A stretch of DNA of 64,000 bases. It comes from Polystyrenella longa (GTDB taxonomy: Bacteria; Planctomycetota; Planctomycetia; Planctomycetales; Planctomycetaceae). Of this stretch, positions 1-64,000 are shown piece by piece. Under the pieces are notes generated by a model. The model was not told where the DNA came from, made no database searches, and worked only from the letters and a program-made list of their open reading frames with translations. The first letter of the stretch is position 1. Each line of letters starts with the position of its first letter. The stretch is taken from NCBI RefSeq assembly GCF_007750395.1, contig NZ_CP036281.1, positions 595,211 through 659,210 on the forward strand, written 5' to 3'. Position numbers and translations under genes: made by a program.

Positions 1-2
1 AA

Positions 3-65
3 ATTGTTGCAAATAGTTTTGAAGAATGGATCAAATGTCTAATCCCTTATCTTTTAAGCGACTGA
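3..65 (+). CDS. C-terminal tail of a SUKH (SMI1/KNR4)-like protein, truncated by window edge
   Basis: An open frame enters from the left edge and stops at 63-65. The 20 visible residues contain NSFEEWIKCL, which resembles the end of SUKH-superfamily (SMI1/KNR4) proteins, where a conserved Ser-Phe-Glu-Glu segment precedes the last helix. That family is common among immunity proteins of polymorphic toxin systems. Only the tail is visible, so the family call is an inference from a short motif; chance readthrough of non-coding DNA is the alternative. Confidence 0.3.
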   Translation: MVANSFEEWIKCLIPYLLSD

Positions 66-406
66 ATGTTACTTTTTCCGGTCAACATCAAGGCGGAACT
101 CTATTCGGTTGGCGAAAGCAAAATTCTTCTATCCAGCAGACTTCTGTTCGTATGCATGGCCCATTCTGGACGCTGGCAGATACCGTTCCAACGACGGATG
201 AAGTTTCGGAGGCATAGCGTTGTTTAAGACTTCGTTGAAGAGGCATGTCGATGCAGTTGCTAGTCCAATCAGTTTCGTGTTTCTATGGTTTTGAAACTGC
301 CTCTGGTCACATTGTTGAGCTTTCTGACGAAAAACATGCTTAGCGCAGCTTGAGAGTTCTTTGGAACGACTGCCAAGTATATCAGCCCTAATGGAACTCA
401 GAATTC
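66..406. other. Intergenic stretch with short non-conserved ORFs
   Basis: No convincing gene is visible. Short frames exist (26-217 and 67-228 on the plus strand, and a 30-codon frame near 251-343), but none has a good ribosome binding site or a recognisable motif. Together with the next kilobase this looks like a low-density patch where older genes have decayed. Confidence 0.4.
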
Positions 407-838
407 ATGAACATTGAAATTCCATCAAGCCATCTTACGGGGTCGTATCCGGGTGATCAAAAACGGCTGCTATTTGTTTCAATTCTGAAGATGTGTATAT
501 TTTACGCCTGTGTTCATTTTGTGTTGTGGGTAATGGCAATGGAGTTTTCCTCCTTTCGCCCTACCTTTTATGCATCCCTGCACTCGTTTACGGCCCTGGT
601 TTTGTCGTTGCTCGGGATAGTCCCATCAGATCATCTCTTTGCATTTGGACTATTTATTCTCCCTCTGGTAAGTGCGGTTTTAAATATTTTTGTAATCGCA
701 GTGGGAGGTTTCGTGGGAGGACGGATTGCATTCCATCGCAACCGTTTGATTTCCAGACGCGATGTCTACTGGGGAGGTGGGGGAGCCTTCTTATTAATAA
801 TTCTTATCAACTTGATTGCCGAAGTATGCTTTTTCTAA
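407..838 (+). CDS. Small hypothetical membrane protein (143 aa)
   Basis: I do not recognise the family. The protein has three or four hydrophobic segments: about residues 23-45, 54-73, 80-103 and 122-142, the last being a Leu/Ile-rich C-terminal helix. A positively charged stretch (HRNRLISRR) lies between the last two. A Gly-rich element (GGFVGGR) follows the third segment, as in small integral membrane proteins. Hydrophobicity organised into helices makes this frame far more likely than the overlapping +1 frame at 493-843, which shows no such pattern. No strong Shine-Dalgarno precedes the ATG. It stands alone, with no operon partner. Confidence 0.55.
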   Translation: MNIEIPSSHLTGSYPGDQKRLLFVSILKMCIFYACVHFVLWVMAMEFSSFRPTFYASLHSFTALVLSLLGIVPSDHLFAFGLFILPLVSAVLNIFVIAVGGFVGGRIAFHRNRLISRRDVYWGGGGAFLLIILINLIAEVCFF

Positions 839-878
839 CTTGATAGTCGCTGTGTGCCTTCATTACTTCGACATTAAG

Positions 879-1118
879 CTATCGTATCTTTGATTCACCT
901 AACAAATGGCTAATTGAACACATCAAGTTTTCGGTTTCGGGCGCAATGTGAAAAAGCTTTACAGAAGGAAATAAAGAGTCATCGTAGGTCGGCAGATAAC
1001 CACTTCCACTGATGCGGCCTACTTCAGGTTCGTGCACAATTGCAAAAGCCGCTTCATTTTTCTCGACATTCCGGTGAGTCTCTCTGTCGGCAACTACCCA
1101 TACCAGGAGGTCGGTCAT
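879..1118 (-). CDS. Hypothetical protein (79 aa)
   Basis: A minus-strand frame of 79 codons with mixed, protein-like composition (start MTDLLVWVVADRE) but no motif I recognise. It fills the gap between two plus-strand genes. The downstream end is Ser/Leu-rich and not obviously structured. It could be a genuine small orphan gene or chance. Its start overlaps the start of a tiny plus-strand ORF at 1117, so both are unlikely to be real. Confidence 0.3.
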   Translation of the reverse strand: MTDLLVWVVADRETHRNVEKNEAAFAIVHEPEVGRISGSGYLPTYDDSLFPSVKLFHIAPETENLMCSISHLLGESKIR

Positions 1119-1224
1119 GTTTACACTCTCTGAAGATACATCCGGTGATTTTCAGAAGCGTTTCGACAAGTTCTACGATACTGTCTTAAAGAAAATCAGC
1201 TTTGATTATGACACTAGTTCTTGA
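1117..1224 (+). CDS. Tiny ORF (35 aa) with strong Shine-Dalgarno
   Basis: ATG at 1117 is preceded by a perfect AGGAGG at 1105-1110 with a 6-nt spacer, one of the best ribosome binding sites in the region. The 35 residues are charged and amphipathic (DFQKRFDKFYDTVLKKI). It ends 18 nt before the next plus-strand gene at 1243, so it could be a leader peptide or the first gene of a two-gene unit. No family is recognised, and the competing minus-strand frame weakens the case. Confidence 0.28.
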   Translation: MFTLSEDTSGDFQKRFDKFYDTVLKKISFDYDTSS

Positions 1225-1242
1225 AATGATTGGTTCTTTAGA

Positions 1243-1692
1243 ATGAAACATGACATTATACCTCCATTCTCAATCGTCCCTTTTGTAGGTTACGGTCCAT
1301 TTCGATTTGGAATGAGTAGCGCCGAGATCGCAACAGTCTCATCTTCTGCGCCTATCACAGATACGCAGCTAATCGAAGGGACTGAAACTTTTGAGAGTTT
1401 TGAAACTTATCCTGAGTTAGATATTCAACTCGTATACAACTCTGAAGATTCACTTTCCTTAATTGAACTCATGGAACTATCGTCACCAATCTTTATGGAT
1501 GTCGATATATTCGGGACTCATTTTTCTGAAGTTATGAATGGACTAAGGAATTGTGGAATTACTTTTACCCAGCCTTTTGATCGGTCGATGTACCTTAGCC
1601 TCGATAAGGGGGTGGGTCTGTACGTTCCTTACCAAAACAAAATCGAGTCTTTTTCACTTTTCTGCAGAGGCTATTATGATGCCAATTTGTAA
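1243..1692 (+). CDS. Hypothetical protein (149 aa), possible immunity-type fold
   Basis: A soluble acidic protein. Its N-terminal part contains GYGPFRFGMSSAEIA, which matches the general pattern (V)GPFRFGMS..E(V/I) found in many small orphan proteins, some of them encoded next to secreted toxins. No signal peptide or membrane segment is visible. It lies 18 nt downstream of the tiny ORF at 1117. The Shine-Dalgarno is poor. Function is unknown; the immunity-type suggestion rests only on the N-terminal motif and on the neighbouring SUKH-like tail and orphan ORFs. Confidence 0.6.
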   Translation: MKHDIIPPFSIVPFVGYGPFRFGMSSAEIATVSSSAPITDTQLIEGTETFESFETYPELDIQLVYNSEDSLSLIELMELSSPIFMDVDIFGTHFSEVMNGLRNCGITFTQPFDRSMYLSLDKGVGLYVPYQNKIESFSLFCRGYYDANL

Positions 1693-1722
1693 TTAATCTT
1701 GTCGAATGTATGGTAGGACGGT

Positions 1723-1902
1723 ATGCATTTTCTCTGGTATGAAGACGAAGATAAGGTGGGAGTCGACTTAGGCTGTTTACTTGATCCTCCGGTAAACATT
1801 CAAAACCTGAAAGAAGCAAATGCGTATGTTTGTGCTCATTCTGTCAAATGGAGCACGAGTCCGTATACTCCAAGTTATTACGAACGTTTTCCAACCTCCT
1901 GA
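1723..1902 (+). CDS. Small orphan ORF (59 aa)
   Basis: ATG at 1723 is preceded by AGGACGG about five bases upstream, and the frame is closed by TGA at 1900-1902. The 59 residues (start MHFLWYEDEDKVGVD) have a folded-protein composition with aromatic and charged residues and no repeats. It follows the 149-aa gene by 30 nt and could be co-transcribed. It may be intact or the remnant of a longer gene. No family is recognised. Confidence 0.4.
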   Translation: MHFLWYEDEDKVGVDLGCLLDPPVNIQNLKEANAYVCAHSVKWSTSPYTPSYYERFPTS

Positions 1903-2000
1903 AGATCGTCGTTTATTCGTTCGCCTGACTATGGGTGAACCGGGCTCGATTTCAGGATAGGCTCTCGGTCATACCGTTCCAGTTTTCACGCAAATGACTC

Positions 2001-3302
2001 TCACTCCGGCTGGGGAGCTTCTTTCGCCAATCGCAGGCCCTCTTTGATGAGGATCTCTCCGGTCTGTTCGCCGAGGGAGGTTTGCGAGATGTATTTGTAG
2101 CGTGGGAAACTGTAGTAATCGACCTCGGTCATAATGTAACCGAAAGCGTCATTCGTGAGCCCGAATAGCACATTGTGTTTGCCGTTCATTTTACGCTTAA
2201 GATAGAACCCGATATTCGGTAGCGCCTCTCCGGGGATCGTCAATATCTGAATGTTTCCCAGGTTGATCAGGTTCACCTGAGTGGAGATGCTTTGATCGTC
2301 GTTGTGTGGATAGTTGAGGGGCGAAGCGGTAATAATCGCCCACATCAACGGAGAATCTACGGGGAAGCGAATCTGTTCCGCTTTGCAATAGAGGTCTGGA
2401 TTCGATTGCTCTTTCGCAGGTTTGATAATTCGCAGCGACTCATCGGCCATCTGATGTCCGATCCGGAGGCATTCCTCCCAGGTTCTCTGATCCTGCCAGT
2501 AACCACGTCCGTCTTCTTTCGGTTCCTGTAGGTTTCTGTTGTCGGCGGTCACCATTCCCCCCTGGGCACCATTCATAAACAGAGCCATTCCCCCCGCTTC
2601 GCTTTCAATCTTGTCGCACATAGGTCCAATACAATCCGGACTGACTATCCCAGGGCCTGTTCCTAATACTTCAGGATGAAGAGCGTAGTTCACCAGCGTG
2701 ACGATGGGCTGATGATCGGCGTCGACAGCTTGAATGACGGACATCCGCCGGTCATATAAATCAGGAGCGTAATAGTTGTAGGCAATCCGACCTTCTGCTT
2801 CCGCCGTGTTCACTCGAATGGAGGCGGGTTGGCGATTCAAGTATGCCTGCTTAATTGCCTCGACGATTTGATCGCAGACGAAATCCATGTATTCCAGATC
2901 GCCAGTGTGGCCCCCCGTTGCGGGGTTTGGGAATGCATAACAATCCGGAGCAGAATGAGTGTGCGACGCACCGACCAGGATGTTCTCGCCAGGGATATCG
3001 CGGATGCGTTCCCGCACACGATTGGACAATACGCTCGGGAATCCGAGCAGGTCCAGCCCCACAATCGCGACCCGCGTTTCTCCCTGTTCCAGCACCATCG
3101 CGCGGGCCGTCAATTCTCCCTTCTTGCTTGTCGCTTCCCGCCCCGGGCCTACACCACCGGAGATTGGCAGCAGGGGATCAGGTGTGATGACTGTCTTAGC
3201 GGCGCCCACTTTAAAATCGGCATAAGCGGGGACGGTCACCAACGAAAATGCGACCAGGAAGCAGACAGAGATAGCAATCAGAGTCCAGAAGGAACGGAAC
3301 AT
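2001..3302 (-). CDS. Neutral/alkaline ceramidase-like exported protein
   Basis: A 433-aa protein of the neutral/alkaline non-lysosomal ceramidase superfamily (N-terminal catalytic domain only; full ceramidases are about 650 aa or more). A signal peptide (about 1-28, ending PAYA) is followed by FKVGAAKTVITP. Family signatures are GASHTHSAPD at 111-120, YALHPEVLG around 206-214 and NGAQGG at 244-249, which carry Zn-binding His and active-site residues in known ceramidases. The start at 3302 was chosen because AAGGA lies upstream and the signal peptide begins there; a 26-residue upstream extension is open but unlikely. Planctomycetes carry many such paralogues whose substrates are unknown, so true ceramide hydrolysis is not assured. 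Confidence 0.85.
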   Translation of the reverse strand: MFRSFWTLIAISVCFLVAFSLVTVPAYADFKVGAAKTVITPDPLLPISGGVGPGREATSKKGELTARAMVLEQGETRVAIVGLDLLGFPSVLSNRVRERIRDIPGENILVGASHTHSAPDCYAFPNPATGGHTGDLEYMDFVCDQIVEAIKQAYLNRQPASIRVNTAEAEGRIAYNYYAPDLYDRRMSVIQAVDADHQPIVTLVNYALHPEVLGTGPGIVSPDCIGPMCDKIESEAGGMALFMNGAQGGMVTADNRNLQEPKEDGRGYWQDQRTWEECLRIGHQMADESLRIIKPAKEQSNPDLYCKAEQIRFPVDSPLMWAIITASPLNYPHNDDQSISTQVNLINLGNIQILTIPGEALPNIGFYLKRKMNGKHNVLFGLTNDAFGYIMTEVDYYSFPRYKYISQTSLGEQTGEILIKEGLRLAKEAPQPE

Positions 3303-3584
3303 GATGAGCGTGTCCTTGAGAGGTGAATGGGTATTCAGAATTGGCATCAACATCTTAAAGCAGCTTGCGGTCGGAACCAACAGGCAATCTGAAAATGTCT
3401 CACTGGTTCTTTGTTAATTAAATCGTTTCTAATCTTCATGCTCCTCTCTTAAGGATATTTCGCCGATGATGAAATCGAGTGATTTGCGAGCGAAGCTGAG
3501 GAGGGATTTGTAAAAATAGATAACGAAAATTATCGATGTCCGTTAACCTTCTGCTTATTTCTATAAGTCGTGTTTACCAAATCA

Positions 3585-3625
3585 AAAAAGCCCATCGTTC
3601 CATAAGAAACGGTGGGCTTTTTTTT
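3585..3625 (-). terminator. Rho-independent terminator, bidirectional
   Basis: Arms GCCCATCGTT (3590-3599) and AACGGTGGGC (3608-3617) pair with one G-T wobble around a short loop. An A-tract lies on the left and a T-tract on the right, so it can work on both strands. It lies about 40 nt downstream of the LEPR-XLL gene stop on the minus strand and insulates it from the ceramidase-like gene. Confidence 0.85.
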
Positions 3626-3662
3626 GTTGCAAAAAACGGACTGAATCAATCAGTCTGTTTTA

Positions 3663-4502
3663 TTATCTACGCCAGCGGGAATGTCCCCAGCCGGAGTTGT
3701 CGCACAGGTTGAATAGGTCGTCATTTTTGAAGATGTTCAGGAAGGAACGGAAATGATGTCCGAACCCGGACGGTTTTTCCTGGACGGTGAAGTTGTCGAA
3801 CTGGGTGACGGTGTTGTAGGTCATCATGCCCACTTTGCCATCGTTCAGTTTGTCACGTCCTTTGAATTTGGCATCGAGAACTTCTTCACCATCGACCAGG
3901 AGTTGGACCTTTTTGTTTTTCACAACAACGTCGAGGTGGTAAGTTTTGTTAGGATCGATAGAACCTTCACCGGTTTCGTCCAGGTCGACCTGGGCGATTC
4001 GCTCGGAGAAGTCACCATCGAAGTGGCCGATGACCCACTGGTTCTGACCAGCGAAGAAACCAGCGAATTTGAAATCGGTATCGCTCTGGTAATCAAAGAC
4101 GATAAATCCATCGAGCCAACGATTCAGTCCACCGACAGCTCGTACATCAGCTGAGATGGTGAACTTCTTGTTGAGGCGACCAGGGACGTCGATCACAGCG
4201 GTGGCGAGTCCTTTGAATTCCTGGCCGTTGGTCTGGTAGACCATGTTGCCGTTTGCGTCAGGAACGACAGACCAGAGGTCCGGATCGTTGACGGTGAAGT
4301 CGTCGGCAGTGCCATCTTCGAAATCTTCATCGACAGTTGTTTGGGGCCCGAAGAAATGGGAGCCTGACAGCATCAGCTTAGGCTCCAGCGTTTCCAGTTG
4401 ATAGGCGTGAGAATTGACGCCTGCTGCGAATTTGCGAGAACTGATTCCACGTCCATCCGTCTTTTTTTGCCAGAGTCCATTCAGGGTAAGTCGATCCAGC
4501 AT
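3663..4502 (-). CDS. LEPR-XLL motif secreted protein with concanavalin-like domain
   Basis: A 279-aa protein. After a basic N-terminus, residues 36-47 read LETLEPKLMLSG, a clear variant of the planctomycete LEPR-XLL motif that marks the N-terminal export region of many extracellular proteins in this phylum. The rest (about 55-250) has the alternating beta pattern of a LamG/concanavalin-like jelly-roll (for example FTISADVRAVGG, WLDGFIVFDYQ, FDNFTVQEK). The C-terminus is basic and His/Trp-rich. Most LEPR-XLL proteins are far longer, so this is a minimal version. The start at 4502 has AAGGA eight bases upstream; an extra 20 codons upstream are open but lack one. Function is probably surface binding of a glycan or matrix; this is inference. 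Confidence 0.8.
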   Translation of the reverse strand: MLDRLTLNGLWQKKTDGRGISSRKFAAGVNSHAYQLETLEPKLMLSGSHFFGPQTTVDEDFEDGTADDFTVNDPDLWSVVPDANGNMVYQTNGQEFKGLATAVIDVPGRLNKKFTISADVRAVGGLNRWLDGFIVFDYQSDTDFKFAGFFAGQNQWVIGHFDGDFSERIAQVDLDETGEGSIDPNKTYHLDVVVKNKKVQLLVDGEEVLDAKFKGRDKLNDGKVGMMTYNTVTQFDNFTVQEKPSGFGHHFRSFLNIFKNDDLFNLCDNSGWGHSRWRR

Positions 4503-4895
4503 GTTTTTGGTCCTTAAAAAAAATGGTTTGCACCTTTGGAGGAAAAGTTTAAGGTATATCAATTCTGTACAAATGGAACGTGTATAAATAGTCCGGAATA
4601 CCGTTTTTTTGTTAAAGCAGGAATAATTTCCGCAACCGGAAGTTTGGCGATCCGGATAGTCGAGCTAGATGAGCTAAGCATGACGCCCGCTATATTATTG
4701 GAAGGTCGCATCTTGGACCTCTGTTTCAGAGGGAGGAACGGTGATCGCTTTTTTTCTGGGGCGAGAGAGGGTAAGTTAGGCGTCTTGCCTGCTGGCCTCT
4801 CGGACAGACCCTGGGGACTGACCAATTTGAAGATCAAACCGCAGGCGAGTAGTCGTAACGTGTTCAGATCGTTTCTCAGATGAAAGTTAATATTC
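4503..4895. other. Divergent intergenic region
   Basis: This separates the minus-strand LEPR-XLL gene from plus-strand leuB and must hold both promoters. I see no sharply consensus -35/-10 pair. Two overlapping 115-codon frames on opposite strands span it (4536-4883 plus, 4559-4906 minus) but neither has protein-like composition. Confidence 0.5.
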
Positions 4896-5960
4896 GTGGA
4901 AGCCAATATCGTATTGTTACCCGGAGATGGGATTGGACCGGAAATTGTTGCTCAGGCGGAGCGCGTCATTCATGCTGTCGCGAAGAAATTCGGCCACACC
5001 TTCCATCTGGAGAGTCACGACATTGGTGGGATCGCCATTGATAAATATGGAGATCCTCTTCCCGCCGCGACCATCGCTGCCTGTAAAAAATCGCAGGCAA
5101 TCTTGCTCGGAGCTGTCGGTGGGCCGAAATGGGATGACCCCACCGCCAAGACTCGCCCGGAAAAAGGCTTGCTGGCCATTCGCAAAGAGCTGGATCTGTT
5201 TGCCAACCTGCGACCCATCAACCCGAGCAAACATCTGCTCGACTCGTCACCACTGAAACGGGAAATCGTCGAAGGGGTGGATATCCTTTTCCTGCGAGAA
5301 CTGACCGGCGGAATTTACTTTGGTGATTCAGGACGACGAGAGAATGATACCGTCGCCTATAACGAGATGGTTTATTCTGTACCTGAAGTGGAGCGAATCG
5401 TACGTCTGGCGGGCGAAGCGGCTCGGGGACGTCGGGGCAAGGTGACCTCCGTCGACAAAGCAAACGTACTTGAAGTCTCTCGTCTGTGGCGTCAGGTCTC
5501 GGACCGCATTATGAAAGAAGAATTCTCCGACCTGCAATATGAAGTGGTCTTGGTCGATGCGATGGCCATGCATCTGATTTCCAGACCGAAAGATTTCGAT
5601 GTGGTCGTCACGGGAAATATGTTCGGAGACATTTTGACTGACGAAGCTTCGATGCTGCCCGGTTCGTTGGGGCTGTTGCCCTCGGCCTCGGTCGGTTCGA
5701 GCGGTCCGGGATTGTACGAACCGATTCATGGATCTGCCCCCGATATTGCCGGTACGGGTAAAGCGAATCCTCTGGCGACGATTCTGGCAACGGCGATGTT
5801 GTTCCGACACTCGCTGAAATTGGAAGAAGAAGCGGCCTTGATCGAACAGGCAGTCGACACTGTACTGGGTGCTGGCCACCGCACGGCAGACATCGCTTAC
5901 GGGCAACCGAGCATCGGCACCGTCGAAATGGCCGATCATGTTCTGGAACAACTGAACTAA
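4896..5960 (+). CDS. leuB: 3-isopropylmalate dehydrogenase
   Basis: Oxidatively decarboxylates 3-isopropylmalate to 2-oxoisocaproate with NAD in leucine synthesis; cytoplasmic homodimer. The 354-aa length is typical. It has [10 protein letters not shown] at the N-terminus, [10 protein letters not shown] at 134-143, catalytic Lys188 in VDKANVL, Mg ligands Asp221, Asp245 and Asp249 within [14 protein letters not shown], and [12 protein letters not shown] at 275-286 for NAD binding. The start is GTG at 4896: an in-frame TGA lies just upstream at 4881-4883, and the ATG at 4880 is in another frame. No leuCD or leuA is adjacent; the gene stands alone with its own terminator. Confidence 0.96.
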
Positions 5961-6299
5961 CCAATTCCATAAAAACCGTCCAAGGGACGCGTTTTCAGGT
6001 ATCCAATAACGCGAAAGTGACGTTCTCTGTAGGGGACGTCACTTTTTTAATGTCATTCGAATGTTTCCCCGCATGGTTGTGTTGGTCGCGGTATGTTGAA
6101 ATCGAGAACAGAAGAATATAACAAAAGTGCTGAAAAGATAGCGTTGTGGCGAGGCTGGAATTGACCCTTCCTGATGGGAGGTCAATAATGGGAATGCAGG
6201 GCGATTTGATTCGCCCGGAAGACACATCTCATTTCTGTATCTGCGTTTAGGCTTCTACTCTGAACCGGATGTTCTTTTTCCTGATGGAAGTACAATATC
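5961..6299. other. Intergenic region between leuB and the zinc-ribbon gene
   Basis: It contains the leuB terminator at 6014-6048. The remainder should carry the promoter for the 6300-9065 pair. I see no clear promoter consensus and no gene. Confidence 0.5.
6014..6048 (+). terminator. Rho-independent terminator of leuB
   Basis: Perfect 10-bp arms AAAGTGACGT (6014-6023) and ACGTCACTTT (6036-6045), a 12-nt loop and a following T-run. It lies 54 nt past the leuB stop. Confidence 0.88.
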
Positions 6300-7481
6300 G
6301 TGGGTTGGTTTGAATCAGCTGCTGGATTGCTGACCGGGAACGCCCCCCGCCGTGATGAGACATTCCGTCAGACCTGTCCCTGCGGTGAAGTGTTACAGGC
6401 GCAGCGTGAACCCACGATGCAGCGGCGAAGTTGTCCCGTCTGCGGGACGCGATTTCTGATCTTGCCCATCAGCCCGTTTCCGATTCCTCGGCCCCCTCGC
6501 GGGTACAAACCGAAAACTGCATCCGAAAAAAGCCGTCGTAAAAAAGATCGTGAAGAGGCAGATGATCCCGAGACTGTAGATGCGGAAAAGGGGGCGAAAG
6601 ATGCCGTCCCCATGAGGGACGATGTCACTTCGGATGATCTCATGTCGGAGGAGCAAGCTTCTCTTCCCGTTAAAACGCGAATTCCGCTTCGGCAGCGCGC
6701 GGGCCGCCTGTTTACTCCATTACGGTTAATGATCGCGGCCATGTTGTTATTGATCTCGGTTTCAGGCTACCTCTACTGGTGGCGCACTCAACAGCAATGG
6801 GCACGAGAAAACTACACCACCGCTGTCGCACGTGCTTATGAAGCACTGGAGCAGAATGAACTGGACGATGCCGCAATACAGTTCGAGATCGCCAGTCAAT
6901 CGGCGATCATTCTGGAACTGGACGACTTGCGCGCTGCAGAAGTTCAGCAGTATCATCGCGAACTCGCTATCCAACAAAAACTGAGCGAGCAATCGTTTTC
7001 AGAATTACTGCAGTACCTGAAGACGTTGATGGTCCTTCCCGTCAAAGACCAACCGGGACCTTACATTAAGTACAGAGGAGGAGAGTGGTTCGTATTGGAT
7101 TTATGGGGGAAGGTGATTGAAGAAGAGGATGGGAAATGGCTGCTTATCGAAGCCCCCATCACTCAGGACAAAGCAATCTTTCAAGTTAAAGTTCGTCTGC
7201 CAGAACAAGCAGTCACGTCAGGACCTGCCAATGGACAGGGTGAGCAGCGTTTCTTACTCGCGACTCGTTGTGATCGTCTGGAACCTTTGGAAGAATCTTC
7301 AAACTGGTGGCTTCTCATTTGTGAAGATTCCTTTCTGTGGACTCACGCTCAAACGCTCAGACCACTCGGAATGTTCGAAGAGAAAACAGAATTTCAGGCA
7401 GAACTCGAAAGCTTGCTGGCAATGCAATCGACGGCCGCTGCGGCGACGACGAAACCGGTCGCGACGGAAGGAGAGGAATAG
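6300..7481 (+). CDS. Zinc-ribbon single-pass membrane protein
   Basis: A 393-aa protein I cannot place in a named family. An N-terminal zinc ribbon uses Cys26-x-Cys28 (CPCG) and Cys45-x2-Cys48 (CPVCG), a Pro- and Lys/Glu-rich linker runs to about 135, one transmembrane helix follows at about 142-160, and then comes a helical (about 170-240) and mixed C-terminal domain. The predicted topology is a cytoplasmic ribbon and an extracytoplasmic C-terminal domain. The start is GTG at 6300 with GGAAG about ten bases upstream. It ends 3 nt before the next gene, so the two are almost certainly co-transcribed. Confidence 0.75.
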   Translation: MGWFESAAGLLTGNAPRRDETFRQTCPCGEVLQAQREPTMQRRSCPVCGTRFLILPISPFPIPRPPRGYKPKTASEKSRRKKDREEADDPETVDAEKGAKDAVPMRDDVTSDDLMSEEQASLPVKTRIPLRQRAGRLFTPLRLMIAAMLLLISVSGYLYWWRTQQQWARENYTTAVARAYEALEQNELDDAAIQFEIASQSAIILELDDLRAAEVQQYHRELAIQQKLSEQSFSELLQYLKTLMVLPVKDQPGPYIKYRGGEWFVLDLWGKVIEEEDGKWLLIEAPITQDKAIFQVKVRLPEQAVTSGPANGQGEQRFLLATRCDRLEPLEESSNWWLLICEDSFLWTHAQTLRPLGMFEEKTEFQAELESLLAMQSTAAAATTKPVATEGEE

Positions 7482-7484
7482 ATT

Positions 7485-9065
7485 ATGTTTACTATGTCCC
7501 TCCGAAAGATTCTGTTTTATATCGTCGTGATTGGTTTTTCCTTTTGCGGACCAGTCTTTCTGCAGGCTGCCGAGGACGAGATTTCGACGGATGATATGTT
7601 CGTCGAAGATTTACTGCTGATGGAAGACCAGTGGCCGTACTGGGCAAAGCAGGGGGAAGATATCACCGTAGAAGGTCGGTTCAAAACGATGACTCGCCTG
7701 AACATGACACTTCAGCAGTCCGACCTGCCGTTCAAACCGGCGACGGGAATCGAATTCAATCGAGAACATAAGGATTCCAATATCGTGCGTCTGCGAGGGG
7801 CATTAACTTATGACGAGAGTGAAAATCTGTTTTTCCGTGTGAGTCGATTCGAGCATTTGCGTTCATTGGAGGAAGAGGACAGGCAACAGAATTTACAGCC
7901 CGGTTCTTCCGCGTCCGAGGCATTTTACAACCTGGCACGTCGATTTCAAAACTACGGTCGGTTTTACGAAGAAAACGATCTGCTCGCCCGGGCGGAGGAA
8001 CTTTATACGGGGGGATTACAGACCGAACGGAAACAACTGCGCAATGATAACTACAAGGGACTGTTCGGTCTGGCCGACCGCGCTGGGCAGCTGACACGAG
8101 GTCGGCGATACGAGTTCGAATTGCGCCATGAAGCCTTTCGGAAATGGGGAGCCGAAGTCCTTTCTGGCGAATTAAACGAAGCCAAATTTGAAGAGTTCCT
8201 CGATACGTTGCTCTCGCAATTACCTGGTGCCTCAGCACCTCTGCCAGAGGTTCCGGCAGAACGAAAACAGCAATACGAAACCGCACCGCTGGATGTATAT
8301 CGACAGGCAGATGGATTTGCCCGGTTAGAGCTGCATCGGTTGTTTTATGCTGACATGGTCGAGCGTTTTCTTCTTAGCCAACTGGCGAAGGATGGCAGTA
8401 ATGGAATGGACTTGGCAGAGCGATTGGAAACGTTAGTGCCGGAATCAACTTTGGTGACGAAGTCGATCCGTCAGGCGGGTCTCGAATTTAAACTGAAACG
8501 GGTCGAGCAACTGACCCGCAGTGATATGTTAAGTGCCCGCCGTTATTTTCTTGAATATGAAGAACTGGAAAAGGCGAAAGAAGTTGTCCGGCGCTGGTTG
8601 GAAAATCGGGAACTCCGCGCCACTGAGGAAGGACCCGCCGCAGTACCGCAACTCGCCCGGGATCGAACCGAGTTCCTCGGAGATCAGAAAGGGGCGATCG
8701 AACTGTTGCTCCGCACCATTCGCACGTATCCCGATGTCGAGTCCGTCAAAAAGGAACTGGGAGAGCAGGGGTATGCATTTCTGGAGGGACGCTGGCAAAA
8801 TCTCGCTGAGTGGGAGGCCGCGCAACCGGATAATTCTTCGGAGAATGCAATGCGACAGGGTTTCGTCGTGGAAGGAATGACGTTCGAACAGGTCGAGCTG
8901 ACGTTGGGGTATCCTGTCACTCGTTTACGAAGTGTCTCGGCTCAGAAGGTTTTAGAAATCTGGACTTTTCCTCAATCGCAGACCAGCAAAATTCTGGTTA
9001 CCTTTGATTGGACACGAGGGGCCAGTCGTGTGTCGGCTCGTGTCGTTAAGGTTGAGCAGCAGTAG
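7485..9065 (+). CDS. Exported hypothetical protein with C-terminal SmpA/BamE-like segment
   Basis: A 526-aa protein with a signal peptide at about 1-28 (hydrophobic core FYIVVIGFSFCGPVF, Ala-Ala before Glu-Asp). The body is helical, with repeated Arg/Leu/Glu segments that could form TPR-like solenoids. The last 70 residues start GFVVEGMTFEQVELTLGYP and read like the SmpA/OmlA (BamE) pattern G-M-x(3-4)-V-x(3)-G-x-P, followed by strands with W and F. This assignment is inferential. GGAGAGGAA precedes the ATG at 7485. It is tightly linked to the zinc-ribbon gene upstream and followed after 182 nt by moxR. Confidence 0.75.
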   Translation: MFTMSLRKILFYIVVIGFSFCGPVFLQAAEDEISTDDMFVEDLLLMEDQWPYWAKQGEDITVEGRFKTMTRLNMTLQQSDLPFKPATGIEFNREHKDSNIVRLRGALTYDESENLFFRVSRFEHLRSLEEEDRQQNLQPGSSASEAFYNLARRFQNYGRFYEENDLLARAEELYTGGLQTERKQLRNDNYKGLFGLADRAGQLTRGRRYEFELRHEAFRKWGAEVLSGELNEAKFEEFLDTLLSQLPGASAPLPEVPAERKQQYETAPLDVYRQADGFARLELHRLFYADMVERFLLSQLAKDGSNGMDLAERLETLVPESTLVTKSIRQAGLEFKLKRVEQLTRSDMLSARRYFLEYEELEKAKEVVRRWLENRELRATEEGPAAVPQLARDRTEFLGDQKGAIELLLRTIRTYPDVESVKKELGEQGYAFLEGRWQNLAEWEAAQPDNSSENAMRQGFVVEGMTFEQVELTLGYPVTRLRSVSAQKVLEIWTFPQSQTSKILVTFDWTRGASRVSARVVKVEQQ

Positions 9066-9247
9066 CTTGCAATGCTCTTGGGGAAGTGGAACAGTTGAAA
9101 AAATGACAGGAGAGGGTCGCGTTTGCTGTTTGATCTGCTTTAGAATATTGGTTCGCGTCAACTTGGTGGGATTTGGGACTTTATAGTTTTGCCGAGAACG
9201 ACTCTGATAAATTAATAATGAACGCTCTGGATGATTGAAGGAACCGC

Positions 9248-10219
9248 ATGGAGACGGCACAGATTGCTGAGAAGATTTCTGCGAAATTCAATGCCGCAGT
9301 CACTGAAGTAGAAAAGGTCATCGTCGGGCAAACCGAAGTGATCGAAGCTGTTCTCGTTGCGCTATTCGCGGAAGGGAACGTCCTGATTGAAGGCGTTCCT
9401 GGTTTGGGAAAGACGCTGTTGGTGACGACATTGAGTCGCGTGCTTTCCTGTAAATCGACCCGTATCCAATTTACACCTGACCTGATGCCGTCCGATGTCA
9501 GCGGGACGTCGATCTATGACATGAAGACCCAGGAGTTCATTTTCAACGAGGGACCGATTTTCACCAACCTGTTGCTGGCCGATGAGATCAACCGGGCACC
9601 CGCGAAGACTCAGTCTGCCTTGCTGGAAGCGATGCAGGAACGACAGGTCTCGGTGGATGGCAAGACGCACAAACTGTCGCCCCCTTTTATCACCATTGCG
9701 ACCCAAAACCCGATTGAGCAGGAAGGGACCTACCCCTTGCCTGAAGCTCAGCTCGACCGGTTCATGTTCAAGCTGCTGATCGATTATCCGCCCCCCAGCG
9801 AAGAGGTCGGTATTTTGAAAATGTACGCTTCCGGAAAAGACAACCGACGGTTGGAACAGTTCGATGTCAGCCCGGTGTTAACTACGGAAGAGATCCTCAA
9901 GATTCAGAACGCTTTGCCTCGAATTATTGTCGAGGACACGGTGATTGAATATATCCACCAGATCATCAGCGCGACGCGTAACTGGCCGTCGATAGAAGTG
10001 GGGGCTAGTCCTCGCGCGGGGGTGAATTTATTGTTGGCCGCTCGAGCGATGGCTGCCTGCCGCGGACGCGACTTCGTGATTCCAGATGACGTGAAAGCCC
10101 TTGCTCCATGGGTGCTAAGGCATCGTCTACGGTTGAACCCGGATGCAGAAATTGAAGGCACCGAGCCCGATCAGGTCGTGTTGGATATCCTGGAGAACGT
10201 GGAGGCTCCCCGGACATGA
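9248..10219 (+). CDS. MoxR-family AAA+ ATPase
   Basis: A 323-aa AAA+ chaperone-like ATPase; MoxR proteins act with VWA-domain partners in assembling or activating complexes. Walker A GVPGLGKT is at 49-56, Walker [10 protein letters not shown] at 108-116, the sensor-1 region [18 protein letters not shown] at 151-168 followed by LDRFMFK, and the helical lid runs from about 240 with GASPRA (sensor-2 region). Length and motifs are standard. Its ATGA stop overlaps the start of the DUF58 gene by 4 nt, indicating translational coupling. It is one of two MoxR genes in the window (the other at 48807). Confidence 0.93.
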   Translation: METAQIAEKISAKFNAAVTEVEKVIVGQTEVIEAVLVALFAEGNVLIEGVPGLGKTLLVTTLSRVLSCKSTRIQFTPDLMPSDVSGTSIYDMKTQEFIFNEGPIFTNLLLADEINRAPAKTQSALLEAMQERQVSVDGKTHKLSPPFITIATQNPIEQEGTYPLPEAQLDRFMFKLLIDYPPPSEEVGILKMYASGKDNRRLEQFDVSPVLTTEEILKIQNALPRIIVEDTVIEYIHQIISATRNWPSIEVGASPRAGVNLLLAARAMAACRGRDFVIPDDVKALAPWVLRHRLRLNPDAEIEGTEPDQVVLDILENVEAPRT

Positions 10220-11526
10220 TTCCCCAACCTCGGTTGATTGTGATCTTGCTACTACTGCTTATTCCGTTCGTGGCAGGGATCTGGATTCCCGTCGCGACGA
10301 CGGTCGGTCAATATATACTCGTGTTTCTACTCGTGTTGCTGGTGGTCGATCTTTCCCTTTCTTCTTCGTTCAAGCACATTAAGGTCGAACGAAAGGTGAG
10401 CGAAGCGATGTCGGTCGGAGTGCCGAATCCGGTTAAGTTGGAAATCCAGAACCGCAATCCACAAACTGTGAAACTGCAACTTCACGATGAGCCACCGCAA
10501 CCCTCGACTATCGAAGGCTTACCTGCGACCGTCGTTCTGCGTCCGCAGCGCGAGACTGATGTCACCTATCATGCACTGCCCGCGCGACGGGGGAAGAATT
10601 CTTTCGGACGATTATTCCTCCGTATGAAAAGTCGGTTTGGGTTCTGGTTGCTGTTTGAAGAACGGGCGATCCCCCAGCCGGTCGACATTTTTCCCGATAT
10701 CCAAACTGTTCGACAGGTCGAACTTCTGGCCCGGCAGAATCGATTGGCGGAAGCGGGCGTTCGCATGTCACGATTTCTGGGACGAGGAAGCGAATTTGAA
10801 CGCCTCCGGGAATACCGTCGCGGAGACGAGTACCGCAGCATCGACTGGAAAGCAACTGCCCGTCGCCGAGAGTTGATCAGCCGCGAATACACAGTGGAAA
10901 AGAATCAGAACCTCTTGTTCCTGCTCGACTGCGGTCGGGGAATGTGCAATGAGGTCGACAACATTTCGCACTTCGACCGGGCACTCAATTCGCTGATTCT
11001 GCTCAGTTATGTGGCACTGCGGCAGGGAGATACGGTGGGCGTCCTTGCCTTTTCCAATCGTCTCGAACAGTCCGTCCGGCCGATGCGAGGCAAAGCCTCG
11101 CTTCAGAAAATGGTCCGGCAGATGTACGAGCTGCAGCCTCGGTATGAGTCGTCGGATTACGCCCTGATGGCGGAGCAACTGCGAAAGCGGTACCGCAAAC
11201 GGTCGCTGGTGATTCTGCTGACCTACGCAATGGACGAAGTTCATCTGGAATCGATCAGCCGCCAATTACGTCAAATTCGTTCACCCCACTTGATGTTAAC
11301 CGCCTTTTTAATGAACGAGCCTCTTCAGGCAAGGTACGAAGTTGTCCCGGAAAACAATCTGGAAGCGTTTCAGGTCGCCGCAGCGGGAGAAATGATCGCG
11401 ACCCAGTCCAAACAGTTACAGCGGCTGAGGCAGTCCGGTTTGCTGGTCATGGAATCGCTCCCGACACAACTTTCATCTCGGTTAATCAATGAATACCTCG
11501 ATATCAAAGCCCGTCATCTGCTCTAG
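10216..11526 (+). CDS. DUF58 domain protein (MoxR partner), membrane-anchored
   Basis: A 436-aa protein. Two N-terminal transmembrane helices (about 6-25 and 30-50) form a short hairpin, an Ig-like region of about 55-150 follows, then the DUF58 core with the signature GRGSEFERLREYRRGDEYRS at 189-208 and SIDWKATARR just after. A VWA-like fold begins at LLFLLDCGRGM (about 233-243). The metal-site motif is D-x-G-x-G rather than D-x-S-x-S, so metal binding may be lost or altered. Start ATG overlaps the moxR stop. The pair is the usual MoxR-DUF58 unit; the downstream BatA-type VWA proteins normally seen are absent here but present in the second cluster. Confidence 0.9.
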   Translation: MIPQPRLIVILLLLLIPFVAGIWIPVATTVGQYILVFLLVLLVVDLSLSSSFKHIKVERKVSEAMSVGVPNPVKLEIQNRNPQTVKLQLHDEPPQPSTIEGLPATVVLRPQRETDVTYHALPARRGKNSFGRLFLRMKSRFGFWLLFEERAIPQPVDIFPDIQTVRQVELLARQNRLAEAGVRMSRFLGRGSEFERLREYRRGDEYRSIDWKATARRRELISREYTVEKNQNLLFLLDCGRGMCNEVDNISHFDRALNSLILLSYVALRQGDTVGVLAFSNRLEQSVRPMRGKASLQKMVRQMYELQPRYESSDYALMAEQLRKRYRKRSLVILLTYAMDEVHLESISRQLRQIRSPHLMLTAFLMNEPLQARYEVVPENNLEAFQVAAAGEMIATQSKQLQRLRQSGLLVMESLPTQLSSRLINEYLDIKARHLL

Positions 11527-11812
11527 ACATTGTCCAGTATATCTGTGGAGGCTTCCTCTCGCATCAGGCAGGGTGCCGTCAGCTTCCAGTCTCGCTCTAT
11601 GATAATTCCTGCATTTCATGTTCACGTTTGCTGAGTGCCATGTCGTATCTTATTAGCTGTTACGACTGGTCTGGACGAGAGAGAATGTCAATTGAAAACG
11701 CGGCGTATTGGGGGGGACAGGCTTCTAACCTAACCTCCATAACAACTGACACAGAAATTTATGGCAGATTATTATGATTAACTACATCACGACGTAAGAA
11801 TGAGGTGAATGG

Positions 11813-12724
11813 GTGAAAACGTTGACTAATATACTGAAGATGATTCCGGGGCACTGCATGCTTTCAGGATTGTTATTCATATGTGCCATTGGATGCGCAG
11901 CCGATACTCCGGACCAACCCGTTCAAGCTGTCGATAGAATAGCGTTATCGGAGTCACTCTCCTCCTGCAACTTGCTCGTTGAAAAAGACTTCAAGCACTT
12001 TCAAGCGGGAAGACCAAAACGTGAGATACTCGAAGATGTCCAGTGGCGAGGCGACTTTATCATTTCGACCGAGCATGATGAAGAAGCCGTTGCAATAATT
12101 AGTTATGGACTTTGCCGCGAAAGTTTATTGACTACGGAGGTCGTTGAGAATACCCCACACGAAATCGAAGAATCGCTCTGGGCGATCTTTGTCGCAGACC
12201 GATTTGTCAAATTTATACTACCCCCAAAAGGTGATGGAAAACAACAGGAAGTTAACGACTTCAGTTGGTATTTACAGTCACTCAAATTTGAGCCAGTTGA
12301 ATTGGCTGCGATGCAAAAAGAAGTAATGTCCCGGCCAGAGACACCCTCGCAAACAGATCCTGGCTTGACAGCTGCATTTCTCATTCTAAAAGGAGCCGGA
12401 GCTGTTCCCCACCAGGCGAATTACGAGAAGAATCGCGAACTGCGCAATCAATTTAACGCCGCGCGACTCGAAATTGGAATGAACATGGCCGAAGTCGAAT
12501 CTATCTTTGGACAAGAGAAGCCGCTGAAGTCGGGAGAACTAGAGTCCGGTCCTTTCAGAATCTACGGTAGTAATGAATCATTTAATACTATTTACCCACT
12601 TCACTTTTCGAATATCTTGGTCTTATACCAGCAAGGAAAGGTAAGTGGTGTTTATAGTCTCAACCCCGGAGCAGATTGGTATCAACAGTTGCAGCATCGA
12701 TTTAGTGACTTGCCAGAAAAATGA
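11813..12724 (+). CDS. Hypothetical lipoprotein (303 aa)
   Basis: The N-terminus has a basic start, a hydrophobic segment and AIGC with Cys28, a passable lipobox, so it is probably lipid-anchored. The mature part is acidic. A late segment (EIGMNMAEVESIFGQEKP, about 222-239) again follows the small-lipoprotein pattern G-M-x(2)-E-V-x(3)-G-x-P seen in SmpA-like domains. No enzyme motif is visible. The start is GTG at 11813 with GAGGTGA directly upstream; the ATG a few bases earlier is out of frame. It stands alone between the MoxR pair and the large dehydrogenase. Confidence 0.7.
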   Translation: MKTLTNILKMIPGHCMLSGLLFICAIGCAADTPDQPVQAVDRIALSESLSSCNLLVEKDFKHFQAGRPKREILEDVQWRGDFIISTEHDEEAVAIISYGLCRESLLTTEVVENTPHEIEESLWAIFVADRFVKFILPPKGDGKQQEVNDFSWYLQSLKFEPVELAAMQKEVMSRPETPSQTDPGLTAAFLILKGAGAVPHQANYEKNRELRNQFNAARLEIGMNMAEVESIFGQEKPLKSGELESGPFRIYGSNESFNTIYPLHFSNILVLYQQGKVSGVYSLNPGADWYQQLQHRFSDLPEK

Positions 12725-13222
12725 GATTAATGGAGCCGCCGTTACTACTGAGTTGCCTTCATAGCAGCCCGTCGAAAACTATCACATCTGCCTGATCGGT
12801 CGTGAATACCGCCGGTGATTATCTTGGTCCGTATTGCGGGGTGGACTTTCAGGACCGTCCGATTTGAACTGCAAAAAAGCCGCGTAGCACACCAAACAGC
12901 CACTCAGTAACAGGAAAAGCAGGACAGCTCCCTGCAATCCCGCGATATGCTTCTATACGACCGCAGACTTGACTTTGCCTTACCGTTTAAGTCAGCATAA
13001 AGCATATTAAAGTGTCGATTGCAGGGATCTCGCCGGATCTGGCGGGACCTGTCCCTCTTAAATCAATTGACGCAGTTCGATAGCGAAGACCTGTTCGCAG
13101 AAAGTCGAATTGCGAATTCCCACCATTGGCTCTGGAATGAGCCCCCTTCATAAAGTTCATCGCCGGATACCCTCCCGCCCTAAAGTCACAACAGTACGGG
13201 GGGATTCCTCAAGGAGAAGTTG
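12725..13222. other. Intergenic region with a possible gene remnant
   Basis: About 500 bases without an intact gene. It holds a minus-strand remnant with a transmembrane-like segment (listed separately) and an inverted repeat TGACTT...AAGTCA near 12969-12993. The last part must contain the promoter and the AAGGAG ribosome binding site (13211-13216) of the dehydrogenase gene. Confidence 0.45.
12782..12952 (-). pseudogene. Possible remnant of a membrane-protein C-terminus
   Basis: On the minus strand an open frame starts after an in-frame TAG near 12955 and ends with TGA at 12784-12782. It encodes a strongly hydrophobic helix (AGLQGAVLLFLLLSGCLVCY) followed by a polar, Arg-rich tail. This resembles the last helix and cytoplasmic tail of a transporter. 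No intact upstream coding sequence is present. A small lipoprotein from the internal TTG is an alternative reading (LSGC lipobox-like). Low certainty. Confidence 0.22.
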
Positions 13223-16200
13223 ATGTCATTGCGTTGGTTATCTATTCCCTGTTTGGTTTTAACCCTCTGTCTGTCCTGGAGTGCCAGTCCACTTCAAGCA
13301 CAGGATAATTACAATGCCAGCTGGATCTGGCAGAATGGCGTGAAAGCCTGGGAAGATGCCCCGTCCGGTTCGGTCTGGTTCCGGCAGGTGGTTCGTTCAG
13401 GTGGTCCTTCTACAGGAGCCATGCGACTGGTCAGCAGTGATCCGTTTCAAGTCTGGGTGAATGGACAGGAAGTCGGTAAAGGCAACGGTAAAGAGCTGTA
13501 TCGCTATTCTCTGAATGGTATCGTCGGTCGTGGACCGAACGTGATTGCCGTTCGGGTTGATCATGGTGAGGGACAAGCTGGCCTGTTCGTCGATGGCGAA
13601 GTTCGCGATCAGGGGGGGACGAGTTTTCCTTTCGATTCCAATGGCGATTGGCTGGCGACATCCACCAAACCGGATGCAAGCTGGTTAACCGATGACTTTA
13701 ACAGCGAAGGCTGGAAGAAGGTCACTGTCTCCGGAGCTCATCCCGATTCTCCATGGAATGAACTGGAACTGAAAGATTCTTATCTGGATCGATACGCACT
13801 CGCACCGGGATACAAGATTGAACGAATTGGGGAACCTGAACTCGTGGGTTCACTTATCGCCATGACCTGGGGTAATAACGGTCGTGTGATCGCCTCTCAG
13901 GAAGGGGGACCGATCGTCACCATCACCGATGAAAACAACGATGGCATCTATGACAAAACGATTACCTATTCTGATCAGATGAAGAACTGCCAGGGATTGT
14001 GTACTGTCCTCAACGATCTGTATGCCGTTGGGCAGGGACCAGAAGGAGTGGGTGTCTATCTGTTACCAGATGAGAACAACGATGGTGTTGCCGACAGTAT
14101 CAAGTTGATTGGAAAAAACAAAAGCGGCGTTGGCGAACATGGTCCACACGATGTAGTCTGGGGACCAGACGGATGGCTGTATCACAACATGGGTAACCAT
14201 GCTTGGATGGATGCTGAAATGCAGCCGAATTCACCCGCGAAACACACTTACGAAGGGGTTCTGCTGCAACCCTCTTTCAAAGATGCGGGTGGCCACGCTT
14301 CGAAAATTACTGAGCCTGGCGGAACGATCTGGCGATTCACTCCCGATGGCTCCGAATGGTGGCGTGAAACATCTGGTTTTCGAAACGAATACGACATTGC
14401 CTTCAATAAATTCGGCGACCTGTTCACATTCGACTCCGACATGGAATGGGATGTAGGGATGCCCTGGTATCGCCCGGTACGGGTCAACCACTGTGTTCCC
14501 GGTGCCGAATTTGGTTGGCGAACTGGTTCCACCAAATGGCCGGAGTACTTCCTCGACTCCCTGCCAACGACCGTCGACATTGGTCGTGGTTCTCCCACCG
14601 GAGTCATCTATTACGAACACACCCAGTTCCCCAAAAGCGAACAGGATTCCTTCCTGATCTGCGACTGGTCGATGGGCCGTATTATGGCTGTGCCTCTTAA
14701 AAAAGAGGGAGCCTCTTATAATAGTGACTTCATGACGATCATCTCCGGAAACCCATTGAACGTTTCCGATATCGAAGTCGATCGTGATGGATCAATGGTC
14801 TTTTGCGTGGGGGGACGCCGCACCGAAGGGGGACTGTATCGAGTTACCTATGGCGATGAAAAACATGAAGCGGTCTCTGCTACTACGATTGAAGAGTTGA
14901 TCGCACTCCCACAAATCACTTCGGCTTGGGCACGCGAAGATGCCGTCGCTGTTAAAACGGCTGCAGGCGAAGAAGCGTGGAACCAGAAACTGGTCGAGTA
15001 TGCCCGTAAAGGTTCCCCTGCGGAACAGATTCGAGCGTTAACATTGCTGTCGCAACTCGGACCGAAACCAGAACTTTCCTTATTGATTGAACTGGCCGGC
15101 TCCAAAAATGTGATGGTTCGTAGTTTCGTGACTTTGCTGTTGGGAGATCATCCCGACAAACAAACTTACCTCGCACTGGAAAGCCTGCTTCGTGATACCG
15201 ACCCGATGGTCGCTCGCCGAGCGTGTGAAGCTTACGTTCGTCTGAATCAGGTTCCCCCAAAAGAGCCGTTGATTAAACTGCTGAGCAGCGAAGATCGTCA
15301 CGTGCGATTCGCCGCACGTCGTTCGCTGGAAATGATTCCGGCCGAACAGTGGAAAAAGGATATTCTCGCGTCGACTAATCCGAGTGAACGGACTTATGGC
15401 CTCCTTGCCTTAACTAATCTGAATGCGATTGAGCCGAACGTGCTGATGGAGCAGGTTCTCGATCTCCAGAAGTTCGGACGCGGTGGCATGACCAACCGAA
15501 CGCTACTGGAAACATTGCGGTTGGCTTCCCTCGCCATGATGGCGGGTGCAGAAGGTCAGCCCGTGGAACAGTTGGGCCAGAAACTTCTGGAACTCTTTCC
15601 CACGAACTCGCCCGATGCGAATATCGAACTGGCACGATTGCTTTCTCATCTCGATGTGGCCGAAGCGACTCCGAAACTGGTTGAGTATCTGGAAGCTGCT
15701 GCGGATCAGGAAACTCAGATTCGTCTGGCGATGTTCCTCAGTTACAAACGGAACGGTTGGACGCCTGACCTGCAGCGTCAATATTTAAGCTGGTACGAAG
15801 GAACCCGCAGCTGGGAAGGGGGCAACAGTTTTGTTCCTTATCTCGCCAATATTGTCAGTTCGGGAATCAGTAAGTATTCCCCCGAAGATCGCAAAGCTTT
15901 GTTACTGGAAGGGGTGTCGCGGCCTTTCGCCTCGTCATTGATTCTCAATACGAGTAAACCGGAAGAGATCGCCGATTTCGAATCGGTTGTGACAACGATT
16001 CTATCGGACGCGGAACAGAGCAAAGGAGCTGGCTCGGAAGAACTGGTGAACGTGCTCATTTCGTCACTCGGTAAGAGTGAACAGCCCGCAATTCGGGAAA
16101 CCTTGCGGACGATCTACGAGAACACTCCAGACCGCCGCGAGCAATTGGCGCGAGTCATCGCGGAGAAGCCTCAGGCAGAAGACTGGGAAGTACTCACCCG

Positions 16201-16984
16201 TACGTTGGCGTTTGGTGACAACACGACGTTGCAGTTGTGTCTGAATGCCCTGCGAAAGTTGGAGCAGAAACCAGAAGCAGCCGAACCGATGCGACAGGCG
16301 ATTCTGGCCGGTCAGAAGTTGGGCGATCAGGGTGGTCTAGTGGCTGTCGAATTACTGCAGGGCTGGACGGGCAAGCCTCATGGTAAAGATAAAGACGTGG
16401 CCGCCGCTCTCGCTTTCTATCGAACGATTTACGCAGAGCAGTTCCCCAAAGCCCCTTCTGCTGAAATGCAGAAAGTCGATGTCGCCGAGGCAGGTTTCAG
16501 CCTTAAGCAGCTGATGGACTACCTGGAAAATGACCCACAAGGTCAAAAAGGGGACGTCGAAAAAGGGAAGGTTGCCTTTGAGAAAGCGAAGTGTGCTAAG
16601 TGTCACCGGTTTGGAAATGAGGGCGCGAACGTCGGTCCCGACCTGACCTCCGTGCGGCGTCGCTTCCAGAGGAAAGAGATCATCGAATCGATCCTCTTGC
16701 CGTCACAGGTCATTTCAGACCAGTTTCGGATGGTCACCGTCATTACCGACGATGGCCTGATCCACAACGGCATGCCGGTCCCGGATAACACCAAACCGGA
16801 CAGCCTCGTACTCTTGTTGAGCGATGCGACGAAAATCGAAATCCCGAAAGACCAACTGGATGAGGAAATCCCGTCCAAGACATCGGTCATGCCGACCGGC
16901 CTGCTGAAGGATTTGACTCTTCAGGAAATCGCCGACATGTTTGCTTACATCGAGACGAGCAAATTCAACGAACCGACGAAATAA
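13223..16984 (+). CDS. PVC-type membrane-bound dehydrogenase with HEAT repeats and haem-binding C-terminus
   Basis: A 1253-aa exported protein. The signal peptide is about 1-27 (ending LQAQ). Residues about 30-170 form a beta-sandwich-like N-terminal domain. About 195-560 is the six-bladed propeller of the PVC putative membrane-bound dehydrogenase family (runs such as DENNDGIYDKT and GPDGWLYHNMGNHAW). About 590-1080 are HEAT-like helical repeats. The C-terminal domain has a c-type haem site C1124-AK-C1127-H1128 followed by GPDLTSVRRR and PSQVISDQFRM, the signature of the Planctomycete/Verrucomicrobium haem-binding domain. The ATG at 13223 follows AAGGAG by six bases; the TTG one codon earlier is less likely. 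Substrate is unknown; such proteins are thought to oxidise sugars or polyols at the envelope. Confidence 0.92.
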   Translation: MSLRWLSIPCLVLTLCLSWSASPLQAQDNYNASWIWQNGVKAWEDAPSGSVWFRQVVRSGGPSTGAMRLVSSDPFQVWVNGQEVGKGNGKELYRYSLNGIVGRGPNVIAVRVDHGEGQAGLFVDGEVRDQGGTSFPFDSNGDWLATSTKPDASWLTDDFNSEGWKKVTVSGAHPDSPWNELELKDSYLDRYALAPGYKIERIGEPELVGSLIAMTWGNNGRVIASQEGGPIVTITDENNDGIYDKTITYSDQMKNCQGLCTVLNDLYAVGQGPEGVGVYLLPDENNDGVADSIKLIGKNKSGVGEHGPHDVVWGPDGWLYHNMGNHAWMDAEMQPNSPAKHTYEGVLLQPSFKDAGGHASKITEPGGTIWRFTPDGSEWWRETSGFRNEYDIAFNKFGDLFTFDSDMEWDVGMPWYRPVRVNHCVPGAEFGWRTGSTKWPEYFLDSLPTTVDIGRGSPTGVIYYEHTQFPKSEQDSFLICDWSMGRIMAVPLKKEGASYNSDFMTIISGNPLNVSDIEVDRDGSMVFCVGGRRTEGGLYRVTYGDEKHEAVSATTIEELIALPQITSAWAREDAVAVKTAAGEEAWNQKLVEYARKGSPAEQIRALTLLSQLGPKPELSLLIELAGSKNVMVRSFVTLLLGDHPDKQTYLALESLLRDTDPMVARRACEAYVRLNQVPPKEPLIKLLSSEDRHVRFAARRSLEMIPAEQWKKDILASTNPSERTYGLLALTNLNAIEPNVLMEQVLDLQKFGRGGMTNRTLLETLRLASLAMMAGAEGQPVEQLGQKLLELFPTNSPDANIELARLLSHLDVAEATPKLVEYLEAAADQETQIRLAMFLSYKRNGWTPDLQRQYLSWYEGTRSWEGGNSFVPYLANIVSSGISKYSPEDRKALLLEGVSRPFASSLILNTSKPEEIADFESVVTTILSDAEQSKGAGSEELVNVLISSLGKSEQPAIRETLRTIYENTPDRREQLARVIAEKPQAEDWEVLTRTLAFGDNTTLQLCLNALRKLEQKPEAAEPMRQAILAGQKLGDQGGLVAVELLQGWTGKPHGKDKDVAAALAFYRTIYAEQFPKAPSAEMQKVDVAEAGFSLKQLMDYLENDPQGQKGDVEKGKVAFEKAKCAKCHRFGNEGANVGPDLTSVRRRFQRKEIIESILLPSQVISDQFRMVTVITDDGLIHNGMPVPDNTKPDSLVLLLSDATKIEIPKDQLDEEIPSKTSVMPTGLLKDLTLQEIADMFAYIETSKFNEPTK

Positions 16985-17384
16985 TACGCCTGGTTTCTTC
17001 CGGGAGACCTGTAAATCAGACTTCCCGAATCCAGACTTTTTGAACTTAGCCCTGCACCCGGAATTTTCGGTGCAGGGCTTTTTTTATTGTCATCAGAAGT
17101 GGCTGCAGCGTGCCGGTTTCCGATCCGTGGAAGCTACATTCATACGGCTTATTGCCTGTTTTCAGGCATTTAGCTCGATTTCGAGGTGCAAGGAACTGGT
17201 CTTGCGTCAGATTGGCGATCTCACTAAATTTCCGCAGCTTTTGTCACTTTTGGGTAAATTTCTCTCAAGTTCTGAGCCCGAATGACAGACAGCACCCTCT
17301 CGGACAACCGCATCCATCACGGCGGTTTCATACGAATAACTTTATCTGTGATAAACGGTCACCAGGACCCGGAAGGCGTCTTTC
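16985..17384. other. Intergenic region
   Basis: It holds the terminator of the dehydrogenase gene at 17048-17085. Frames at 16941-17285 and 17110-17397 have no protein-like character. I see no clear promoter. Confidence 0.45.
17048..17085 (+). terminator. Rho-independent terminator after the haem dehydrogenase
   Basis: Perfect 11-bp arms AGCCCTGCACC (17048-17058) and GGTGCAGGGCT (17069-17079), then a seven-base T-tract. It lies 64 nt after the stop codon. Confidence 0.92.
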
Positions 17385-18266
17385 ATGTCCCGCGTAAGCG
17401 AATTCATTTCAGTCTGTACGGTATTAACGCTGGTTCTCTGTGGAATGACTGGCTGTAATACGTCCAATGGCTGGTTTGCGAATAATGAAGGGGTGTCAGC
17501 CTATAAACAGGGCAATTACACCCTGGCCCGAAATGCATTCAAACGGGCGGCAATTGACGATCCCGATAACACCAACTACCAGTACAACCTGGCCATGGCG
17601 ATGAAAAAACAGGGCGATATGCAGGGGGCTGAGCAACAGCTTCGTCAAGCCTTGAACCAGCGTCCGGATCATCAAGCGACCAACCACGGACTGGCCGAAC
17701 TACTCAACAAACAGGGACGCTCTGCCGAAGCGTTACAGCTAATGCAGCAATGGGTTGCCGTCGAACCACAATTGCCCCAGGCGCATGTGGAACTGGCTTG
17801 GCAACAACGGGAAATGGGCAACACTGCAGGAGCCGAAGCTGCCTTGCAGCAGGCATTGCGTCTGCAACCGAATAACCCGGTGGCTCAAGCTCAGCTGGGA
17901 CAACTCTATCATTCGACCGGTAGAACTCCGCAAGCGGTCGCGATGTATCAGAATTCATTACAGAACAACTGGAACCAGCCTGAAGTTCACTCGCGGCTAG
18001 CCTCGCTACAAGGACCGATGTCGATCCAACGTGAACGTGCCCGGACTGCGGCGGTCAATTCGCCCTATACGGTTCCCTATGGAACGGCTACAGCCTCTCT
18101 GCCTGGTCAGTGGCAGGCTTATCAACCAGGCTATGCTCCGACAATGACGACGATGCAGCAGGTGCCCATGATGCAGTCGGCCCAAATGGCTCCGACTCCC
18201 ATCACCACCGGCAGTGTTGATGCCGATCCGGCCCATTCCGGAACCGCCGCAACGATCAATCGTTAG
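17385..18266 (+). CDS. TPR-repeat lipoprotein
   Basis: A 293-aa protein. A hydrophobic signal with GMTGC places the lipid-attached Cys at residue 24. From about 36 to 205 there are at least five tetratricopeptide repeats (patterns such as GNYTLARNAFKRA, GDMQGAEQQLRQAL, GRSAEALQLMQQ, GNTAGAEAALQQAL, GRTPQAVAMYQNSL), each with the 34-residue spacing. The C-terminal 80 residues are Gln/Met/Thr/Pro-rich and disordered. The role is probably a scaffold for an envelope complex. It is flanked by long non-coding stretches, so it is likely a single-gene unit. Start ATG at 17385; no strong Shine-Dalgarno is visible. Confidence 0.88.
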   Translation: MSRVSEFISVCTVLTLVLCGMTGCNTSNGWFANNEGVSAYKQGNYTLARNAFKRAAIDDPDNTNYQYNLAMAMKKQGDMQGAEQQLRQALNQRPDHQATNHGLAELLNKQGRSAEALQLMQQWVAVEPQLPQAHVELAWQQREMGNTAGAEAALQQALRLQPNNPVAQAQLGQLYHSTGRTPQAVAMYQNSLQNNWNQPEVHSRLASLQGPMSIQRERARTAAVNSPYTVPYGTATASLPGQWQAYQPGYAPTMTTMQQVPMMQSAQMAPTPITTGSVDADPAHSGTAATINR

Positions 18267-18966
18267 TCAAACTGGTTAATCGACGCATTCACCTGCAGAA
18301 GAGAAAACCGGCGTCCCAGTGCGGATCAAGCCGGTGACATTTGCAGAGAGAATCCTTAGCTAGAGCGGTCTCGCATTCGTTCTGGCTTGAAGTTCTGACC
18401 CAAACTCTTGAAAATGGGAATCGTGGGCGGCTTTGCTGAATTCGCCCACCCGCAGGTCTACAATAGACCTCGTGCTTCGTAGAACTCAGGTGTCGAGTTT
18501 CATTTTGCAGTAGAATGCCAGCGCATCCTCTCCTGTAAATGAATTCGTATACCACTTTTGGGAAGCCTCATGTACGACGCAAATGCGTTCCCGTCTGCAC
18601 GTTAATTCAGTGTTAACTCCTCGGATAATCATCGGTTGAGATCGACTTTGAACCGCTGGACTGGTTCTCATCGGCGGCTGGAACGTCTAAACTGTAGACG
18701 AGGCGATCACCTGTAGTTTCCAGTCGATTTTAATATCAACACTGTTGAAACAAGCCACGCAGGCGTCTTACATCCAACCCAGGGGCACTTGCCCACGGAT
18801 TCATGAAAGTGCCAATACAGGACAACGGATATCCTGTCGAAACGGTTCATTAAAGTTCATTACAAAGATGACGACCGGTAATCACTTTGTAGACGGAATG
18901 ATTTGAACTTTATCATTGACTGAAGCATCTTACCGGTGAAATAACTGCTACGAGCGAAGGCATCCT
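18267..18966. other. 700-base intergenic region with hairpins
   Basis: No supportable gene. A perfect 7-bp stem GTGGGCG (18423-18429) / CGCCCAC (18443-18449) without a T-tract lies downstream of the TPR lipoprotein. A palindrome around 18461 (AGGTCTACAATAGACCT) is also present. A nested inverted repeat at 18874-18937 precedes the cytochrome c peroxidase gene and is listed separately. The rest shows nothing recognisable; a non-coding RNA cannot be excluded. Confidence 0.45.
18874..18937 (+). promoter_or_regulatory. Nested inverted repeats upstream of cytochrome c peroxidase
   Basis: Outer arms ACCGGTAA (18874-18881) and TTACCGGT (18930-18937) are perfect. Inner arms AATGAT (18897-18902) and ATCATT (18912-18917) are also perfect with a 9-nt loop. 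The structure ends 29 nt before the start codon, so it could be a 5' UTR fold or an operator for a dimeric regulator. Inference only. Confidence 0.35.
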
Positions 18967-19980
18967 ATGAACAAGTCGATTTTTTTAAGTACAGCATCTC
19001 TGATTCTTCTGGGGGGCGTCTCGTATTCGATCGCCGATGAACCTACGGTTCCGGTCGGACTGCCCGCGGTGATTCACCCAGAGGATAATCCTTCCACTCC
19101 CGAAAAGATTGAACTGGGAAAACTGCTGTACTTCGATCCTCGGTTGTCGCGCGACAACGACATTTCCTGTGCAACCTGCCACGATCCGAAAAAGGGTTGG
19201 AGCAACGGGGAACCGAATGCTGCTGGTTTTGAAGGAAGCCGCGGAGATCGCAACTCGCCGACAATTATCAATTCAGCCTATTTCAAATCACAGTTCTGGG
19301 ACGGTCGCTCCGCGACGTTAGAGCATCAAGCGCTGGGACCGATTGCCAACCCGATCGAGATGAACATGTCTCTCGATGAAGCGATCGATCGATTGAAAAA
19401 ATCCAAAGGGTACCAGGACCGTTTTCAGAAAGTCTTCGGAACCGAACCCAACTCCGAAGGGGTCGCGAAAGCGCTGGCCGCGTTCGAGCGAACAGTCCTT
19501 TCCGGGAATGCTCCTTACGACCAATACATGGCAGGCAAGAAAGAAGCCCTGTCCGAAGCGGCTGAGCGTGGCCTGAAACTGTTCAAAGGTGCCGCGAACT
19601 GTTCGGCATGCCACAGCGGTCCCAACTTCACCGACCATGCGTTTCATAACATTGGTGTCGGCGTAAAAGAAGGTAAAAACACCGACGTCGGTCGATTCGC
19701 CGTGAGCAACCTGGAAGGCGACACGGGCTCTTTCAAAACTCCGACCCTTCGTGAAATTGCCCGCACTGGCCCTTACATGCATGATGGCAGCATGGAGACA
19801 TTGAAGGAAGTCGTCGAACATTATAACAAAGGTGGCAATGCCAACCCTTACCTCGATGAAGAAATGTTCGAACTCGGTTTGACCGAAGAGCAAATTTCCG
19901 ATCTCGTAACCTTTATGACTGAAGGTCTCTCCAGCGAAGATTACCCGGATATCGAGCCACCTGCGGAACTGCCTGAGTAA
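18967..19980 (+). CDS. Di-haem cytochrome c peroxidase family protein
   Basis: A 337-aa periplasmic CCP/MauG-family protein. The signal peptide is about 1-24. Two c-type haem motifs are visible: CATCH at 68-72 and CSACH at 212-216. Other family signatures are LGKLLYFDPRLSRDNDISC around 50-68, ANPIEM at 127-132 and the GPYMHDGSMETL segment at 268-279. Length and spacing match CCPs, which reduce H2O2 using electrons from small donors; MauG-like activities on protein substrates are possible. ATG at 18967 follows GCGAAGG. It is monocistronic, but close to a peroxiredoxin and a large haem dehydrogenase. Confidence 0.93.
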   Translation: MNKSIFLSTASLILLGGVSYSIADEPTVPVGLPAVIHPEDNPSTPEKIELGKLLYFDPRLSRDNDISCATCHDPKKGWSNGEPNAAGFEGSRGDRNSPTIINSAYFKSQFWDGRSATLEHQALGPIANPIEMNMSLDEAIDRLKKSKGYQDRFQKVFGTEPNSEGVAKALAAFERTVLSGNAPYDQYMAGKKEALSEAAERGLKLFKGAANCSACHSGPNFTDHAFHNIGVGVKEGKNTDVGRFAVSNLEGDTGSFKTPTLREIARTGPYMHDGSMETLKEVVEHYNKGGNANPYLDEEMFELGLTEEQISDLVTFMTEGLSSEDYPDIEPPAELPE

Positions 19981-20207
19981 GTTGCTAATAGATATTAGAA
20001 TTATGCATTAAGTTACGACAGATTAAGTGAAAGCATCAGTCCTGTCGTCCTGTTGAAATGCGAGTGCAAATGCTGTTTTTTAATGAGACAGCGAGGCAAT
20101 CCCCTTGCAGTTTTCAGCAGTAATTGAAACAACAGAGAGGACTGATTGATATGAAACCCCTCTCATACTGATTTTCCCGAATACTATTCAATAGAGAGTG
20201 AATTAAC

Positions 20208-21221
20208 ATGATGATGAAAGCGAAAAGATTTGCCTTGCTGACTGGCTGTCTGAGTTTGTCTCTGGCCTGTCTCGCTCATGCGGAAGAACCTGAACACGAA
20301 ACTCTCGTGATTGACTTGGACAATCCCTCTGGCGTTGCCGTTCACTCCGAAACAGGAAACGTCTACACCGCCAGTCGATTTGGCGTTCACCGATACGAGC
20401 CCAAAGATCACAAAGCTGTTTTTGAAGTCTCTGGCTTCCCTACCGACGTCTACGGTAAAGGACCGAAGTACAACATCGGACCATTGGGCGTGGGTTTCCT
20501 GGGCGACAAACACATCGTCGTGGGTGACGGTAGTCGTCCTGACGGTGAAGAACTCGTTCGTGTCTACGAACTAAATGGCAAAAAGAAAAGCGACGCCGAC
20601 GCCGTCTACACACTCGGACCGATCGTCAAAGGGGAGCAGACTGCCAAAGGAGAAGGTAACTTCTACGGCGTCGCCGTTAATGAGTCTGCCATCTTCGTTA
20701 CCTGTAATGGCGACGACACCAAAGGCTGGGTTTCCAAAGCTGATATCGCTGAAGGAAAACCGGGTGAACTGAAACCGTTCATCGCCACGAAAGAGGCAAC
20801 CGGAACCGACGCTCCCGTCGCGATCACCTTCTCTCCAGATGGATCAGAACTGGTCGTTGGTCAGATGGGTGAAATGAATGTTCCCAGCGACAGTCTGTTG
20901 ACCTTCTATGATCCCGCCACAGGCGAACTGAAACGGAGCTTGAAAACAGAACTGTCCGACATCGCTGGTCTGGCTTACAGCCCGGAAACCAGCAAACTGT
21001 ACGCTGTCGATTTTTCATGGGTCGCACCTGAAAATGGTGGCCTGTTTGAACTGGCTGTAGATGGCGAAACTGTCACGGCCACTAAAATCATGAGCCTCGA
21101 TAAACCAACCTCCCTTGCCTTCGGAAAAGAAGGTCAGCTGTATGTGACCCAATTTGGTTCGGAACCACCGGAAGGTGCTGAATCTGCCGGTTCGTTGATC
21201 GAAATCAAAGCAGGTCTGTAA
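20208..21221 (+). CDS. Exported beta-propeller-like protein of unknown function
   Basis: A 337-aa protein with a signal peptide at about 1-27 (ending AHAEE). The mature part is built of short beta-strand repeats (DLDNPSGVAVHSETGNVYTA, ITFSPDGSELVVGQMG, GLAYSPETSKLYAVDF, SLAFGKEGQLYVTQFG), the pattern of six-bladed SMP-30/NHL or YncE-like propellers. No catalytic metal site can be assigned with confidence. Three consecutive ATG codons make the exact start ambiguous (20208, 20211 or 20214). It lies between the cytochrome c peroxidase and the peroxiredoxin. Confidence 0.8.
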   Translation: MMMKAKRFALLTGCLSLSLACLAHAEEPEHETLVIDLDNPSGVAVHSETGNVYTASRFGVHRYEPKDHKAVFEVSGFPTDVYGKGPKYNIGPLGVGFLGDKHIVVGDGSRPDGEELVRVYELNGKKKSDADAVYTLGPIVKGEQTAKGEGNFYGVAVNESAIFVTCNGDDTKGWVSKADIAEGKPGELKPFIATKEATGTDAPVAITFSPDGSELVVGQMGEMNVPSDSLLTFYDPATGELKRSLKTELSDIAGLAYSPETSKLYAVDFSWVAPENGGLFELAVDGETVTATKIMSLDKPTSLAFGKEGQLYVTQFGSEPPEGAESAGSLIEIKAGL

Positions 21222-21273
21222 CGTGCAGATGGCGATCTCCGCCGCTTGCTAATCCAATACCGACTTAACTCCC

Positions 21274-21316
21274 CGGGACATCCGCCTGCTATCCTGCAAG
21301 CGGGTCGTCCCGTTTG
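21274..21316 (+). terminator. Probable terminator hairpin before the peroxiredoxin gene
   Basis: Outer arms CGGGAC (21274-21279) and GTCCCG (21307-21312) enclose an inner stem CCGC (21282-21285) / GCGG (21300-21303). It is followed by a short TTT run only, so termination may be weak. Confidence 0.4.
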
Positions 21317-21370
21317 GGGTTATAGTCCCCCTCTACACTTTTTAGAGAACAGTTTTAGAAGGAAACGTAA

Positions 21371-21913
21371 ATGTCTGTAAAAATCGGACAGCCCGCCCCG
21401 GAATTTTCTGTCCAGGGTTACGACCGTACCAAAGATGGTTCTGATGATCAGTTTAGCGAGTACAAACTGAGTAACTATCAGGGCAAATGGGTTTGCCTCT
21501 TTTTCTATCCGCTCGACTTCACCTTCGTCTGCCCGACGGAGATCGTCGCGTTCAACAATGAGCTGGACGAATTCGAAGATCGTGATTGCGTTCTGCTGAC
21601 CGCCAGTACGGATTCCGCTTTCTCTCACAAGGGATGGTGCGATGCTCACGAAGATCTCGGCAAGCTGAAAATTCCTATGCTGGCTGACAACAATCTTGAG
21701 TTGTCCCGAGCATTCGACGTACTGGACGAAGCGAAAGGGATCGCTTATCGCGGTGTCTACCTGATCGACCCGAACGGCGTCCTGCGTTGGATGGCCGTAC
21801 ACGATCTGGGTGTTGGCCGAAACGTAGAAGAAGTTCTGCGAGTCCTCGACGCTTTGCAGACCGACAAACTCTGCCCTTGTAACTGGAAAAAAGGTGAGGA
21901 AACCCTCAACTAA
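21371..21913 (+). CDS. 2-Cys peroxiredoxin (AhpC/TSA family)
   Basis: A 180-aa cytoplasmic thiol peroxidase that reduces H2O2 and alkyl hydroperoxides. The peroxidatic Cys54 is in DFTFVCPTE (49-57). The resolving Cys is in LCPCNW (167-172), normally CPANW; here Cys168 is the expected resolving residue and Cys170 is an extra cysteine. No signal peptide. GAAGGAAA precedes the ATG. The gene has its own terminator. Closest to the AhpC/Prx1 group by length and by the C-terminal CP(x)NW motif. It fits with the nearby peroxidase as an oxidative-stress gene. Confidence 0.95.
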   Translation: MSVKIGQPAPEFSVQGYDRTKDGSDDQFSEYKLSNYQGKWVCLFFYPLDFTFVCPTEIVAFNNELDEFEDRDCVLLTASTDSAFSHKGWCDAHEDLGKLKIPMLADNNLELSRAFDVLDEAKGIAYRGVYLIDPNGVLRWMAVHDLGVGRNVEEVLRVLDALQTDKLCPCNWKKGEETLN

Positions 21914-21935
21914 TTCCCGTTAAGGCAAAGTGAAA

Positions 21936-21974
21936 ATAAAAAGACGACCGTCAGCATGCTGATGGTCGTCTTTT
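21936..21974 (+). terminator. Rho-independent terminator of the peroxiredoxin gene
   Basis: A long stem with arms AAGACGACCGTCAGCA and its complement, 23 nt past the stop, ending in TTTT. It shares nearly all its sequence with the purH terminator at 31111-31148. Confidence 0.9.
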
Positions 21975-22049
21975 CTTATGGTCTGATTCTTATGGTCTGA
22001 TTATTGATATAAAGCGGACGCCATTGCGGGTGGCCTGCTTTCATTCAAC

Positions 22050-22886
22050 CTAAGTTTCGCTGATCGCTTCTGGTACATCGGGTCGGTTGAACTGAAAGTT
22101 CGGGCTTTGCCCGAAGAACTCCATGGGGTTCTCATAGACGACTTTGCGGATCAGGCTTTCGGCATGTCCCCGGCGACGCATCTCTACAATGAAGTCGGGA
22201 ACTGCGGTCGGTTTGGAAGGTCCCCAGTCCCCGGCGGAGTTCACCAGTAACCGTTCGGGACCGTATAGCTCGACCATATCGGCCGCCCGCTGGGGAGTGC
22301 ATTTACTGACCGGGTAAAGAGTCATCCCAGCCCAGAACCCTTTTTCGAGGACAGGGCGGATTGTGTGTTCTTCAACATGATCGACCAGAACGCGATGATG
22401 GTCGAGACGTTCGTCGTCACAGAGCATGTCCAGAATCATCCGGGTTCCCTGAAACTTGTCTTCCAGGTGGGGCGTGTGAATCAGAATCTGCTGATCGAAT
22501 TGGGCCGCCAGTTCGAGATGCTCGAGGAAGATGATGCTTTCATTCTTGGTATTCTTATTCAGACCAATTTCACCGATTCCCAAGACGCCCGGAAGATCGA
22601 GAAACTCGGGAATCATCTTGATCACTTCGCGCGAGAGTGAAACGTTCTCTGCTTCTTTTGCATTGATACAAAGCCAGGTGAAGTGCTGTAAGCCAAACTG
22701 GCCCGCCCGTTTCTTTTCGAAGTCGGTCAACTGGCGAAAGTAATCGCGAAAACTTTCCACGCTCCCGCGATCGAAACCGGCCCAGAACGCCGGCTCGCTC
22801 ATACCGACACACCCCATGCGGGAGAGAGTTTCGTAATCGTCGGTCGTACGCGAGACCATATGGATATGCGGATCAAAGTAGTACAT
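22050..22886 (-). CDS. TatD-family metal-dependent hydrolase, EboB-like
   Basis: A 278-aa amidohydrolase-fold protein. Metal ligands typical of TatD proteins are visible: His7 and His9 in DPHIHM, Glu106 in GIGEIGLN, His137 in HTPH, His170 in VDHVEEHT and Asp220 in NSAGDWG. The wording of the N-terminus (DPHIHM-x-SRTTDDYE) and of SEPAFW and NPMEFFGQS resembles the TatD-like enzyme of the ebo gene cluster, which is linked to transport of prenylated compounds in other bacteria. No other ebo genes are nearby. It lies 66 nt after a small helical-protein gene, probably in one transcript. The substrate is unknown. Confidence 0.88.
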   Translation of the reverse strand: MYYFDPHIHMVSRTTDDYETLSRMGCVGMSEPAFWAGFDRGSVESFRDYFRQLTDFEKKRAGQFGLQHFTWLCINAKEAENVSLSREVIKMIPEFLDLPGVLGIGEIGLNKNTKNESIIFLEHLELAAQFDQQILIHTPHLEDKFQGTRMILDMLCDDERLDHHRVLVDHVEEHTIRPVLEKGFWAGMTLYPVSKCTPQRAADMVELYGPERLLVNSAGDWGPSKPTAVPDFIVEMRRRGHAESLIRKVVYENPMEFFGQSPNFQFNRPDVPEAISET

Positions 22887-22952
22887 GTGTTCGTGCCTCT
22901 GGATGGAATGGGGCCAGGAATTCAGCCATTCAGGTTCTGTCAGATTTGGGGA

Positions 22953-23207
22953 CTACAGACCGAAGTTCGTGCGCCAATGGTCATCGAATTCTCGAGAGAA
23001 GAGCAACTGAAGTTGCTCGGCTCGATTGGGGACGTCCTGTTGCAGCAGTTTGAGTCCTTCCTGGATCAACGATTCCCGGCTATCGCCTGCGACGGTGCCC
23101 GTGGCGCGATCGAGTCGATCAAAAGAGGCCGCCAGTTCCAGCATTTTGGCTCGAATTTCCAGAAACTCCCGGTCCAGAATCTGGGGAGCAGTCAATGGGT
23201 GCGTCAT
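22953..23207 (-). CDS. Small helical conserved protein (84 aa)
   Basis: Residues about 13-38 (DREFLEIRAKMLELAASFDR) form a strongly amphipathic helix, followed by a second helix with LIQEGLKLLQQ and a C-terminal tail. I believe this kind of protein recurs in planctomycetes next to the TatD-like gene, but I cannot verify that. It is transcribed toward the hydrolase with a 66-nt gap, which suggests a partner role. It is far more protein-like than the two plus-strand frames over the same bases. Confidence 0.72.
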   Translation of the reverse strand: MTHPLTAPQILDREFLEIRAKMLELAASFDRLDRATGTVAGDSRESLIQEGLKLLQQDVPNRAEQLQLLFSREFDDHWRTNFGL

Positions 23208-23303
23208 GGGATAAGGACTCCTGGCAGGACGAATATGGAAGGCGGGCTATTTCAGGTCTCGGAACAGGCAATTTGAGTCTTCAATAGGAGGCCCCGAACC
23301 CGT

Positions 23304-23335
23304 TTGACAAATAGGGTGTATCGACAATTATTATA
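23304..23335. promoter_or_regulatory. Candidate divergent promoter
   Basis: On the minus strand a perfect TATAAT (23335-23330) lies about 120 nt upstream of the small helical-protein gene, but no good -35 sits at 17 nt. On the plus strand TTGACA (23304-23309) faces TATTAT (23329-23334) with a long 19-nt spacer, upstream of the gene at 23504. Overlapping divergent promoters are possible; the spacers are not ideal. Confidence 0.25.
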
Positions 23336-23503
23336 CGAAAAAACCAGTGTAAAATGTATCTGAACAAAACCGCGTCCCCCTGACTTTTAGAATAGGACAG
23401 TCTAAAACAGGCCTTCACCAGAACCAAGCCCCCCCTTGTGGAAGGGCCAACCCCCGGGGCATAATCAGGAAATGACCTGTTTTTACGCGAATGAAAGGGC
23501 AAC

Positions 23504-23905
23504 ATGAATCTGGAAGACTGGGATGTGAAACGTAGGATTGTCGGGGTATTCGCCATTTTGAGCTGGATTGCCGCGGTAGTCTTTTACGTTACCGCTCCAG
23601 AGTCGGAGGTTTTTCTGGGAGGAGCCGTCCGTATTGGAGCAGTGATGTCGGCGATCTGGCTGGCGCTACCGAACAAAGATCGGGCCGCTGCCTGGGCAAA
23701 CATGTCGGGTAAGTGGTGGGTGACCTTGGGCATCAGTACCCTGGCCATGGTGATTCGACCGAAGCTGGCTCCCGGTATTCTGATCGTCCTGGCGATCATC
23801 AGTTTTCTGTGGAAGTCGAAAACCCCCAAGCCGGTCGCTCGTGTGAATCGCTCTCAAGCTGAAGCTACTGACGAAAAGTCAAAGAGCACCAAATCCTCTC
23901 GCTGA
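23504..23905 (+). CDS. Small hypothetical membrane protein (133 aa)
   Basis: Four hydrophobic segments are visible at about 11-30, 36-55, 70-86 and 88-103, followed by a Lys/Ser-rich cytoplasmic tail of about 30 residues. No family is recognised. The start follows GAATGAAAGGGC. It is divergent from the TatD-like pair and convergent with the exported protein at 24288, with structured DNA downstream. Confidence 0.72.
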   Translation: MNLEDWDVKRRIVGVFAILSWIAAVVFYVTAPESEVFLGGAVRIGAVMSAIWLALPNKDRAAAWANMSGKWWVTLGISTLAMVIRPKLAPGILIVLAIISFLWKSKTPKPVARVNRSQAEATDEKSKSTKSSR

Positions 23906-24287
23906 AGATCCTCGCTCAGAACTCTCACTGAAGACTCGGGATAAACCCGTGACAGGGAGAGTAAGGCGAGGAGTGAAATTACTGTCGCCGATCGATCCCT
24001 CCGTTGGGAAGAATCGATCGGCTTCAGTTGATTACCAGAATTGAATGTGGGCGATTCAATTCTGGTAACTGGTCTTCTTCTGGGATGAAACCCGTTTGGG
24101 ATTCATCGGCCGATCATCCGGATTTAACATCCAGACAGTTCAGGGTCCGAACCGCCTCTCGAGTTTGCCAGATTAATAATCAGCATTTCTGTCCTTTCAA
24201 GCTGGACGATGCCAGGTTCAGGAGATCAGAAGACAAAGGCAACAGTAAACGTTGCAAGCACATAGCGGCGGCTTCAGTAAGTCGCCA
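23906..24287. other. Convergent intergenic region rich in hairpins
   Basis: It lies between two converging genes. Three strong inverted repeats sit in 23981-24107 (listed separately). The remaining 180 bases show no gene; the 4004-type plus-strand frame at 24004-24375 crosses the hairpins and is not protein-like. Confidence 0.5.
23981..24107. repeat. Three consecutive strong stem-loops
   Basis: Stem 1: GCCGATCGAT (23987-23996) with ATCGATCGGC (24013-24022), extended by ACTG (23981-23984) and CAGT (24025-24028). Stem 2: TTACCAGAATTGAAT (24032-24046) with its perfect complement (24054-24068), a 15-bp stem and 7-nt loop. Stem 3: GATGAAACCC (24084-24093) with GGGATTCATC (24098-24107), one mismatch. 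None has a T-tract, so these are not ordinary terminators. They could protect 3' ends or form a structured RNA. Confidence 0.6.
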
Positions 24288-25340
24288 TCAGTTGGAGAGT
24301 GGTCTCCCCGAGGTTTGGATCACTGCTCGGTCGCTGGTGGGAGGTTCCGTACTCGAGAGTCGGTTACCTTCCTGACCGGCCAGTTTTTGAGCCTCATACT
24401 GCTGATTGACCACTTCGGTCAGTTGCAGGAGTTGAGTCTTTCGCAATTCCAGTACGCCTTCCATCCGGGTGGAGACGGCATGGACCCAGCCAGGTTGGCG
24501 AGTCATAGCCAGAGTCATCATGTTCAGGAAGAGGCTAATCTCTTTAAAGTTCCGGTCCACAATGATATTGCTGACGGGTGAAATGACGCGGGCAACTGTT
24601 TCGATCGATTGGGATGGAAACGAGACATACATATAGAGTCGATGCGTCGCGATGTCGGTGCCGGAATTGTCTTTGCTAAAGTTCGTCTGCAGGTGCAGGA
24701 CCGCTTCCCCTTGGATCGGGTTTCGCAGCAGTGGGCTTTTGTATTCGCCTTCGCAGTAGATCACATTATCCGAGTCACTTCGCAGCAGGACATCGAGAAC
24801 TCCAATCGTTCCATCACCCGCATCGGCTTCGTACTCGTTCTGATTGGTCTGCCACATTTTGAAATCGGAGATTTGCATCACTCTCCAGATACTGACGGCG
24901 ACATCGGGGTTCTGTACAAAGAAGCGATAGATCTCGGGGTTCACGTCGACATTGAGCGTCGGTAATTCCCGGAACAGGCTCAGCGAGGAGATGACCTTTT
25001 CCGCTTTGGCGCGATTTTTCTGGTCCATCTTATCAAGAGGAAGTGCTTCCAGTCCTGCTTTACGGGCGGACCGTTGAGACGTTCCTTTTTTGACGGTACG
25101 GACTCGTTTTTCGAGTGCCTCTTCCAGTTCCTGTTCGGTCATCTCGCGGGACTCATCGTCTTCCGAATCGAGATAGGTCTGGTTGGAAGCGGGGAGATAT
25201 CGTGAGTCGGCGGTGGTCGGTTCTTCGGCCTGCAGCGAGGATCCCGAACCCATCAACGCGACCATTAATGACGTGAAGATAATGAGTACGCTCGCTCCCT
25301 GTGCAGGATGCTCTGCGCGCAACCTGATTACCAAGTCCAT
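24288..25340 (-). CDS. Conserved exported hypothetical protein (350 aa)
   Basis: A signal-like hydrophobic stretch (VLIIFTSLMVALMGSG, about 17-32) is followed by Ala-Glu-Glu. The next 70 residues are charged (helical, with EEALEKRVRTVKK), then comes a folded region (about 105-300) with no motif I recognise. A short hydrophilic tail ends the protein. The start at 25340 follows AGGGGGG; six more codons upstream are open. The overall look, a basic signal and a fold around RELPTLNVDVNPEIYRFF, is that of lineage-conserved planctomycete exported proteins. Function unknown. Confidence 0.78.
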   Translation of the reverse strand: MDLVIRLRAEHPAQGASVLIIFTSLMVALMGSGSSLQAEEPTTADSRYLPASNQTYLDSEDDESREMTEQELEEALEKRVRTVKKGTSQRSARKAGLEALPLDKMDQKNRAKAEKVISSLSLFRELPTLNVDVNPEIYRFFVQNPDVAVSIWRVMQISDFKMWQTNQNEYEADAGDGTIGVLDVLLRSDSDNVIYCEGEYKSPLLRNPIQGEAVLHLQTNFSKDNSGTDIATHRLYMYVSFPSQSIETVARVISPVSNIIVDRNFKEISLFLNMMTLAMTRQPGWVHAVSTRMEGVLELRKTQLLQLTEVVNQQYEAQKLAGQEGNRLSSTEPPTSDRAVIQTSGRPLSN

Positions 25341-26244
25341 AATGCCCCCCTGATGCAATCATAATAATTTTTTGATCGGTCCTGATTCTGTGGCCAGAAA
25401 CAGAACCTGAGTTTGCCACTGAAAACGAGGTTTGGTCCAACAGGCTGTTTCCGGTGCAAGGACCGGTTCCCTGGCTGCCGTCTCGTCTCGTTTCAACCAG
25501 CGAGTTTGCCGAAAATCTCTTCGCCTGTCAGCGAGCAATTTTCTGCAGAAACACTAGGTCGAAGCTCCTTCGGGTTTGAAATCGTGTTCAATCGCCAGAT
25601 TTCAAGCCTTTTGAAACTCCTGACAAAGGACAGGCTTTAGGCCCGGTGCCCATCCTTTGAACATCCTGACTGGTCAGAATGCGGTACCGGTAAAATCGTC
25701 ACAATCGTCACTCTTTGCGTAACGGAATCCAGAGAAAAAGAGAAGGACTCACCGATTTCTCCTCCGCGCAATAAGCATCGTGGACGAATCAATTCGCGAG
25801 GTCCATCGCGTCTCCCGGAACCAATGAAGGCCCTCAGTGGTGCACTTTCTCCGGCTTTTCAGCCATTAGATCCTGTCCAGGATAAGTGTGGCGGCTATCG
25901 GTCCCGAAAAGCGCTTAAAAACAGTAGGCTACGCCGCCAGAACACGCTACGGTTATGTGGAATGCGCTCTAGTAATGCGGTCCTGGGGATGTTCCTGCAG
26001 TCCAACTGCGATAGGGATCGAGTCCGGTAGTCTCTAACAGGTTTCTGTTAAAAAGGGAAAGCTTCCTGTTGGCGCGTGGTGAGAGGGTGAGTATAAAATA
26101 GGGAGTGATGAATCTGGATCAGTGGGTCATCTAGTCAGTAAACGTTTTTCCAGTCCAACGGATTGGCTTTTCTTTCTGGCCAGGTGTGTCAGATTCGCTC
26201 GCAATTTCACTATCAACTCATCCCATGATGGTGAGGGATTGTAG
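25341..26244. other. 900-base intergenic region with a dispersed repeat
   Basis: No convincing gene. It holds one copy of a structured repeat at 25890-25956 (listed separately). A small hairpin AACAG/CTGTT near 26037 is present. The 75-codon and 68-codon plus-strand frames (25413-25640 and 25824-26030) lack protein character. Confidence 0.5.
25890..25956 (+). repeat. Dispersed repeat, copy A
   Basis: It begins GGCGGCTATCGGTCCC and continues to ACGCCGCCAGAACAC, matching copy B at 30990-31056 without gaps. The terminal GGCGGC and internal GCCGCC are complementary and could form a stem. It lies in non-coding DNA far from any gene start. Confidence 0.65.
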
Positions 26245-26679
26245 GTGAGATCTTTGATGTATACATCTGCAATGCCGAAATCTCTGAGCCTGCATAAGTT
26301 GGCTTATCAGGAGGCGATCCGGCATAAATGGCTGCAAAGTGAACAGAATGGCTATGACGTAGGAGATCAAGCGGTCCAGGAATGGTACAGCTTGAACTGG
26401 ATCCTATACACCCGCTATCGTCGCTTGGAGCATCTGCTTGGCCATTGCCATTGGTCAGAATTTGAACCCCAGTCTTTCGGGGTTTTCGCCACCAGTCATA
26501 ATTTTGATCAGGCGCTGCTCGACCGCATTCTGGATCGGCTCTGTGACGGTCAGGAGAATCTCGACGTCATCAACTGGGCACTCGAATGGAATCTGGACAT
26601 TGATCAGGTCGTTCGCATCCTGGAAAGCTTCGATGTCAACGGGACTCGTTTTGAACCCGAGACTCCCCAGACCGATTAA
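26245..26679 (+). CDS. Hypothetical soluble protein (144 aa)
   Basis: An acidic, Trp- and His-rich protein. Residues about 15-85 (SLHKLAYQEAIRHKWLQSE, VQEWYSLNWILYTRYRRLEH) look like paired helices, and the remainder is also helical. It probably belongs to a lineage-restricted family in planctomycetes. The start is uncertain: GTG at 26245 follows GAGGGA at a good distance, while ATG at 26257 or 26272 would remove the poorly conserved first residues. No partner gene is adjacent. Function unknown. Confidence 0.65.
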   Translation: MRSLMYTSAMPKSLSLHKLAYQEAIRHKWLQSEQNGYDVGDQAVQEWYSLNWILYTRYRRLEHLLGHCHWSEFEPQSFGVFATSHNFDQALLDRILDRLCDGQENLDVINWALEWNLDIDQVVRILESFDVNGTRFEPETPQTD

Positions 26680-26806
26680 GCCAGAGTTGCTTCCTTCGTC
26701 ACGATAACGACCCTCTCAGAGCGCTCGCAGTCCAGGTCAGCAGTCTCTCCGTCGCGCTATTCTCCTTCGCTGTTCAGAGCTGTGGCGGGCAGGTATAACA
26801 ACGGGC

Positions 26807-28483
26807 ATGAATTCGATGCCGACTTCCTCGAACAGCCCCGCAGATTCCGTCCCCGGTCAGGAAGAGCGTTCTCTGTTTGCCAATTTCCGACTCGTCAGCT
26901 TGATGACGTTGCTCAGCCGCAGCCTCGGACTGGTGCGTGATATGGGAATGGCGATGCTGTTCGGAAATGGCCCCATCATGGATGCGTTTTCGATCGCCTT
27001 TCGAATTCCCAATCTCGCCCGCCGCCTGTTTGGAGAAGGAGCCCTCTCAACCGCCTTTCTTCCCGCCTTCGTCCGCGAGCGGGAACAACAAGGGCTGACT
27101 TCCGCCTGGCGATTAGTGACGGCGACGCTCATCTGGCTGACTCAATTTCTATCAGGCGTCACCGTGGTCGGGCTTGTTCTCTTGCTCGGTTTCTATCTGG
27201 CCGGGTTCAATTCTCCCGAGTACCAACTGTTGCTGGGGCTTACGGCTATTATGCTGCCGTACTTGTTGCTGATCTGTCTCGTCGCTCAGATCAGTGCTGT
27301 CATGCATGCCCAGAACCGGTTCGGTTGGCCCGCCTTTTCGCCCCTCATCTTAAATGGAATGTGGATCGTCACTATCTGGTGCATCGCTCCCTGGTGGTCG
27401 AGTCCGGAATCCCAAGTCTATGTGATGGCGGTGTCGATTTTGTTCGCCGGAGTTGTACAGCTTTTCTGTGTGTTGCTCCCGCTGTATCGTCAGGGATATC
27501 AATACACCGCCGACTGGAGGGAATCGAAGGCAGATGTGCGGACGGTCGTGCGAAGTATGGTGCCGATCCTGATCGGATTGTCGATTGCTCAAATCAACGC
27601 CGTTTCCGACAGCTTGATCGCCTGGGGGTTTTCCGCACCGGAGGTGATTTCCAATCCGTCGGACACATTATTGAACACAGCGTGGCAGGTGAGATACCCG
27701 TTGGAATCGGGAACAGCCTCGGCCCTCTATTTTGGTCAGCGTCTGTTTCAGTTCCCGCTGGGCTTATTTGGACTGGCTTTGGGGACTGTTCTTTACCCTT
27801 TGATGGCACGACATGCCGAGACCGGCCGACATGATCTGCTTCAAAGCACTTTGTTACTCGGCTTGAAACAGGTGATCGGTATTGGCTTCCCCGCGAGTGT
27901 GGGAATGATGATTCTCGCCGGACCAATTACCCGATTGCTGTTTGAGTATGGCCAGTTCACTTCTGAGGATGGTCTGCAAACAGCCCAGATGATCGCCGCA
28001 TATGGAGCGGCAGTCTGGTCAAGTTGTGCTCTGTTAATCCTGCATCGAGGTTTTTACGCCATGGGGGACCGGATGACCCCTCTTTATGTTGGACTGCAGA
28101 TGGTTCTGTTGAATCTCCTGCTCAACTTCAGTTTAATCTGGGTATGGCAGGGAGTCGGTCTGGCGATCAGCACGGCCATCTGTGCCGCGATTCAGGTCGT
28201 ACTGATCATTCGCAAGTTCGAAAACCAGATTGGTAAACTGAACCGGTCGGAGCTCGGTTTGACTTTACTCAAAACCAGCATCGCTGTGACCGCCATGGGA
28301 ACTGTCTGCGGCGGACTTCTATTCGTCTTGCCTCCATCGGACCACTTCACTCAGCGATTGTGGAATGTGATGCTTCCTCTTCTGGCGGCCATCGTGGTCT
28401 ACTTTGTGGCGGCTTGGTTACTGAAGATGGATTTCCTCTGGTCGCTGTTTACCAGAGAACCGAAATCGGAACTGGATTCCTGA
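26807..28483 (+). CDS. murJ: Lipid II flippase MurJ (MviN family)
   Basis: A 558-aa inner-membrane MOP-superfamily protein that moves lipid II to the outer face for peptidoglycan synthesis. The N-terminal LVSLMTLLSRSLGLVRDMGM and FGEGALSTAFLPAF are family signatures, and about 14 transmembrane helices are visible. Planctomycetes were long thought to lack peptidoglycan, so an intact MurJ is consistent with current evidence that they do make it. Length matches the family (about 510-560). ATG at 26807 or 26816. bioD follows 32 nt downstream. Confidence 0.94.
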   Translation: MNSMPTSSNSPADSVPGQEERSLFANFRLVSLMTLLSRSLGLVRDMGMAMLFGNGPIMDAFSIAFRIPNLARRLFGEGALSTAFLPAFVREREQQGLTSAWRLVTATLIWLTQFLSGVTVVGLVLLLGFYLAGFNSPEYQLLLGLTAIMLPYLLLICLVAQISAVMHAQNRFGWPAFSPLILNGMWIVTIWCIAPWWSSPESQVYVMAVSILFAGVVQLFCVLLPLYRQGYQYTADWRESKADVRTVVRSMVPILIGLSIAQINAVSDSLIAWGFSAPEVISNPSDTLLNTAWQVRYPLESGTASALYFGQRLFQFPLGLFGLALGTVLYPLMARHAETGRHDLLQSTLLLGLKQVIGIGFPASVGMMILAGPITRLLFEYGQFTSEDGLQTAQMIAAYGAAVWSSCALLILHRGFYAMGDRMTPLYVGLQMVLLNLLLNFSLIWVWQGVGLAISTAICAAIQVVLIIRKFENQIGKLNRSELGLTLLKTSIAVTAMGTVCGGLLFVLPPSDHFTQRLWNVMLPLLAAIVVYFVAAWLLKMDFLWSLFTREPKSELDS

Positions 28484-28515
28484 CCCTCAACAAACTTCTG
28501 ATAGATCCTTTAGTC

Positions 28516-29217
28516 ATGCGTGGACTCTTTATTACCGGTACCGATACGGACGTGGGCAAAACCTGGATGACCGCCAGTATTGCTAGTCAATTGCTTGCTC
28601 GGAACGAACATAAAATTGGTCTGTATAAACCCGCCTGTTCAGGATCTGTTCGGAACGAAGAAGGGCGGTTGTATTGGCCAGACCTAGAGCATCTTTACAT
28701 TGCGCTCCGTGAACAATTCCCACGCGATCGAATTTGTCCCCAAACATTTGAAGCACCGCTGGCCCCGCCCGTCGCCGCTGCAGCAGAAGAGAAACAGATC
28801 GATTCTGAATTACTCCGCACCGGTATCGACTGGTGGCGGGAACGGGTCGATATGCTGTTGGTCGAAGGGGTCGGAGGTTGGTACTGCCCTCTTTCGGAGG
28901 ACGAGATGGTTGCTGACTTTGCGACCGAGTTAGCTTTTCCCGTGGTGATAGTCGCCCGTCTGGGCCTGGGGACGATCAACCACACGCTGTTGACGCTGGA
29001 CGCGGTTCGTTCGCGGGGATTAACAGTCGCGGGGGTGATTCTCAACGAACCGGTCGCCCTGGAGGGAGACGCCAGCGTCGAGTCGAACGCCGAACAGATC
29101 GAACGCTGGGGGAAGACATCTGTTCTGGGGATCTCCCGGCATGACCAGCATTATCAGCCTCGGCAGACGGAAGAGACAGACTGGTTCGGGTTGTCGGTAG
29201 AGTCTTCCCGCACCTGA
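28516..29217 (+). CDS. bioD: Dethiobiotin synthetase
   Basis: Makes dethiobiotin from 7,8-diaminopelargonate, CO2 and ATP in biotin synthesis. The 233-aa length is standard. P-loop GTDTDVGKT is at 8-16 and the VEGVGG motif at 116-121. Lys38 in YKPA and the N-terminal MRGLFITGTD are typical. An upstream open extension to 28360 overlaps murJ and is not part of the protein, so ATG at 28516 is chosen although its Shine-Dalgarno is weak. No other bio genes are adjacent. Confidence 0.94.
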   Translation: MRGLFITGTDTDVGKTWMTASIASQLLARNEHKIGLYKPACSGSVRNEEGRLYWPDLEHLYIALREQFPRDRICPQTFEAPLAPPVAAAAEEKQIDSELLRTGIDWWRERVDMLLVEGVGGWYCPLSEDEMVADFATELAFPVVIVARLGLGTINHTLLTLDAVRSRGLTVAGVILNEPVALEGDASVESNAEQIERWGKTSVLGISRHDQHYQPRQTEETDWFGLSVESSRT

Positions 29218-29396
29218 TTCGGCTGAAACCTTGGCAAAAACAGGTCCGGAATGAGTGGGCGGTTTGATTCTGTTCTCCAGTTCCGATACAGTCGCCAAGA
29301 GATACGGATTCCCTTTTTTCACTCTGGTAGGGACTGTTCTCGCCTCCTGGTATGGCGACGAATGCCCGGCCCGACTCGAACCTTCAGGTTGTTATC

Positions 29397-30971
29397 ATGG
29401 CTGCTCCTCGTGCTCTCATTTCGGTCAGTGACAAAACAGGGGTGATCGACTTCGCCCGCGAACTGCATGAGCTGGGTTACGAAATCCTGTCCACCGGCGG
29501 TACTTTCAAATCAATCTCCGAGGCAGGCATCCCTGTCATCGAAATTGCGACGTACACCGAGTTCCCCGAGATCATGAACGGTCGCGTGAAGACGTTGCAT
29601 CCGCGAGTACATGGTGCGATTCTGGGACGCCCCGATCTGCCCGCCGATCAGGAAGCGATGCAGCAGCATGGGATTGTCCCATTCCAGATTGTTGCCTGTA
29701 ACCTTTACCCGTTCCAGCAAACCGTCGCCAAACCTGATGTCACCCTGGCTGAAGCGATCGAGCAGATCGATATCGGTGGACCGAGTATGATTCGTTCGTC
29801 CGCGAAGAATCACAAATACGTCGCGGTTGTCACGAAGTCGGAACAGTACCCACAGGTGATCGAAAAGCTGAAAGGGGGCGGGCTCGACGAAACTTTCCGT
29901 CGCCAGCTTGCCACTGCTGCCTTCAAAATGACCTTCGAATACGACCGAGGGATCAACGCCTATCTGAACCAGGTTGATGCCGCGCAGGAGTCGGGCGACG
30001 CGCTGCTTCCCGAACAACTTTCGTTGGAGTTCTCCAAAGAACTACCACTGCGATATGGTGAAAACCCGCATCAGCAGGCGGCTTTTTATGTCGAAGCCAA
30101 CCCGGCTCCTTCCTCTGTCGCGGCTGCCAAACAGCTTAACGGGAAAGAACTCTCGTATAACAATCTGCTCGATTTAGATGCGGCGATGGCGATTGTGCAG
30201 GGATTCGAGAGACCTGCCGTTTCGATTATCAAACACAATAACCCCTGCGGTTGTGGAACGGCAGGCGATCTAGCCGTTGCCTTTGAGCGTGCTTACTCGG
30301 GCGACCCGATCAGTGCCTTTGGTTCCATCGTAGGATTGAACCGACCTGTCGATCTGGCAACAGCCGAGCAGATGTGTGGCCCGGATAAATTCATCGAAGC
30401 GGTCATTGCTCCCAGTTACAACGACGACGCGTTTGAATTACTAACGACCAAACCGAAGTGGAAAGCGAACGTCCGCCTGATGACCTGTCCCGCATTGAAT
30501 GACGCGACCGGGGCCGAACTCGACTACCGCCGAGTCTCCGGTGGCTTACTGGTGCAGGAACGCGACCTGGGTGCCGATCCGCGAGAACTGTGGAAAGTCG
30601 TGACCGACCGGGAACCCACTGAGCAGGAATGGCTCGATCTCGCCTTTGGATGGAATGTCTGTCGCCATGTCAAATCGAACGCGATAGTTTATGTCAAAGG
30701 AGAATCAATTGTCGGTGTCGGAGCTGGCCAGATGAGCCGACTCGACTCGGCCTTCATCGCCGCCCACAAAGCGGGCGAACGAAGTCAGGGGGGCATCGTC
30801 GCCTCAGACGCATTCTTCCCCTTCCGTGACGGGATCGATCAGGCAGCAGGTGCCGGTATCAAAGCCGCCATCCAACCCGGTGGCTCTCGACGAGACGATG
30901 AAGTTATCGCCGCCTGCAACGAACACGGCATCGCCATGGTCTTCACCGAACGCCGCCACTTCAAACACTAA
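29397..30971 (+). CDS. purH: Bifunctional AICAR transformylase / IMP cyclohydrolase
   Basis: Catalyses the last two steps of de novo IMP synthesis. The 524-aa protein has an N-terminal MGS-like cyclohydrolase domain ([18 protein letters not shown] at the start, [17 protein letters not shown]) and a C-terminal transformylase with Lys279-His280 in [10 protein letters not shown], and ends with [12 protein letters not shown], the usual C-terminus. ATG at 29397 gives the family's standard start; a 15-residue extension to 29352 is open. It is followed by a structured repeat and a terminator. Confidence 0.96.
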
Positions 30972-30989
30972 GGGCATTCGCCCCGATGG

Positions 30990-31056
30990 GGCGGCTATCG
31001 GTCCCCAGAGGTCTTTGAATACAGCAGGAGACGCCGCCAGAACACTTTAAGGCATT
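30990..31056 (+). repeat. Dispersed repeat, copy B
   Basis: GGCGGCTATCGGTCCC at the start and ACGCCGCCAGAACAC inside match copy A at 25890 with identical spacing (31 nt from the first G to ACAG). It is 19 nt after the purH stop. Confidence 0.65.
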
Positions 31057-31110
31057 CTTAGGAATGCGATGTAGAGTGCTCTCATGATATCGGATAATCA
31101 AACTGTAAAT

Positions 31111-31148
31111 AAAGACGACCGACAGCATGCTGTTGGTCGTCTTTTTTT
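31111..31148 (+). terminator. Rho-independent terminator downstream of purH
   Basis: Stem AAAGACGACCGACAGCA paired with its complement, followed by seven Ts. It is almost identical to the peroxiredoxin terminator at 21936, differing by one swapped base pair. Confidence 0.92.
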
Positions 31149-31318
31149 AGCGTTTTGTCTTCGAGAAGAATGGAAGTCAACGTGCCCATGAACGGATTTC
31201 AAGACTGTTTAGGTGAATGAGTAATCTCAGGTGATGACGTGCTCACTGCAAACAGAGACCGTTAGGAGTGTTCTATATTTTTTCGATATCTTGTAGGGAT
31301 TCTTTTTGTGTGAGAAGC

Positions 31319-32587
31319 TCATTCAGGATAACGCTGTTTTTTTTCCAGGGCAATCACAGATACGTCGTCGGCAAACTCTGTCTCGATGCACCACTCGTAT
31401 AATTCGTTCATCAGCGTGTCGAGGCTGGTTGTCAGATCTCTCTGGCGTTCTCCTTCCAGTATTCTGGAAAGCCGGTCAATTCCAAATTCTTCCTTATGGG
31501 GGACTCCCGCCTCCAGGACTCCGTCGGTAAGCAGGTAAAGCCGGTCCCCGCATGAGTAACGAACAACGTGTTCTTCGAATTCCGCCTCTTCGACATACCC
31601 CACGACAAAACCGGCGGACTCCAGCAGTTCCGTTTCGCCATTATCTCTAATGAGAATCGGTCGAGGATGTCCGGCAGAAGAATATCGAAATTCATTAGCT
31701 TCCAGGTCAATAATGCCGTAGAGGATGGTGTAGAACTGACCGCGCGCCTCTTCTGCAAAAAATCGCCGGTTTAAGTTGGTAAGAACCTCCGCAGGCGGAA
31801 CTATCGTCTGGTCGCTTTCTGGGTCTTGCTTTTCGAACAATACCTCAGATTCTCCATTAAATGGCGTAAGGAGTCGCGACAACGACACGGCTTCGAGCGC
31901 CGCGCAAACGCCATGACCGACAACGTCGAGCATGTAGATAGCGACATGCCGATCGTCAATTTTGAACACGTTGAAATTGTCACCCGCAAGTTCATTACAA
32001 GGGCGAAAAGTCCATGCAATGTTAAGGCCGGGGACTTCAATTTCATCAGGAGGAAGATGAGAGAACTGAGCTCGCGAAGCCGCTTCCAGCTCTTGCTTCA
32101 TCCGTTGATTCATTGACCGGAGTTGCAGGTTGGCTGCTTGTAACTTCTTCTCCGCTTCCACGCGCCGAGTGATGTCAAACTGAACGCCGACGAAGTGAGT
32201 CACTCTATTATCCGCATCGAGTATGGGAGTGATTCTCAGTCGATTCCAGAAGGTCGTCCCATCTTTTCGGTAGTTAAGAATCTCGACGGTGACTTCTCGT
32301 GAATTCTTAATCGCCTCGCGGATTTGTTCCACGGTTGCCGGGTTTGTCTCAGAGCCTTGGAGGAAACGGCAATTGTGATCAATAACATCTTCGGCGGAAT
32401 AGCCGGTTAATTGATAAAACGCCTTATTAGCATAAATGATCGGAATGTCAGGCAGCCGGGCATCTGCAATGGTGATTCCTTCCCCAGTGCTCTCCATGGC
32501 GCGGTGATTCAAGCGAAGCTCTTGAGGGTAGTTCATCTCGGAAGCGGTGTGGGAATTCGTTGGAGAAGGATGTTTCGGCGGAATCAT
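31319..32587 (-). CDS. LOV blue-light sensor fused to PP2C (SpoIIE/RsbU-type) phosphatase
   Basis: A 422-aa protein. Residues about 25-140 form a PAS domain with the LOV hallmark HNCRFLQG (71-78), in which Cys73 would form the flavin adduct under blue light. The downstream NYRKDGTTFWNRLRI and FVGVQFDIT are also LOV signatures. A coiled coil (about 141-172) joins it to a PP2C phosphatase domain with metal ligands Asp203 (ELAGDNF) and Asp221 (LDVVGHG), then SAGHPRP and LLTDGVLEA, ending ADDVSVIAL. It would dephosphorylate an anti-anti-sigma factor in a light-dependent way. No anti-sigma or STAS gene is nearby. Later Met (residue 18) is a possible start. Confidence 0.93.
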   Translation of the reverse strand: MIPPKHPSPTNSHTASEMNYPQELRLNHRAMESTGEGITIADARLPDIPIIYANKAFYQLTGYSAEDVIDHNCRFLQGSETNPATVEQIREAIKNSREVTVEILNYRKDGTTFWNRLRITPILDADNRVTHFVGVQFDITRRVEAEKKLQAANLQLRSMNQRMKQELEAASRAQFSHLPPDEIEVPGLNIAWTFRPCNELAGDNFNVFKIDDRHVAIYMLDVVGHGVCAALEAVSLSRLLTPFNGESEVLFEKQDPESDQTIVPPAEVLTNLNRRFFAEEARGQFYTILYGIIDLEANEFRYSSAGHPRPILIRDNGETELLESAGFVVGYVEEAEFEEHVVRYSCGDRLYLLTDGVLEAGVPHKEEFGIDRLSRILEGERQRDLTTSLDTLMNELYEWCIETEFADDVSVIALEKKQRYPE

Positions 32588-32873
32588 GTCGCTGCGCCTG
32601 ATACAGGAGTTTGGAACTACGTGTCACGACCTGGTCGGAGGCCTCAAAATCCCGTTTTCACATAAGGCATTGATTGAGCAACAACGCGATATTCATGTTA
32701 CCGCTTTTTCTTCGGACCCACAACATTTTTCCCTAGAGACAAGAAATGCAGCTGAAAGTATCGAGCGAATTGCATACAAAGTCTTTAAACGGTCTTCAAA
32801 ACCCTTTCATGCTTAAACTCCGTATTGCAATTACAGGTTCAAATATAACCACTACCGGGTTTCACGAATGGCT
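32588..32873. other. Short intergenic region upstream of the LOV gene
   Basis: It lies between the stop of the glycosidase-like gene (minus) and the LOV gene start, so the LOV gene promoter should be here. Nothing consensus-like is evident. The frame at 32547-32816 is a shadow. Confidence 0.4.
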
Positions 32874-34421
32874 CTATTCCACAAATTGAAATGCATAGAG
32901 CTGACAGTCCTGCATGTGGAAGCGGAGGCGAATGGGACGACCGGCCAATTCACTGACATCGGTACCACCTTCCCACGACACTGGCATGTTGACGGAATTT
33001 CCAATCACGGGGACGGTGTCATTCTTAGAATATCCGGGCAATGGTTGACCCTCTTCGTCTAATAGCTCTACCAAAACTGAGCCGCCGCCTCCCGTGTCCA
33101 CATTCAGCTCTAAAGACTGTCCCGTGAAACGGATCAGAGGAGTGGTCATCTCTCCCCCTTCATAACCGGCATTGGCCGAAACGAAACCGTCCAGTCGGAG
33201 GACCGCCCGACTCACGCCAGCGCGATGCTCTCCTCCATTAGCAGGGTCGACGACGCGATCATGATCACGATTACTGCCCACATAATAAAACCAAAGTTCG
33301 TCCCCCATTCGAACTGGATCGGGCATTGCCCATACGAATCGCGAATCGAATTCTCCCTCTGGCCCCAGTGAAAGAAACGGACTTCTTTGGCCGACTCGTT
33401 CGAAGGATTTGCCATCCCGGCTGATGGCCAGACGCACATCGAATGTGGAGGGGCCCGGCCCTTCCGCACGCGGATACCAGTGCCAGAACGTCTGTGCCAG
33501 CATGATATAGACGTCCTCGTACCGAAAAACATCCGCTCCGTAAAAGTCGACCGGTGGCTTAAGTGTCGAAGTCTGGTGTGTTGCCAGATCCTGGTCATCC
33601 GGTTGCATCACAATCGTTTGGCGGTCCCAGTTTCGAAGGTCGTCGGATTCAAGTCGGCGGACTGTGCGGAAACGCCGTGCAGGATCTAGATTATCCTCCC
33701 AGTAGCGCGTGAATAATGCATAGCGGCTGATGGCGGGATCCCAGAATACGATGCTCTGAGTATCCCAACCTCCCGGGCCCGGTTCGAGTCGGGAGAACTT
33801 CGTCCAGTTCAGTCCGTCTGGTGAGCTGTGCATATGAAATTGCCCACTCGGATAAACTTTCGTCTGAGTCTTGTACCGGTGCTCGGGATCGGCTTTGGGA
33901 TCAATCCAAACAGCACAACCACCTATAACACCAGGGAGAACCACGTTGTTCGCTTTCGAGCCATTTACTTCATGCAATCCAAGTTCGGGTTTGACAAAAT
34001 GGAGTCCATCTTCGGACTCCGCATAACAGACACGCCGTTGATGGTCATACGGACCTTCTCCTGTGGGCGTTAACAAATCGTACCAGACACGTGTCTTGCC
34101 GTTCTCTCGGAGCACGCTTGAGTAGACCATAATCTGGCCACCTTCTTCCCACGACTGGTCCGCTTTAATCAGAATGTGTCCATCCCGTCGAGGGCGATGC
34201 ATGACGAGTTCGACACCGCGATCGGAGGCAATGAATCGGTTATCAACGAACAGCTGTTTCCTGGCTCCCACGTCGATGACGGTATGTTGAGCAGGTTGAT
34301 TTGCTTGTTCCACCTTCTCTCCGTCTGCAGCGAAGCAAACAAAGCAAGTGGTGCAACATAGAGATTGCACCGCCAGGCGAGCAAACTTCAGCATGATCTT
34401 CAACGAAGGGGATCGAGACAT
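32874..34421 (-). CDS. Secreted glycosidase-like five-bladed propeller protein
   Basis: A 515-aa exported protein. The N-terminal signal (hydrophobic VQSLCCTTCFVCF before Ala-Ala-Asp) may start at residue 1 or at Met10. The body from about 45 to 420 has the repeated strand pattern and acidic residues of GH32/GH43-like propellers (for example KQLFVDNRFIASDRG, WDTQSIVFWDPAISRY, FVWAMPDPVRMGDELWFYY). The C-terminal 90 residues form a beta-sandwich (LELNVDTGGGGSV). This kind of protein is frequent in planctomycetes near sulfatases, but none is here. True hydrolase activity and substrate are not established from sequence. Confidence 0.8.
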   Translation of the reverse strand: MSRSPSLKIMLKFARLAVQSLCCTTCFVCFAADGEKVEQANQPAQHTVIDVGARKQLFVDNRFIASDRGVELVMHRPRRDGHILIKADQSWEEGGQIMVYSSVLRENGKTRVWYDLLTPTGEGPYDHQRRVCYAESEDGLHFVKPELGLHEVNGSKANNVVLPGVIGGCAVWIDPKADPEHRYKTQTKVYPSGQFHMHSSPDGLNWTKFSRLEPGPGGWDTQSIVFWDPAISRYALFTRYWEDNLDPARRFRTVRRLESDDLRNWDRQTIVMQPDDQDLATHQTSTLKPPVDFYGADVFRYEDVYIMLAQTFWHWYPRAEGPGPSTFDVRLAISRDGKSFERVGQRSPFLSLGPEGEFDSRFVWAMPDPVRMGDELWFYYVGSNRDHDRVVDPANGGEHRAGVSRAVLRLDGFVSANAGYEGGEMTTPLIRFTGQSLELNVDTGGGGSVLVELLDEEGQPLPGYSKNDTVPVIGNSVNMPVSWEGGTDVSELAGRPIRLRFHMQDCQLYAFQFVE

Positions 34422-34741
34422 ATCAAGTCACTTCTGTTGGAAAGAAATTTACGATTCAGAGGGAGTCTGAAATCGGTTGCCACAAATAAGTTTTCTATTC
34501 AGGCGATTAATAAATCACGCAATAGAGAACATATTCTGGGGAAGTTTCATAACCGTTTAAGGATAGTGAACTGACAAGCGAGTTGCACGAAACCTTGGAC
34601 GAGATGAGCGTAATATTCGTAGGGTACTCTGAGCAATTGGCTGGAAAACTTTCAAAGGCACGTTGTGCGTATTGGACAACTTGCTTGCTTCTACCTCGAC
34701 AAAATACACCTTGGGATACTTAGAAGGTATTGAATCAGATT
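34422..34741. other. Intergenic region
   Basis: No supportable gene. A 39-codon plus-strand frame (34604-34723, start MSVIFVGYSEQ) is open but unsupported. No promoter or terminator is clear. Confidence 0.4.
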
Positions 34742-35212
34742 CTACCTAATATCACTCTCAATCGAATATTCTGGCCATCTGATAGGGTTAGGTCTTACTT
34801 CAGTCTTGGGAGGCATGCGAGCACCGCTAAGCATTTGCTCGTCGTCTGTATTTATCAAAAACCATGGATTATTCTTTCCCGCCCATGCCGAAAAATTGGA
34901 TAGTATTCGCCCAACAGTCCAGTCAGGTTGTAATTCCGAATACAAGGATATTTCTCTCAGCAATGCTTCTCGGGTAGCGTTGAGTAGGAGAGTGTCTTTC
35001 TCGTCCCTTGGATCGTGATTATGCCACAATTGAAGTGACTGAATTAGTTCACGATCAGTTGCTCTATAAACGCGAAGATCTGGGTTCTTAGAAACTGGAA
35101 AGCAAGCCAATGAAGTGGCCAATAGCTGACCTAATCTCAATTCTGGATTACGGAGACTCATTTCTGTAATCCACTCAAGGAGCTGAAGTCGATCAGAATT
35201 CATAGGATACAT
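34742..35212 (-). CDS. Hypothetical soluble protein (156 aa)
   Basis: An unrecognised protein with helical N-terminus (SDRLQLLEWITEMSLRNPEL) containing RLGQLL, and a polar C-terminal tail. No signal peptide. Its composition and the surrounding small orphan ORFs resemble the small lineage-specific genes at the left end of the window. It could be an immunity-type or toxin-linked protein, but there is no direct evidence. ATG at 35212. Confidence 0.6.
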   Translation of the reverse strand: MYPMNSDRLQLLEWITEMSLRNPELRLGQLLATSLACFPVSKNPDLRVYRATDRELIQSLQLWHNHDPRDEKDTLLLNATREALLREISLYSELQPDWTVGRILSNFSAWAGKNNPWFLINTDDEQMLSGARMPPKTEVRPNPIRWPEYSIESDIR

Positions 35213-35520
35213 TTCCTACTTCCAAACTAGTCGAGCAGACGATTTAACTCGGCGTTACTTTCACTTCGATCCGACGGACTTATTCACCAGTATTTTTGAT
35301 CTTCCCATGTATATTGAAAGCACCAATTAGTTTCTTCAGGTATTACATAAGTATGAGACAATTCATCCAAACTCTCTTCATTCAAGTAATCCGACATGCT
35401 TCGGGAACATTCCTTGTTTTCAAGTGTGCGAGAAGAAGGTGTTTACGATGGGGAACAGTCTGGTATGCTGATTACATCGTTGGCTCTGCGATGAAATGAA
35501 CCGCTCGTGCTCCATCCATC
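35213..35520. other. Intergenic stretch with one small ORF
   Basis: A 37-aa frame on the minus strand is listed separately. Nothing else is recognisable. Confidence 0.4.
35284..35397 (-). CDS. Tiny ORF (37 aa), possible gene fragment
   Basis: ATG at 35397, TGA at 35286-35284. The peptide (MSDYLNEESLDELSHTYVIP then a Trp-rich end) has clear protein-like composition. The frame is open a further 15 codons upstream before a stop, which suggests the tail of a longer decayed gene or a very small gene. The Shine-Dalgarno (AAGGAATG) is 14 nt away. No family recognised. Confidence 0.3.
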   Translation of the reverse strand: MSDYLNEESLDELSHTYVIPEETNWCFQYTWEDQKYW

Positions 35521-36249
35521 CTACGGGAAGAACGGCGGGACTTCCCAGACGTTTTCGCCGTCGACCATTTCTTTTACATGTTGGGCAACGTGGTCGATGA
35601 TGCTTTCGACGAGGATCTTGCCGGTCTCGGGAGTTGCCAGGGCCGGGGCCTGATCTGTCTGAGCAGCCATCGCTTCATGGTCGACGTTTTCCGGAAAGGC
35701 GTACATGGCGAAGGCGGTTTCGAATTCCTGAGCGTGACCCGGGTAGTCGCCCGACTGCATCGTCTCTTTCCAGATATGGGACGGGAGGAGATCCCAGTAG
35801 GAATGAAATTGCAGGTTAATTTCGAGTCGCTGTTGGAACTGGCCCCAGATCCCTTTGCAGGGGGCCATGTTGCCCCCATGTCCGTTGAGGACCAGAATAT
35901 GTTCGAACCCCGCTGACTGCATGCTGCGGATCGTGTCGAACAGCACACCCAGCCAACTGCCCGGCATCGACGATAGCGTGCCGATATGTTTCATGTGGTG
36001 TTCGCTGATGCCGATGTTCATGGAGGGAGCCACAATCACATGTGGTGAGTTCCTTTCGGCGGCGGCGGTTGCCACGTGCATCACGCTGCGGTAGTCGTGG
36101 TCCATCGCCAGATGTTCCAGGTGCTGTTCTGTCGCGGCAACGGGGATGATGCAGACCTTCAGTTCGCCGGACTGCATCCGTTCGCGAAACTCTTTGCGCG
36201 TATTCTGACCAAGCAGAACAGGTTTAGCGGGGCGGGTGGCTTGGCTCAT
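35521..36249 (-). CDS. Creatininase-family amidohydrolase
   Basis: A 242-aa cytoplasmic enzyme of the creatininase superfamily (creatininase, MftE, FAPy deformylase). Metal-ligand motifs are visible: Glu41 and His43 in ATEQHLEHL, Asp52 in AMDHD, His124 in NGHGGN, and Glu175 in GHAQEFETA. The spacing fits. The substrate cannot be told from the sequence. The ATG at 36249 follows GGAAAAG; 73 further codons upstream are open but lack family features. The gene ends the minus-strand array's neighbourhood but is separated from the ABC genes by 225 nt. Confidence 0.9.
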   Translation of the reverse strand: MSQATRPAKPVLLGQNTRKEFRERMQSGELKVCIIPVAATEQHLEHLAMDHDYRSVMHVATAAAERNSPHVIVAPSMNIGISEHHMKHIGTLSSMPGSWLGVLFDTIRSMQSAGFEHILVLNGHGGNMAPCKGIWGQFQQRLEINLQFHSYWDLLPSHIWKETMQSGDYPGHAQEFETAFAMYAFPENVDHEAMAAQTDQAPALATPETGKILVESIIDHVAQHVKEMVDGENVWEVPPFFP

Positions 36250-36473
36250 GATTCTTTTCCAGTGATTATATTCTTGGTGCAAAACGGGGGCGGTAAACAA
36301 GAGGGAACGCAGGTCATCGCTCGAAATAGCAGTCACGATCAAGAGCGTTCGTTGTGAGTCCGTTCCTCTGTTGTACTGTTCCGTGATTAAGAGAGCAAAC
36401 CAGAGCTTGTGATCGGATGTCATTCCCGGACAGGTTATCTGCCGGAGTAGCCTGTTTGGGGGGGGCACTGGTG

Positions 36474-38060
36474 TTACTTAGACGCCATGTCGCGGAGCTT
36501 TTCCCCCGTGAGTATATGCAGGACGACTGAGATCAGACTGAACATCCCAATCCAGATGAAAGCGAAGAAATAGAATCCACTGTCGCTGCCAGTACTACCG
36601 ATCATGATTTGACTACTCCCGATTCCACAACAGGTCAGGTAGAACATGGATAGCATTATGGCGACGGGCAGGGCTCCCCATTTGACATACAGAGAAAGGT
36701 AAACCACCAGGTGCAGAAAGGCGACGCAGCCACTCAAAAACATAATGATACCGAAGAAGCCGCTTTCATCGAAGAAAACGTTCTCCAGGAACTCGAAAAC
36801 ATTCTCCGGAGCGAGCGCGCAGCCCAAGAGGAGGAAACTGAGAATGGGGACTAGTCCCCACAGGCAGCCGGCGATTTTCTGATAGGCAATTTGCGGAATG
36901 GACTGTGGTAACATGACGAGCACAGAGAGGGTCTGCCAGCGAACTTCATCCTGAAAGATGCGTGCAGCATAAATGCACAGTTCAATTCCCAAAACGATTA
37001 AAGAGAAAGCTATCAGCATCCAGCTGATATCTTCCCGCTCCATTTGCCAGCGGAAATTGTTTCCCATGTAAATGAGAAATAAGATTCCAACGAGAATCAG
37101 GCTGTACAGGATGTACTTGAGTAAAAACTGACTGAAGCCCCCCGCGATGAAATGAAAGTCCTTCCAGGCGAGGGCATGGCTCCATGCGCGGCCCCGATTG
37201 CGATTTTTACGATCGACTTTTTTCGATTTGAACAGGTCTATTCGTTCGGGGCCCGATTCGGTTTGCAAACTGGATGACGTACAACGTTCGAATAGTAACC
37301 ACGAAAACAGAAAGTAGATGCCACCGACGATCAGATTTCCCCAGACCTGCCACGAAAATGGCGATTCATTGAAACCGGTTTGCATGATAATCATCAAGCG
37401 ATACCAGAGGTGATTATACGCTAGAAATTCCAGCCATTCCTGTAGGTAAATCGTCAAGGTATTTCCAGGGGAGTTTATTCTGAGTGCACCTAAGCTAATC
37501 GCCAGAATAGCCATGGCCAACCCGTACGCAACGGCTAAAGTCACCATCAAGAGCACTGCCTGCCTGGAATTCCGCGCGATGACCGAGGCGAATAAACCAA
37601 AGTTCGCAACCATGATCAGAAACGCCGCTAACGCAACATAGGTGGCGATGATCTGATTCAGCATCACGCCTCCCAAGGTAATGGAAAGCATGACGAACGG
37701 AATCTGTACGGAGAGCAACAGTAGCGCGTAGATCAATCGTGATGTCGATTTCCCCAGTAGCAAAACTAGAGGGCTCATTCCAGTCATCTTGAGCAGGCCA
37801 AGGGTACCGTCTTCTTTCTCCTCTGTTATCGCCGAGCTGAAGAAACCGAGCCCTGCTAGCAGAATGGCGAAGTAATTCAGGTAGCCGATCATCATGAAGA
37901 AGTCTTTGCCCGGTGCCGAACGGAAAGAGCTTTCCTGTTCGACACCGTATAACATCATCAGAATCGAGGCGATGAATAACAGCATGAACAGGTGCGTCGA
38001 CATCTTACGGGAGTCGGTGCGTAAGGCCTGCTGTAGCAATGCAAACGTACCTCGAAACAT
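36474..38060 (-). CDS. ABC-2-type permease, module 2
   Basis: A 528-aa integral membrane protein. Two halves each begin with a segment like RTDSRKM...LFMLLFIASILMMLYGV or ALAWKDFHFIAGGF, followed by clusters of five to six hydrophobic helices; a charged loop (about 265-295) lies between. An amphipathic element ITEEKEDGTLGLLKMTGMSPL (about 79-99) is the classic ABC-2 permease coupling segment (E-x(2)-x-G-T-x-x-L-L-x-x-P). It starts at the stop of the ATPase gene (1-nt overlap). It pairs with the ATPase at 38060-39073 and the exported protein at 39078. Confidence 0.92.
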   Translation of the reverse strand: MFRGTFALLQQALRTDSRKMSTHLFMLLFIASILMMLYGVEQESSFRSAPGKDFFMMIGYLNYFAILLAGLGFFSSAITEEKEDGTLGLLKMTGMSPLVLLLGKSTSRLIYALLLLSVQIPFVMLSITLGGVMLNQIIATYVALAAFLIMVANFGLFASVIARNSRQAVLLMVTLAVAYGLAMAILAISLGALRINSPGNTLTIYLQEWLEFLAYNHLWYRLMIIMQTGFNESPFSWQVWGNLIVGGIYFLFSWLLFERCTSSSLQTESGPERIDLFKSKKVDRKNRNRGRAWSHALAWKDFHFIAGGFSQFLLKYILYSLILVGILFLIYMGNNFRWQMEREDISWMLIAFSLIVLGIELCIYAARIFQDEVRWQTLSVLVMLPQSIPQIAYQKIAGCLWGLVPILSFLLLGCALAPENVFEFLENVFFDESGFFGIIMFLSGCVAFLHLVVYLSLYVKWGALPVAIMLSMFYLTCCGIGSSQIMIGSTGSDSGFYFFAFIWIGMFSLISVVLHILTGEKLRDMASK

Positions 38061-39073
38061 TAGCGGACTCCCTGTTCTGTCAGATCCATGAAGGCCTGGT
38101 TGAGCTGACGTTGTTCTTTTTCAAAGCTGGTGATCGTAATGTTCCGTTGGATCAATTCCGACAGCAGACGGTTCGAATCGATCTGGTTTTCATCGAGCAC
38201 GATGCGAATCGCGCGAGACTTTCCTACCGAGTCCGCCGAGACGACGCCCTGAATTCCAAGTAGCGTTTCGATGGGATCTTCTGTGCCGTTGACCAGCTGG
38301 ATCCGGTAAGCGATGTTTTCATGTCCGTGATCGCGAAGATCGTCCATGGTTCCGGAATACTTTATCCGGCCCCGGTCGATAATAGTCACCGAGTCACAAA
38401 GCTCTTCTAGTTCCTTCAAAATGTGCGAGGAGATAAAGATCGTTTTTCCCATCTCCTGGAGCGCCTGCAGGATCTCCATTAGTTCGATACGAGCACGGGG
38501 GTCGAGTCCGGAAGCAGGTTCATCCAGTAGTAGAAGCTGGGGATCGTTGATCAACACACGGGCCAGGCTGACGCGTTGCTGCATCCCGCGGGACAGGCCA
38601 CCGACCAGGCTTTGTTGTCTTCCCGCCATGTCGGTCAGTTCCAGGATATCGTCGATGACTTCATTCCTGCGCCGCATCGAGAGACCGTAGGCGGCGCCGA
38701 AGAAATCGAGGTATTCGAAAACAGTCATTTGCCGGTAAGAGCTGAAATGGTCCGGCATGAACCCGATGAGCTGTCGGACCTCCTTCACATGCGTAGTAAC
38801 ACTCTTTCCCATGACTCGGACTTGACCGGTCTGCGGTTTGAGCAGAGTACAAATTAATTTCAGCGAAGTCGTTTTACCGGCGCCGTTCGGCCCAACGAAC
38901 CCGTGGAGGGCTCCTTGGGGAACATTGAAGGTGACCCCATCTAGAGCGTTATGATCTTTGAACCGATGGCTGACTCCCTTCATTTCAATGGCAGGGAGCG
39001 AACCCGGTTCGCCTGTTTTTAATTCGGTGGCCGATTCCGGTGATGTGTTCTCAACCGAAGGGGTATTGGACAT
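38060..39073 (-). CDS. ABC transporter ATPase, module 2
   Basis: A 337-aa ATP-binding subunit. Walker A GPNGAGKT at 61-68, signature LSRGMQQR at 160-167 and Walker B LLLLDEP at 180-186, then SGLDPRAR. This LSRGM form is typical of the GldA/CcmA/DRA group. An N-terminal extension of about 28 residues is Ser/Glu-rich. A C-terminal domain of about 90 residues follows the H-loop (ISSHIL). It is coupled to the permease downstream and 4 nt after the exported protein gene upstream. Confidence 0.96.
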   Translation of the reverse strand: MSNTPSVENTSPESATELKTGEPGSLPAIEMKGVSHRFKDHNALDGVTFNVPQGALHGFVGPNGAGKTTSLKLICTLLKPQTGQVRVMGKSVTTHVKEVRQLIGFMPDHFSSYRQMTVFEYLDFFGAAYGLSMRRRNEVIDDILELTDMAGRQQSLVGGLSRGMQQRVSLARVLINDPQLLLLDEPASGLDPRARIELMEILQALQEMGKTIFISSHILKELEELCDSVTIIDRGRIKYSGTMDDLRDHGHENIAYRIQLVNGTEDPIETLLGIQGVVSADSVGKSRAIRIVLDENQIDSNRLLSELIQRNITITSFEKEQRQLNQAFMDLTEQGVR

Positions 39074-39077
39074 CTCG

Positions 39078-40904
39078 TTACTCCGAGAGAATAAGTTCGT
39101 ATTGATAAACCAGTTTGCCGGTTTGTTTTAAGAAGTTCTCATTCGCACATTCGAGGGCAGGCGGAAGATTGCTTTGAACAAAAACATAAATGCGATCCTG
39201 CTTGAGCGACATATACATTCCATCGTAGCCGCGACGTAACCGCAGAGACTTCGATATCGAATTACGTAATAAGTTATTGTCGATTTGATGAACTTCAGCG
39301 GGTTCGATTGCTGAACCGTAGAACCTCGATTGGTTGTAATCCTGGTGGTCGGCAAACTCTTGAATTGTTTTGCTATCTTTTTTTGACGTCCAGACGCCGT
39401 TATTAGGGGAAAGTTTAGAAATCCAGTCCCCGTTCGCGGCCCAGACGACGGAATCTGTTCCAATACCGTTAATCTTTAGCTGGAGGCTTTTCAGTCCGAC
39501 TTTGACATCGAAGGCGGTCAGTTCCACTGCCGGTGCTGGCTCGTGGATGAGCGTGCGGTGCATGAACGGGCGGGAAGAGAAGGGGGGAATGTCGACGATG
39601 AAGTTGGCCTGAGGACCAAGCTGAACCTTTCCCAGAACATCTTCGTCACTGGCAGTCGTGTAGATGACACCATTTCCCTTGTGTTCAAGTCGATATTGGT
39701 CACCCGAGGTGACAAATGCGTTTGAATATTGAGTGACATCGAGTTCGTTGTGGGGCAGAACGCGTGCGACTGCGATGGAGTTGATTTGGGTTGATTCACC
39801 GTAACCCCGGGCGCCGACCATATTATAAAACAGACTGAAAAGTAGAACCGACAGCAGCAGGCTGCCATAGGTGATGCGGAAATCATTCCATTTTTTATTG
39901 ACCAGCCAGGCTCCTGGAAAGACGGCGAACAGGTACAGGAAGGAGATCAGATACATCACAGGCCAGTTGTGGTTCGGGTTGACGTATTGCTTTAACGCAG
40001 GAAACATTGACTCTGCGACGTTGCCTTCATAATTGAAATATCCATAGTCATTTTGCTGGTTCTCAATTTCTGGCTGCTCAATCCCGAACAGAGCCAGTTC
40101 CTGTTTTTGAATGTCGGCCAGCGTCTCTTTGTCCAGACGATTCTGCTGAATCGGATGTCGTACAACGATTCCGTTTCCAATGTATTGATGGTCGAGCGAC
40201 CCGTTCAAAACCGAAAGCTCTTCGGTAAAGCTGGGGTAGGTTCCACTACGAGACTGGAGCAGGTGCAACGTTCCGCCGCGTTGGAGCCAGCGCATGAATG
40301 TTTTTCGTTGTTCCGGTTGCCAGCGAGGCTCATGATCCAGAAAAACAGCTTCCAACGTATCCGTACCAGTGATGTTGGGCGGGAAAATATCCGAAGGAAA
40401 TCGTTTGAGCTGACTTTTCTGGTTCAGATCGAATTCTTCATTGGCGGTGAACAGAACCCGGCTCATGTGGTCGGGACGCTCTCCTGACGATTGGTTTCGG
40501 GTTGCAATGGGAATTGCTTTTCCGACGCGATCTCTACCTTGATACAATTGAACGTCGTTAGATCCGGGCCTGATATAAATATAAAAGGTGACCCACCGTT
40601 CGCTGAACGGGCTTAGGAAAAGCGTACTTTGTTCTTCGGCGACGCTGATCAACGCACCGACTTCACGGGTACCATATGATTTCTGTTTGAGGCTCAAAGT
40701 GAATTCTTCGGCCTCGCCGGTGTTGTTTCGTAATCGGAGAAATAACGGATTGATTTCGTGCGAGTAAACAGTGCCGTCGTATCCCCATCTCCTTTCTTCG
40801 ATATCAAACGCCTGAGCGGAATCGGCGAAGGGAAAGGCGTTGGCCACCAGTGCGACAAAGGTTACCAGAAAATAATGAGCGGCATTAAAGGAGGGTCGCA
40901 TCAT
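39078..40904 (-). CDS. Exported protein with amidotransferase-like fold and two TM helices, module 2
   Basis: A 608-aa protein. Signal peptide about 1-32 (ending AQA). Then a beta-rich N-terminal region, a class I amidotransferase-like segment at about 183-216 (DTLEAVFLDH, FMRWLQRGGTLHLLQ), two TM helices at about 318-360, and a C-terminal beta region of about 200 residues. It resembles the 732-aa protein of module 1 in plan and lies in the same position before its ABC genes. Such auxiliary proteins accompany Gld-type ABC systems. Function is unknown. ATG at 40904; a second Met follows immediately. Confidence 0.8.
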   Translation of the reverse strand: MMRPSFNAAHYFLVTFVALVANAFPFADSAQAFDIEERRWGYDGTVYSHEINPLFLRLRNNTGEAEEFTLSLKQKSYGTREVGALISVAEEQSTLFLSPFSERWVTFYIYIRPGSNDVQLYQGRDRVGKAIPIATRNQSSGERPDHMSRVLFTANEEFDLNQKSQLKRFPSDIFPPNITGTDTLEAVFLDHEPRWQPEQRKTFMRWLQRGGTLHLLQSRSGTYPSFTEELSVLNGSLDHQYIGNGIVVRHPIQQNRLDKETLADIQKQELALFGIEQPEIENQQNDYGYFNYEGNVAESMFPALKQYVNPNHNWPVMYLISFLYLFAVFPGAWLVNKKWNDFRITYGSLLLSVLLFSLFYNMVGARGYGESTQINSIAVARVLPHNELDVTQYSNAFVTSGDQYRLEHKGNGVIYTTASDEDVLGKVQLGPQANFIVDIPPFSSRPFMHRTLIHEPAPAVELTAFDVKVGLKSLQLKINGIGTDSVVWAANGDWISKLSPNNGVWTSKKDSKTIQEFADHQDYNQSRFYGSAIEPAEVHQIDNNLLRNSISKSLRLRRGYDGMYMSLKQDRIYVFVQSNLPPALECANENFLKQTGKLVYQYELILSE

Positions 40905-41055
40905 TTACTCACTTATGTCTATTCGATATTCGGTCTGTTCGGAAGCCAGAGAACCGAGTCCACGATATTCGGACCCGTTAAATTTTCTCCAGTGTAACGT
41001 AGGCCACAGTAAAATTCTGCTCTCAAGAAAACAGGGCGAGAAATATCCAGGAATG

Positions 41056-42873
41056 TCACGCGAGGGTCGGTTCGTCGACCGGTTTAGATAAAGAATGGGA
41101 TGAGATTCGACCTATATCATTTGGATCCGCCGTAATGCGGCCCAGCAATTCATCCGCACGTGAGAGGCAAATATGTCGTATGAGCCCAGCAGTGGCGACG
41201 ACGTAGAGCAAATACCCAATGACAACTCCAAAACCATACATCTCCCATCCCACCTGAATCGATCCAAATGTGTCAATCAATCTCAGTACGGACAGCGGTG
41301 AAATTGCCACGTAAAGCGAATTAAGTATGTTCCCGTTTGGGTTCAATCCTACGAACAGACCAATTAACGAACTTGAGATCGCCCACAGACCGATGATACT
41401 CAGAGTGATTGTCACGGCGTACAGATGGCGTTTTTGCTTCAAACCGATCAGTATGGATAGCCAGATTGATAGATACGTGGTCGAGATAACGACTGCTGTC
41501 GATAAGAGGAGATAAGTGAACTGCACCGAGGGAGACAGAATGAGAGTTTTGGAAATGATCAAAGTCATAATAGGGATCATCACGACGATCCAGAGCTTTA
41601 AGACACCTCGTGATTTCTGGAGGATGATATCTCGACCGCTCAGGGGGGTGGCCAGAATAACTTCGAGTGTTTGTTGCATACGCTCCTGCGTAATCAAACC
41701 GGTTGATTTATTAATCAGGATCAACTGGGCAATCCCAAGCATGATCAGCATGACGGGATAAAAAACAGAAGCATTCCGCACTCCTTCCATGATGAGAAAA
41801 AGGCAAATGAAAATGACAGGCAATTCCAGGACGACGAGGACACGAATTAGATAGCGTGCCGTGCCGACGGAGGTTTTGCGAGTCTCCTTCCAGCTGATCG
41901 GTTCATATCCAGGCAAGTCATTTCGGTCTTTGATCAGCACGATCCCGCCGGTAACATCTTCGTTCCATTCATTGAACAGCCGGTCCAGCTTTTCAAAAAA
42001 GATATACAACCAATTTCGCGACTTTACGGTTGCTCTGCGAAGTAACAGTATGCGAGCGAGATAAAGAAAGATAAGCGTGCTGATCCAGATGGGGATTGAA
42101 GCGACCACCAGCGATAACATGGGCCATTTATCGAAAAGCGAGGCGAAAACAATCAGTAAATCGCCCTGATAGGATACTTCTTGCAAGGCCGGAGGGAACA
42201 AGATTATTGTACTTAACCCTGTCCAATATCGGTTCAGAAATCCCGATGTCATCACATGAAAAATCTCTCCCAGAATTGAGGGAGTCAGATAAAACAGGCA
42301 GGCGACTACAACAGAGAGTACTAGAGCACTTATCGTTTTACTGGAAGCGGCCGAACAGGCCAGACAGAGTGCATTCAATTGCAGAATGGCGAGGGTGAGC
42401 ATATAGAACGATGTGAAAATATGGTCTTCGGTAATTCCCCCCAGTGAATACAGGTAAGCGAAAATCGGCAATGCGCAGAAGAGATAAAGTAGCATCGGAA
42501 AAACACGAGAGAGATACTTCTCCATGATGATGGACCAGGGGCCGAGTCGTGTCAGTAAGAGCAACTGCAGGGAGTCGTTCTCTTTCTCCTGAGCAATCGA
42601 CCCACAACTGAGGATGGGCACAAAGATATAGATGCCAATGAACAGCGTCCAGACCAAGCTTTGAAATAACTCTCGGCCACTCCCCAGATTGGAAATGGAT
42701 TGCAGGCCGTTGGGGCCGAGCCGCGACAGGGTGTCAGTCGCTAACCAGATCCAGATAATCATCCCAATGACGAGCGACGTTCGCACGACATATAGCGAAC
42801 GCCGTCCAGCCTGCTGGGTCAAATCGCGCGCCAGCAGGGGAAGACTGAACCTGTTTCGCAGTTTGTCGATCAC
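41056..42873 (-). CDS. ABC-2-type permease, module 1
   Basis: A 605-aa membrane protein with about 12 hydrophobic helices in two halves. The ABC-2 coupling motif SIAQEKENDSLQLLLLTRLG (about 92-111) is in the first half and ITQERMQQTLEVILATPLSG in the second. It starts with a 4-nt overlap with the ATPase gene (42870-42873). A 151-nt gap separates it from module 2. It is larger than the module 2 permease but has the same layout. Confidence 0.92.
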   Translation of the reverse strand: MIDKLRNRFSLPLLARDLTQQAGRRSLYVVRTSLVIGMIIWIWLATDTLSRLGPNGLQSISNLGSGRELFQSLVWTLFIGIYIFVPILSCGSIAQEKENDSLQLLLLTRLGPWSIIMEKYLSRVFPMLLYLFCALPIFAYLYSLGGITEDHIFTSFYMLTLAILQLNALCLACSAASSKTISALVLSVVVACLFYLTPSILGEIFHVMTSGFLNRYWTGLSTIILFPPALQEVSYQGDLLIVFASLFDKWPMLSLVVASIPIWISTLIFLYLARILLLRRATVKSRNWLYIFFEKLDRLFNEWNEDVTGGIVLIKDRNDLPGYEPISWKETRKTSVGTARYLIRVLVVLELPVIFICLFLIMEGVRNASVFYPVMLIMLGIAQLILINKSTGLITQERMQQTLEVILATPLSGRDIILQKSRGVLKLWIVVMIPIMTLIISKTLILSPSVQFTYLLLSTAVVISTTYLSIWLSILIGLKQKRHLYAVTITLSIIGLWAISSSLIGLFVGLNPNGNILNSLYVAISPLSVLRLIDTFGSIQVGWEMYGFGVVIGYLLYVVATAGLIRHICLSRADELLGRITADPNDIGRISSHSLSKPVDEPTLA

Positions 42874-43823
42874 GCGGTTTTTCCTTCGGTCAGTTTCATA
42901 AACGCCGTTTCCATATCCATCGCTTCCGGTTGGAACATACGAATCCTCGCTCCACTTTCGACGAGCTTCTCATGCAATTCCTCGATGGACGTCTCACCTT
43001 CTTTCAGTCGAAGAGCCAATCGATCGATCTGGCGTTCGACTGATTGGATTCCAGCAATCTTCTCTATTCTGGCGACCATGTCGTCGTCCAGATTGGTGAC
43101 CTGCGTATGCACGATCCGCATCAGGCTGAGTCGTTCGTAAATATCCTCGAGCGTTCCTTGAGTGACGAGCTTTCCTGTTTCAATGATGCCGATCGACGTA
43201 CAAAGTTGGGAAAGCTCGTGCAGGATATGGCTAGAAATCAGAATCGTTTTTCCCATATCTCGCAGTGCCCGCAGAAGTTCGCGGATTTCAATTCTGGCTC
43301 GTGGGTCGAGCCCAGACGCAGGTTCGTCGAGCAAGAGCAGGTCGGGGTCATGTAACAGGACACGGGCGAGGGCCAACCGCTGTTTCATTCCTCGGGAAAG
43401 TGAGTCGACCTGGGCATCGATCTTACCTGTCAGGTCGGTCAGCTCCAGAACGTCGGAGATGATTGCATCCCGTTTATTAATCTCAATCTTGTAAGCGGCG
43501 GCGAAGAAGTGCAAATACTCTCTGGAAGTGAGATTGTCATACTTGCCAAAGTAGTCGGGCATATAACCGATACATTCGCGTACTTTGCGAGCCTGCAAAC
43601 GAACATCAAACCCTTTAACAAGTACTTTTTCGGCGGTGAACTCCCGTTGCAGCGTCGCCAGAACTTTGATTGTCGTCGACTTACCGGCGCCGTTCGGTCC
43701 GATGAAGCCGAAGACTTCTCCTTTGGGAATCGAAAAGCTGACTCCATCCACAGCGATGAGTTTGCCGTAATGGACTCGCAGGTTGTTTATTTCAACGATG
43801 TTAGTTTCAATGCTGTCGGTCAT
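42870..43823 (-). CDS. ABC transporter ATPase, module 1
   Basis: A 317-aa ATP-binding subunit. Walker A GPNGAGKST at 42-50, signature LSRGMKQR at 142-149 and Walker B LLLLDEP at 162-168, then SGLDPRAR. The core is strongly similar to the module 2 ATPase, including the GYMPD element (GYMPDYFGKYDNLT here; GFMPDHFSSYRQMT there). It overlaps the genes on both sides by 4 nt (ATGA type), so it is translationally coupled. Confidence 0.96.
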   Translation of the reverse strand: MTDSIETNIVEINNLRVHYGKLIAVDGVSFSIPKGEVFGFIGPNGAGKSTTIKVLATLQREFTAEKVLVKGFDVRLQARKVRECIGYMPDYFGKYDNLTSREYLHFFAAAYKIEINKRDAIISDVLELTDLTGKIDAQVDSLSRGMKQRLALARVLLHDPDLLLLDEPASGLDPRARIEIRELLRALRDMGKTILISSHILHELSQLCTSIGIIETGKLVTQGTLEDIYERLSLMRIVHTQVTNLDDDMVARIEKIAGIQSVERQIDRLALRLKEGETSIEELHEKLVESGARIRMFQPEAMDMETAFMKLTEGKTA

Positions 43824-46018
43824 TCGGGTTGCTCGCTTCGAAATACACGACGTTCAACATGCATGAGTTCATTAGTCTCCCACATCACTCGCACGACGGT
43901 CTCATTAGAATAAAGGAAATCAGCGACGATCTGATTAGTTTCAAACGATCCGGGTCGCGGGGCGACGGAATGGACTCGAAGAAATAGACTTTTGTCTCGG
44001 GTGCTCTCCACAGCATGCATTAGTTGCTGCACAGTCGATCGACTAGCCGAATAAGAACTGGATGAGCCTGCAGGTCTAATCACTTCCACTTGGACCGATT
44101 GGGGGAAGTGCCGAGCTACTAATTCACGCAACGCCTCTGGAGCATTCAATATTTCCGGAGTGAGTTCTTTCCAGAAACCTGGGGTATGTTTCCAGCGAGT
44201 GCTGTCGTTGATTTCGTCCGCTTTGGGAATGGAAAATCCGACGTATAGCTGCGGCGACCATTTCTGTAGCTGTTGAGTTAATGAATACTCACCAGACAGA
44301 CTACCTTCGTAAAGAGGGGCGGCTGCATTTTTCTGGTCGCGAGTCTGATTGAACTCTCCGAAGCCAGGTCGAGACATCCAGTTCGCTGTACTTTCGATAG
44401 GACTCACCAGTTGTTGGTCGTAATTCGTCGTTTTGATTTGTTGGGAAGGGCTAAGCACACACTCGAAGGAAGTCTGCCGGAGTACCTCGCCCTGTTCATC
44501 TACATCGGTGACAAGAATCGCGCGGATGGGATCTTCAATCTGCATATAAGCATTGATGCTGCCGACAGTAAAGAAGGTGAAAACGAGCGTGATTATCGGA
44601 AAGCTGAGCCAGGTCCATTTTCGTATTTTGAATTTGCCAAGAAGCCAATATTCTCCCGGTCCAACCAGAATGAGATAGGCGATCATGACCCCCATGACGA
44701 ATGAGGGTGGAACCATTTGAAACCCATCCGGGAGTAGGGTCGACCAGGCGTTGTTCTGCTGCAGCCAGTATTCTGGTATATGAGAAGTAATGTGCTGATC
44801 TTGTCGATAAGCTAATTGCATTTGTGCCTGAATCTTTTCTTCGCTCTTGAATTGATCAGGTATAAACCCAGACTGTCTATGCGACGAGGTTGAATTGAAT
44901 TGGTCTACAGGCAGTTGCCCCGGGCTTGGGGGAAGTTGAAAGATCTCTTTATCCAATAGTAAGTCAGCAATGTTCTTTCTCACTCGCCAGAGAAAGAGAT
45001 AGGTCTCCAATTTATTCTGATTGAATTGTTCCTGATCTCCGGCTAACTCTGATGTTAACATCGCCACGCGCCCCAGCCCGCAGTGGCGAAGAATTGGAGA
45101 TGTAGAGGGAGTTGAAGCGTCGTCCCAACTCAACTGTTTTTCGATGTCATTGTAGAACAAGGGCGCTTCTGAATTAGAACTGTCCAAAGTGTTCAAATTG
45201 TGCAGGTGCTGATCGTCCACGCTCTCCGGCAAGTACAACAGCAAGTTGCCTCCTGCTCTAACCCACTGAAGAATGGCCTCGAATTCGTTCTGTGACAGAT
45301 CCTGATAAACCTTTTCCCACATCACGAGTATATCGAAGCTGGTATAATCGATCGGGCGTTCGGGAAGTGTGTCTTCATCCAGTTCACTGAAAACCGTTTG
45401 TTGTATCGAACTCCGAAAGAAGATCTCCTGATCTTCGTTCAATTGAATCGGCTCTTTGTAACTTAACCAGTCTTCAACCTGCACTTGCCGCAGACGGTGC
45501 TGCTCTTCTTCTCCGGTGAACTGATTCAGCTTCGGTTTGCAGAAACCAATAGAAAAGAATTGGGAGTTATAATTGGGAACCTGAACGGGATGTGTATCCA
45601 GATCGAACCTTTTGTCATTTGTTTCCAGATACATCTGCAGGTCGACTTGTCCCGTGTTCGCTCTGTATAGCTGTAAGGGCAACACCATCCGGGTTCGCTG
45701 CTCCCCTTCCACGAACGTGGCACTCGTTCGGAAAGTAAAGAGCTTGATTCTGGATTCAATTCCTTCGGTGGCTTCAATGACAAGATCGCCAGTGAGAATC
45801 TGTTTCGAGTTATTGAAGGCGTGCAAGGTCACTGGCAGCGGCGACTGTCCCCGACTGCGGTTAACGAGTGGCAGGACTTCGATGCTCACCATGCCGACAG
45901 GAATCTCTTCTTTCTCGTCAGCCGCATTCACAACCGCTGGGCATGCGAACATCGACAGGAGAACCAGCTGGCTCACGATCCATGTTGAATAAAAACTGGT
46001 TATTGAAACTCGTTTCAT
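43820..46018 (-). CDS. Exported protein with amidotransferase-like fold and TM helices, module 1
   Basis: A 732-aa protein. Signal peptide about 1-33 (ending VNAADE). Beta-rich region of about 40-215, then the amidotransferase-like segment at 228-262 (SFDILVMWEKV, ILQWVRAGGNLLLYLPESV), two TM helices around 440-500 (VMGVMIAYLILVGPGEYWLL then FPIITLVFTFFTVG), and a C-terminal domain of about 230 residues. The VGPGEYWLLGK element between helices recurs in related planctomycete proteins. Overlaps its neighbours by 4 nt on both sides. Counterpart of the 608-aa protein of module 2. Confidence 0.82.
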   Translation of the reverse strand: MKRVSITSFYSTWIVSQLVLLSMFACPAVVNAADEKEEIPVGMVSIEVLPLVNRSRGQSPLPVTLHAFNNSKQILTGDLVIEATEGIESRIKLFTFRTSATFVEGEQRTRMVLPLQLYRANTGQVDLQMYLETNDKRFDLDTHPVQVPNYNSQFFSIGFCKPKLNQFTGEEEQHRLRQVQVEDWLSYKEPIQLNEDQEIFFRSSIQQTVFSELDEDTLPERPIDYTSFDILVMWEKVYQDLSQNEFEAILQWVRAGGNLLLYLPESVDDQHLHNLNTLDSSNSEAPLFYNDIEKQLSWDDASTPSTSPILRHCGLGRVAMLTSELAGDQEQFNQNKLETYLFLWRVRKNIADLLLDKEIFQLPPSPGQLPVDQFNSTSSHRQSGFIPDQFKSEEKIQAQMQLAYRQDQHITSHIPEYWLQQNNAWSTLLPDGFQMVPPSFVMGVMIAYLILVGPGEYWLLGKFKIRKWTWLSFPIITLVFTFFTVGSINAYMQIEDPIRAILVTDVDEQGEVLRQTSFECVLSPSQQIKTTNYDQQLVSPIESTANWMSRPGFGEFNQTRDQKNAAAPLYEGSLSGEYSLTQQLQKWSPQLYVGFSIPKADEINDSTRWKHTPGFWKELTPEILNAPEALRELVARHFPQSVQVEVIRPAGSSSSYSASRSTVQQLMHAVESTRDKSLFLRVHSVAPRPGSFETNQIVADFLYSNETVVRVMWETNELMHVERRVFRSEQPE

Positions 46019-47910
46019 ATTTTATTCGCCCCCAATGGACGACGCTGGAAGAACCACCACTCCAGAATGAGGAATCCGAACGCTCCAAAAGCAAGATAAC
46101 GCCAAAGGGGTTTGTCCGTATCAACTCGCTGTGCTGCAGCGGAAACGGGCAGTTCGTCGAACTGGATTTTGTTATTAGACACCAGAGACGACTCATGGGG
46201 ATTTACCAGGCTTGCTCCACGACGGGCAATGAGATCACCTCCCTCTCGGATTTCGTATTCACCGACATAGGGGGCGGATATCCCCGCCAAAATCCCGTGA
46301 TTGTCGCTCGATAACTTACGGCTCAAATCGTGTGGTCCAGTAATATTGTAGTCGGTTTCCCGGGAAACGAGTTCTCCCGGTAAGACTCCTGTTTTCGCGG
46401 CGGAGGCATTAGATAGTCCGGCGACTTCCATCGCTTGCTGAACCAGATTTGTTACCAAAACCGGAAAACCGATTCGATACGGCAACGTTGACAGCCCGGC
46501 ACGGAACAACATGAAATAGCGGGTTCGTTCAATCTGCTTCTGTTGCAAGAGAAGTGGCCCTTGTTGCCCGTGGACCAGAATCTCATAGCCAAGATCCTGT
46601 AATTGCTTTCCCCCAGCTCCCTCGGAGTAGGCGGGTTCTTCATTGATGATGAGATTCTGAAGTTGAACATGTTGTAGCAATGGAGAGGTCCGAAACCAGT
46701 CGACCACCATCGCCTGGTCTTCATTCACGGAAACGAGTGTTTCCAGATCAGTCGGGGTATACCCCTCGTAAAACTCCAATGGTGCGGAACGAATTGAAGT
46801 AGGTGGTTCCTGACTGAGGATCAGGTCGAAGTCACCCGCAGCAGTTTCAGGATCGGTACCGGGAGCAGGGTAGACTTCAATCCGTTCGAGCGAACTGAGT
46901 ACGTGTCGAAAGGCAAGCATCTCAGGGTCGACGAAGACGCGGAGGGCACGAGTGCGAGGGATGGTCAGAAATGCTCGGTTATCGGCAGCGAGAGAATCGT
47001 GTTGTTTGGGAATTAATTGAAGTTCGAACTGGGCAGCGTCGTTGACCTCAATACGGACTCCAAACCGATGCGGTGTTTCCTGTCCGACGAGAATCGTCGA
47101 TTGGTCGATGACCTCCCCGTTCTTCAATAACTTAAGCTCGGCTCCTATCGTTTCTTGAGCGGCCTCAATCACGGCGAACACGTCCCAGGAGTTATCGTCG
47201 GTGCGTTGCGCGTTGAAGGAAGTAATTCCGAGGTTGGCCGTGACCGTGGGGATTTGTTGATAGTTAATCGAAAAAGGAAGCTCGAAGTTAATCTGTTCGG
47301 GGAAATTCCCATCCGAAAAGAGAATCACTTCTTCCACGGGCACCGTTCGAGACATGGCTTGTACCATCCGCAGGCCATCTTCGATCTCACTGGGGAGATC
47401 GACAGCCTCCAGGTTCTCGAGAGCTTTTCGTAACATCCGTTTGTCGTCGGTGAATTCCGTCAATCGCCGCGCCGAGGCGTCGACCGAGACCAGCGACATC
47501 TTTTGATCGGAGGTCAGGCTGTCGATCATCTCGCCAATGCGTTTTCGCGCGACATCCAACCGGGATTCCCCTGTTTCAGCATCGACGGCCCCCATACTGG
47601 CGGAAGTGTCGACTACGATGGGGATATACCGGGCCCGTTCCGCGTCGCCCGTTAGAAAGGGTTGGATCGCCGCCAGAATTAACAATGTCAGGAGCAGGAG
47701 TTGGAGCAGAAGGAGAATGTTCCGTTTGAACCTTTGGAACGGAGAATTCACTCGTTGATCGTCCAGGACCTGTTGCCAGAGGACGAGGGACGAAACGCGT
47801 TGCTGTGGTCGTTTCAATTTCAGGAAATAAAACAGGACCAACGGAATTAGCAGCAGGAAGAGCCAGCCGAAATGGAGAGCCTGAAAACCGATCCAGCTCA
47901 TTGGACCCAT
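46015..47910 (-). CDS. BatA-type protein with VWA domain
   Basis: A 631-aa membrane protein. The N-terminal BatA domain has two TM helices (about 12-30 and 63-83) with FYFLKLKRP after the first. A von Willebrand A domain follows with a full MIDAS DTSAS (101-105). The central part (about 230-560) is beta-rich, and a C-terminal TM helix (about 608-625) anchors the end with a Arg/Lys tail. Proteins of this kind are the partners of MoxR and DUF58 proteins. It overlaps the DUF58 gene by 13 nt and the module 1 protein by 4 nt. Confidence 0.92.
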   Translation of the reverse strand: MGPMSWIGFQALHFGWLFLLLIPLVLFYFLKLKRPQQRVSSLVLWQQVLDDQRVNSPFQRFKRNILLLLQLLLLTLLILAAIQPFLTGDAERARYIPIVVDTSASMGAVDAETGESRLDVARKRIGEMIDSLTSDQKMSLVSVDASARRLTEFTDDKRMLRKALENLEAVDLPSEIEDGLRMVQAMSRTVPVEEVILFSDGNFPEQINFELPFSINYQQIPTVTANLGITSFNAQRTDDNSWDVFAVIEAAQETIGAELKLLKNGEVIDQSTILVGQETPHRFGVRIEVNDAAQFELQLIPKQHDSLAADNRAFLTIPRTRALRVFVDPEMLAFRHVLSSLERIEVYPAPGTDPETAAGDFDLILSQEPPTSIRSAPLEFYEGYTPTDLETLVSVNEDQAMVVDWFRTSPLLQHVQLQNLIINEEPAYSEGAGGKQLQDLGYEILVHGQQGPLLLQQKQIERTRYFMLFRAGLSTLPYRIGFPVLVTNLVQQAMEVAGLSNASAAKTGVLPGELVSRETDYNITGPHDLSRKLSSDNHGILAGISAPYVGEYEIREGGDLIARRGASLVNPHESSLVSNNKIQFDELPVSAAAQRVDTDKPLWRYLAFGAFGFLILEWWFFQRRPLGANKI

Positions 47911-48803
47911 CCTTCCCGTCGCAAGAGATCAAACAAGATTTGCTCCACTGTTGTTTCGGAATTGATTGACAGGAACCGACCACTTCGTTGACGGCACTGC
48001 AGGGCGAGTTGTTCTTCGAGTGCGAGGCGATGTTCCTGATAGAGTTCTAAAAGGTCACCTGCGGAGGAGATGTCGAGTGTTGAACCGTATTCGGAATCGA
48101 CCAGTCTGATATCGCCGGTGAGATCGGGATGGATTTCGGACGGCCCGAGAACTTGCAAGCCCATCACTTCCAACCCACGGCTGTAAAGCATGTTAAAGGA
48201 CTTAGACAGGTCTCCTAGGGTCAGGAAGTCGGAAAGCAACACACAAATGCCACGACCGCGATGCGTGCGTAAAACAGACTCGACGGCTTGATCGATAGGT
48301 TGATCGCCTCCTCCTTCAAGTCCTTCCATGAAAGCGAGCAATCGCTTCAGGCTGGTCCGACCGCTACAGGGAGGGAGCTGGAAAGGATGAAGCCCCTGCA
48401 TATGACAACCGTAGATCGACAACCGTTCGAGGCTCATAATACTCATGATGCCGAGGGCAGTGGCGAGCTGTTTGGCAAGGGTGAATTTATTTTCGAACAT
48501 CATGGAGGAGGACGCATCGACAATGATGACGACATGCATCTCTTCTTCATGCCGGTACTGTTTCATGTACGGGCGGCCCAGACGGGAGAAGATGTTCCAG
48601 TCCACGTAACGGACGTCGTCACCCGCCACGTAGTTTCGGTAATCCGAAAACTCGGTGCTGGTTCCTCCTTTGCCGGAGAGATGTTCACCATGCGATTTAT
48701 TGGTGAACTTCCGGCGGGAGAGTAAACGCATTTTCTCTACGCGGCCCAACGTATCGTTGGCCAGTAGCTCCGTCAGTTGCGTTTTTTTGGTGGGAGTTTC
48801 CAA
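47898..48803 (-). CDS. DUF58 protein with VWA fold (MoxR partner)
   Basis: A 301-aa soluble protein. The DUF58 signature FSDYRNYVAGDDVRYVDWN is at 52-70, and the VWA MIDAS DASSS is at 96-100, intact, unlike the DUF58 protein at 10216. No TM helices are visible. It starts 3 nt after the MoxR stop. The pair MoxR-DUF58 is the standard arrangement; the product probably binds MoxR substrates through its metal site. Confidence 0.93.
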   Translation of the reverse strand: METPTKKTQLTELLANDTLGRVEKMRLLSRRKFTNKSHGEHLSGKGGTSTEFSDYRNYVAGDDVRYVDWNIFSRLGRPYMKQYRHEEEMHVVIIVDASSSMMFENKFTLAKQLATALGIMSIMSLERLSIYGCHMQGLHPFQLPPCSGRTSLKRLLAFMEGLEGGGDQPIDQAVESVLRTHRGRGICVLLSDFLTLGDLSKSFNMLYSRGLEVMGLQVLGPSEIHPDLTGDIRLVDSEYGSTLDISSAGDLLELYQEHRLALEEQLALQCRQRSGRFLSINSETTVEQILFDLLRREGWVQ

Positions 48804-48806
48804 GGG

Positions 48807-49817
48807 TTATGCCTCCTCCGGCAGTTGTTCCATCATTTCGCTGACCAATGTGGAGACTGAGACGTTTTCCGCCTGACCGTCGTAGTTCAATAAAGCACGA
48901 TGCTGGAGGACTTCCACGCCAAAGTAGCGAATGTCTTCGTAGGAAACATGCACACGACCTTGCGACAGCGCGCGAACACGGGCGGCCCGAATGAGTGACT
49001 GTGCGGCGCGAGGGCTGGCTCCCCAACGTATGAATTGTTCGATCTGGGGATTGGAGAACTCTGTTGCTGGATGTGTTGCCAGCACTAACCGCACGGCGTA
49101 ATCCCGCATCGGGTCAGCGACGACTACTTTGTCGAGGATTCTTCGAAGTTCCAGAATGCGCTCGGAATCGAGGGTCTTCTCCAAGTTGACTTTGTTTCGC
49201 AAAATCGTACGAGTCACAATTTCATTCAGTTCGTGTCGCGACATAAAGGGTACATCGACTTTGAACATGAATCGATCAAGCTGGGCTTCAGGAAGAGGGT
49301 AAGTTCCTTCCTGCTCGATTGGGTTCTGGGTCGCCATGACGAAGAACGGTTGCGCGAGTGTGTGGATCGTTCCCCCAGTGGTGACCGTTCCTTCCTGCAT
49401 CGTTTCGAGCAGGGCCGATTGTGTCTTCGGAGAGGCCCGGTTGATTTCATCTGCCAACAAGAGCTGGGTAAAGATTGGGCCTTTGCGGAATTCAAAACGG
49501 TACTTGCCCGTTTCGTCGGTACTCATGATATTGGTACCAATGATATCCGCCGGCATCAGGTCGGGAGTGAATTGAATCCGGCGAAACTCCAGATCCAACA
49601 CTTGGGACATTGCTTTTACCAGTTCCGTTTTTCCAAGACCGGGCACCCCTTCGAGTAGAATGTTTCCACCACAGAGCAGCGCCGTCAGCGAAGCTTCGAT
49701 AACGCGCTCCTGCCCGACGATCACTCGGCCGATCTGATCTTTCGCTTCCTGGTATTGCTGTTTGAAGTGATCCGCTTCGGCCTGTAGCACTTCATTTTCC
49801 TGTACCGGGCTATTCAT
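48807..49817 (-). CDS. MoxR-family AAA+ ATPase
   Basis: A 336-aa AAA+ ATPase. Walker A GVPGLGKT at 57-64, Walker [10 protein letters not shown] at 119-127, sensor-1 ATQNP followed by [20 protein letters not shown] and the sensor-2 region GASPRA. It starts ATG at 49817 with a 79-nt gap to the large VWA gene upstream and ends 3 nt before DUF58. It is paralogous to the protein at 9248. Confidence 0.95.
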
Positions 49818-49896
49818 GACGGTTTTCTCCAGAGGATTCTAATTCGGGTGGATGATTCGTTGTTTGGTATGAGGGATGACACTGCGAGATTACAGG

Positions 49897-52800
49897 TCAG
49901 TTTCCTTTTTCTTTGTCTTCTTCACGACGACGTTTAATTTCAAGCAGCTTGCTCGTCATGCGGTTGGAGTCCGTTTTTCTTTTCTCCTCCGCCTGTTTGG
50001 CTTCTGCCTGTCGTTCCTGTGTTTTACGTGTCTCGGCCGCTGCTGACTTGGCTTTCTGTTTCAAGTCCATCGTGCCCGTTGAGGTTTTACGGGCAGAGTT
50101 TGCTAATTGCTGGGCCCGTTGTGATTCCCGTTGGCTTTCAAAGGAACCTTTCAGTTGTTGTTTCCTGTCGAGCAGGGTTCCCATCGTCGCTGTGGATTCT
50201 GTTTTCTTTCCGCCCCACGAGAACCAACTGGAAAGAAGATACCAGTCGATCTGAATACGACGAAGGGCGACATCGAGAGGAACCAGGCAGGCGAGTGCAA
50301 TCAGGAACCAGTCGAATATTGGTTGAGAGCTTTCCCGGGACTCGCGACGGTCGAAGACTTCCTTAGCGGCGGGGGTACTGCTCAGTTCTTTTCCCTGAGT
50401 CCTTTCGGCAATGCGTCTGAGGATCGTGGTCTTGGATTGGAACTCCATGTACTCAGTGTCGTAGGGGTTAATGATGGCACCCACGGCTTGTTCGTTTCGA
50501 TTCCCCGAGACACCTGCCGACACCACGGAATAACGCCCCTCACCCCAGAGAGGCAGATTCGCTTCATACCGGCGGGGGCCGACCTGTTTGAGGTCGACAG
50601 TCTCGCTCCGATTCTGAGGTCCGTTGACTTGGGCCTGAACCGTCAGGAAATCCTGATTCGGCGAGGCATCTTCGACGACAATGGTCCCTGTGTTTCCCTC
50701 CTTGTAAGTCCACATCGACAGCGATGTTTCTTTATGAACTTTAGAAATGTGCGTGACAAATTGCTGGACGAACGCCTGGTACTGTTCCCAGTTGACCCAA
50801 TTCACTCCCCATTGCAAAGAGAGGTCCGAGGTGAAGGCGGCCGACTTGCCCAGTCCATACTGCCATGTCGCCAGAATCGGATCGACATCGACTCCCTGTT
50901 CTCCCTCATTGATAACTTGTAATGCCGATTCAGCGTCATCTTTGATCGAGGTTAACACGTAACCTTCCAGCGGTGGAATTGAGGTGATCCCTTTCAGAAT
51001 TGGAGAAGGGAACCCGGATTCGGGCACGACCGTTTCGTTTTGAATCATCGTCCGTTGTAAGGTTTGCGCTTCCTTAATGAAAATCGAGGGCAACATGTTG
51101 GGGTCGTCAGGGTAGTAGTAACGTCCCCCAGTTGCCTCCGAGATGCGTCGCATGGTGGAGATCTCCTGACCTCCGTGCGGGAAGATGGCGATCGTGGAAA
51201 TACTGATTTGCGAGTCCTGATATTTTTTGATCAGTTGTGGGGTGGGGGGTTGAGGGTCGCCATCGGAGATCACAATCATATGCTTGGCGGAAGCGTCGCT
51301 AGCACTCAGACTTTTAAGGCCTAATTCCATCGTCGTGGCGAAACTGGGCATGTCGCCGATTTGGGCGGAGTTAATCTTCTGAGCCATCATTTCGTATTCC
51401 GACGTGGGAGTCAGATCGAATAACCATTCCTCACCCTTGGGCCCATAAACAAGAATCCCCGCTTCATCTTGTCGGCTGAGGACTTTTATCGCCTGTTTGG
51501 CAATTCGTTTTCCCCATGTATTACCTTGAGGGAATTCGCACGTATGCAGAATGATCGCCAAGGCACCTTTAGGAAGGACTTTTTTGTTCGAGACATCCAT
51601 GGTCACAGGCAGGGCGTCTTCAATAACAGTCCGGTGGTAACCTCCCGGACCATAGCTGTTCTCTCCTCCGAGCATCGCGAATCCTACACCCAGGTTTTTC
51701 ACGGCGTCGTGCATCGCCTGTTGCTGGGTGACATCAAATTCGTTTGCACCGACATTCACAAAAAAGATGGCGTCATACGGCATCAGCGAGAGAGAGTCCC
51801 GGGGGAACTCATACGCCGACATCGTTTTCACCTGGCGTTTGCTCTCGGAGATCGCTCGTTGCAGATCGGCCCAATCCTTGGCGTCTCCATTTGGATCGGT
51901 GACCAGCAGGACGCTACCTTCTCCTTGAATGTAAAGGTAGTTGACCATCCGGTTATTTTCGGAGAGATTGTCGATTCCCTCTTCGGTTTCCAGTTCGGCC
52001 GTGTACTCGTAGTAACCGGGATTTCGTAGTTGGATGGGAATCACAAACCGATTCTTACCCGCTTCGAATTCAACTTGCTGCTCCGCGATCTTTTCACCAT
52101 TCTCATACAGGTTCAATTTTCCTGACCCAGCAGTAATGGAAGAAAGGACGATGGAAGCCTCATAGCTTTCGCCAATTTTAACGGAGTGAGGCAAGTCGAG
52201 CCGTTCCAGCCAGACTTCCGAATCGTAGGTGTATTCAATGGGCAGAATGTCGACCATGATGCCGCGGGAGATCAGTTCATCGACGACCCGGTTCAGGTTG
52301 CCTTCAGTTTCAATACCGTCACTGATCAGGACAACGCGTCCCTGATTTCCTTCGGGAAGCATGGCACCGGCGAGAGAGAGAGCTTCTTCAATATTCGTGG
52401 CGCCCCGATCAACCAAGGAGTTGATCGCCCCTTCATAGGGGAAAGTGACGTTCGGCGGCATTTCAACTGCCGAGTTTCCACCGAAGACGATGAGGCCGGA
52501 TTCATCCTCCTGTGGTTTTTCCGGATCGCGAGCGATGTCGGCGGCGTAGGCAATCGCTTTTTCACTTTCGCTGTCGGCGACTGAGTCCGACATGTCGATG
52601 ACGAACATGACCGAAAGTACATCGCTGATGCGCACGGCGCGCGGTTCTGCCAGCAAGATAATAAACAGTCCGACAATCGTCAGACGCACCAACAGGCTGA
52701 CCGTCCGGCGAGTGGGGGCCAGTCCGCTCCACCCGTTGAGAGACATCCACCAGAACCAGACCATAAATATGGAAAGCAGGAACATCCATGGGCGTCCGAA

Positions 52801-52944
52801 GACCATGATCTGCCAATGGTCGAGTGCGTACATTGATCCCAGAAAGAGCACCAGGAACAATAAGAGCGGCAGCATCCGCACGAAGGAGAATTTTTCCTTC
52901 GCCGGCGGAAACAGGCTCTTGAAGATCGCAGTCACTTTATCCAT
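49897..52944 (-). CDS. Large VWA membrane protein with amidotransferase-like domain
   Basis: A 1015-aa protein. Three N-terminal TM helices (about 24-40, 52-69 and 83-99), then a VWA domain with MIDAS DMSDS (117-121), then a beta region, then a class I amidotransferase-like domain containing AMLGGENSYGPGGYHR, a second VWA-like segment (IVISDGDPQPPTP), and a further TM helix near 900. The C-terminal 100 residues are a Gln/Lys/Glu coiled coil predicted to lie in the cytoplasm. Similar proteins are common next to MoxR operons. It starts 21 nt from the ATPase-fusion gene. Confidence 0.88.
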   Translation of the reverse strand: MDKVTAIFKSLFPPAKEKFSFVRMLPLLLFLVLFLGSMYALDHWQIMVFGRPWMFLLSIFMVWFWWMSLNGWSGLAPTRRTVSLLVRLTIVGLFIILLAEPRAVRISDVLSVMFVIDMSDSVADSESEKAIAYAADIARDPEKPQEDESGLIVFGGNSAVEMPPNVTFPYEGAINSLVDRGATNIEEALSLAGAMLPEGNQGRVVLISDGIETEGNLNRVVDELISRGIMVDILPIEYTYDSEVWLERLDLPHSVKIGESYEASIVLSSITAGSGKLNLYENGEKIAEQQVEFEAGKNRFVIPIQLRNPGYYEYTAELETEEGIDNLSENNRMVNYLYIQGEGSVLLVTDPNGDAKDWADLQRAISESKRQVKTMSAYEFPRDSLSLMPYDAIFFVNVGANEFDVTQQQAMHDAVKNLGVGFAMLGGENSYGPGGYHRTVIEDALPVTMDVSNKKVLPKGALAIILHTCEFPQGNTWGKRIAKQAIKVLSRQDEAGILVYGPKGEEWLFDLTPTSEYEMMAQKINSAQIGDMPSFATTMELGLKSLSASDASAKHMIVISDGDPQPPTPQLIKKYQDSQISISTIAIFPHGGQEISTMRRISEATGGRYYYPDDPNMLPSIFIKEAQTLQRTMIQNETVVPESGFPSPILKGITSIPPLEGYVLTSIKDDAESALQVINEGEQGVDVDPILATWQYGLGKSAAFTSDLSLQWGVNWVNWEQYQAFVQQFVTHISKVHKETSLSMWTYKEGNTGTIVVEDASPNQDFLTVQAQVNGPQNRSETVDLKQVGPRRYEANLPLWGEGRYSVVSAGVSGNRNEQAVGAIINPYDTEYMEFQSKTTILRRIAERTQGKELSSTPAAKEVFDRRESRESSQPIFDWFLIALACLVPLDVALRRIQIDWYLLSSWFSWGGKKTESTATMGTLLDRKQQLKGSFESQRESQRAQQLANSARKTSTGTMDLKQKAKSAAAETRKTQERQAEAKQAEEKRKTDSNRMTSKLLEIKRRREEDKEKGN

Positions 52945-52965
52945 CGAGTTGATCCATCGATCAGG

Positions 52966-54792
52966 TTATTGATTCAGCTGAATGACTCTGCGATTGCCAG
53001 TATCGGCAACGAAGACATTGTTCTGCTGGTCCACCGTGATTCCCCAGGGGGTATTGAATTGTCCGAGTCCGGTTCCTATGGAACCATAACGGGCGAGGAG
53101 TTGTCCTTGTTTATTCAGCTTGGTCACACGACCGGAACCGTATTCCACAACATAAAAAACATCTTCCGGCCCGGCAGCGATGTCGTACGGGTAATTCAGT
53201 TCGAGTGGATGTTCAGTCGATCCCCAGGTTGCGAGGTGCTTCCCTTCTTCGGTGAATACCTGGATTCGGTTGTTAATCGCATCGGCGGCATAAATCCGAC
53301 CGTCGTGCCAGGTAATTCCACTCGCCCGCTGAAATTCATTGTCTGCAGTCCCAAATCCGCCGAACGAGAGCAGGAAGTTCCCGTCCCGGTCGAATTTCTG
53401 GATACGGTCGTTGCCACCATATTCACAGACGTAGAAGTTCTCGTTCTGGTCCTCAGTAATACTGACGGGGTAGATAAATTGTCCCGGTTTGTCTCCTCGT
53501 TCGCCCAGCATCGAAACGACGTCGCCCTGTTCATTAAAGAAGACGACTCGGTGATAGTGGGTATCGGCGACCGCAATCCGTCCGTCCTGCAGCTGGATAA
53601 TTCCTTCCGGTTTGCCCACGTCATGTTCCGGCATGTACCAGTGACGCAGTTCCTTTCCATCGAGAGTATAGATGAGGACACGACCACCCGTGTCGAGAAC
53701 AAGGACATTCTGTTCTTTCGACATCCCCATCGCACGCGGCGCTGGGAGCGCGTAACCATCTTTGGGCAACATCCAGTACCGGGTTGATTCCACCGGTAGG
53801 ACAACTCCCTCGGCGGAACCACATCCGGAGAAGAGACAGATTCCGAGCAAGAGCAGCAGGGCTTTCAAAAAACCTCGTTGACCGGCGATGAAAGATTGAT
53901 TGGTCGAACGTAACCAGACTTTCCGGCGAAGGTCATCTTCAGGGTGATGTAAGTCGACTTCCTGCAGAGCGCCGAGCGAACAAGCCTGTTCGACTTCACA
54001 TGGCCCTGATGCATCCGACTGCCAGGTGAGCTGTTCAGGTCGATGATGTTGGATTGTGTTGTTTGGGTTCTCGAACCAGATGGAAACTTCTTCTGCGGCG
54101 AACCAGTTCGTCGGTCCGAGGTACCGTGCCAGCTCTTCAGAGGGAGGAGATTGATAAAGATCTTGTGTTGATCCCTGAAAAAGTAATCGTCCCTCTTTCA
54201 AACAGAGCACCTCTTCGGCTTCTCGCAAGGCGACTTCGGGTTGATGGGTCGAAAAGAGCAGAGCGATCTGCTGTGACTGACACCATTCGCGGACAAATTC
54301 CCAGTAGCCCGGTGCACGGGCAGGGTCGACATGCACAAGGGGTTCGTCCATCAGCAAAACCTGTGGCGCTGCCACTAAGGCGCGGGCCACAGCGACGCGG
54401 GATTGTTCCCCCTGCGAAAGCTGGTGTGGATATTTGGACTTGAGCGGAAACAAATCAAATGCCTGTAGCATGCGCTCGATGTGCAGCGTCGTGGGTGGGG
54501 TTACGACTTTTTCCAATTGAGCCTGCACCGTGAGATGCGGCCAGAGGCCCCAGGTGTGAGGAACCCAGAAGAGAGGAAGCCGGTTAGTTGCTTTTATAAA
54601 CTGAGGTTTTACTTCACCGGATTGAGGTTGCTCAAAGCCGGCGAGAACATTCAGTAGCGATGTCTTACCCGAACCGGACGGTCCCAGAATGGCGGTCGGT
54701 CGAGACGTGAGGGTGGCGGAAAAGTGATCGAGCCGGGGAGTAGGTTTTCCCGGCAATATCACATTCGTCACAGACCAGTACACGTCAGACAT
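52966..54792 (-). CDS. ABC importer ATPase fused in frame to an NHL-propeller lipoprotein
   Basis: A 608-aa reading frame. Residues 1-300 are an ATP-binding subunit: Walker A GPSGSGKT at 37-44, signature LSQGEQ at 125-130, Walker B LLMDEP at 146-151, H-loop STHQ with His183, and a TOBE-like tail. Residues 309-324 then form a lipoprotein signal (LKALLLLLGICLFSGC, Cys324) leading into NHL repeats up to 608. There is no stop between the parts. Leu309 is a TTG codon at 53868-53866 with GAGG four bases upstream, so the propeller could be made separately as a 300-aa lipoprotein (52966-53868), or as a true fusion. The ATPase matches the permease and binding protein just upstream. Confidence 0.85.
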   Translation of the reverse strand: MSDVYWSVTNVILPGKPTPRLDHFSATLTSRPTAILGPSGSGKTSLLNVLAGFEQPQSGEVKPQFIKATNRLPLFWVPHTWGLWPHLTVQAQLEKVVTPPTTLHIERMLQAFDLFPLKSKYPHQLSQGEQSRVAVARALVAAPQVLLMDEPLVHVDPARAPGYWEFVREWCQSQQIALLFSTHQPEVALREAEEVLCLKEGRLLFQGSTQDLYQSPPSEELARYLGPTNWFAAEEVSIWFENPNNTIQHHRPEQLTWQSDASGPCEVEQACSLGALQEVDLHHPEDDLRRKVWLRSTNQSFIAGQRGFLKALLLLLGICLFSGCGSAEGVVLPVESTRYWMLPKDGYALPAPRAMGMSKEQNVLVLDTGGRVLIYTLDGKELRHWYMPEHDVGKPEGIIQLQDGRIAVADTHYHRVVFFNEQGDVVSMLGERGDKPGQFIYPVSITEDQNENFYVCEYGGNDRIQKFDRDGNFLLSFGGFGTADNEFQRASGITWHDGRIYAADAINNRIQVFTEEGKHLATWGSTEHPLELNYPYDIAAGPEDVFYVVEYGSGRVTKLNKQGQLLARYGSIGTGLGQFNTPWGITVDQQNNVFVADTGNRRVIQLNQ

Positions 54793-54968
54793 AATCGTCC
54801 CGACATTGAAGAAAAGCAGAAGAGGAGTAAACCGGCACAACCCTGTTGGAACTGTCCCAGATTCATCATCCAAAATAACAGAGGAGAGGTCCCGATTACC
54901 AGAACCGTAACCGGAGTGTTTGTACGAGAGAAGAGATTGAGATTAATGTTTATTGTGAAACAGGATAG

Positions 54969-56465
54969 TTAAATTTCGTGAGGTATGTCGGAGGTTGCCG
55001 AGTGGTTGGCTACCGACCATCGAATGATCATTGCCTGTACGAATTTAAAAACCAGCATCACCAACAGAATTAATAGACATGGTGCTGTTATGATAGCAGA
55101 TAGCATGGCCGATAATCCAGTCCCCTGTCCGTAATGCATGAAATTATACAAACGCAACGGAGCCGGTGTCGTCGCGGGCGAGGCAAGAATCGAAGGTGTC
55201 GTCATTTCGAAATAAGCCCAGAAAAAAACTGGCAACAGGCACCAGAATTGTGGCCACCATTGCTGTTCCCAGCGAAGCTGCAAACCACTTCGTTGTTGCG
55301 TAGCTGACGGTGAAGATCGAAGTAATTTACCGAGGAAAAGGGGCTCGCGCTGAACGACGTCCCGACGAATGAATTGAATTAAAACGGCGCGGGGCAACAC
55401 AAATAAATATAGTCCGAGAACGAGCGGAAAAGGGGTGTCGTAAAGGTGATGAAACGGTTCTTGTTGGAAGAGTTCAAACAGAGCGAGGCTCATTAAAAAA
55501 GATCCACACAATCCGGGCAGGCAGATTAAAAACAAGCCTACTTTGGACCACCCGCCTAACTGTCCTCTTCCGGCCCAGTAGACAGCCGTACCATGCGCCA
55601 ACAGTCCTGCAGCCACTGCGAAGGCACAAGCGTAACCGGTCTCGCGCAGAAGAGATTGATTCGTCAGGAAGACGGTCCAACCGGAAAGGGTTCCCCGAAA
55701 AACCAATCCGATCGGAATGGCGACAATCAAGACGAACGCCAACATTAGATAGGCCCAAGTCGTGCCCCGCCAAAGAGAAGACGGTTGAGTGGGAACCAGG
55801 CACATGGCTCGGTTGGCAAACTTACTGATATACAGGTAAGTGCCAACGGCCGCCATGAGGACGCAGAGTTCGATGGCGAGTGGAAAAGAACCGAATCGAA
55901 ATATGTTTTCTGACTCCCAACCGATGGCGCGAGCATCAAACAGCCACAGCGTCCAGGCGGTGGTATTCATCAGTGAGCAAATTTCGAATTCCTGAAAGGC
56001 GACCAGAAAGGTCAGCCCTCCCGCAGGTAACAGTCGCAGCCCGGGGCCACGAAACCACCAGAGCCAGTGCCTGAGCGACTCCCACTGTCTGCTCTTACTC
56101 ACGGAAGCCGCTTCGCCCGAGATTAAGTCGCGGCAATACAGCCCCTCAGCCGAAAGAGGAGCAGGGGGAGAGAAGTGCAATAGGACGGTTGCGACGGGGA
56201 CCGTTTTGAGTACGACCAGAAACCCATAGAAAAATTCATTCCAGCCCGGGTGATGAATGAGGGAGAGCGAGAAGTTGTAATACGCATATCCCACGAGCAG
56301 ATCAGGGCAGAAGAACGGGGCAAGCAAGGCTCCCCAGATCAGTCGCTGTTGCCAGCGATGATTAGTTTTCAAGCAGGGCTGGAGTCGGTGCGCCAGCGAC
56401 ATGGCCAGAAGAGTAATCAGGCAGGCGCGGATCAGGCTGGCCACGATGGTGACCGTGAAACTCAC
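54969..56465 (-). CDS. Iron(III)-type ABC importer permease
   Basis: A 498-aa inner-membrane protein with about 12 hydrophobic helices in two halves, as in FbpB/ThiP-type permeases of the binding-protein-dependent importer family. The two typical EAA-like coupling loops are degenerate; one is at LLPAGGLTFLVAFQEFEI. It starts with GTG at 56465, its GTGA overlapping the stop of the binding-protein gene; AGAGGAA lies upstream. The ATPase gene follows after a 176-nt gap. The permease and binding protein are co-translated. Confidence 0.88.
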   Translation of the reverse strand: MSFTVTIVASLIRACLITLLAMSLAHRLQPCLKTNHRWQQRLIWGALLAPFFCPDLLVGYAYYNFSLSLIHHPGWNEFFYGFLVVLKTVPVATVLLHFSPPAPLSAEGLYCRDLISGEAASVSKSRQWESLRHWLWWFRGPGLRLLPAGGLTFLVAFQEFEICSLMNTTAWTLWLFDARAIGWESENIFRFGSFPLAIELCVLMAAVGTYLYISKFANRAMCLVPTQPSSLWRGTTWAYLMLAFVLIVAIPIGLVFRGTLSGWTVFLTNQSLLRETGYACAFAVAAGLLAHGTAVYWAGRGQLGGWSKVGLFLICLPGLCGSFLMSLALFELFQQEPFHHLYDTPFPLVLGLYLFVLPRAVLIQFIRRDVVQREPLFLGKLLRSSPSATQQRSGLQLRWEQQWWPQFWCLLPVFFWAYFEMTTPSILASPATTPAPLRLYNFMHYGQGTGLSAMLSAIITAPCLLILLVMLVFKFVQAMIIRWSVANHSATSDIPHEI

Positions 56466-57592
56466 TGAAGAAATTCCTCTTTAAGCCAGTCGAGACATTC
56501 GTTCCTGGCTTTCAAGAGTCCTTCCAGGGGAACTCCTTCTGCTGCCCATTCCTGTAACTGTTTCACTTGTTCGGGAAGTTTCGTTTCATCCACGGTTCCA
56601 AGTGGCACCTGTCGTGAACGAGAGTTGGCGAGAGCCAGTTCGATTTCTGGCGAGAGCAGAAAATCAACAAGCTGTTGAGACGCTGATTCCTGTTCCGTTC
56701 CTTTAACGATGGCGACTGTGTTCGGAATGCAGATCGTCTGACCTCCTTCGGTTCGAATAGGCAGCATGGCGACCGGTTGTTTATCATCGACCGCTAGAAA
56801 GTAATCGTCCGTGTCGGTCCAACCAAATTCACAAACACCACTGGCAACCAGGTTCTTAACGACGGCATTGCCCTGGACGATCTTCCAACCTTGTTTGGTT
56901 CGCTGCTGATACCATTCTTTAACGGCATCGCCTCCCATCTCCGACCACATGAGTGCATACTGCGTGAGTGTGGTACCGTAGAGAGGTTTGGCGACCGCCA
57001 TTTGGGAGAGGTCACCCGTGAGTGCTTCTTCGACGGACTCGGGAGAGGCTTCCATCTTGTTTGTATTGATAATGTATAATCGCAACCGACCGCCAAAGCC
57101 GGTCCACGTGCTGTCAGTTGATTTGAACTTCGCCGGAATTCGATCGGCATTAGGGCTTTGATAAGCATGCAGTAACCCACGCTCGGCGAGATCGAGGGTT
57201 CCCAAGATCTCATTGTTCCAGAACACGTCGCACCGTGGATGTTCCGCTTCGGCGATAATCGATTGCACTAGTCCTAGAGATTTCGTCGCTTCGGTGTCAA
57301 AGCGAATATCGATATCGATTCCCGTCTCTTTCGTGAAGCGGTTAAGGATCTCTTCTGAATAGATCGAATCGTGAGCGCAATAGACAACGAGATGATCGCT
57401 CGCGTCCGAGGAGTTCGCGTCTGATCCTGCATCGTCACAGCCACTCAAAGAGAAGTAAGCCATAAACATAAACAGAGGGAGCGTCAACGAAATCAGGCCG
57501 GTAATGGCCGTTTGAGTATCACTCGGAGTCGCTGGTTGTTTCAGCCGCGGGTTCAGCCGCAGGGGCTGTCGTAGGCTCCGCTGCAGGAGCAT
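56462..57592 (-). CDS. Extracellular solute-binding lipoprotein, Fe(III)/FbpA type
   Basis: A 376-aa protein of the family 1/6 periplasmic binding proteins. LSGC puts the lipidated Cys at residue 52 of this start, then a linker DDAGSDANSSDASD and the fold starting LVVYCAHDSIYSEEILNRF. Motifs such as CDVFWNNEI and GGRLRLYIINTNK match FbpA-like iron or ferric-ligand receptors. The start is uncertain: the frame is open to 57700, and ATG at 57592 gives a 30-residue basic n-region overlapping the previous gene by 74 nt; a TTG 35 codons later would give a shorter signal. Substrate is not certain; the group also includes thiamin and phosphonate receptors. Confidence 0.85.
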   Translation of the reverse strand: MLLQRSLRQPLRLNPRLKQPATPSDTQTAITGLISLTLPLFMFMAYFSLSGCDDAGSDANSSDASDHLVVYCAHDSIYSEEILNRFTKETGIDIDIRFDTEATKSLGLVQSIIAEAEHPRCDVFWNNEILGTLDLAERGLLHAYQSPNADRIPAKFKSTDSTWTGFGGRLRLYIINTNKMEASPESVEEALTGDLSQMAVAKPLYGTTLTQYALMWSEMGGDAVKEWYQQRTKQGWKIVQGNAVVKNLVASGVCEFGWTDTDDYFLAVDDKQPVAMLPIRTEGGQTICIPNTVAIVKGTEQESASQQLVDFLLSPEIELALANSRSRQVPLGTVDETKLPEQVKQLQEWAAEGVPLEGLLKARNECLDWLKEEFLQ

Positions 57593-59279
57593 TCTCAGTT
57601 TCGCCAGGTAGTGCGATGTCATTCGCTTCCAGCGTGTCGAAATACTTTTTAATACTGTCACGATAACCGGGTGGAATCTGTTCCTGTTCAATGGCTTCAC
57701 TAACTCCCTGGCGTAAATCTTGAATGAGCGAACCGAGTTGGGCTTCCTTCTCGCCTGACTCGTTGACGTCTTTACTGGCGACGGACATAATCAATTCTCC
57801 CTGAGTCAGTTTCGACTTGGAGAACTCCGTTTTGAAACCGGACTTGGCCGCTGGGTCTTCATCGACCACTCCGCCGCGGCCTGTTCCTTCACCACCGGTT
57901 CCATCTCCATCACCGTCACCGGGCATATTTCCCTGCATGCCTTCCATCATGGCGGCAAAGGCTTCGGCGTATTCGGCGAGAGCATCTGCCTCGCTGATCA
58001 TCGACATCTCCTCTTCGGAAAGTTCTTCACCCGAAGCCATTTTTGCCTTCGCCTGCTGTAATGTCTTCAAGGCTTCTTCCAAGGACGCCAAGTCTTCCAA
58101 TGACTGTTCCATTTCCTGTAATTCCATCTTCGCCAGTTCGGCGGAACTCATGGCGCCCTTCTCACACGATTCACAGTTTTCTCCCGGTTCTCCATCGGGG
58201 TTCTTGCTCATGTTGGCCATTTCAAGTTGCTTCATCGCACGTTTCAGCGCGGTAGTCAACTGTTGTGACTGGGCATCGTTTTCGGCAAACTCTTTGACTT
58301 GTTTTAACTGTTTGAGCAGTTCCTTACGGAGCTTGGATTTTTCCGAGGAATCATTCGACTCGGCCATCTTTTTCATTTTGTCGAGAATGTTTTCCATCTC
58401 GCTTCGCAGACTTTCCGTAGAACCTTCCTGGAGTTCTTTCTTCCATTCTTCCAGCTTGGCCTGTTCTGCCGACGAACCGAATCGCTGTCCTGACATTTTT
58501 TTGTTGAAGGCTTTGCTGAGTTGGTCCTTATTCAATTCTCGCCACATCTTGCCAAGTGGTTTCTGAATTTCGGCCAGCTTTTTCTGATTGATTTCCGGAG
58601 CTTTGGGTTGAAGTTCTTTGAACGTTTTTTTCAATTCGTTCAGAGCCTGTTCGACTTCTTTAGACCGCTTCTGCTCGGGGGCAATCTGTTTCTCTAGTTC
58701 CTCTTTGCGTTGATCTGTCGCTTTGTTTTCGACTTGCAGTTCTTTTTGTTGTTCAAGCACGGCTTCTTTGGCCTGAAGTTCACCGAACGGATCGAACTGA
58801 GGAATCAATTGCAGACCAATTAAAACGGCCGCCATTCCCGCAAGCTGCGCGAACTGTTTGCCAAAGAGAAAAGGGACAACGTCTGTCGGGTGAATTTCCT
58901 CGGCCCGTTGTTCCGCTTTCTGAACAACGAGGGGGCGGTAATCACCGAACGCTTGATCGAGTCGCGAGATCGTCAGGTACAGATCGTCGGAATGGTAGTA
59001 GCTATCGACTCGGCGGGCGGAATCGGAAAGGTTGGGACGACGATAGAGAATGGTCCCCATGATGATTCCGAAGACAGGAACTATTGCCATCGACCAAGAA
59101 AAATAAGAGCCATTGGGAAAGACATCTTCGCCATATCCACTCAGTCGGCTTGCGAGAAGGAGCAGGGCATACACAATGCCGGCGCTGAGCGTCCAGGCGA
59201 ATGATTGAAACGCCCAGCGAACCAGATGCAGACGAATCGAAACTCGTTTTAACATCGTCATCGATTTGGGAAAATCCAT
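57519..59279 (-). CDS. Coiled-coil membrane protein
   Basis: A 586-aa protein. Two TM helices near the N-terminus (about 27-46 and 58-78) and one at about 145-160 are followed by a very long coiled coil (about 170-450) rich in Lys, Glu, Gln and Leu, then a Gly/Asp-rich linker (GDGDGDGTGGEGTGRGG) and a C-terminal Pro/Ala/Glu tail. A Cys pair (CESC) lies in the coil near 378. ATG at 59279 is chosen because of AGGAG seven bases upstream; the frame is open further. Such proteins accompany MoxR/VWA operons in planctomycetes. It may be a scaffold linking envelope and cytoplasm. Confidence 0.82.
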   Translation of the reverse strand: MDFPKSMTMLKRVSIRLHLVRWAFQSFAWTLSAGIVYALLLLASRLSGYGEDVFPNGSYFSWSMAIVPVFGIIMGTILYRRPNLSDSARRVDSYYHSDDLYLTISRLDQAFGDYRPLVVQKAEQRAEEIHPTDVVPFLFGKQFAQLAGMAAVLIGLQLIPQFDPFGELQAKEAVLEQQKELQVENKATDQRKEELEKQIAPEQKRSKEVEQALNELKKTFKELQPKAPEINQKKLAEIQKPLGKMWRELNKDQLSKAFNKKMSGQRFGSSAEQAKLEEWKKELQEGSTESLRSEMENILDKMKKMAESNDSSEKSKLRKELLKQLKQVKEFAENDAQSQQLTTALKRAMKQLEMANMSKNPDGEPGENCESCEKGAMSSAELAKMELQEMEQSLEDLASLEEALKTLQQAKAKMASGEELSEEEMSMISEADALAEYAEAFAAMMEGMQGNMPGDGDGDGTGGEGTGRGGVVDEDPAAKSGFKTEFSKSKLTQGELIMSVASKDVNESGEKEAQLGSLIQDLRQGVSEAIEQEQIPPGYRDSIKKYFDTLEANDIALPGETENAPAAEPTTAPAAEPAAETTSDSE

Positions 59280-59564
59280 ATCCAAACTCCTGTGGAGGAC
59301 GGGACAGAGTAGTTTGCCAGCGTTTTGAACCAGTGGGTTATACCAGAGAAACGATGGAGGGTCGCGCTGTTTATTGTAGGCAGAAATCAGCAAAAACTGA
59401 ATTCCAATCCAGATCTATTGCTAAAAAACACCCAGATGGCTGAGGGGAGATCTTCTGTACGGGTGTGTAGTTTTAAGTCGCAGGCTTCTATGTCTCTGTT
59501 GTCTCCGACGTCTGTTCGGGAGGAGAAGTTCCGTTAAGGTGGTGTATCTAATGGAGTTTGATCT
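59280..59564. other. Intergenic region
   Basis: It separates the coiled-coil gene from the EF-hand gene on the same strand. No terminator or clear promoter is visible, so co-transcription is possible. Confidence 0.4.
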
Positions 59565-61223
59565 CTATTTATCACCCGAAACCTGTTCCGCTTCTTTCGG
59601 GCTGAGTAGCCGGTCCTGGTCCAGGTCGAATTTCTGGAAAAGTACTCCCGGTCCCAGAAATTCTCTGCGCGTCAGATCGCCATCGAGATTCCGGTCCATC
59701 TGTCTAAACCATTCCGGCCCCGTCGTGGGGGGAGTCAAAATCGGGCCAATCCGATTGGCATTGTTCAAGTTGAAACTATCCATGAACAGGCTAGGAGGCT
59801 GCAGTTGAAATGACAATTCGTAAATCGTCTTCATTTCTGGTTCGGTCAGTTGGCCATCGTGGTTGTTGTCGAAACTCTTCATCTTTTCTGCCGGGTGGAG
59901 TAACTCACGCGGTTCCAGGCGTCGGTCGCTATCGACATCCAGCAGGCGGAACAGAGACTGACTCTTTTTATCCACAGACATTAACAACTGACATTGGGCG
60001 AGGCTCGCTTCCTGATTCACGTACTTGGTTAATTCCTCCCGCGTTAACTTTTCATCCTGATCTTCATCAAGGTATGCAAACGGAGCAAGCACGTTCAGGC
60101 CTCTTGCTTCCTCTTTGGTGAGACCTCCATCGCTGTCGGTGTCCGCTTGCAGGAATCGCAGCTTGTAAAAACTGAGGACATCCGCAAACTGTGGACGCGG
60201 GTTGTGAATCCTGACCCCTAACTCCCAGCCACCGACGGAAAGTTGAGCACGGGAACTGGAAGATCGTGGATACTTCCAGTCTTCATCTTCGGTATCGGCT
60301 TCCCAGAACCGGACGGTGATTCGCTCTTGCAGTGGCATTCGCATTCGCCAGATTCTCTGTGCGGGGGGATCTGTCAGCACACGCAATAACTCGGTCCGGT
60401 TCAGTGCCTGATCTTCGTTGGCGTCGAATTTTTTCATCCAGTCATCTGCGGTCCAGCCAAGTTCTGTCTGATCGAGTTGGCCATCTTCCTTTTGACCCCG
60501 AGCACCGTCGTATTGTGCCAAAAGTTGTTGTGCCAATTGTTCGCGGGGCTGTTGGGGATCGATCAATTCAAACAAGCCAGCACTGTGACCCGCGGGCGTG
60601 GGTTGAGATCGAGCGACCGTCAGATTGAGGGGCCGCAGCAGAGGCATGACTTCGACCAGGTTCAATGTTTCGTCATCGTCGAAATCGTATTTCTCCAGGA
60701 GATGCAAAGCCGACTCCCATTCATCGGCTTCAAGAATATGGTCTTCGTTCAGATCGAGTTTGCTGAACAAATCGGGCAGATCGGATACCCGCGCGGATTC
60801 GAGTTGTAAACCAAACGGGATACCAAGAGCTGGTTCCAGTATCGCCACAAAGGTCTCGCGGGTGATCGGCGCGTCATTGCTTTCAGCCTGACTCTTGACC
60901 ACGTCCTGCATTCGTGCGGGTCCGCGGAACTGTCGGAGTTCTTCGAGGTCGATTTCGCCATTCCGATTCGTATCGGTCTGCTCAAACAGATTGCCCAACA
61001 GGCCAGCCCGCATTTGCTCGGGGGGCTGGGAATCGATCGCAACCTGTAAACGAATGAAATAAGGATGCTGTGATTCAAAGAAGAGCAGGGTGTAGCTGTC
61101 GTATTTGGGACCCTCGGTTTTTTCGCGAGAAGCGGGTTGCGCAGCGGCGATGGTCGAGAGCAACAACAGGCTCATCGCCAAGCAGCAACAACGGATTCCG
61201 GTGGAAAACTTGAGGATGGCCAT
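59565..61223 (-). CDS. Exported multi-EF-hand protein
   Basis: A 552-aa protein with signal peptide (about 1-28, ending AAAQ). It contains about ten EF-hand-type Ca loops: DTNRNGEIDLEE, DLNEDHILEADE, DFDDDETLNLVE, DANEDQALNRTE, DTDSDGGLTKEE, DEDQDEKLTREE, DVDSDRRLEPRE, DNNHDGQLTEPE, DRNLDGDLTRRE and DLDQDRLLSPKE, with 12-residue DxDxDG-type loops of varying quality. The likely role is extracellular Ca binding or surface adhesion. ATG at 61223 is used; GTG at 61226 immediately before is equivalent. It sits at the head of the minus-strand array. Confidence 0.9.
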   Translation of the reverse strand: MAILKFSTGIRCCCLAMSLLLLSTIAAAQPASREKTEGPKYDSYTLLFFESQHPYFIRLQVAIDSQPPEQMRAGLLGNLFEQTDTNRNGEIDLEELRQFRGPARMQDVVKSQAESNDAPITRETFVAILEPALGIPFGLQLESARVSDLPDLFSKLDLNEDHILEADEWESALHLLEKYDFDDDETLNLVEVMPLLRPLNLTVARSQPTPAGHSAGLFELIDPQQPREQLAQQLLAQYDGARGQKEDGQLDQTELGWTADDWMKKFDANEDQALNRTELLRVLTDPPAQRIWRMRMPLQERITVRFWEADTEDEDWKYPRSSSSRAQLSVGGWELGVRIHNPRPQFADVLSFYKLRFLQADTDSDGGLTKEEARGLNVLAPFAYLDEDQDEKLTREELTKYVNQEASLAQCQLLMSVDKKSQSLFRLLDVDSDRRLEPRELLHPAEKMKSFDNNHDGQLTEPEMKTIYELSFQLQPPSLFMDSFNLNNANRIGPILTPPTTGPEWFRQMDRNLDGDLTRREFLGPGVLFQKFDLDQDRLLSPKEAEQVSGDK

Positions 61224-61756
61224 CACGGTTCATTTCTCATGAATGCTAATTATGAAACAGGGTCTTTCAGCGTATCAGGTTCATCGACAATTGACAAATG
61301 GATTTCACCGGCGGGATCGCTTCAATCTGGGAAAAGGAAGGCTTCACTGAATCGATGGGAATCGAACGACACTTTCTTAATAAATATTTCTTAGAAGGTG
61401 CTCCAGGTTCGAGTTGATGTCGATTGTCCTTAACTTCTTCCTAATTGCCCCAGCTTTGCAGGGGTGGGTGAGGGAGTCAGTGGAAAATCAGTGTTTGGAG
61501 TAGGGAAAGCGATTGGCAGGCGCTGTTTGACGTTTACAATAGACTACGTCTGATCATGTTACCCTGATTTTCCTCATTGGAGGCGGCTGGTGGCTGTCAA
61601 CTTCACGCTGTTGATAGATATTGTGGAGTGACTTGAATCACTTGCCAACTCTCCTTTGTTAAACCCATGTCGAAACCGAAATGAGATTGAGACGCTTCTC
61701 TGTGAGAAGTTCGTTGTCTTACTGCTGACTGGTTTCGAAGTAGAGCCCCGAGAAAC
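61224..61756. other. Divergent intergenic region with a candidate promoter
   Basis: Between the minus-strand EF-hand gene and the plus-strand TPR gene. It must carry promoters in both directions. A candidate plus-strand promoter is at 61513-61540 (listed separately). No gene is visible. Confidence 0.5.
61513..61540 (+). promoter_or_regulatory. Candidate sigma-70-like promoter for the TPR gene
   Basis: TTGGCA (61513-61518) and TACAAT (61535-61540) with a 16-nt spacer, about 216 nt upstream of the TPR gene start. Consensus match is fair and the spacer near ideal; no experimental support. Confidence 0.3.
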
Positions 61757-64000
61757 ATGTCGATGTTGAGAAGGAATGTTCCCGCTAAGTTGGCTGTTAT
61801 CGTCTGTCTGGCGTTACTGTTCGGGTCAACCACTATCCTAAAAGCGGATGATGCTGCCGATCAATACAACCTGGCGGTTGGCCTCTATAAACAGGAACGA
61901 TGGAGTTTCAGTTCGGAGGCGTTTCAGAAATTCATCGAGAGCTGGCCGGATCACGATAAGGTTGCCGCCGCTGAGCTCTATCTGGGGCTTTCCCTCGTCA
62001 AAGAGCAGAAATACGACGCCGCGCGAACCCAGTTGCGGCCCTATGCCAAAAAATACCCGGAGAGCAAATTCCTGCCGGATGTCCTTTACCAACTGGCCGA
62101 GGCAAGCTACCTGCTGGAAGACTACGAAACGGCAACCACCGATTTTAAAGTGATGCTCAACCAGTTTCCCGAACATACACTGACGGAATGGACACTGACT
62201 TATCTTGGTACCAGCGAATTGAAGATGAGCCAGTACGAGGATTCTCTCAGCCATTTTCAACAGGACCTGAAGCAGTTTCCAGAGGGACGCATGTCGGCGG
62301 AAGCTCGGTTTGGATTGGCTCAGGCATTGGAAGGTCTGAAGAGATACGATGACGCGGCCGCTGCGTATCGAGAGATCATCGCTACGAAAAACAGGAACGC
62401 CACCTCCGCCTTTTTGAAGCTTGCTGCGCTGGAATACGAACGAGAAAACTTTGAATCCGCGCTGGCTGTTTACAAACAATTTCAACAAACGTATCCCGAC
62501 GACGTCCAAGTCGGCACCTCGCACCTCAATGCAGGCTACACGTATTTCCGGTTGGAAGAATATCCGGCAGCCCGCGCCGAGTTCCAACAAGCGTCTGAAG
62601 ATCCCGGGCTCGAACGAACCGCCACTTACTGGATGGCCCTCTGTTTCAAAGCCGAAAACAAATACGCGGAAGCAGTGGCTGTGCTCGAAAAAATGTACGC
62701 CGCAGATCAGGCCGCCAATGATCCGCAGCGCGCACTGCAAGCGGAAGTCGTCTATCATCTCGCCGATGCTCAGTTGCGACTGGGTAATAATCAGGCGGCA
62801 TTAAATCAGTTTCTCGAATTGCAGGAGAAATGGCCCGGTGAAAAAATTGCGGAGAATGCATTGCACTTCGCCAGTGTCGCCGCGTTTCAGGCAGATGATC
62901 TCGATCAAACCGAACAGTTAATGCAGAAGTTTGAAGAACTTTATCCCGATAGCTTAATCGGGCTAAGTCAGCAATTACTCAAAGGACGACTGCTGGCTGC
63001 GCGGGGTGGAGATGATAATCTGCAACAGGCCGCGACGTTGCTTCGCGAAGTACTGGAGGCTTCTTCTCTTCCTCGAACGCAGACCCTGGCCCGGTTGCAT
63101 CTGGCTCATGCGTTAACGCAGCAGAAGCAATACCAGGATTCGATGGATGTGCTGGAACCGCTCGTGACAGACGACACCGCCGAATTGCACCCGGAGGAAC
63201 AGAAAGATGTCCTGCTGCTTGCAGGACTCAATCAAAAAGAACTGGGGAATCTGGACGAAGCCGCAACGCACTTTCAGAAATACTTGATCGACTATCCACA
63301 GGATGAACGGGCGGCACAAATCTTTTCGGAGTTGTTAATGGTGCGGGCTCAAAATGAAGAGATCGCCGCACTCGAATCGATCCTCAGTCTATTAGAGACT
63401 CAAGCGAAAGCGGACGACCTGACTCTGGACTCACCGCAACTGAAGGGGCTGCGGATGGCATCGGAAACTTCGTACAAAGCGGACAACTGGGTTGCGTCCG
63501 AAAGGTTGTTTCAGGCGCTGGTTGATCTCGCGAAAGAAACTTCCGCGGGGATGGCGACCGGGGCCGATTTCTCAGGCCTGGCCTGGTCACAATACAAACA
63601 GAAAAAATGGAGTGAGGCGATTGCCAGCTTTAATCAGCTGCTCGTGTCTTACCCCGAAGAACTTGCTTATGCTCCCGAAGCGTTGCTGATGGTGGGGCGT
63701 GCTCAGGAAGCTCTCGGTAATACAACCGAGGCACTGGCCTCTTACACCCAATTGCGTAATACCTGGGTCCCGCCGGGAACTGAAGCTTTGCCTGCGGGAG
63801 CGGAAGAGAACGGGGCGACGCGGTATGTTTACCTCGCCGAATTGCAGGCCGCCCGGATGCTTAAAACAGAACAAAACTACGCCGGGGCGAATCAGGAGTA
63901 TGGTCGTCTGGTCGATCTATTCCCGGAAGCGGATCAACATGCCGAGCTTCTGGATGAATGGGCACTGATGAATCTGGACGCCGGGTTTTATACGCTGGCG
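61757..64000 (+). CDS. Large exported TPR-repeat protein, 3' end beyond window
   Basis: An open frame from ATG at 61757 (748 codons visible) with no stop before the window end, so the gene is truncated at the right edge. The signal peptide is about 1-31 (ending LKADDA). The rest is a long array of TPR-like helical repeats with the YbgF/YfiO-type pattern (YKQERWSFSSEAFQKF, EQKYDAARTQLRPYAKKYP, LEDYETATTDFKVMLNQFP, KRYDDAAAAYREII, and many more), roughly 40 residues each. Such proteins often organise envelope complexes, and the protein is divergent from the EF-hand gene. An alternative start is the ATG at 61763. Confidence 0.9.
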   Translation, partial: MSMLRRNVPAKLAVIVCLALLFGSTTILKADDAADQYNLAVGLYKQERWSFSSEAFQKFIESWPDHDKVAAAELYLGLSLVKEQKYDAARTQLRPYAKKYPESKFLPDVLYQLAEASYLLEDYETATTDFKVMLNQFPEHTLTEWTLTYLGTSELKMSQYEDSLSHFQQDLKQFPEGRMSAEARFGLAQALEGLKRYDDAAAAYREIIATKNRNATSAFLKLAALEYERENFESALAVYKQFQQTYPDDVQVGTSHLNAGYTYFRLEEYPAARAEFQQASEDPGLERTATYWMALCFKAENKYAEAVAVLEKMYAADQAANDPQRALQAEVVYHLADAQLRLGNNQAALNQFLELQEKWPGEKIAENALHFASVAAFQADDLDQTEQLMQKFEELYPDSLIGLSQQLLKGRLLAARGGDDNLQQAATLLREVLEASSLPRTQTLARLHLAHALTQQKQYQDSMDVLEPLVTDDTAELHPEEQKDVLLLAGLNQKELGNLDEAATHFQKYLIDYPQDERAAQIFSELLMVRAQNEEIAALESILSLLETQAKADDLTLDSPQLKGLRMASETSYKADNWVASERLFQALVDLAKETSAGMATGADFSGLAWSQYKQKKWSEAIASFNQLLVSYPEELAYAPEALLMVGRAQEALGNTTEALASYTQLRNTWVPPGTEALPAGAEENGATRYVYLAELQAARMLKTEQNYAGANQEYGRLVDLFPEADQHAELLDEWALMNLDAGFYTLA

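Follow-up and report, generated by a model that had tools for sequence, protein, structure and literature searches.

The window analyzed here is a 64,000-nucleotide stretch of Polystyrenella longa DNA. On its minus strand, a single gene at 52966..54792 encodes an ABC ATPase, a TOBE-like domain, a lipoprotein signal and an NHL propeller, in that order, in one protein of 608 amino acids. The frame runs for 608 codons without a stop from the ATG at 54792 to the stop codon at 52966-52968; an alternative in-frame start is possible further upstream, at the TTG at 54873. Translation of the plus strand across 52966-54792 meets many stops. A preliminary description of this DNA had placed an importer ATPase, a full lipoprotein signal and an NHL propeller in one uninterrupted frame. 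Its coordinates were right, and its reading of the product was borne out: Pfam matched ABC_tran (residues 33-152) and NHL (best stretch, residues 579-603) on the same chain, with the signal at residues 309-324.

The flanking genes also lie on the minus strand. Upstream are an extracellular solute-binding protein of the Fe3+/aminoethylphosphonate type (56462..57700; SBP_bac_8/6, PhnS-like), whose start is uncertain and overlaps the next frame, and a presumed importer permease of 498 amino acids (54969..56465), so named by position and conservation; the latter had no Pfam or NCBIfam match. The fused ATPase/propeller gene comes next. Downstream of it, the order continues with a vWA and glutamine-amidotransferase-like protein (49897..52944) and a MoxR AAA+ ATPase (48807..49817), both recognized by Pfam, then a DUF58 protein (47898..48803) and a BatA/vWA protein (46015..47910). 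The MoxR protein also gave a weaker match to Pfam bpMoxR, a model for MoxR-vWA-beta-propeller systems. The importer genes share one row (46015-59393) with MoxR, DUF58, the two vWA proteins and a protein that is coiled-coil-like by eye; an EF-hand-rich protein is encoded upstream of this row, at 59565-61226.

The ATPase half begins with an ABC nucleotide-binding domain (NBD; residues 1-235, 54088..54792, minus strand), identified by Pfam, alignment and Foldseek. It carries Walker A (GPSGSGKT), the signature (LSQGE), Walker B (LLMDEP) and the H-loop (His183). In an alignment of 30 fused proteins, G37, S39, G40, G42, K43, S126, G128, D149 and E150 were invariant. The nearest NCBIfam ATPase models describe aminoethylphosphonate, tungstate and ferric importers, and each matched far below its cut-off. 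Foldseek matched the ATPase half to a Thermus ferric importer ATPase, the FbpBC ATPase 9j4r_B (TM 0.73 by target), over 340 alignment columns of a 340-residue target.

An AlphaFold2 model of the fused chain, built with 20 sequences, had a mean pLDDT of 89.5 and a pTM of 0.53; with so low a pTM, we do not regard the arrangement of the domains relative to one another as predicted. In the model, the NBD is followed by a beta-rich C-terminal domain, with its last strand at residues 306-311, then by a stretch of low confidence at 315-328 and by the propeller as a long run of strands. The beta-rich domain (residues ~251-311, 53860..54042, minus strand) had no Pfam TOBE match, either within the full chain or as an 88-residue part of the TOBE stretch; hence, its name rests on fold and pattern. 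By fold, a modeled C-terminal regulatory domain of the TOBE type is present. From the position of its last strand and the match to 9j4r_B, this domain appears to be complete, with the lipoprotein signal starting at its end. The propeller (residues ~344-608, 52969..53763, minus strand) was assigned by Pfam, AlphaFold2 and Foldseek, with NHL propellers such as 6xg7 matching at TM 0.86 by target; ScyF was its nearest NCBIfam model, far below the cut-off. Both the ATPase and the propeller are relatives of known families.

Between the two halves lies the internal lipoprotein signal, LKALLLLLGICLFSG (residues 309-323, 53824..53868, minus strand), recognized by hydropathy and by a Lys or Arg before the hydrophobic stretch. 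It is followed by the lipobox Cys324 (53821..53823, minus strand), the predicted lipidation site, so that the signal including this Cys reads LKALLLLLGICLFSGC (residues 309-324). All three parts of a lipoprotein signal are found, namely a positive n-region, a hydrophobic h-region and a lipobox Cys, with a loose -3 position. The signal is not at the N terminus of the translated product but begins near residue 309, and in the AlphaFold2 model no ordinary linker separates the two parts, the signal starting right at the end of the TOBE-like domain. The sequence predicts a cut between residues 323 and 324.

How widespread is this arrangement? A first search of 59 genomes, that of P. longa included, returned full-length single-frame matches from many genera, with 40-70% identity to the window protein. 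We then considered 170 genomes of the family, again including its own; 123 hold the propeller part at E<=1e-40. The two halves share one frame in 73 of these, from 26 genera and including P. longa, and several of the fused genomes are single-contig. In 38 others, from 11 genera, the ATPase and propeller are separate open reading frames. Eleven genomes have no ATPase in the stretch examined beside the propeller (one of these loci is at a contig end and another on a 3.3-kb contig), and one genome, whose match begins at a contig end, was left unclassed. Our split set of 39 comprises the 38 plus G007, from the first search.

Outside the family, 32 of 392 genomes in a sample of the phylum matched at E<=1e-60, 8 of them from other families. 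Four of these 8 matches, in four different families, span the junction, and the fusion was confirmed in 4/4 on the fetched loci; a fifth outside-family genome is split. Among the 78 named matches listed, 19 are fused; this set overlaps the other genomes and was not added to the 73. Fused rows among them include four metagenome-assembled genomes (MAGs) labeled Verrucomicrobiota and one labeled Phycisphaerales. By the titles of named relatives the fusion belongs to Planctomycetota, and by MAG labels also to Verrucomicrobiota. Four individual loci or groups stood out. One of the 73 fused genes (G021) has an in-frame TAA in its ATPase half just after LSQGE, either a broken gene or a MAG error. One of the 39 split loci (G185), with a frame broken within the propeller, resembles a fused gene that has been damaged. 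In another split locus (G104), ATPase and lipoprotein are kept apart by a further reading frame that is acyltransferase-like by eye, so the pair is separable. Four distant propeller relatives (L189, L193, L194 and L208) have an upstream frame with hydrophobic, membrane-like stretches; the 40 residues shown upstream of their matches contain no lipobox.

Neighboring genes were compared across the three classes. A relative of the permease lies upstream in 64/73 fused loci (some flanks are short), 16/39 split loci and 0/11 propeller-only loci; in split forms, where its signal is weaker, the permease may have diverged or truly been lost. A vWA gene follows the propeller in 71/73 fused, 37/39 split and 10/11 propeller-only loci. 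From these counts, the fusion joins the last gene of the importer to the first gene of the vWA/MoxR group, and the steady partner of the propeller is the vWA gene.

The ATPase half departs from its relatives at one position. The Q-loop Gln is usually near-invariant in ABC ATPases. In the window protein, it is His79 (54556-54558) that aligns with the FbpC Gln; Walker A, the signature, Walker B and the H-loop are kept. Read by pattern, Gln is found in 7/73 fused and 29/39 split proteins (replaced in 66/73 and 9/39), a reading that gave no match in one split row and misplaced the position in at least one fused row (G028). Read by aligned column, it is found in 8/48 fused and 16/24 split proteins (replaced in 40/48 and 8/24). 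The raw counts differ, but starred branches of the tree described below supply only three independent pairs, too few to tell whether fusion and loss of the Q-loop Gln are linked, and we do not treat such a link as proven.

The junction is alike throughout the fused proteins: the last TOBE strand, mostly of the pattern G-x-x-V-x-L and carrying Arg or Lys in the 73, runs directly into the hydrophobic stretch and then the Cys. Cys324 and the TOBE Gly304 are invariant in the alignment of 30 proteins; in a second alignment of 20 rows, Cys324 is invariant and Gly304 nearly so. A matching Cys is kept in 73/73, although it was chosen by rule (a Cys after G/A/S/N/Q near a hydrophobic stretch) and the counts lean towards finding one. 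Arg or Lys precedes the hydrophobic stretch in 73/73, an acidic residue falls between -18 and -3 in only 6/73, and the Gly-to-Cys spacing is 20 residues in 47/73. The stretch has a mean hydropathy of 2.44; outside it, the best 15-mer of these proteins averages 1.43. Gly occupies position -1 in 71/73 and Ser in 2/73, letters partly set by the search rule. Position -3 is looser in fused proteins: [LVIMFA] occurs in 43/73, compared with 29/38 split lipoproteins, and in many rows of genus g56 the residue is Cys, Gln, Gly, Ser or Asn.

In the split forms, all 38 lipoproteins examined have a signal-like stretch and a Cys by the same Cys-and-hydropathy rule. The split ATPases lack a comparable hydrophobic tail: the best 12-mer in their last 35 residues averages 0.69, with a highest value of 1.77 (n=37). 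G185 was omitted from the split lipobox and start counts, which use 38 of the 39, and G185 and G104 from the tail count. Split ATPases without a tail, and split lipoproteins with their own signal and Cys, mean that both halves occur apart. The window protein has the makings of a polyprotein: two proteins in one frame, a signal between them, and both parts known separately.

We measured selection in 47 within-genus pairs of at least 72% identity, which share rows and are not independent. Pooled dN/dS was 0.156 for the NBD, 0.198 for TOBE, 0.182 for the junction, 0.118 from the Cys to +20 and 0.075 for the propeller, and the junction Cys was aligned in 47/47 pairs. Purifying selection acts on both halves of the fused gene. 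A tree was built from 72 rows, both halves together, with at most three rows per genus per label; it left out G185 and G021, for the broken propeller frame and the stop noted above, and G104, whose ATPase is not adjacent. Fused and split labels require 8 changes on this tree, in which 21 of 69 inner branches are open, and at least 3 of the 8 are forced by starred branches; shuffled labels require about 20. Split rows adjoin fused ones in genus g28 and among the Verrucomicrobiota-labeled rows. The uniform junction suggests one old fusion followed by later splits; repeated fusion may also have occurred.

The reading we favor, and consider probable, is that the gene encodes a polyprotein whose internal lipoprotein signal receives a lipid from Lgt and is then cleaved by LspA. 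One gene would yield one chain, whose ATPase-TOBE half would be made and folded in the cytoplasm. As internal signal the chain would use the hydrophobic stretch that follows the last TOBE strand, with the Arg or Lys of that strand as the n-region. The chain would insert N-in/C-out, translocating the propeller; Lgt would then lipidate Cys324, and we infer that LspA would cut before it. Two products would result: a propeller anchored by its lipid in the periplasm, and an independent ATPase powering the importer encoded just upstream. The leftover signal would presumably either stay on the ATPase as a short C-terminal tail or be trimmed by a site-2 or SppA-type protease. The P. longa genome has LspA and Lgt family genes, and its M50 and S49 protease families could trim the leftover signal.

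Cutting after translation fits best because fused and split forms are interleaved, split ATPases lack a hydrophobic tail and the Cys is kept. Three points sit less easily with it. The -3 position is looser in fused than in split forms. If nothing followed the cut, the ATPase would end in a hydrophobic tail, which split ATPases lack. Lastly, the last TOBE strand overlaps the n-region, so TOBE folding and membrane insertion would compete for the same residues.

Might the chain instead stay whole? The main rival, which we think unlikely, is a bitopic protein that is never cut but may be lipidated. With its ATPase inside and its propeller outside, it would link a periplasmic signal to the ATPase of the importer. 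Such a topology, like that of ToxR and RodZ, is feasible, and the fusion persists over 26 genera under purifying selection in both halves; the looser -3 position in some genera would also fit a plain signal anchor. Against this, all 73 keep the Cys and have Gly or Ser at the preceding position, the tree mixes fused with split forms, and the propeller retains its vWA neighbor where no ATPase adjoins. Moreover, the TOBE-like domain abuts the membrane segment without a linker; in importers of the MalK type, the regulatory domain is distant from the membrane. The preliminary description had called the arrangement topologically odd. A chain with its N terminus inside, one pass and its C terminus outside is ordinary for ToxR/RodZ-type proteins, so that part of the remark falls away; the part that stands is that the sole pass is a lipoprotein signal with a lipobox Cys, and this conserved Cys in a membrane pass predicts a cut.

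A second alternative, less probable still, is a dual product, with the gene making the whole chain and, from an internal start close to the signal, a lipoprotein as well. The start proposed in the preliminary description, a TTG at the Leu309 codon (53866..53868, minus strand) with GAGG 4 nt upstream, is indeed present in the window. It is not conserved, being CTC in both same-genus relatives (L002 and L003). We searched 14-32 codons before the Cys for ATG/GTG/TTG with a Shine-Dalgarno-like match upstream; starts without such a match and rarer codons lie outside this test. The null was synonymous resampling from each gene's own codons, in which ATG itself cannot be resampled. Some start falls in the right stretch in 55/73 fused genes, compared with 52.7 expected. 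A start with a Shine-Dalgarno match was no commoner than chance in the tested stretch (17/73 seen, 17.6 expected), and ATG or GTG with such a match gave 14 seen against 12.9 expected in the 73. By itself this is a weak test, since only 15/38 split lipoproteins show a start and Shine-Dalgarno-like match, in a somewhat wider stretch. ATG alone was found in 13/73 fused genes versus 19/38 split lipoproteins in the same stretch. Nor was there a silent-site dip near the junction: silent change at conserved codons was 0.46, 0.40 and 0.40 in the three bins before the Cys, within a range of 0.34-0.55 along the profiled stretch (47 close pairs). We rejected a conserved internal start, and the suggestion of an in-frame nested gene is not supported.

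The remaining suggestions, that an assembly error or a recent loss of a stop codon joined two ordinary genes, might draw on the split neighbors in 38/123 propeller-bearing family genomes and in G007 but can be dismissed with near certainty: the junction is open in 73 genomes from 26 genera, including several assembled as one contig, and in four other families, and dN/dS is 0.16-0.20 across ATPase, TOBE and junction (47 pairs). We conclude that the fusion in P. longa is real.

On the wider proposition our confidence is evenly divided. It holds that polyproteins matured by LspA form an old family, widely inherited in the phylum, in which a complete ABC ATPase would serve as the n-region of a lipoprotein signal. 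Maturation would then free both the periplasmic propeller and a subunit of the importer, the ATPase, which might keep a membrane tail. Were the chain cut, the role of LspA would extend beyond removing N-terminal signals to parting a cytoplasmic enzyme from a periplasmic lipoprotein, and importer activity would depend on lipoprotein maturation. Such proteins would also be missed by predictors that scan the first tens of residues and by single-enzyme annotation. The natural fused and split relatives are ready-made controls. Searches of open-licence PMC papers turned up neither a polyprotein cut by LspA nor this ATPase-propeller fusion.

Each part has recognizable kin. The ATPase resembles FbpC/CUT1-type ATPases (FbpC, PotA, CysA and MalK) in its Walker A and B motifs, signature, H-loop and TOBE-like regulatory domain; a binding protein (by Pfam) and a presumed permease (by position and conservation) are encoded upstream. 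The ATPase differs in that its C terminus runs into a lipoprotein signal and propeller, and in that the Q-loop Gln is replaced in most fused members. The propeller shares the fold and repeats of NHL-propeller proteins, such as the NHL domains of TRIM71 and Thin; unlike these, it is bacterial and sits behind an internal lipobox, and its split forms are ordinary-looking lipoproteins. Bitopic proteins of the ToxR/CadC/RodZ type cross the membrane once, with the N-terminal domain in the cytoplasm and the C-terminal domain outside. The fused protein matches this layout, but its membrane pass carries a conserved lipobox Cys. FbcH of Bradyrhizobium, the cytochrome b/c1 precursor, is reportedly a polyprotein cut by signal peptidase I after a multi-pass protein. 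As in FbcH, two proteins share one chain that would be split at an internal signal sequence; in the window protein, by contrast, the predicted cut is made by LspA and follows a soluble ATPase.
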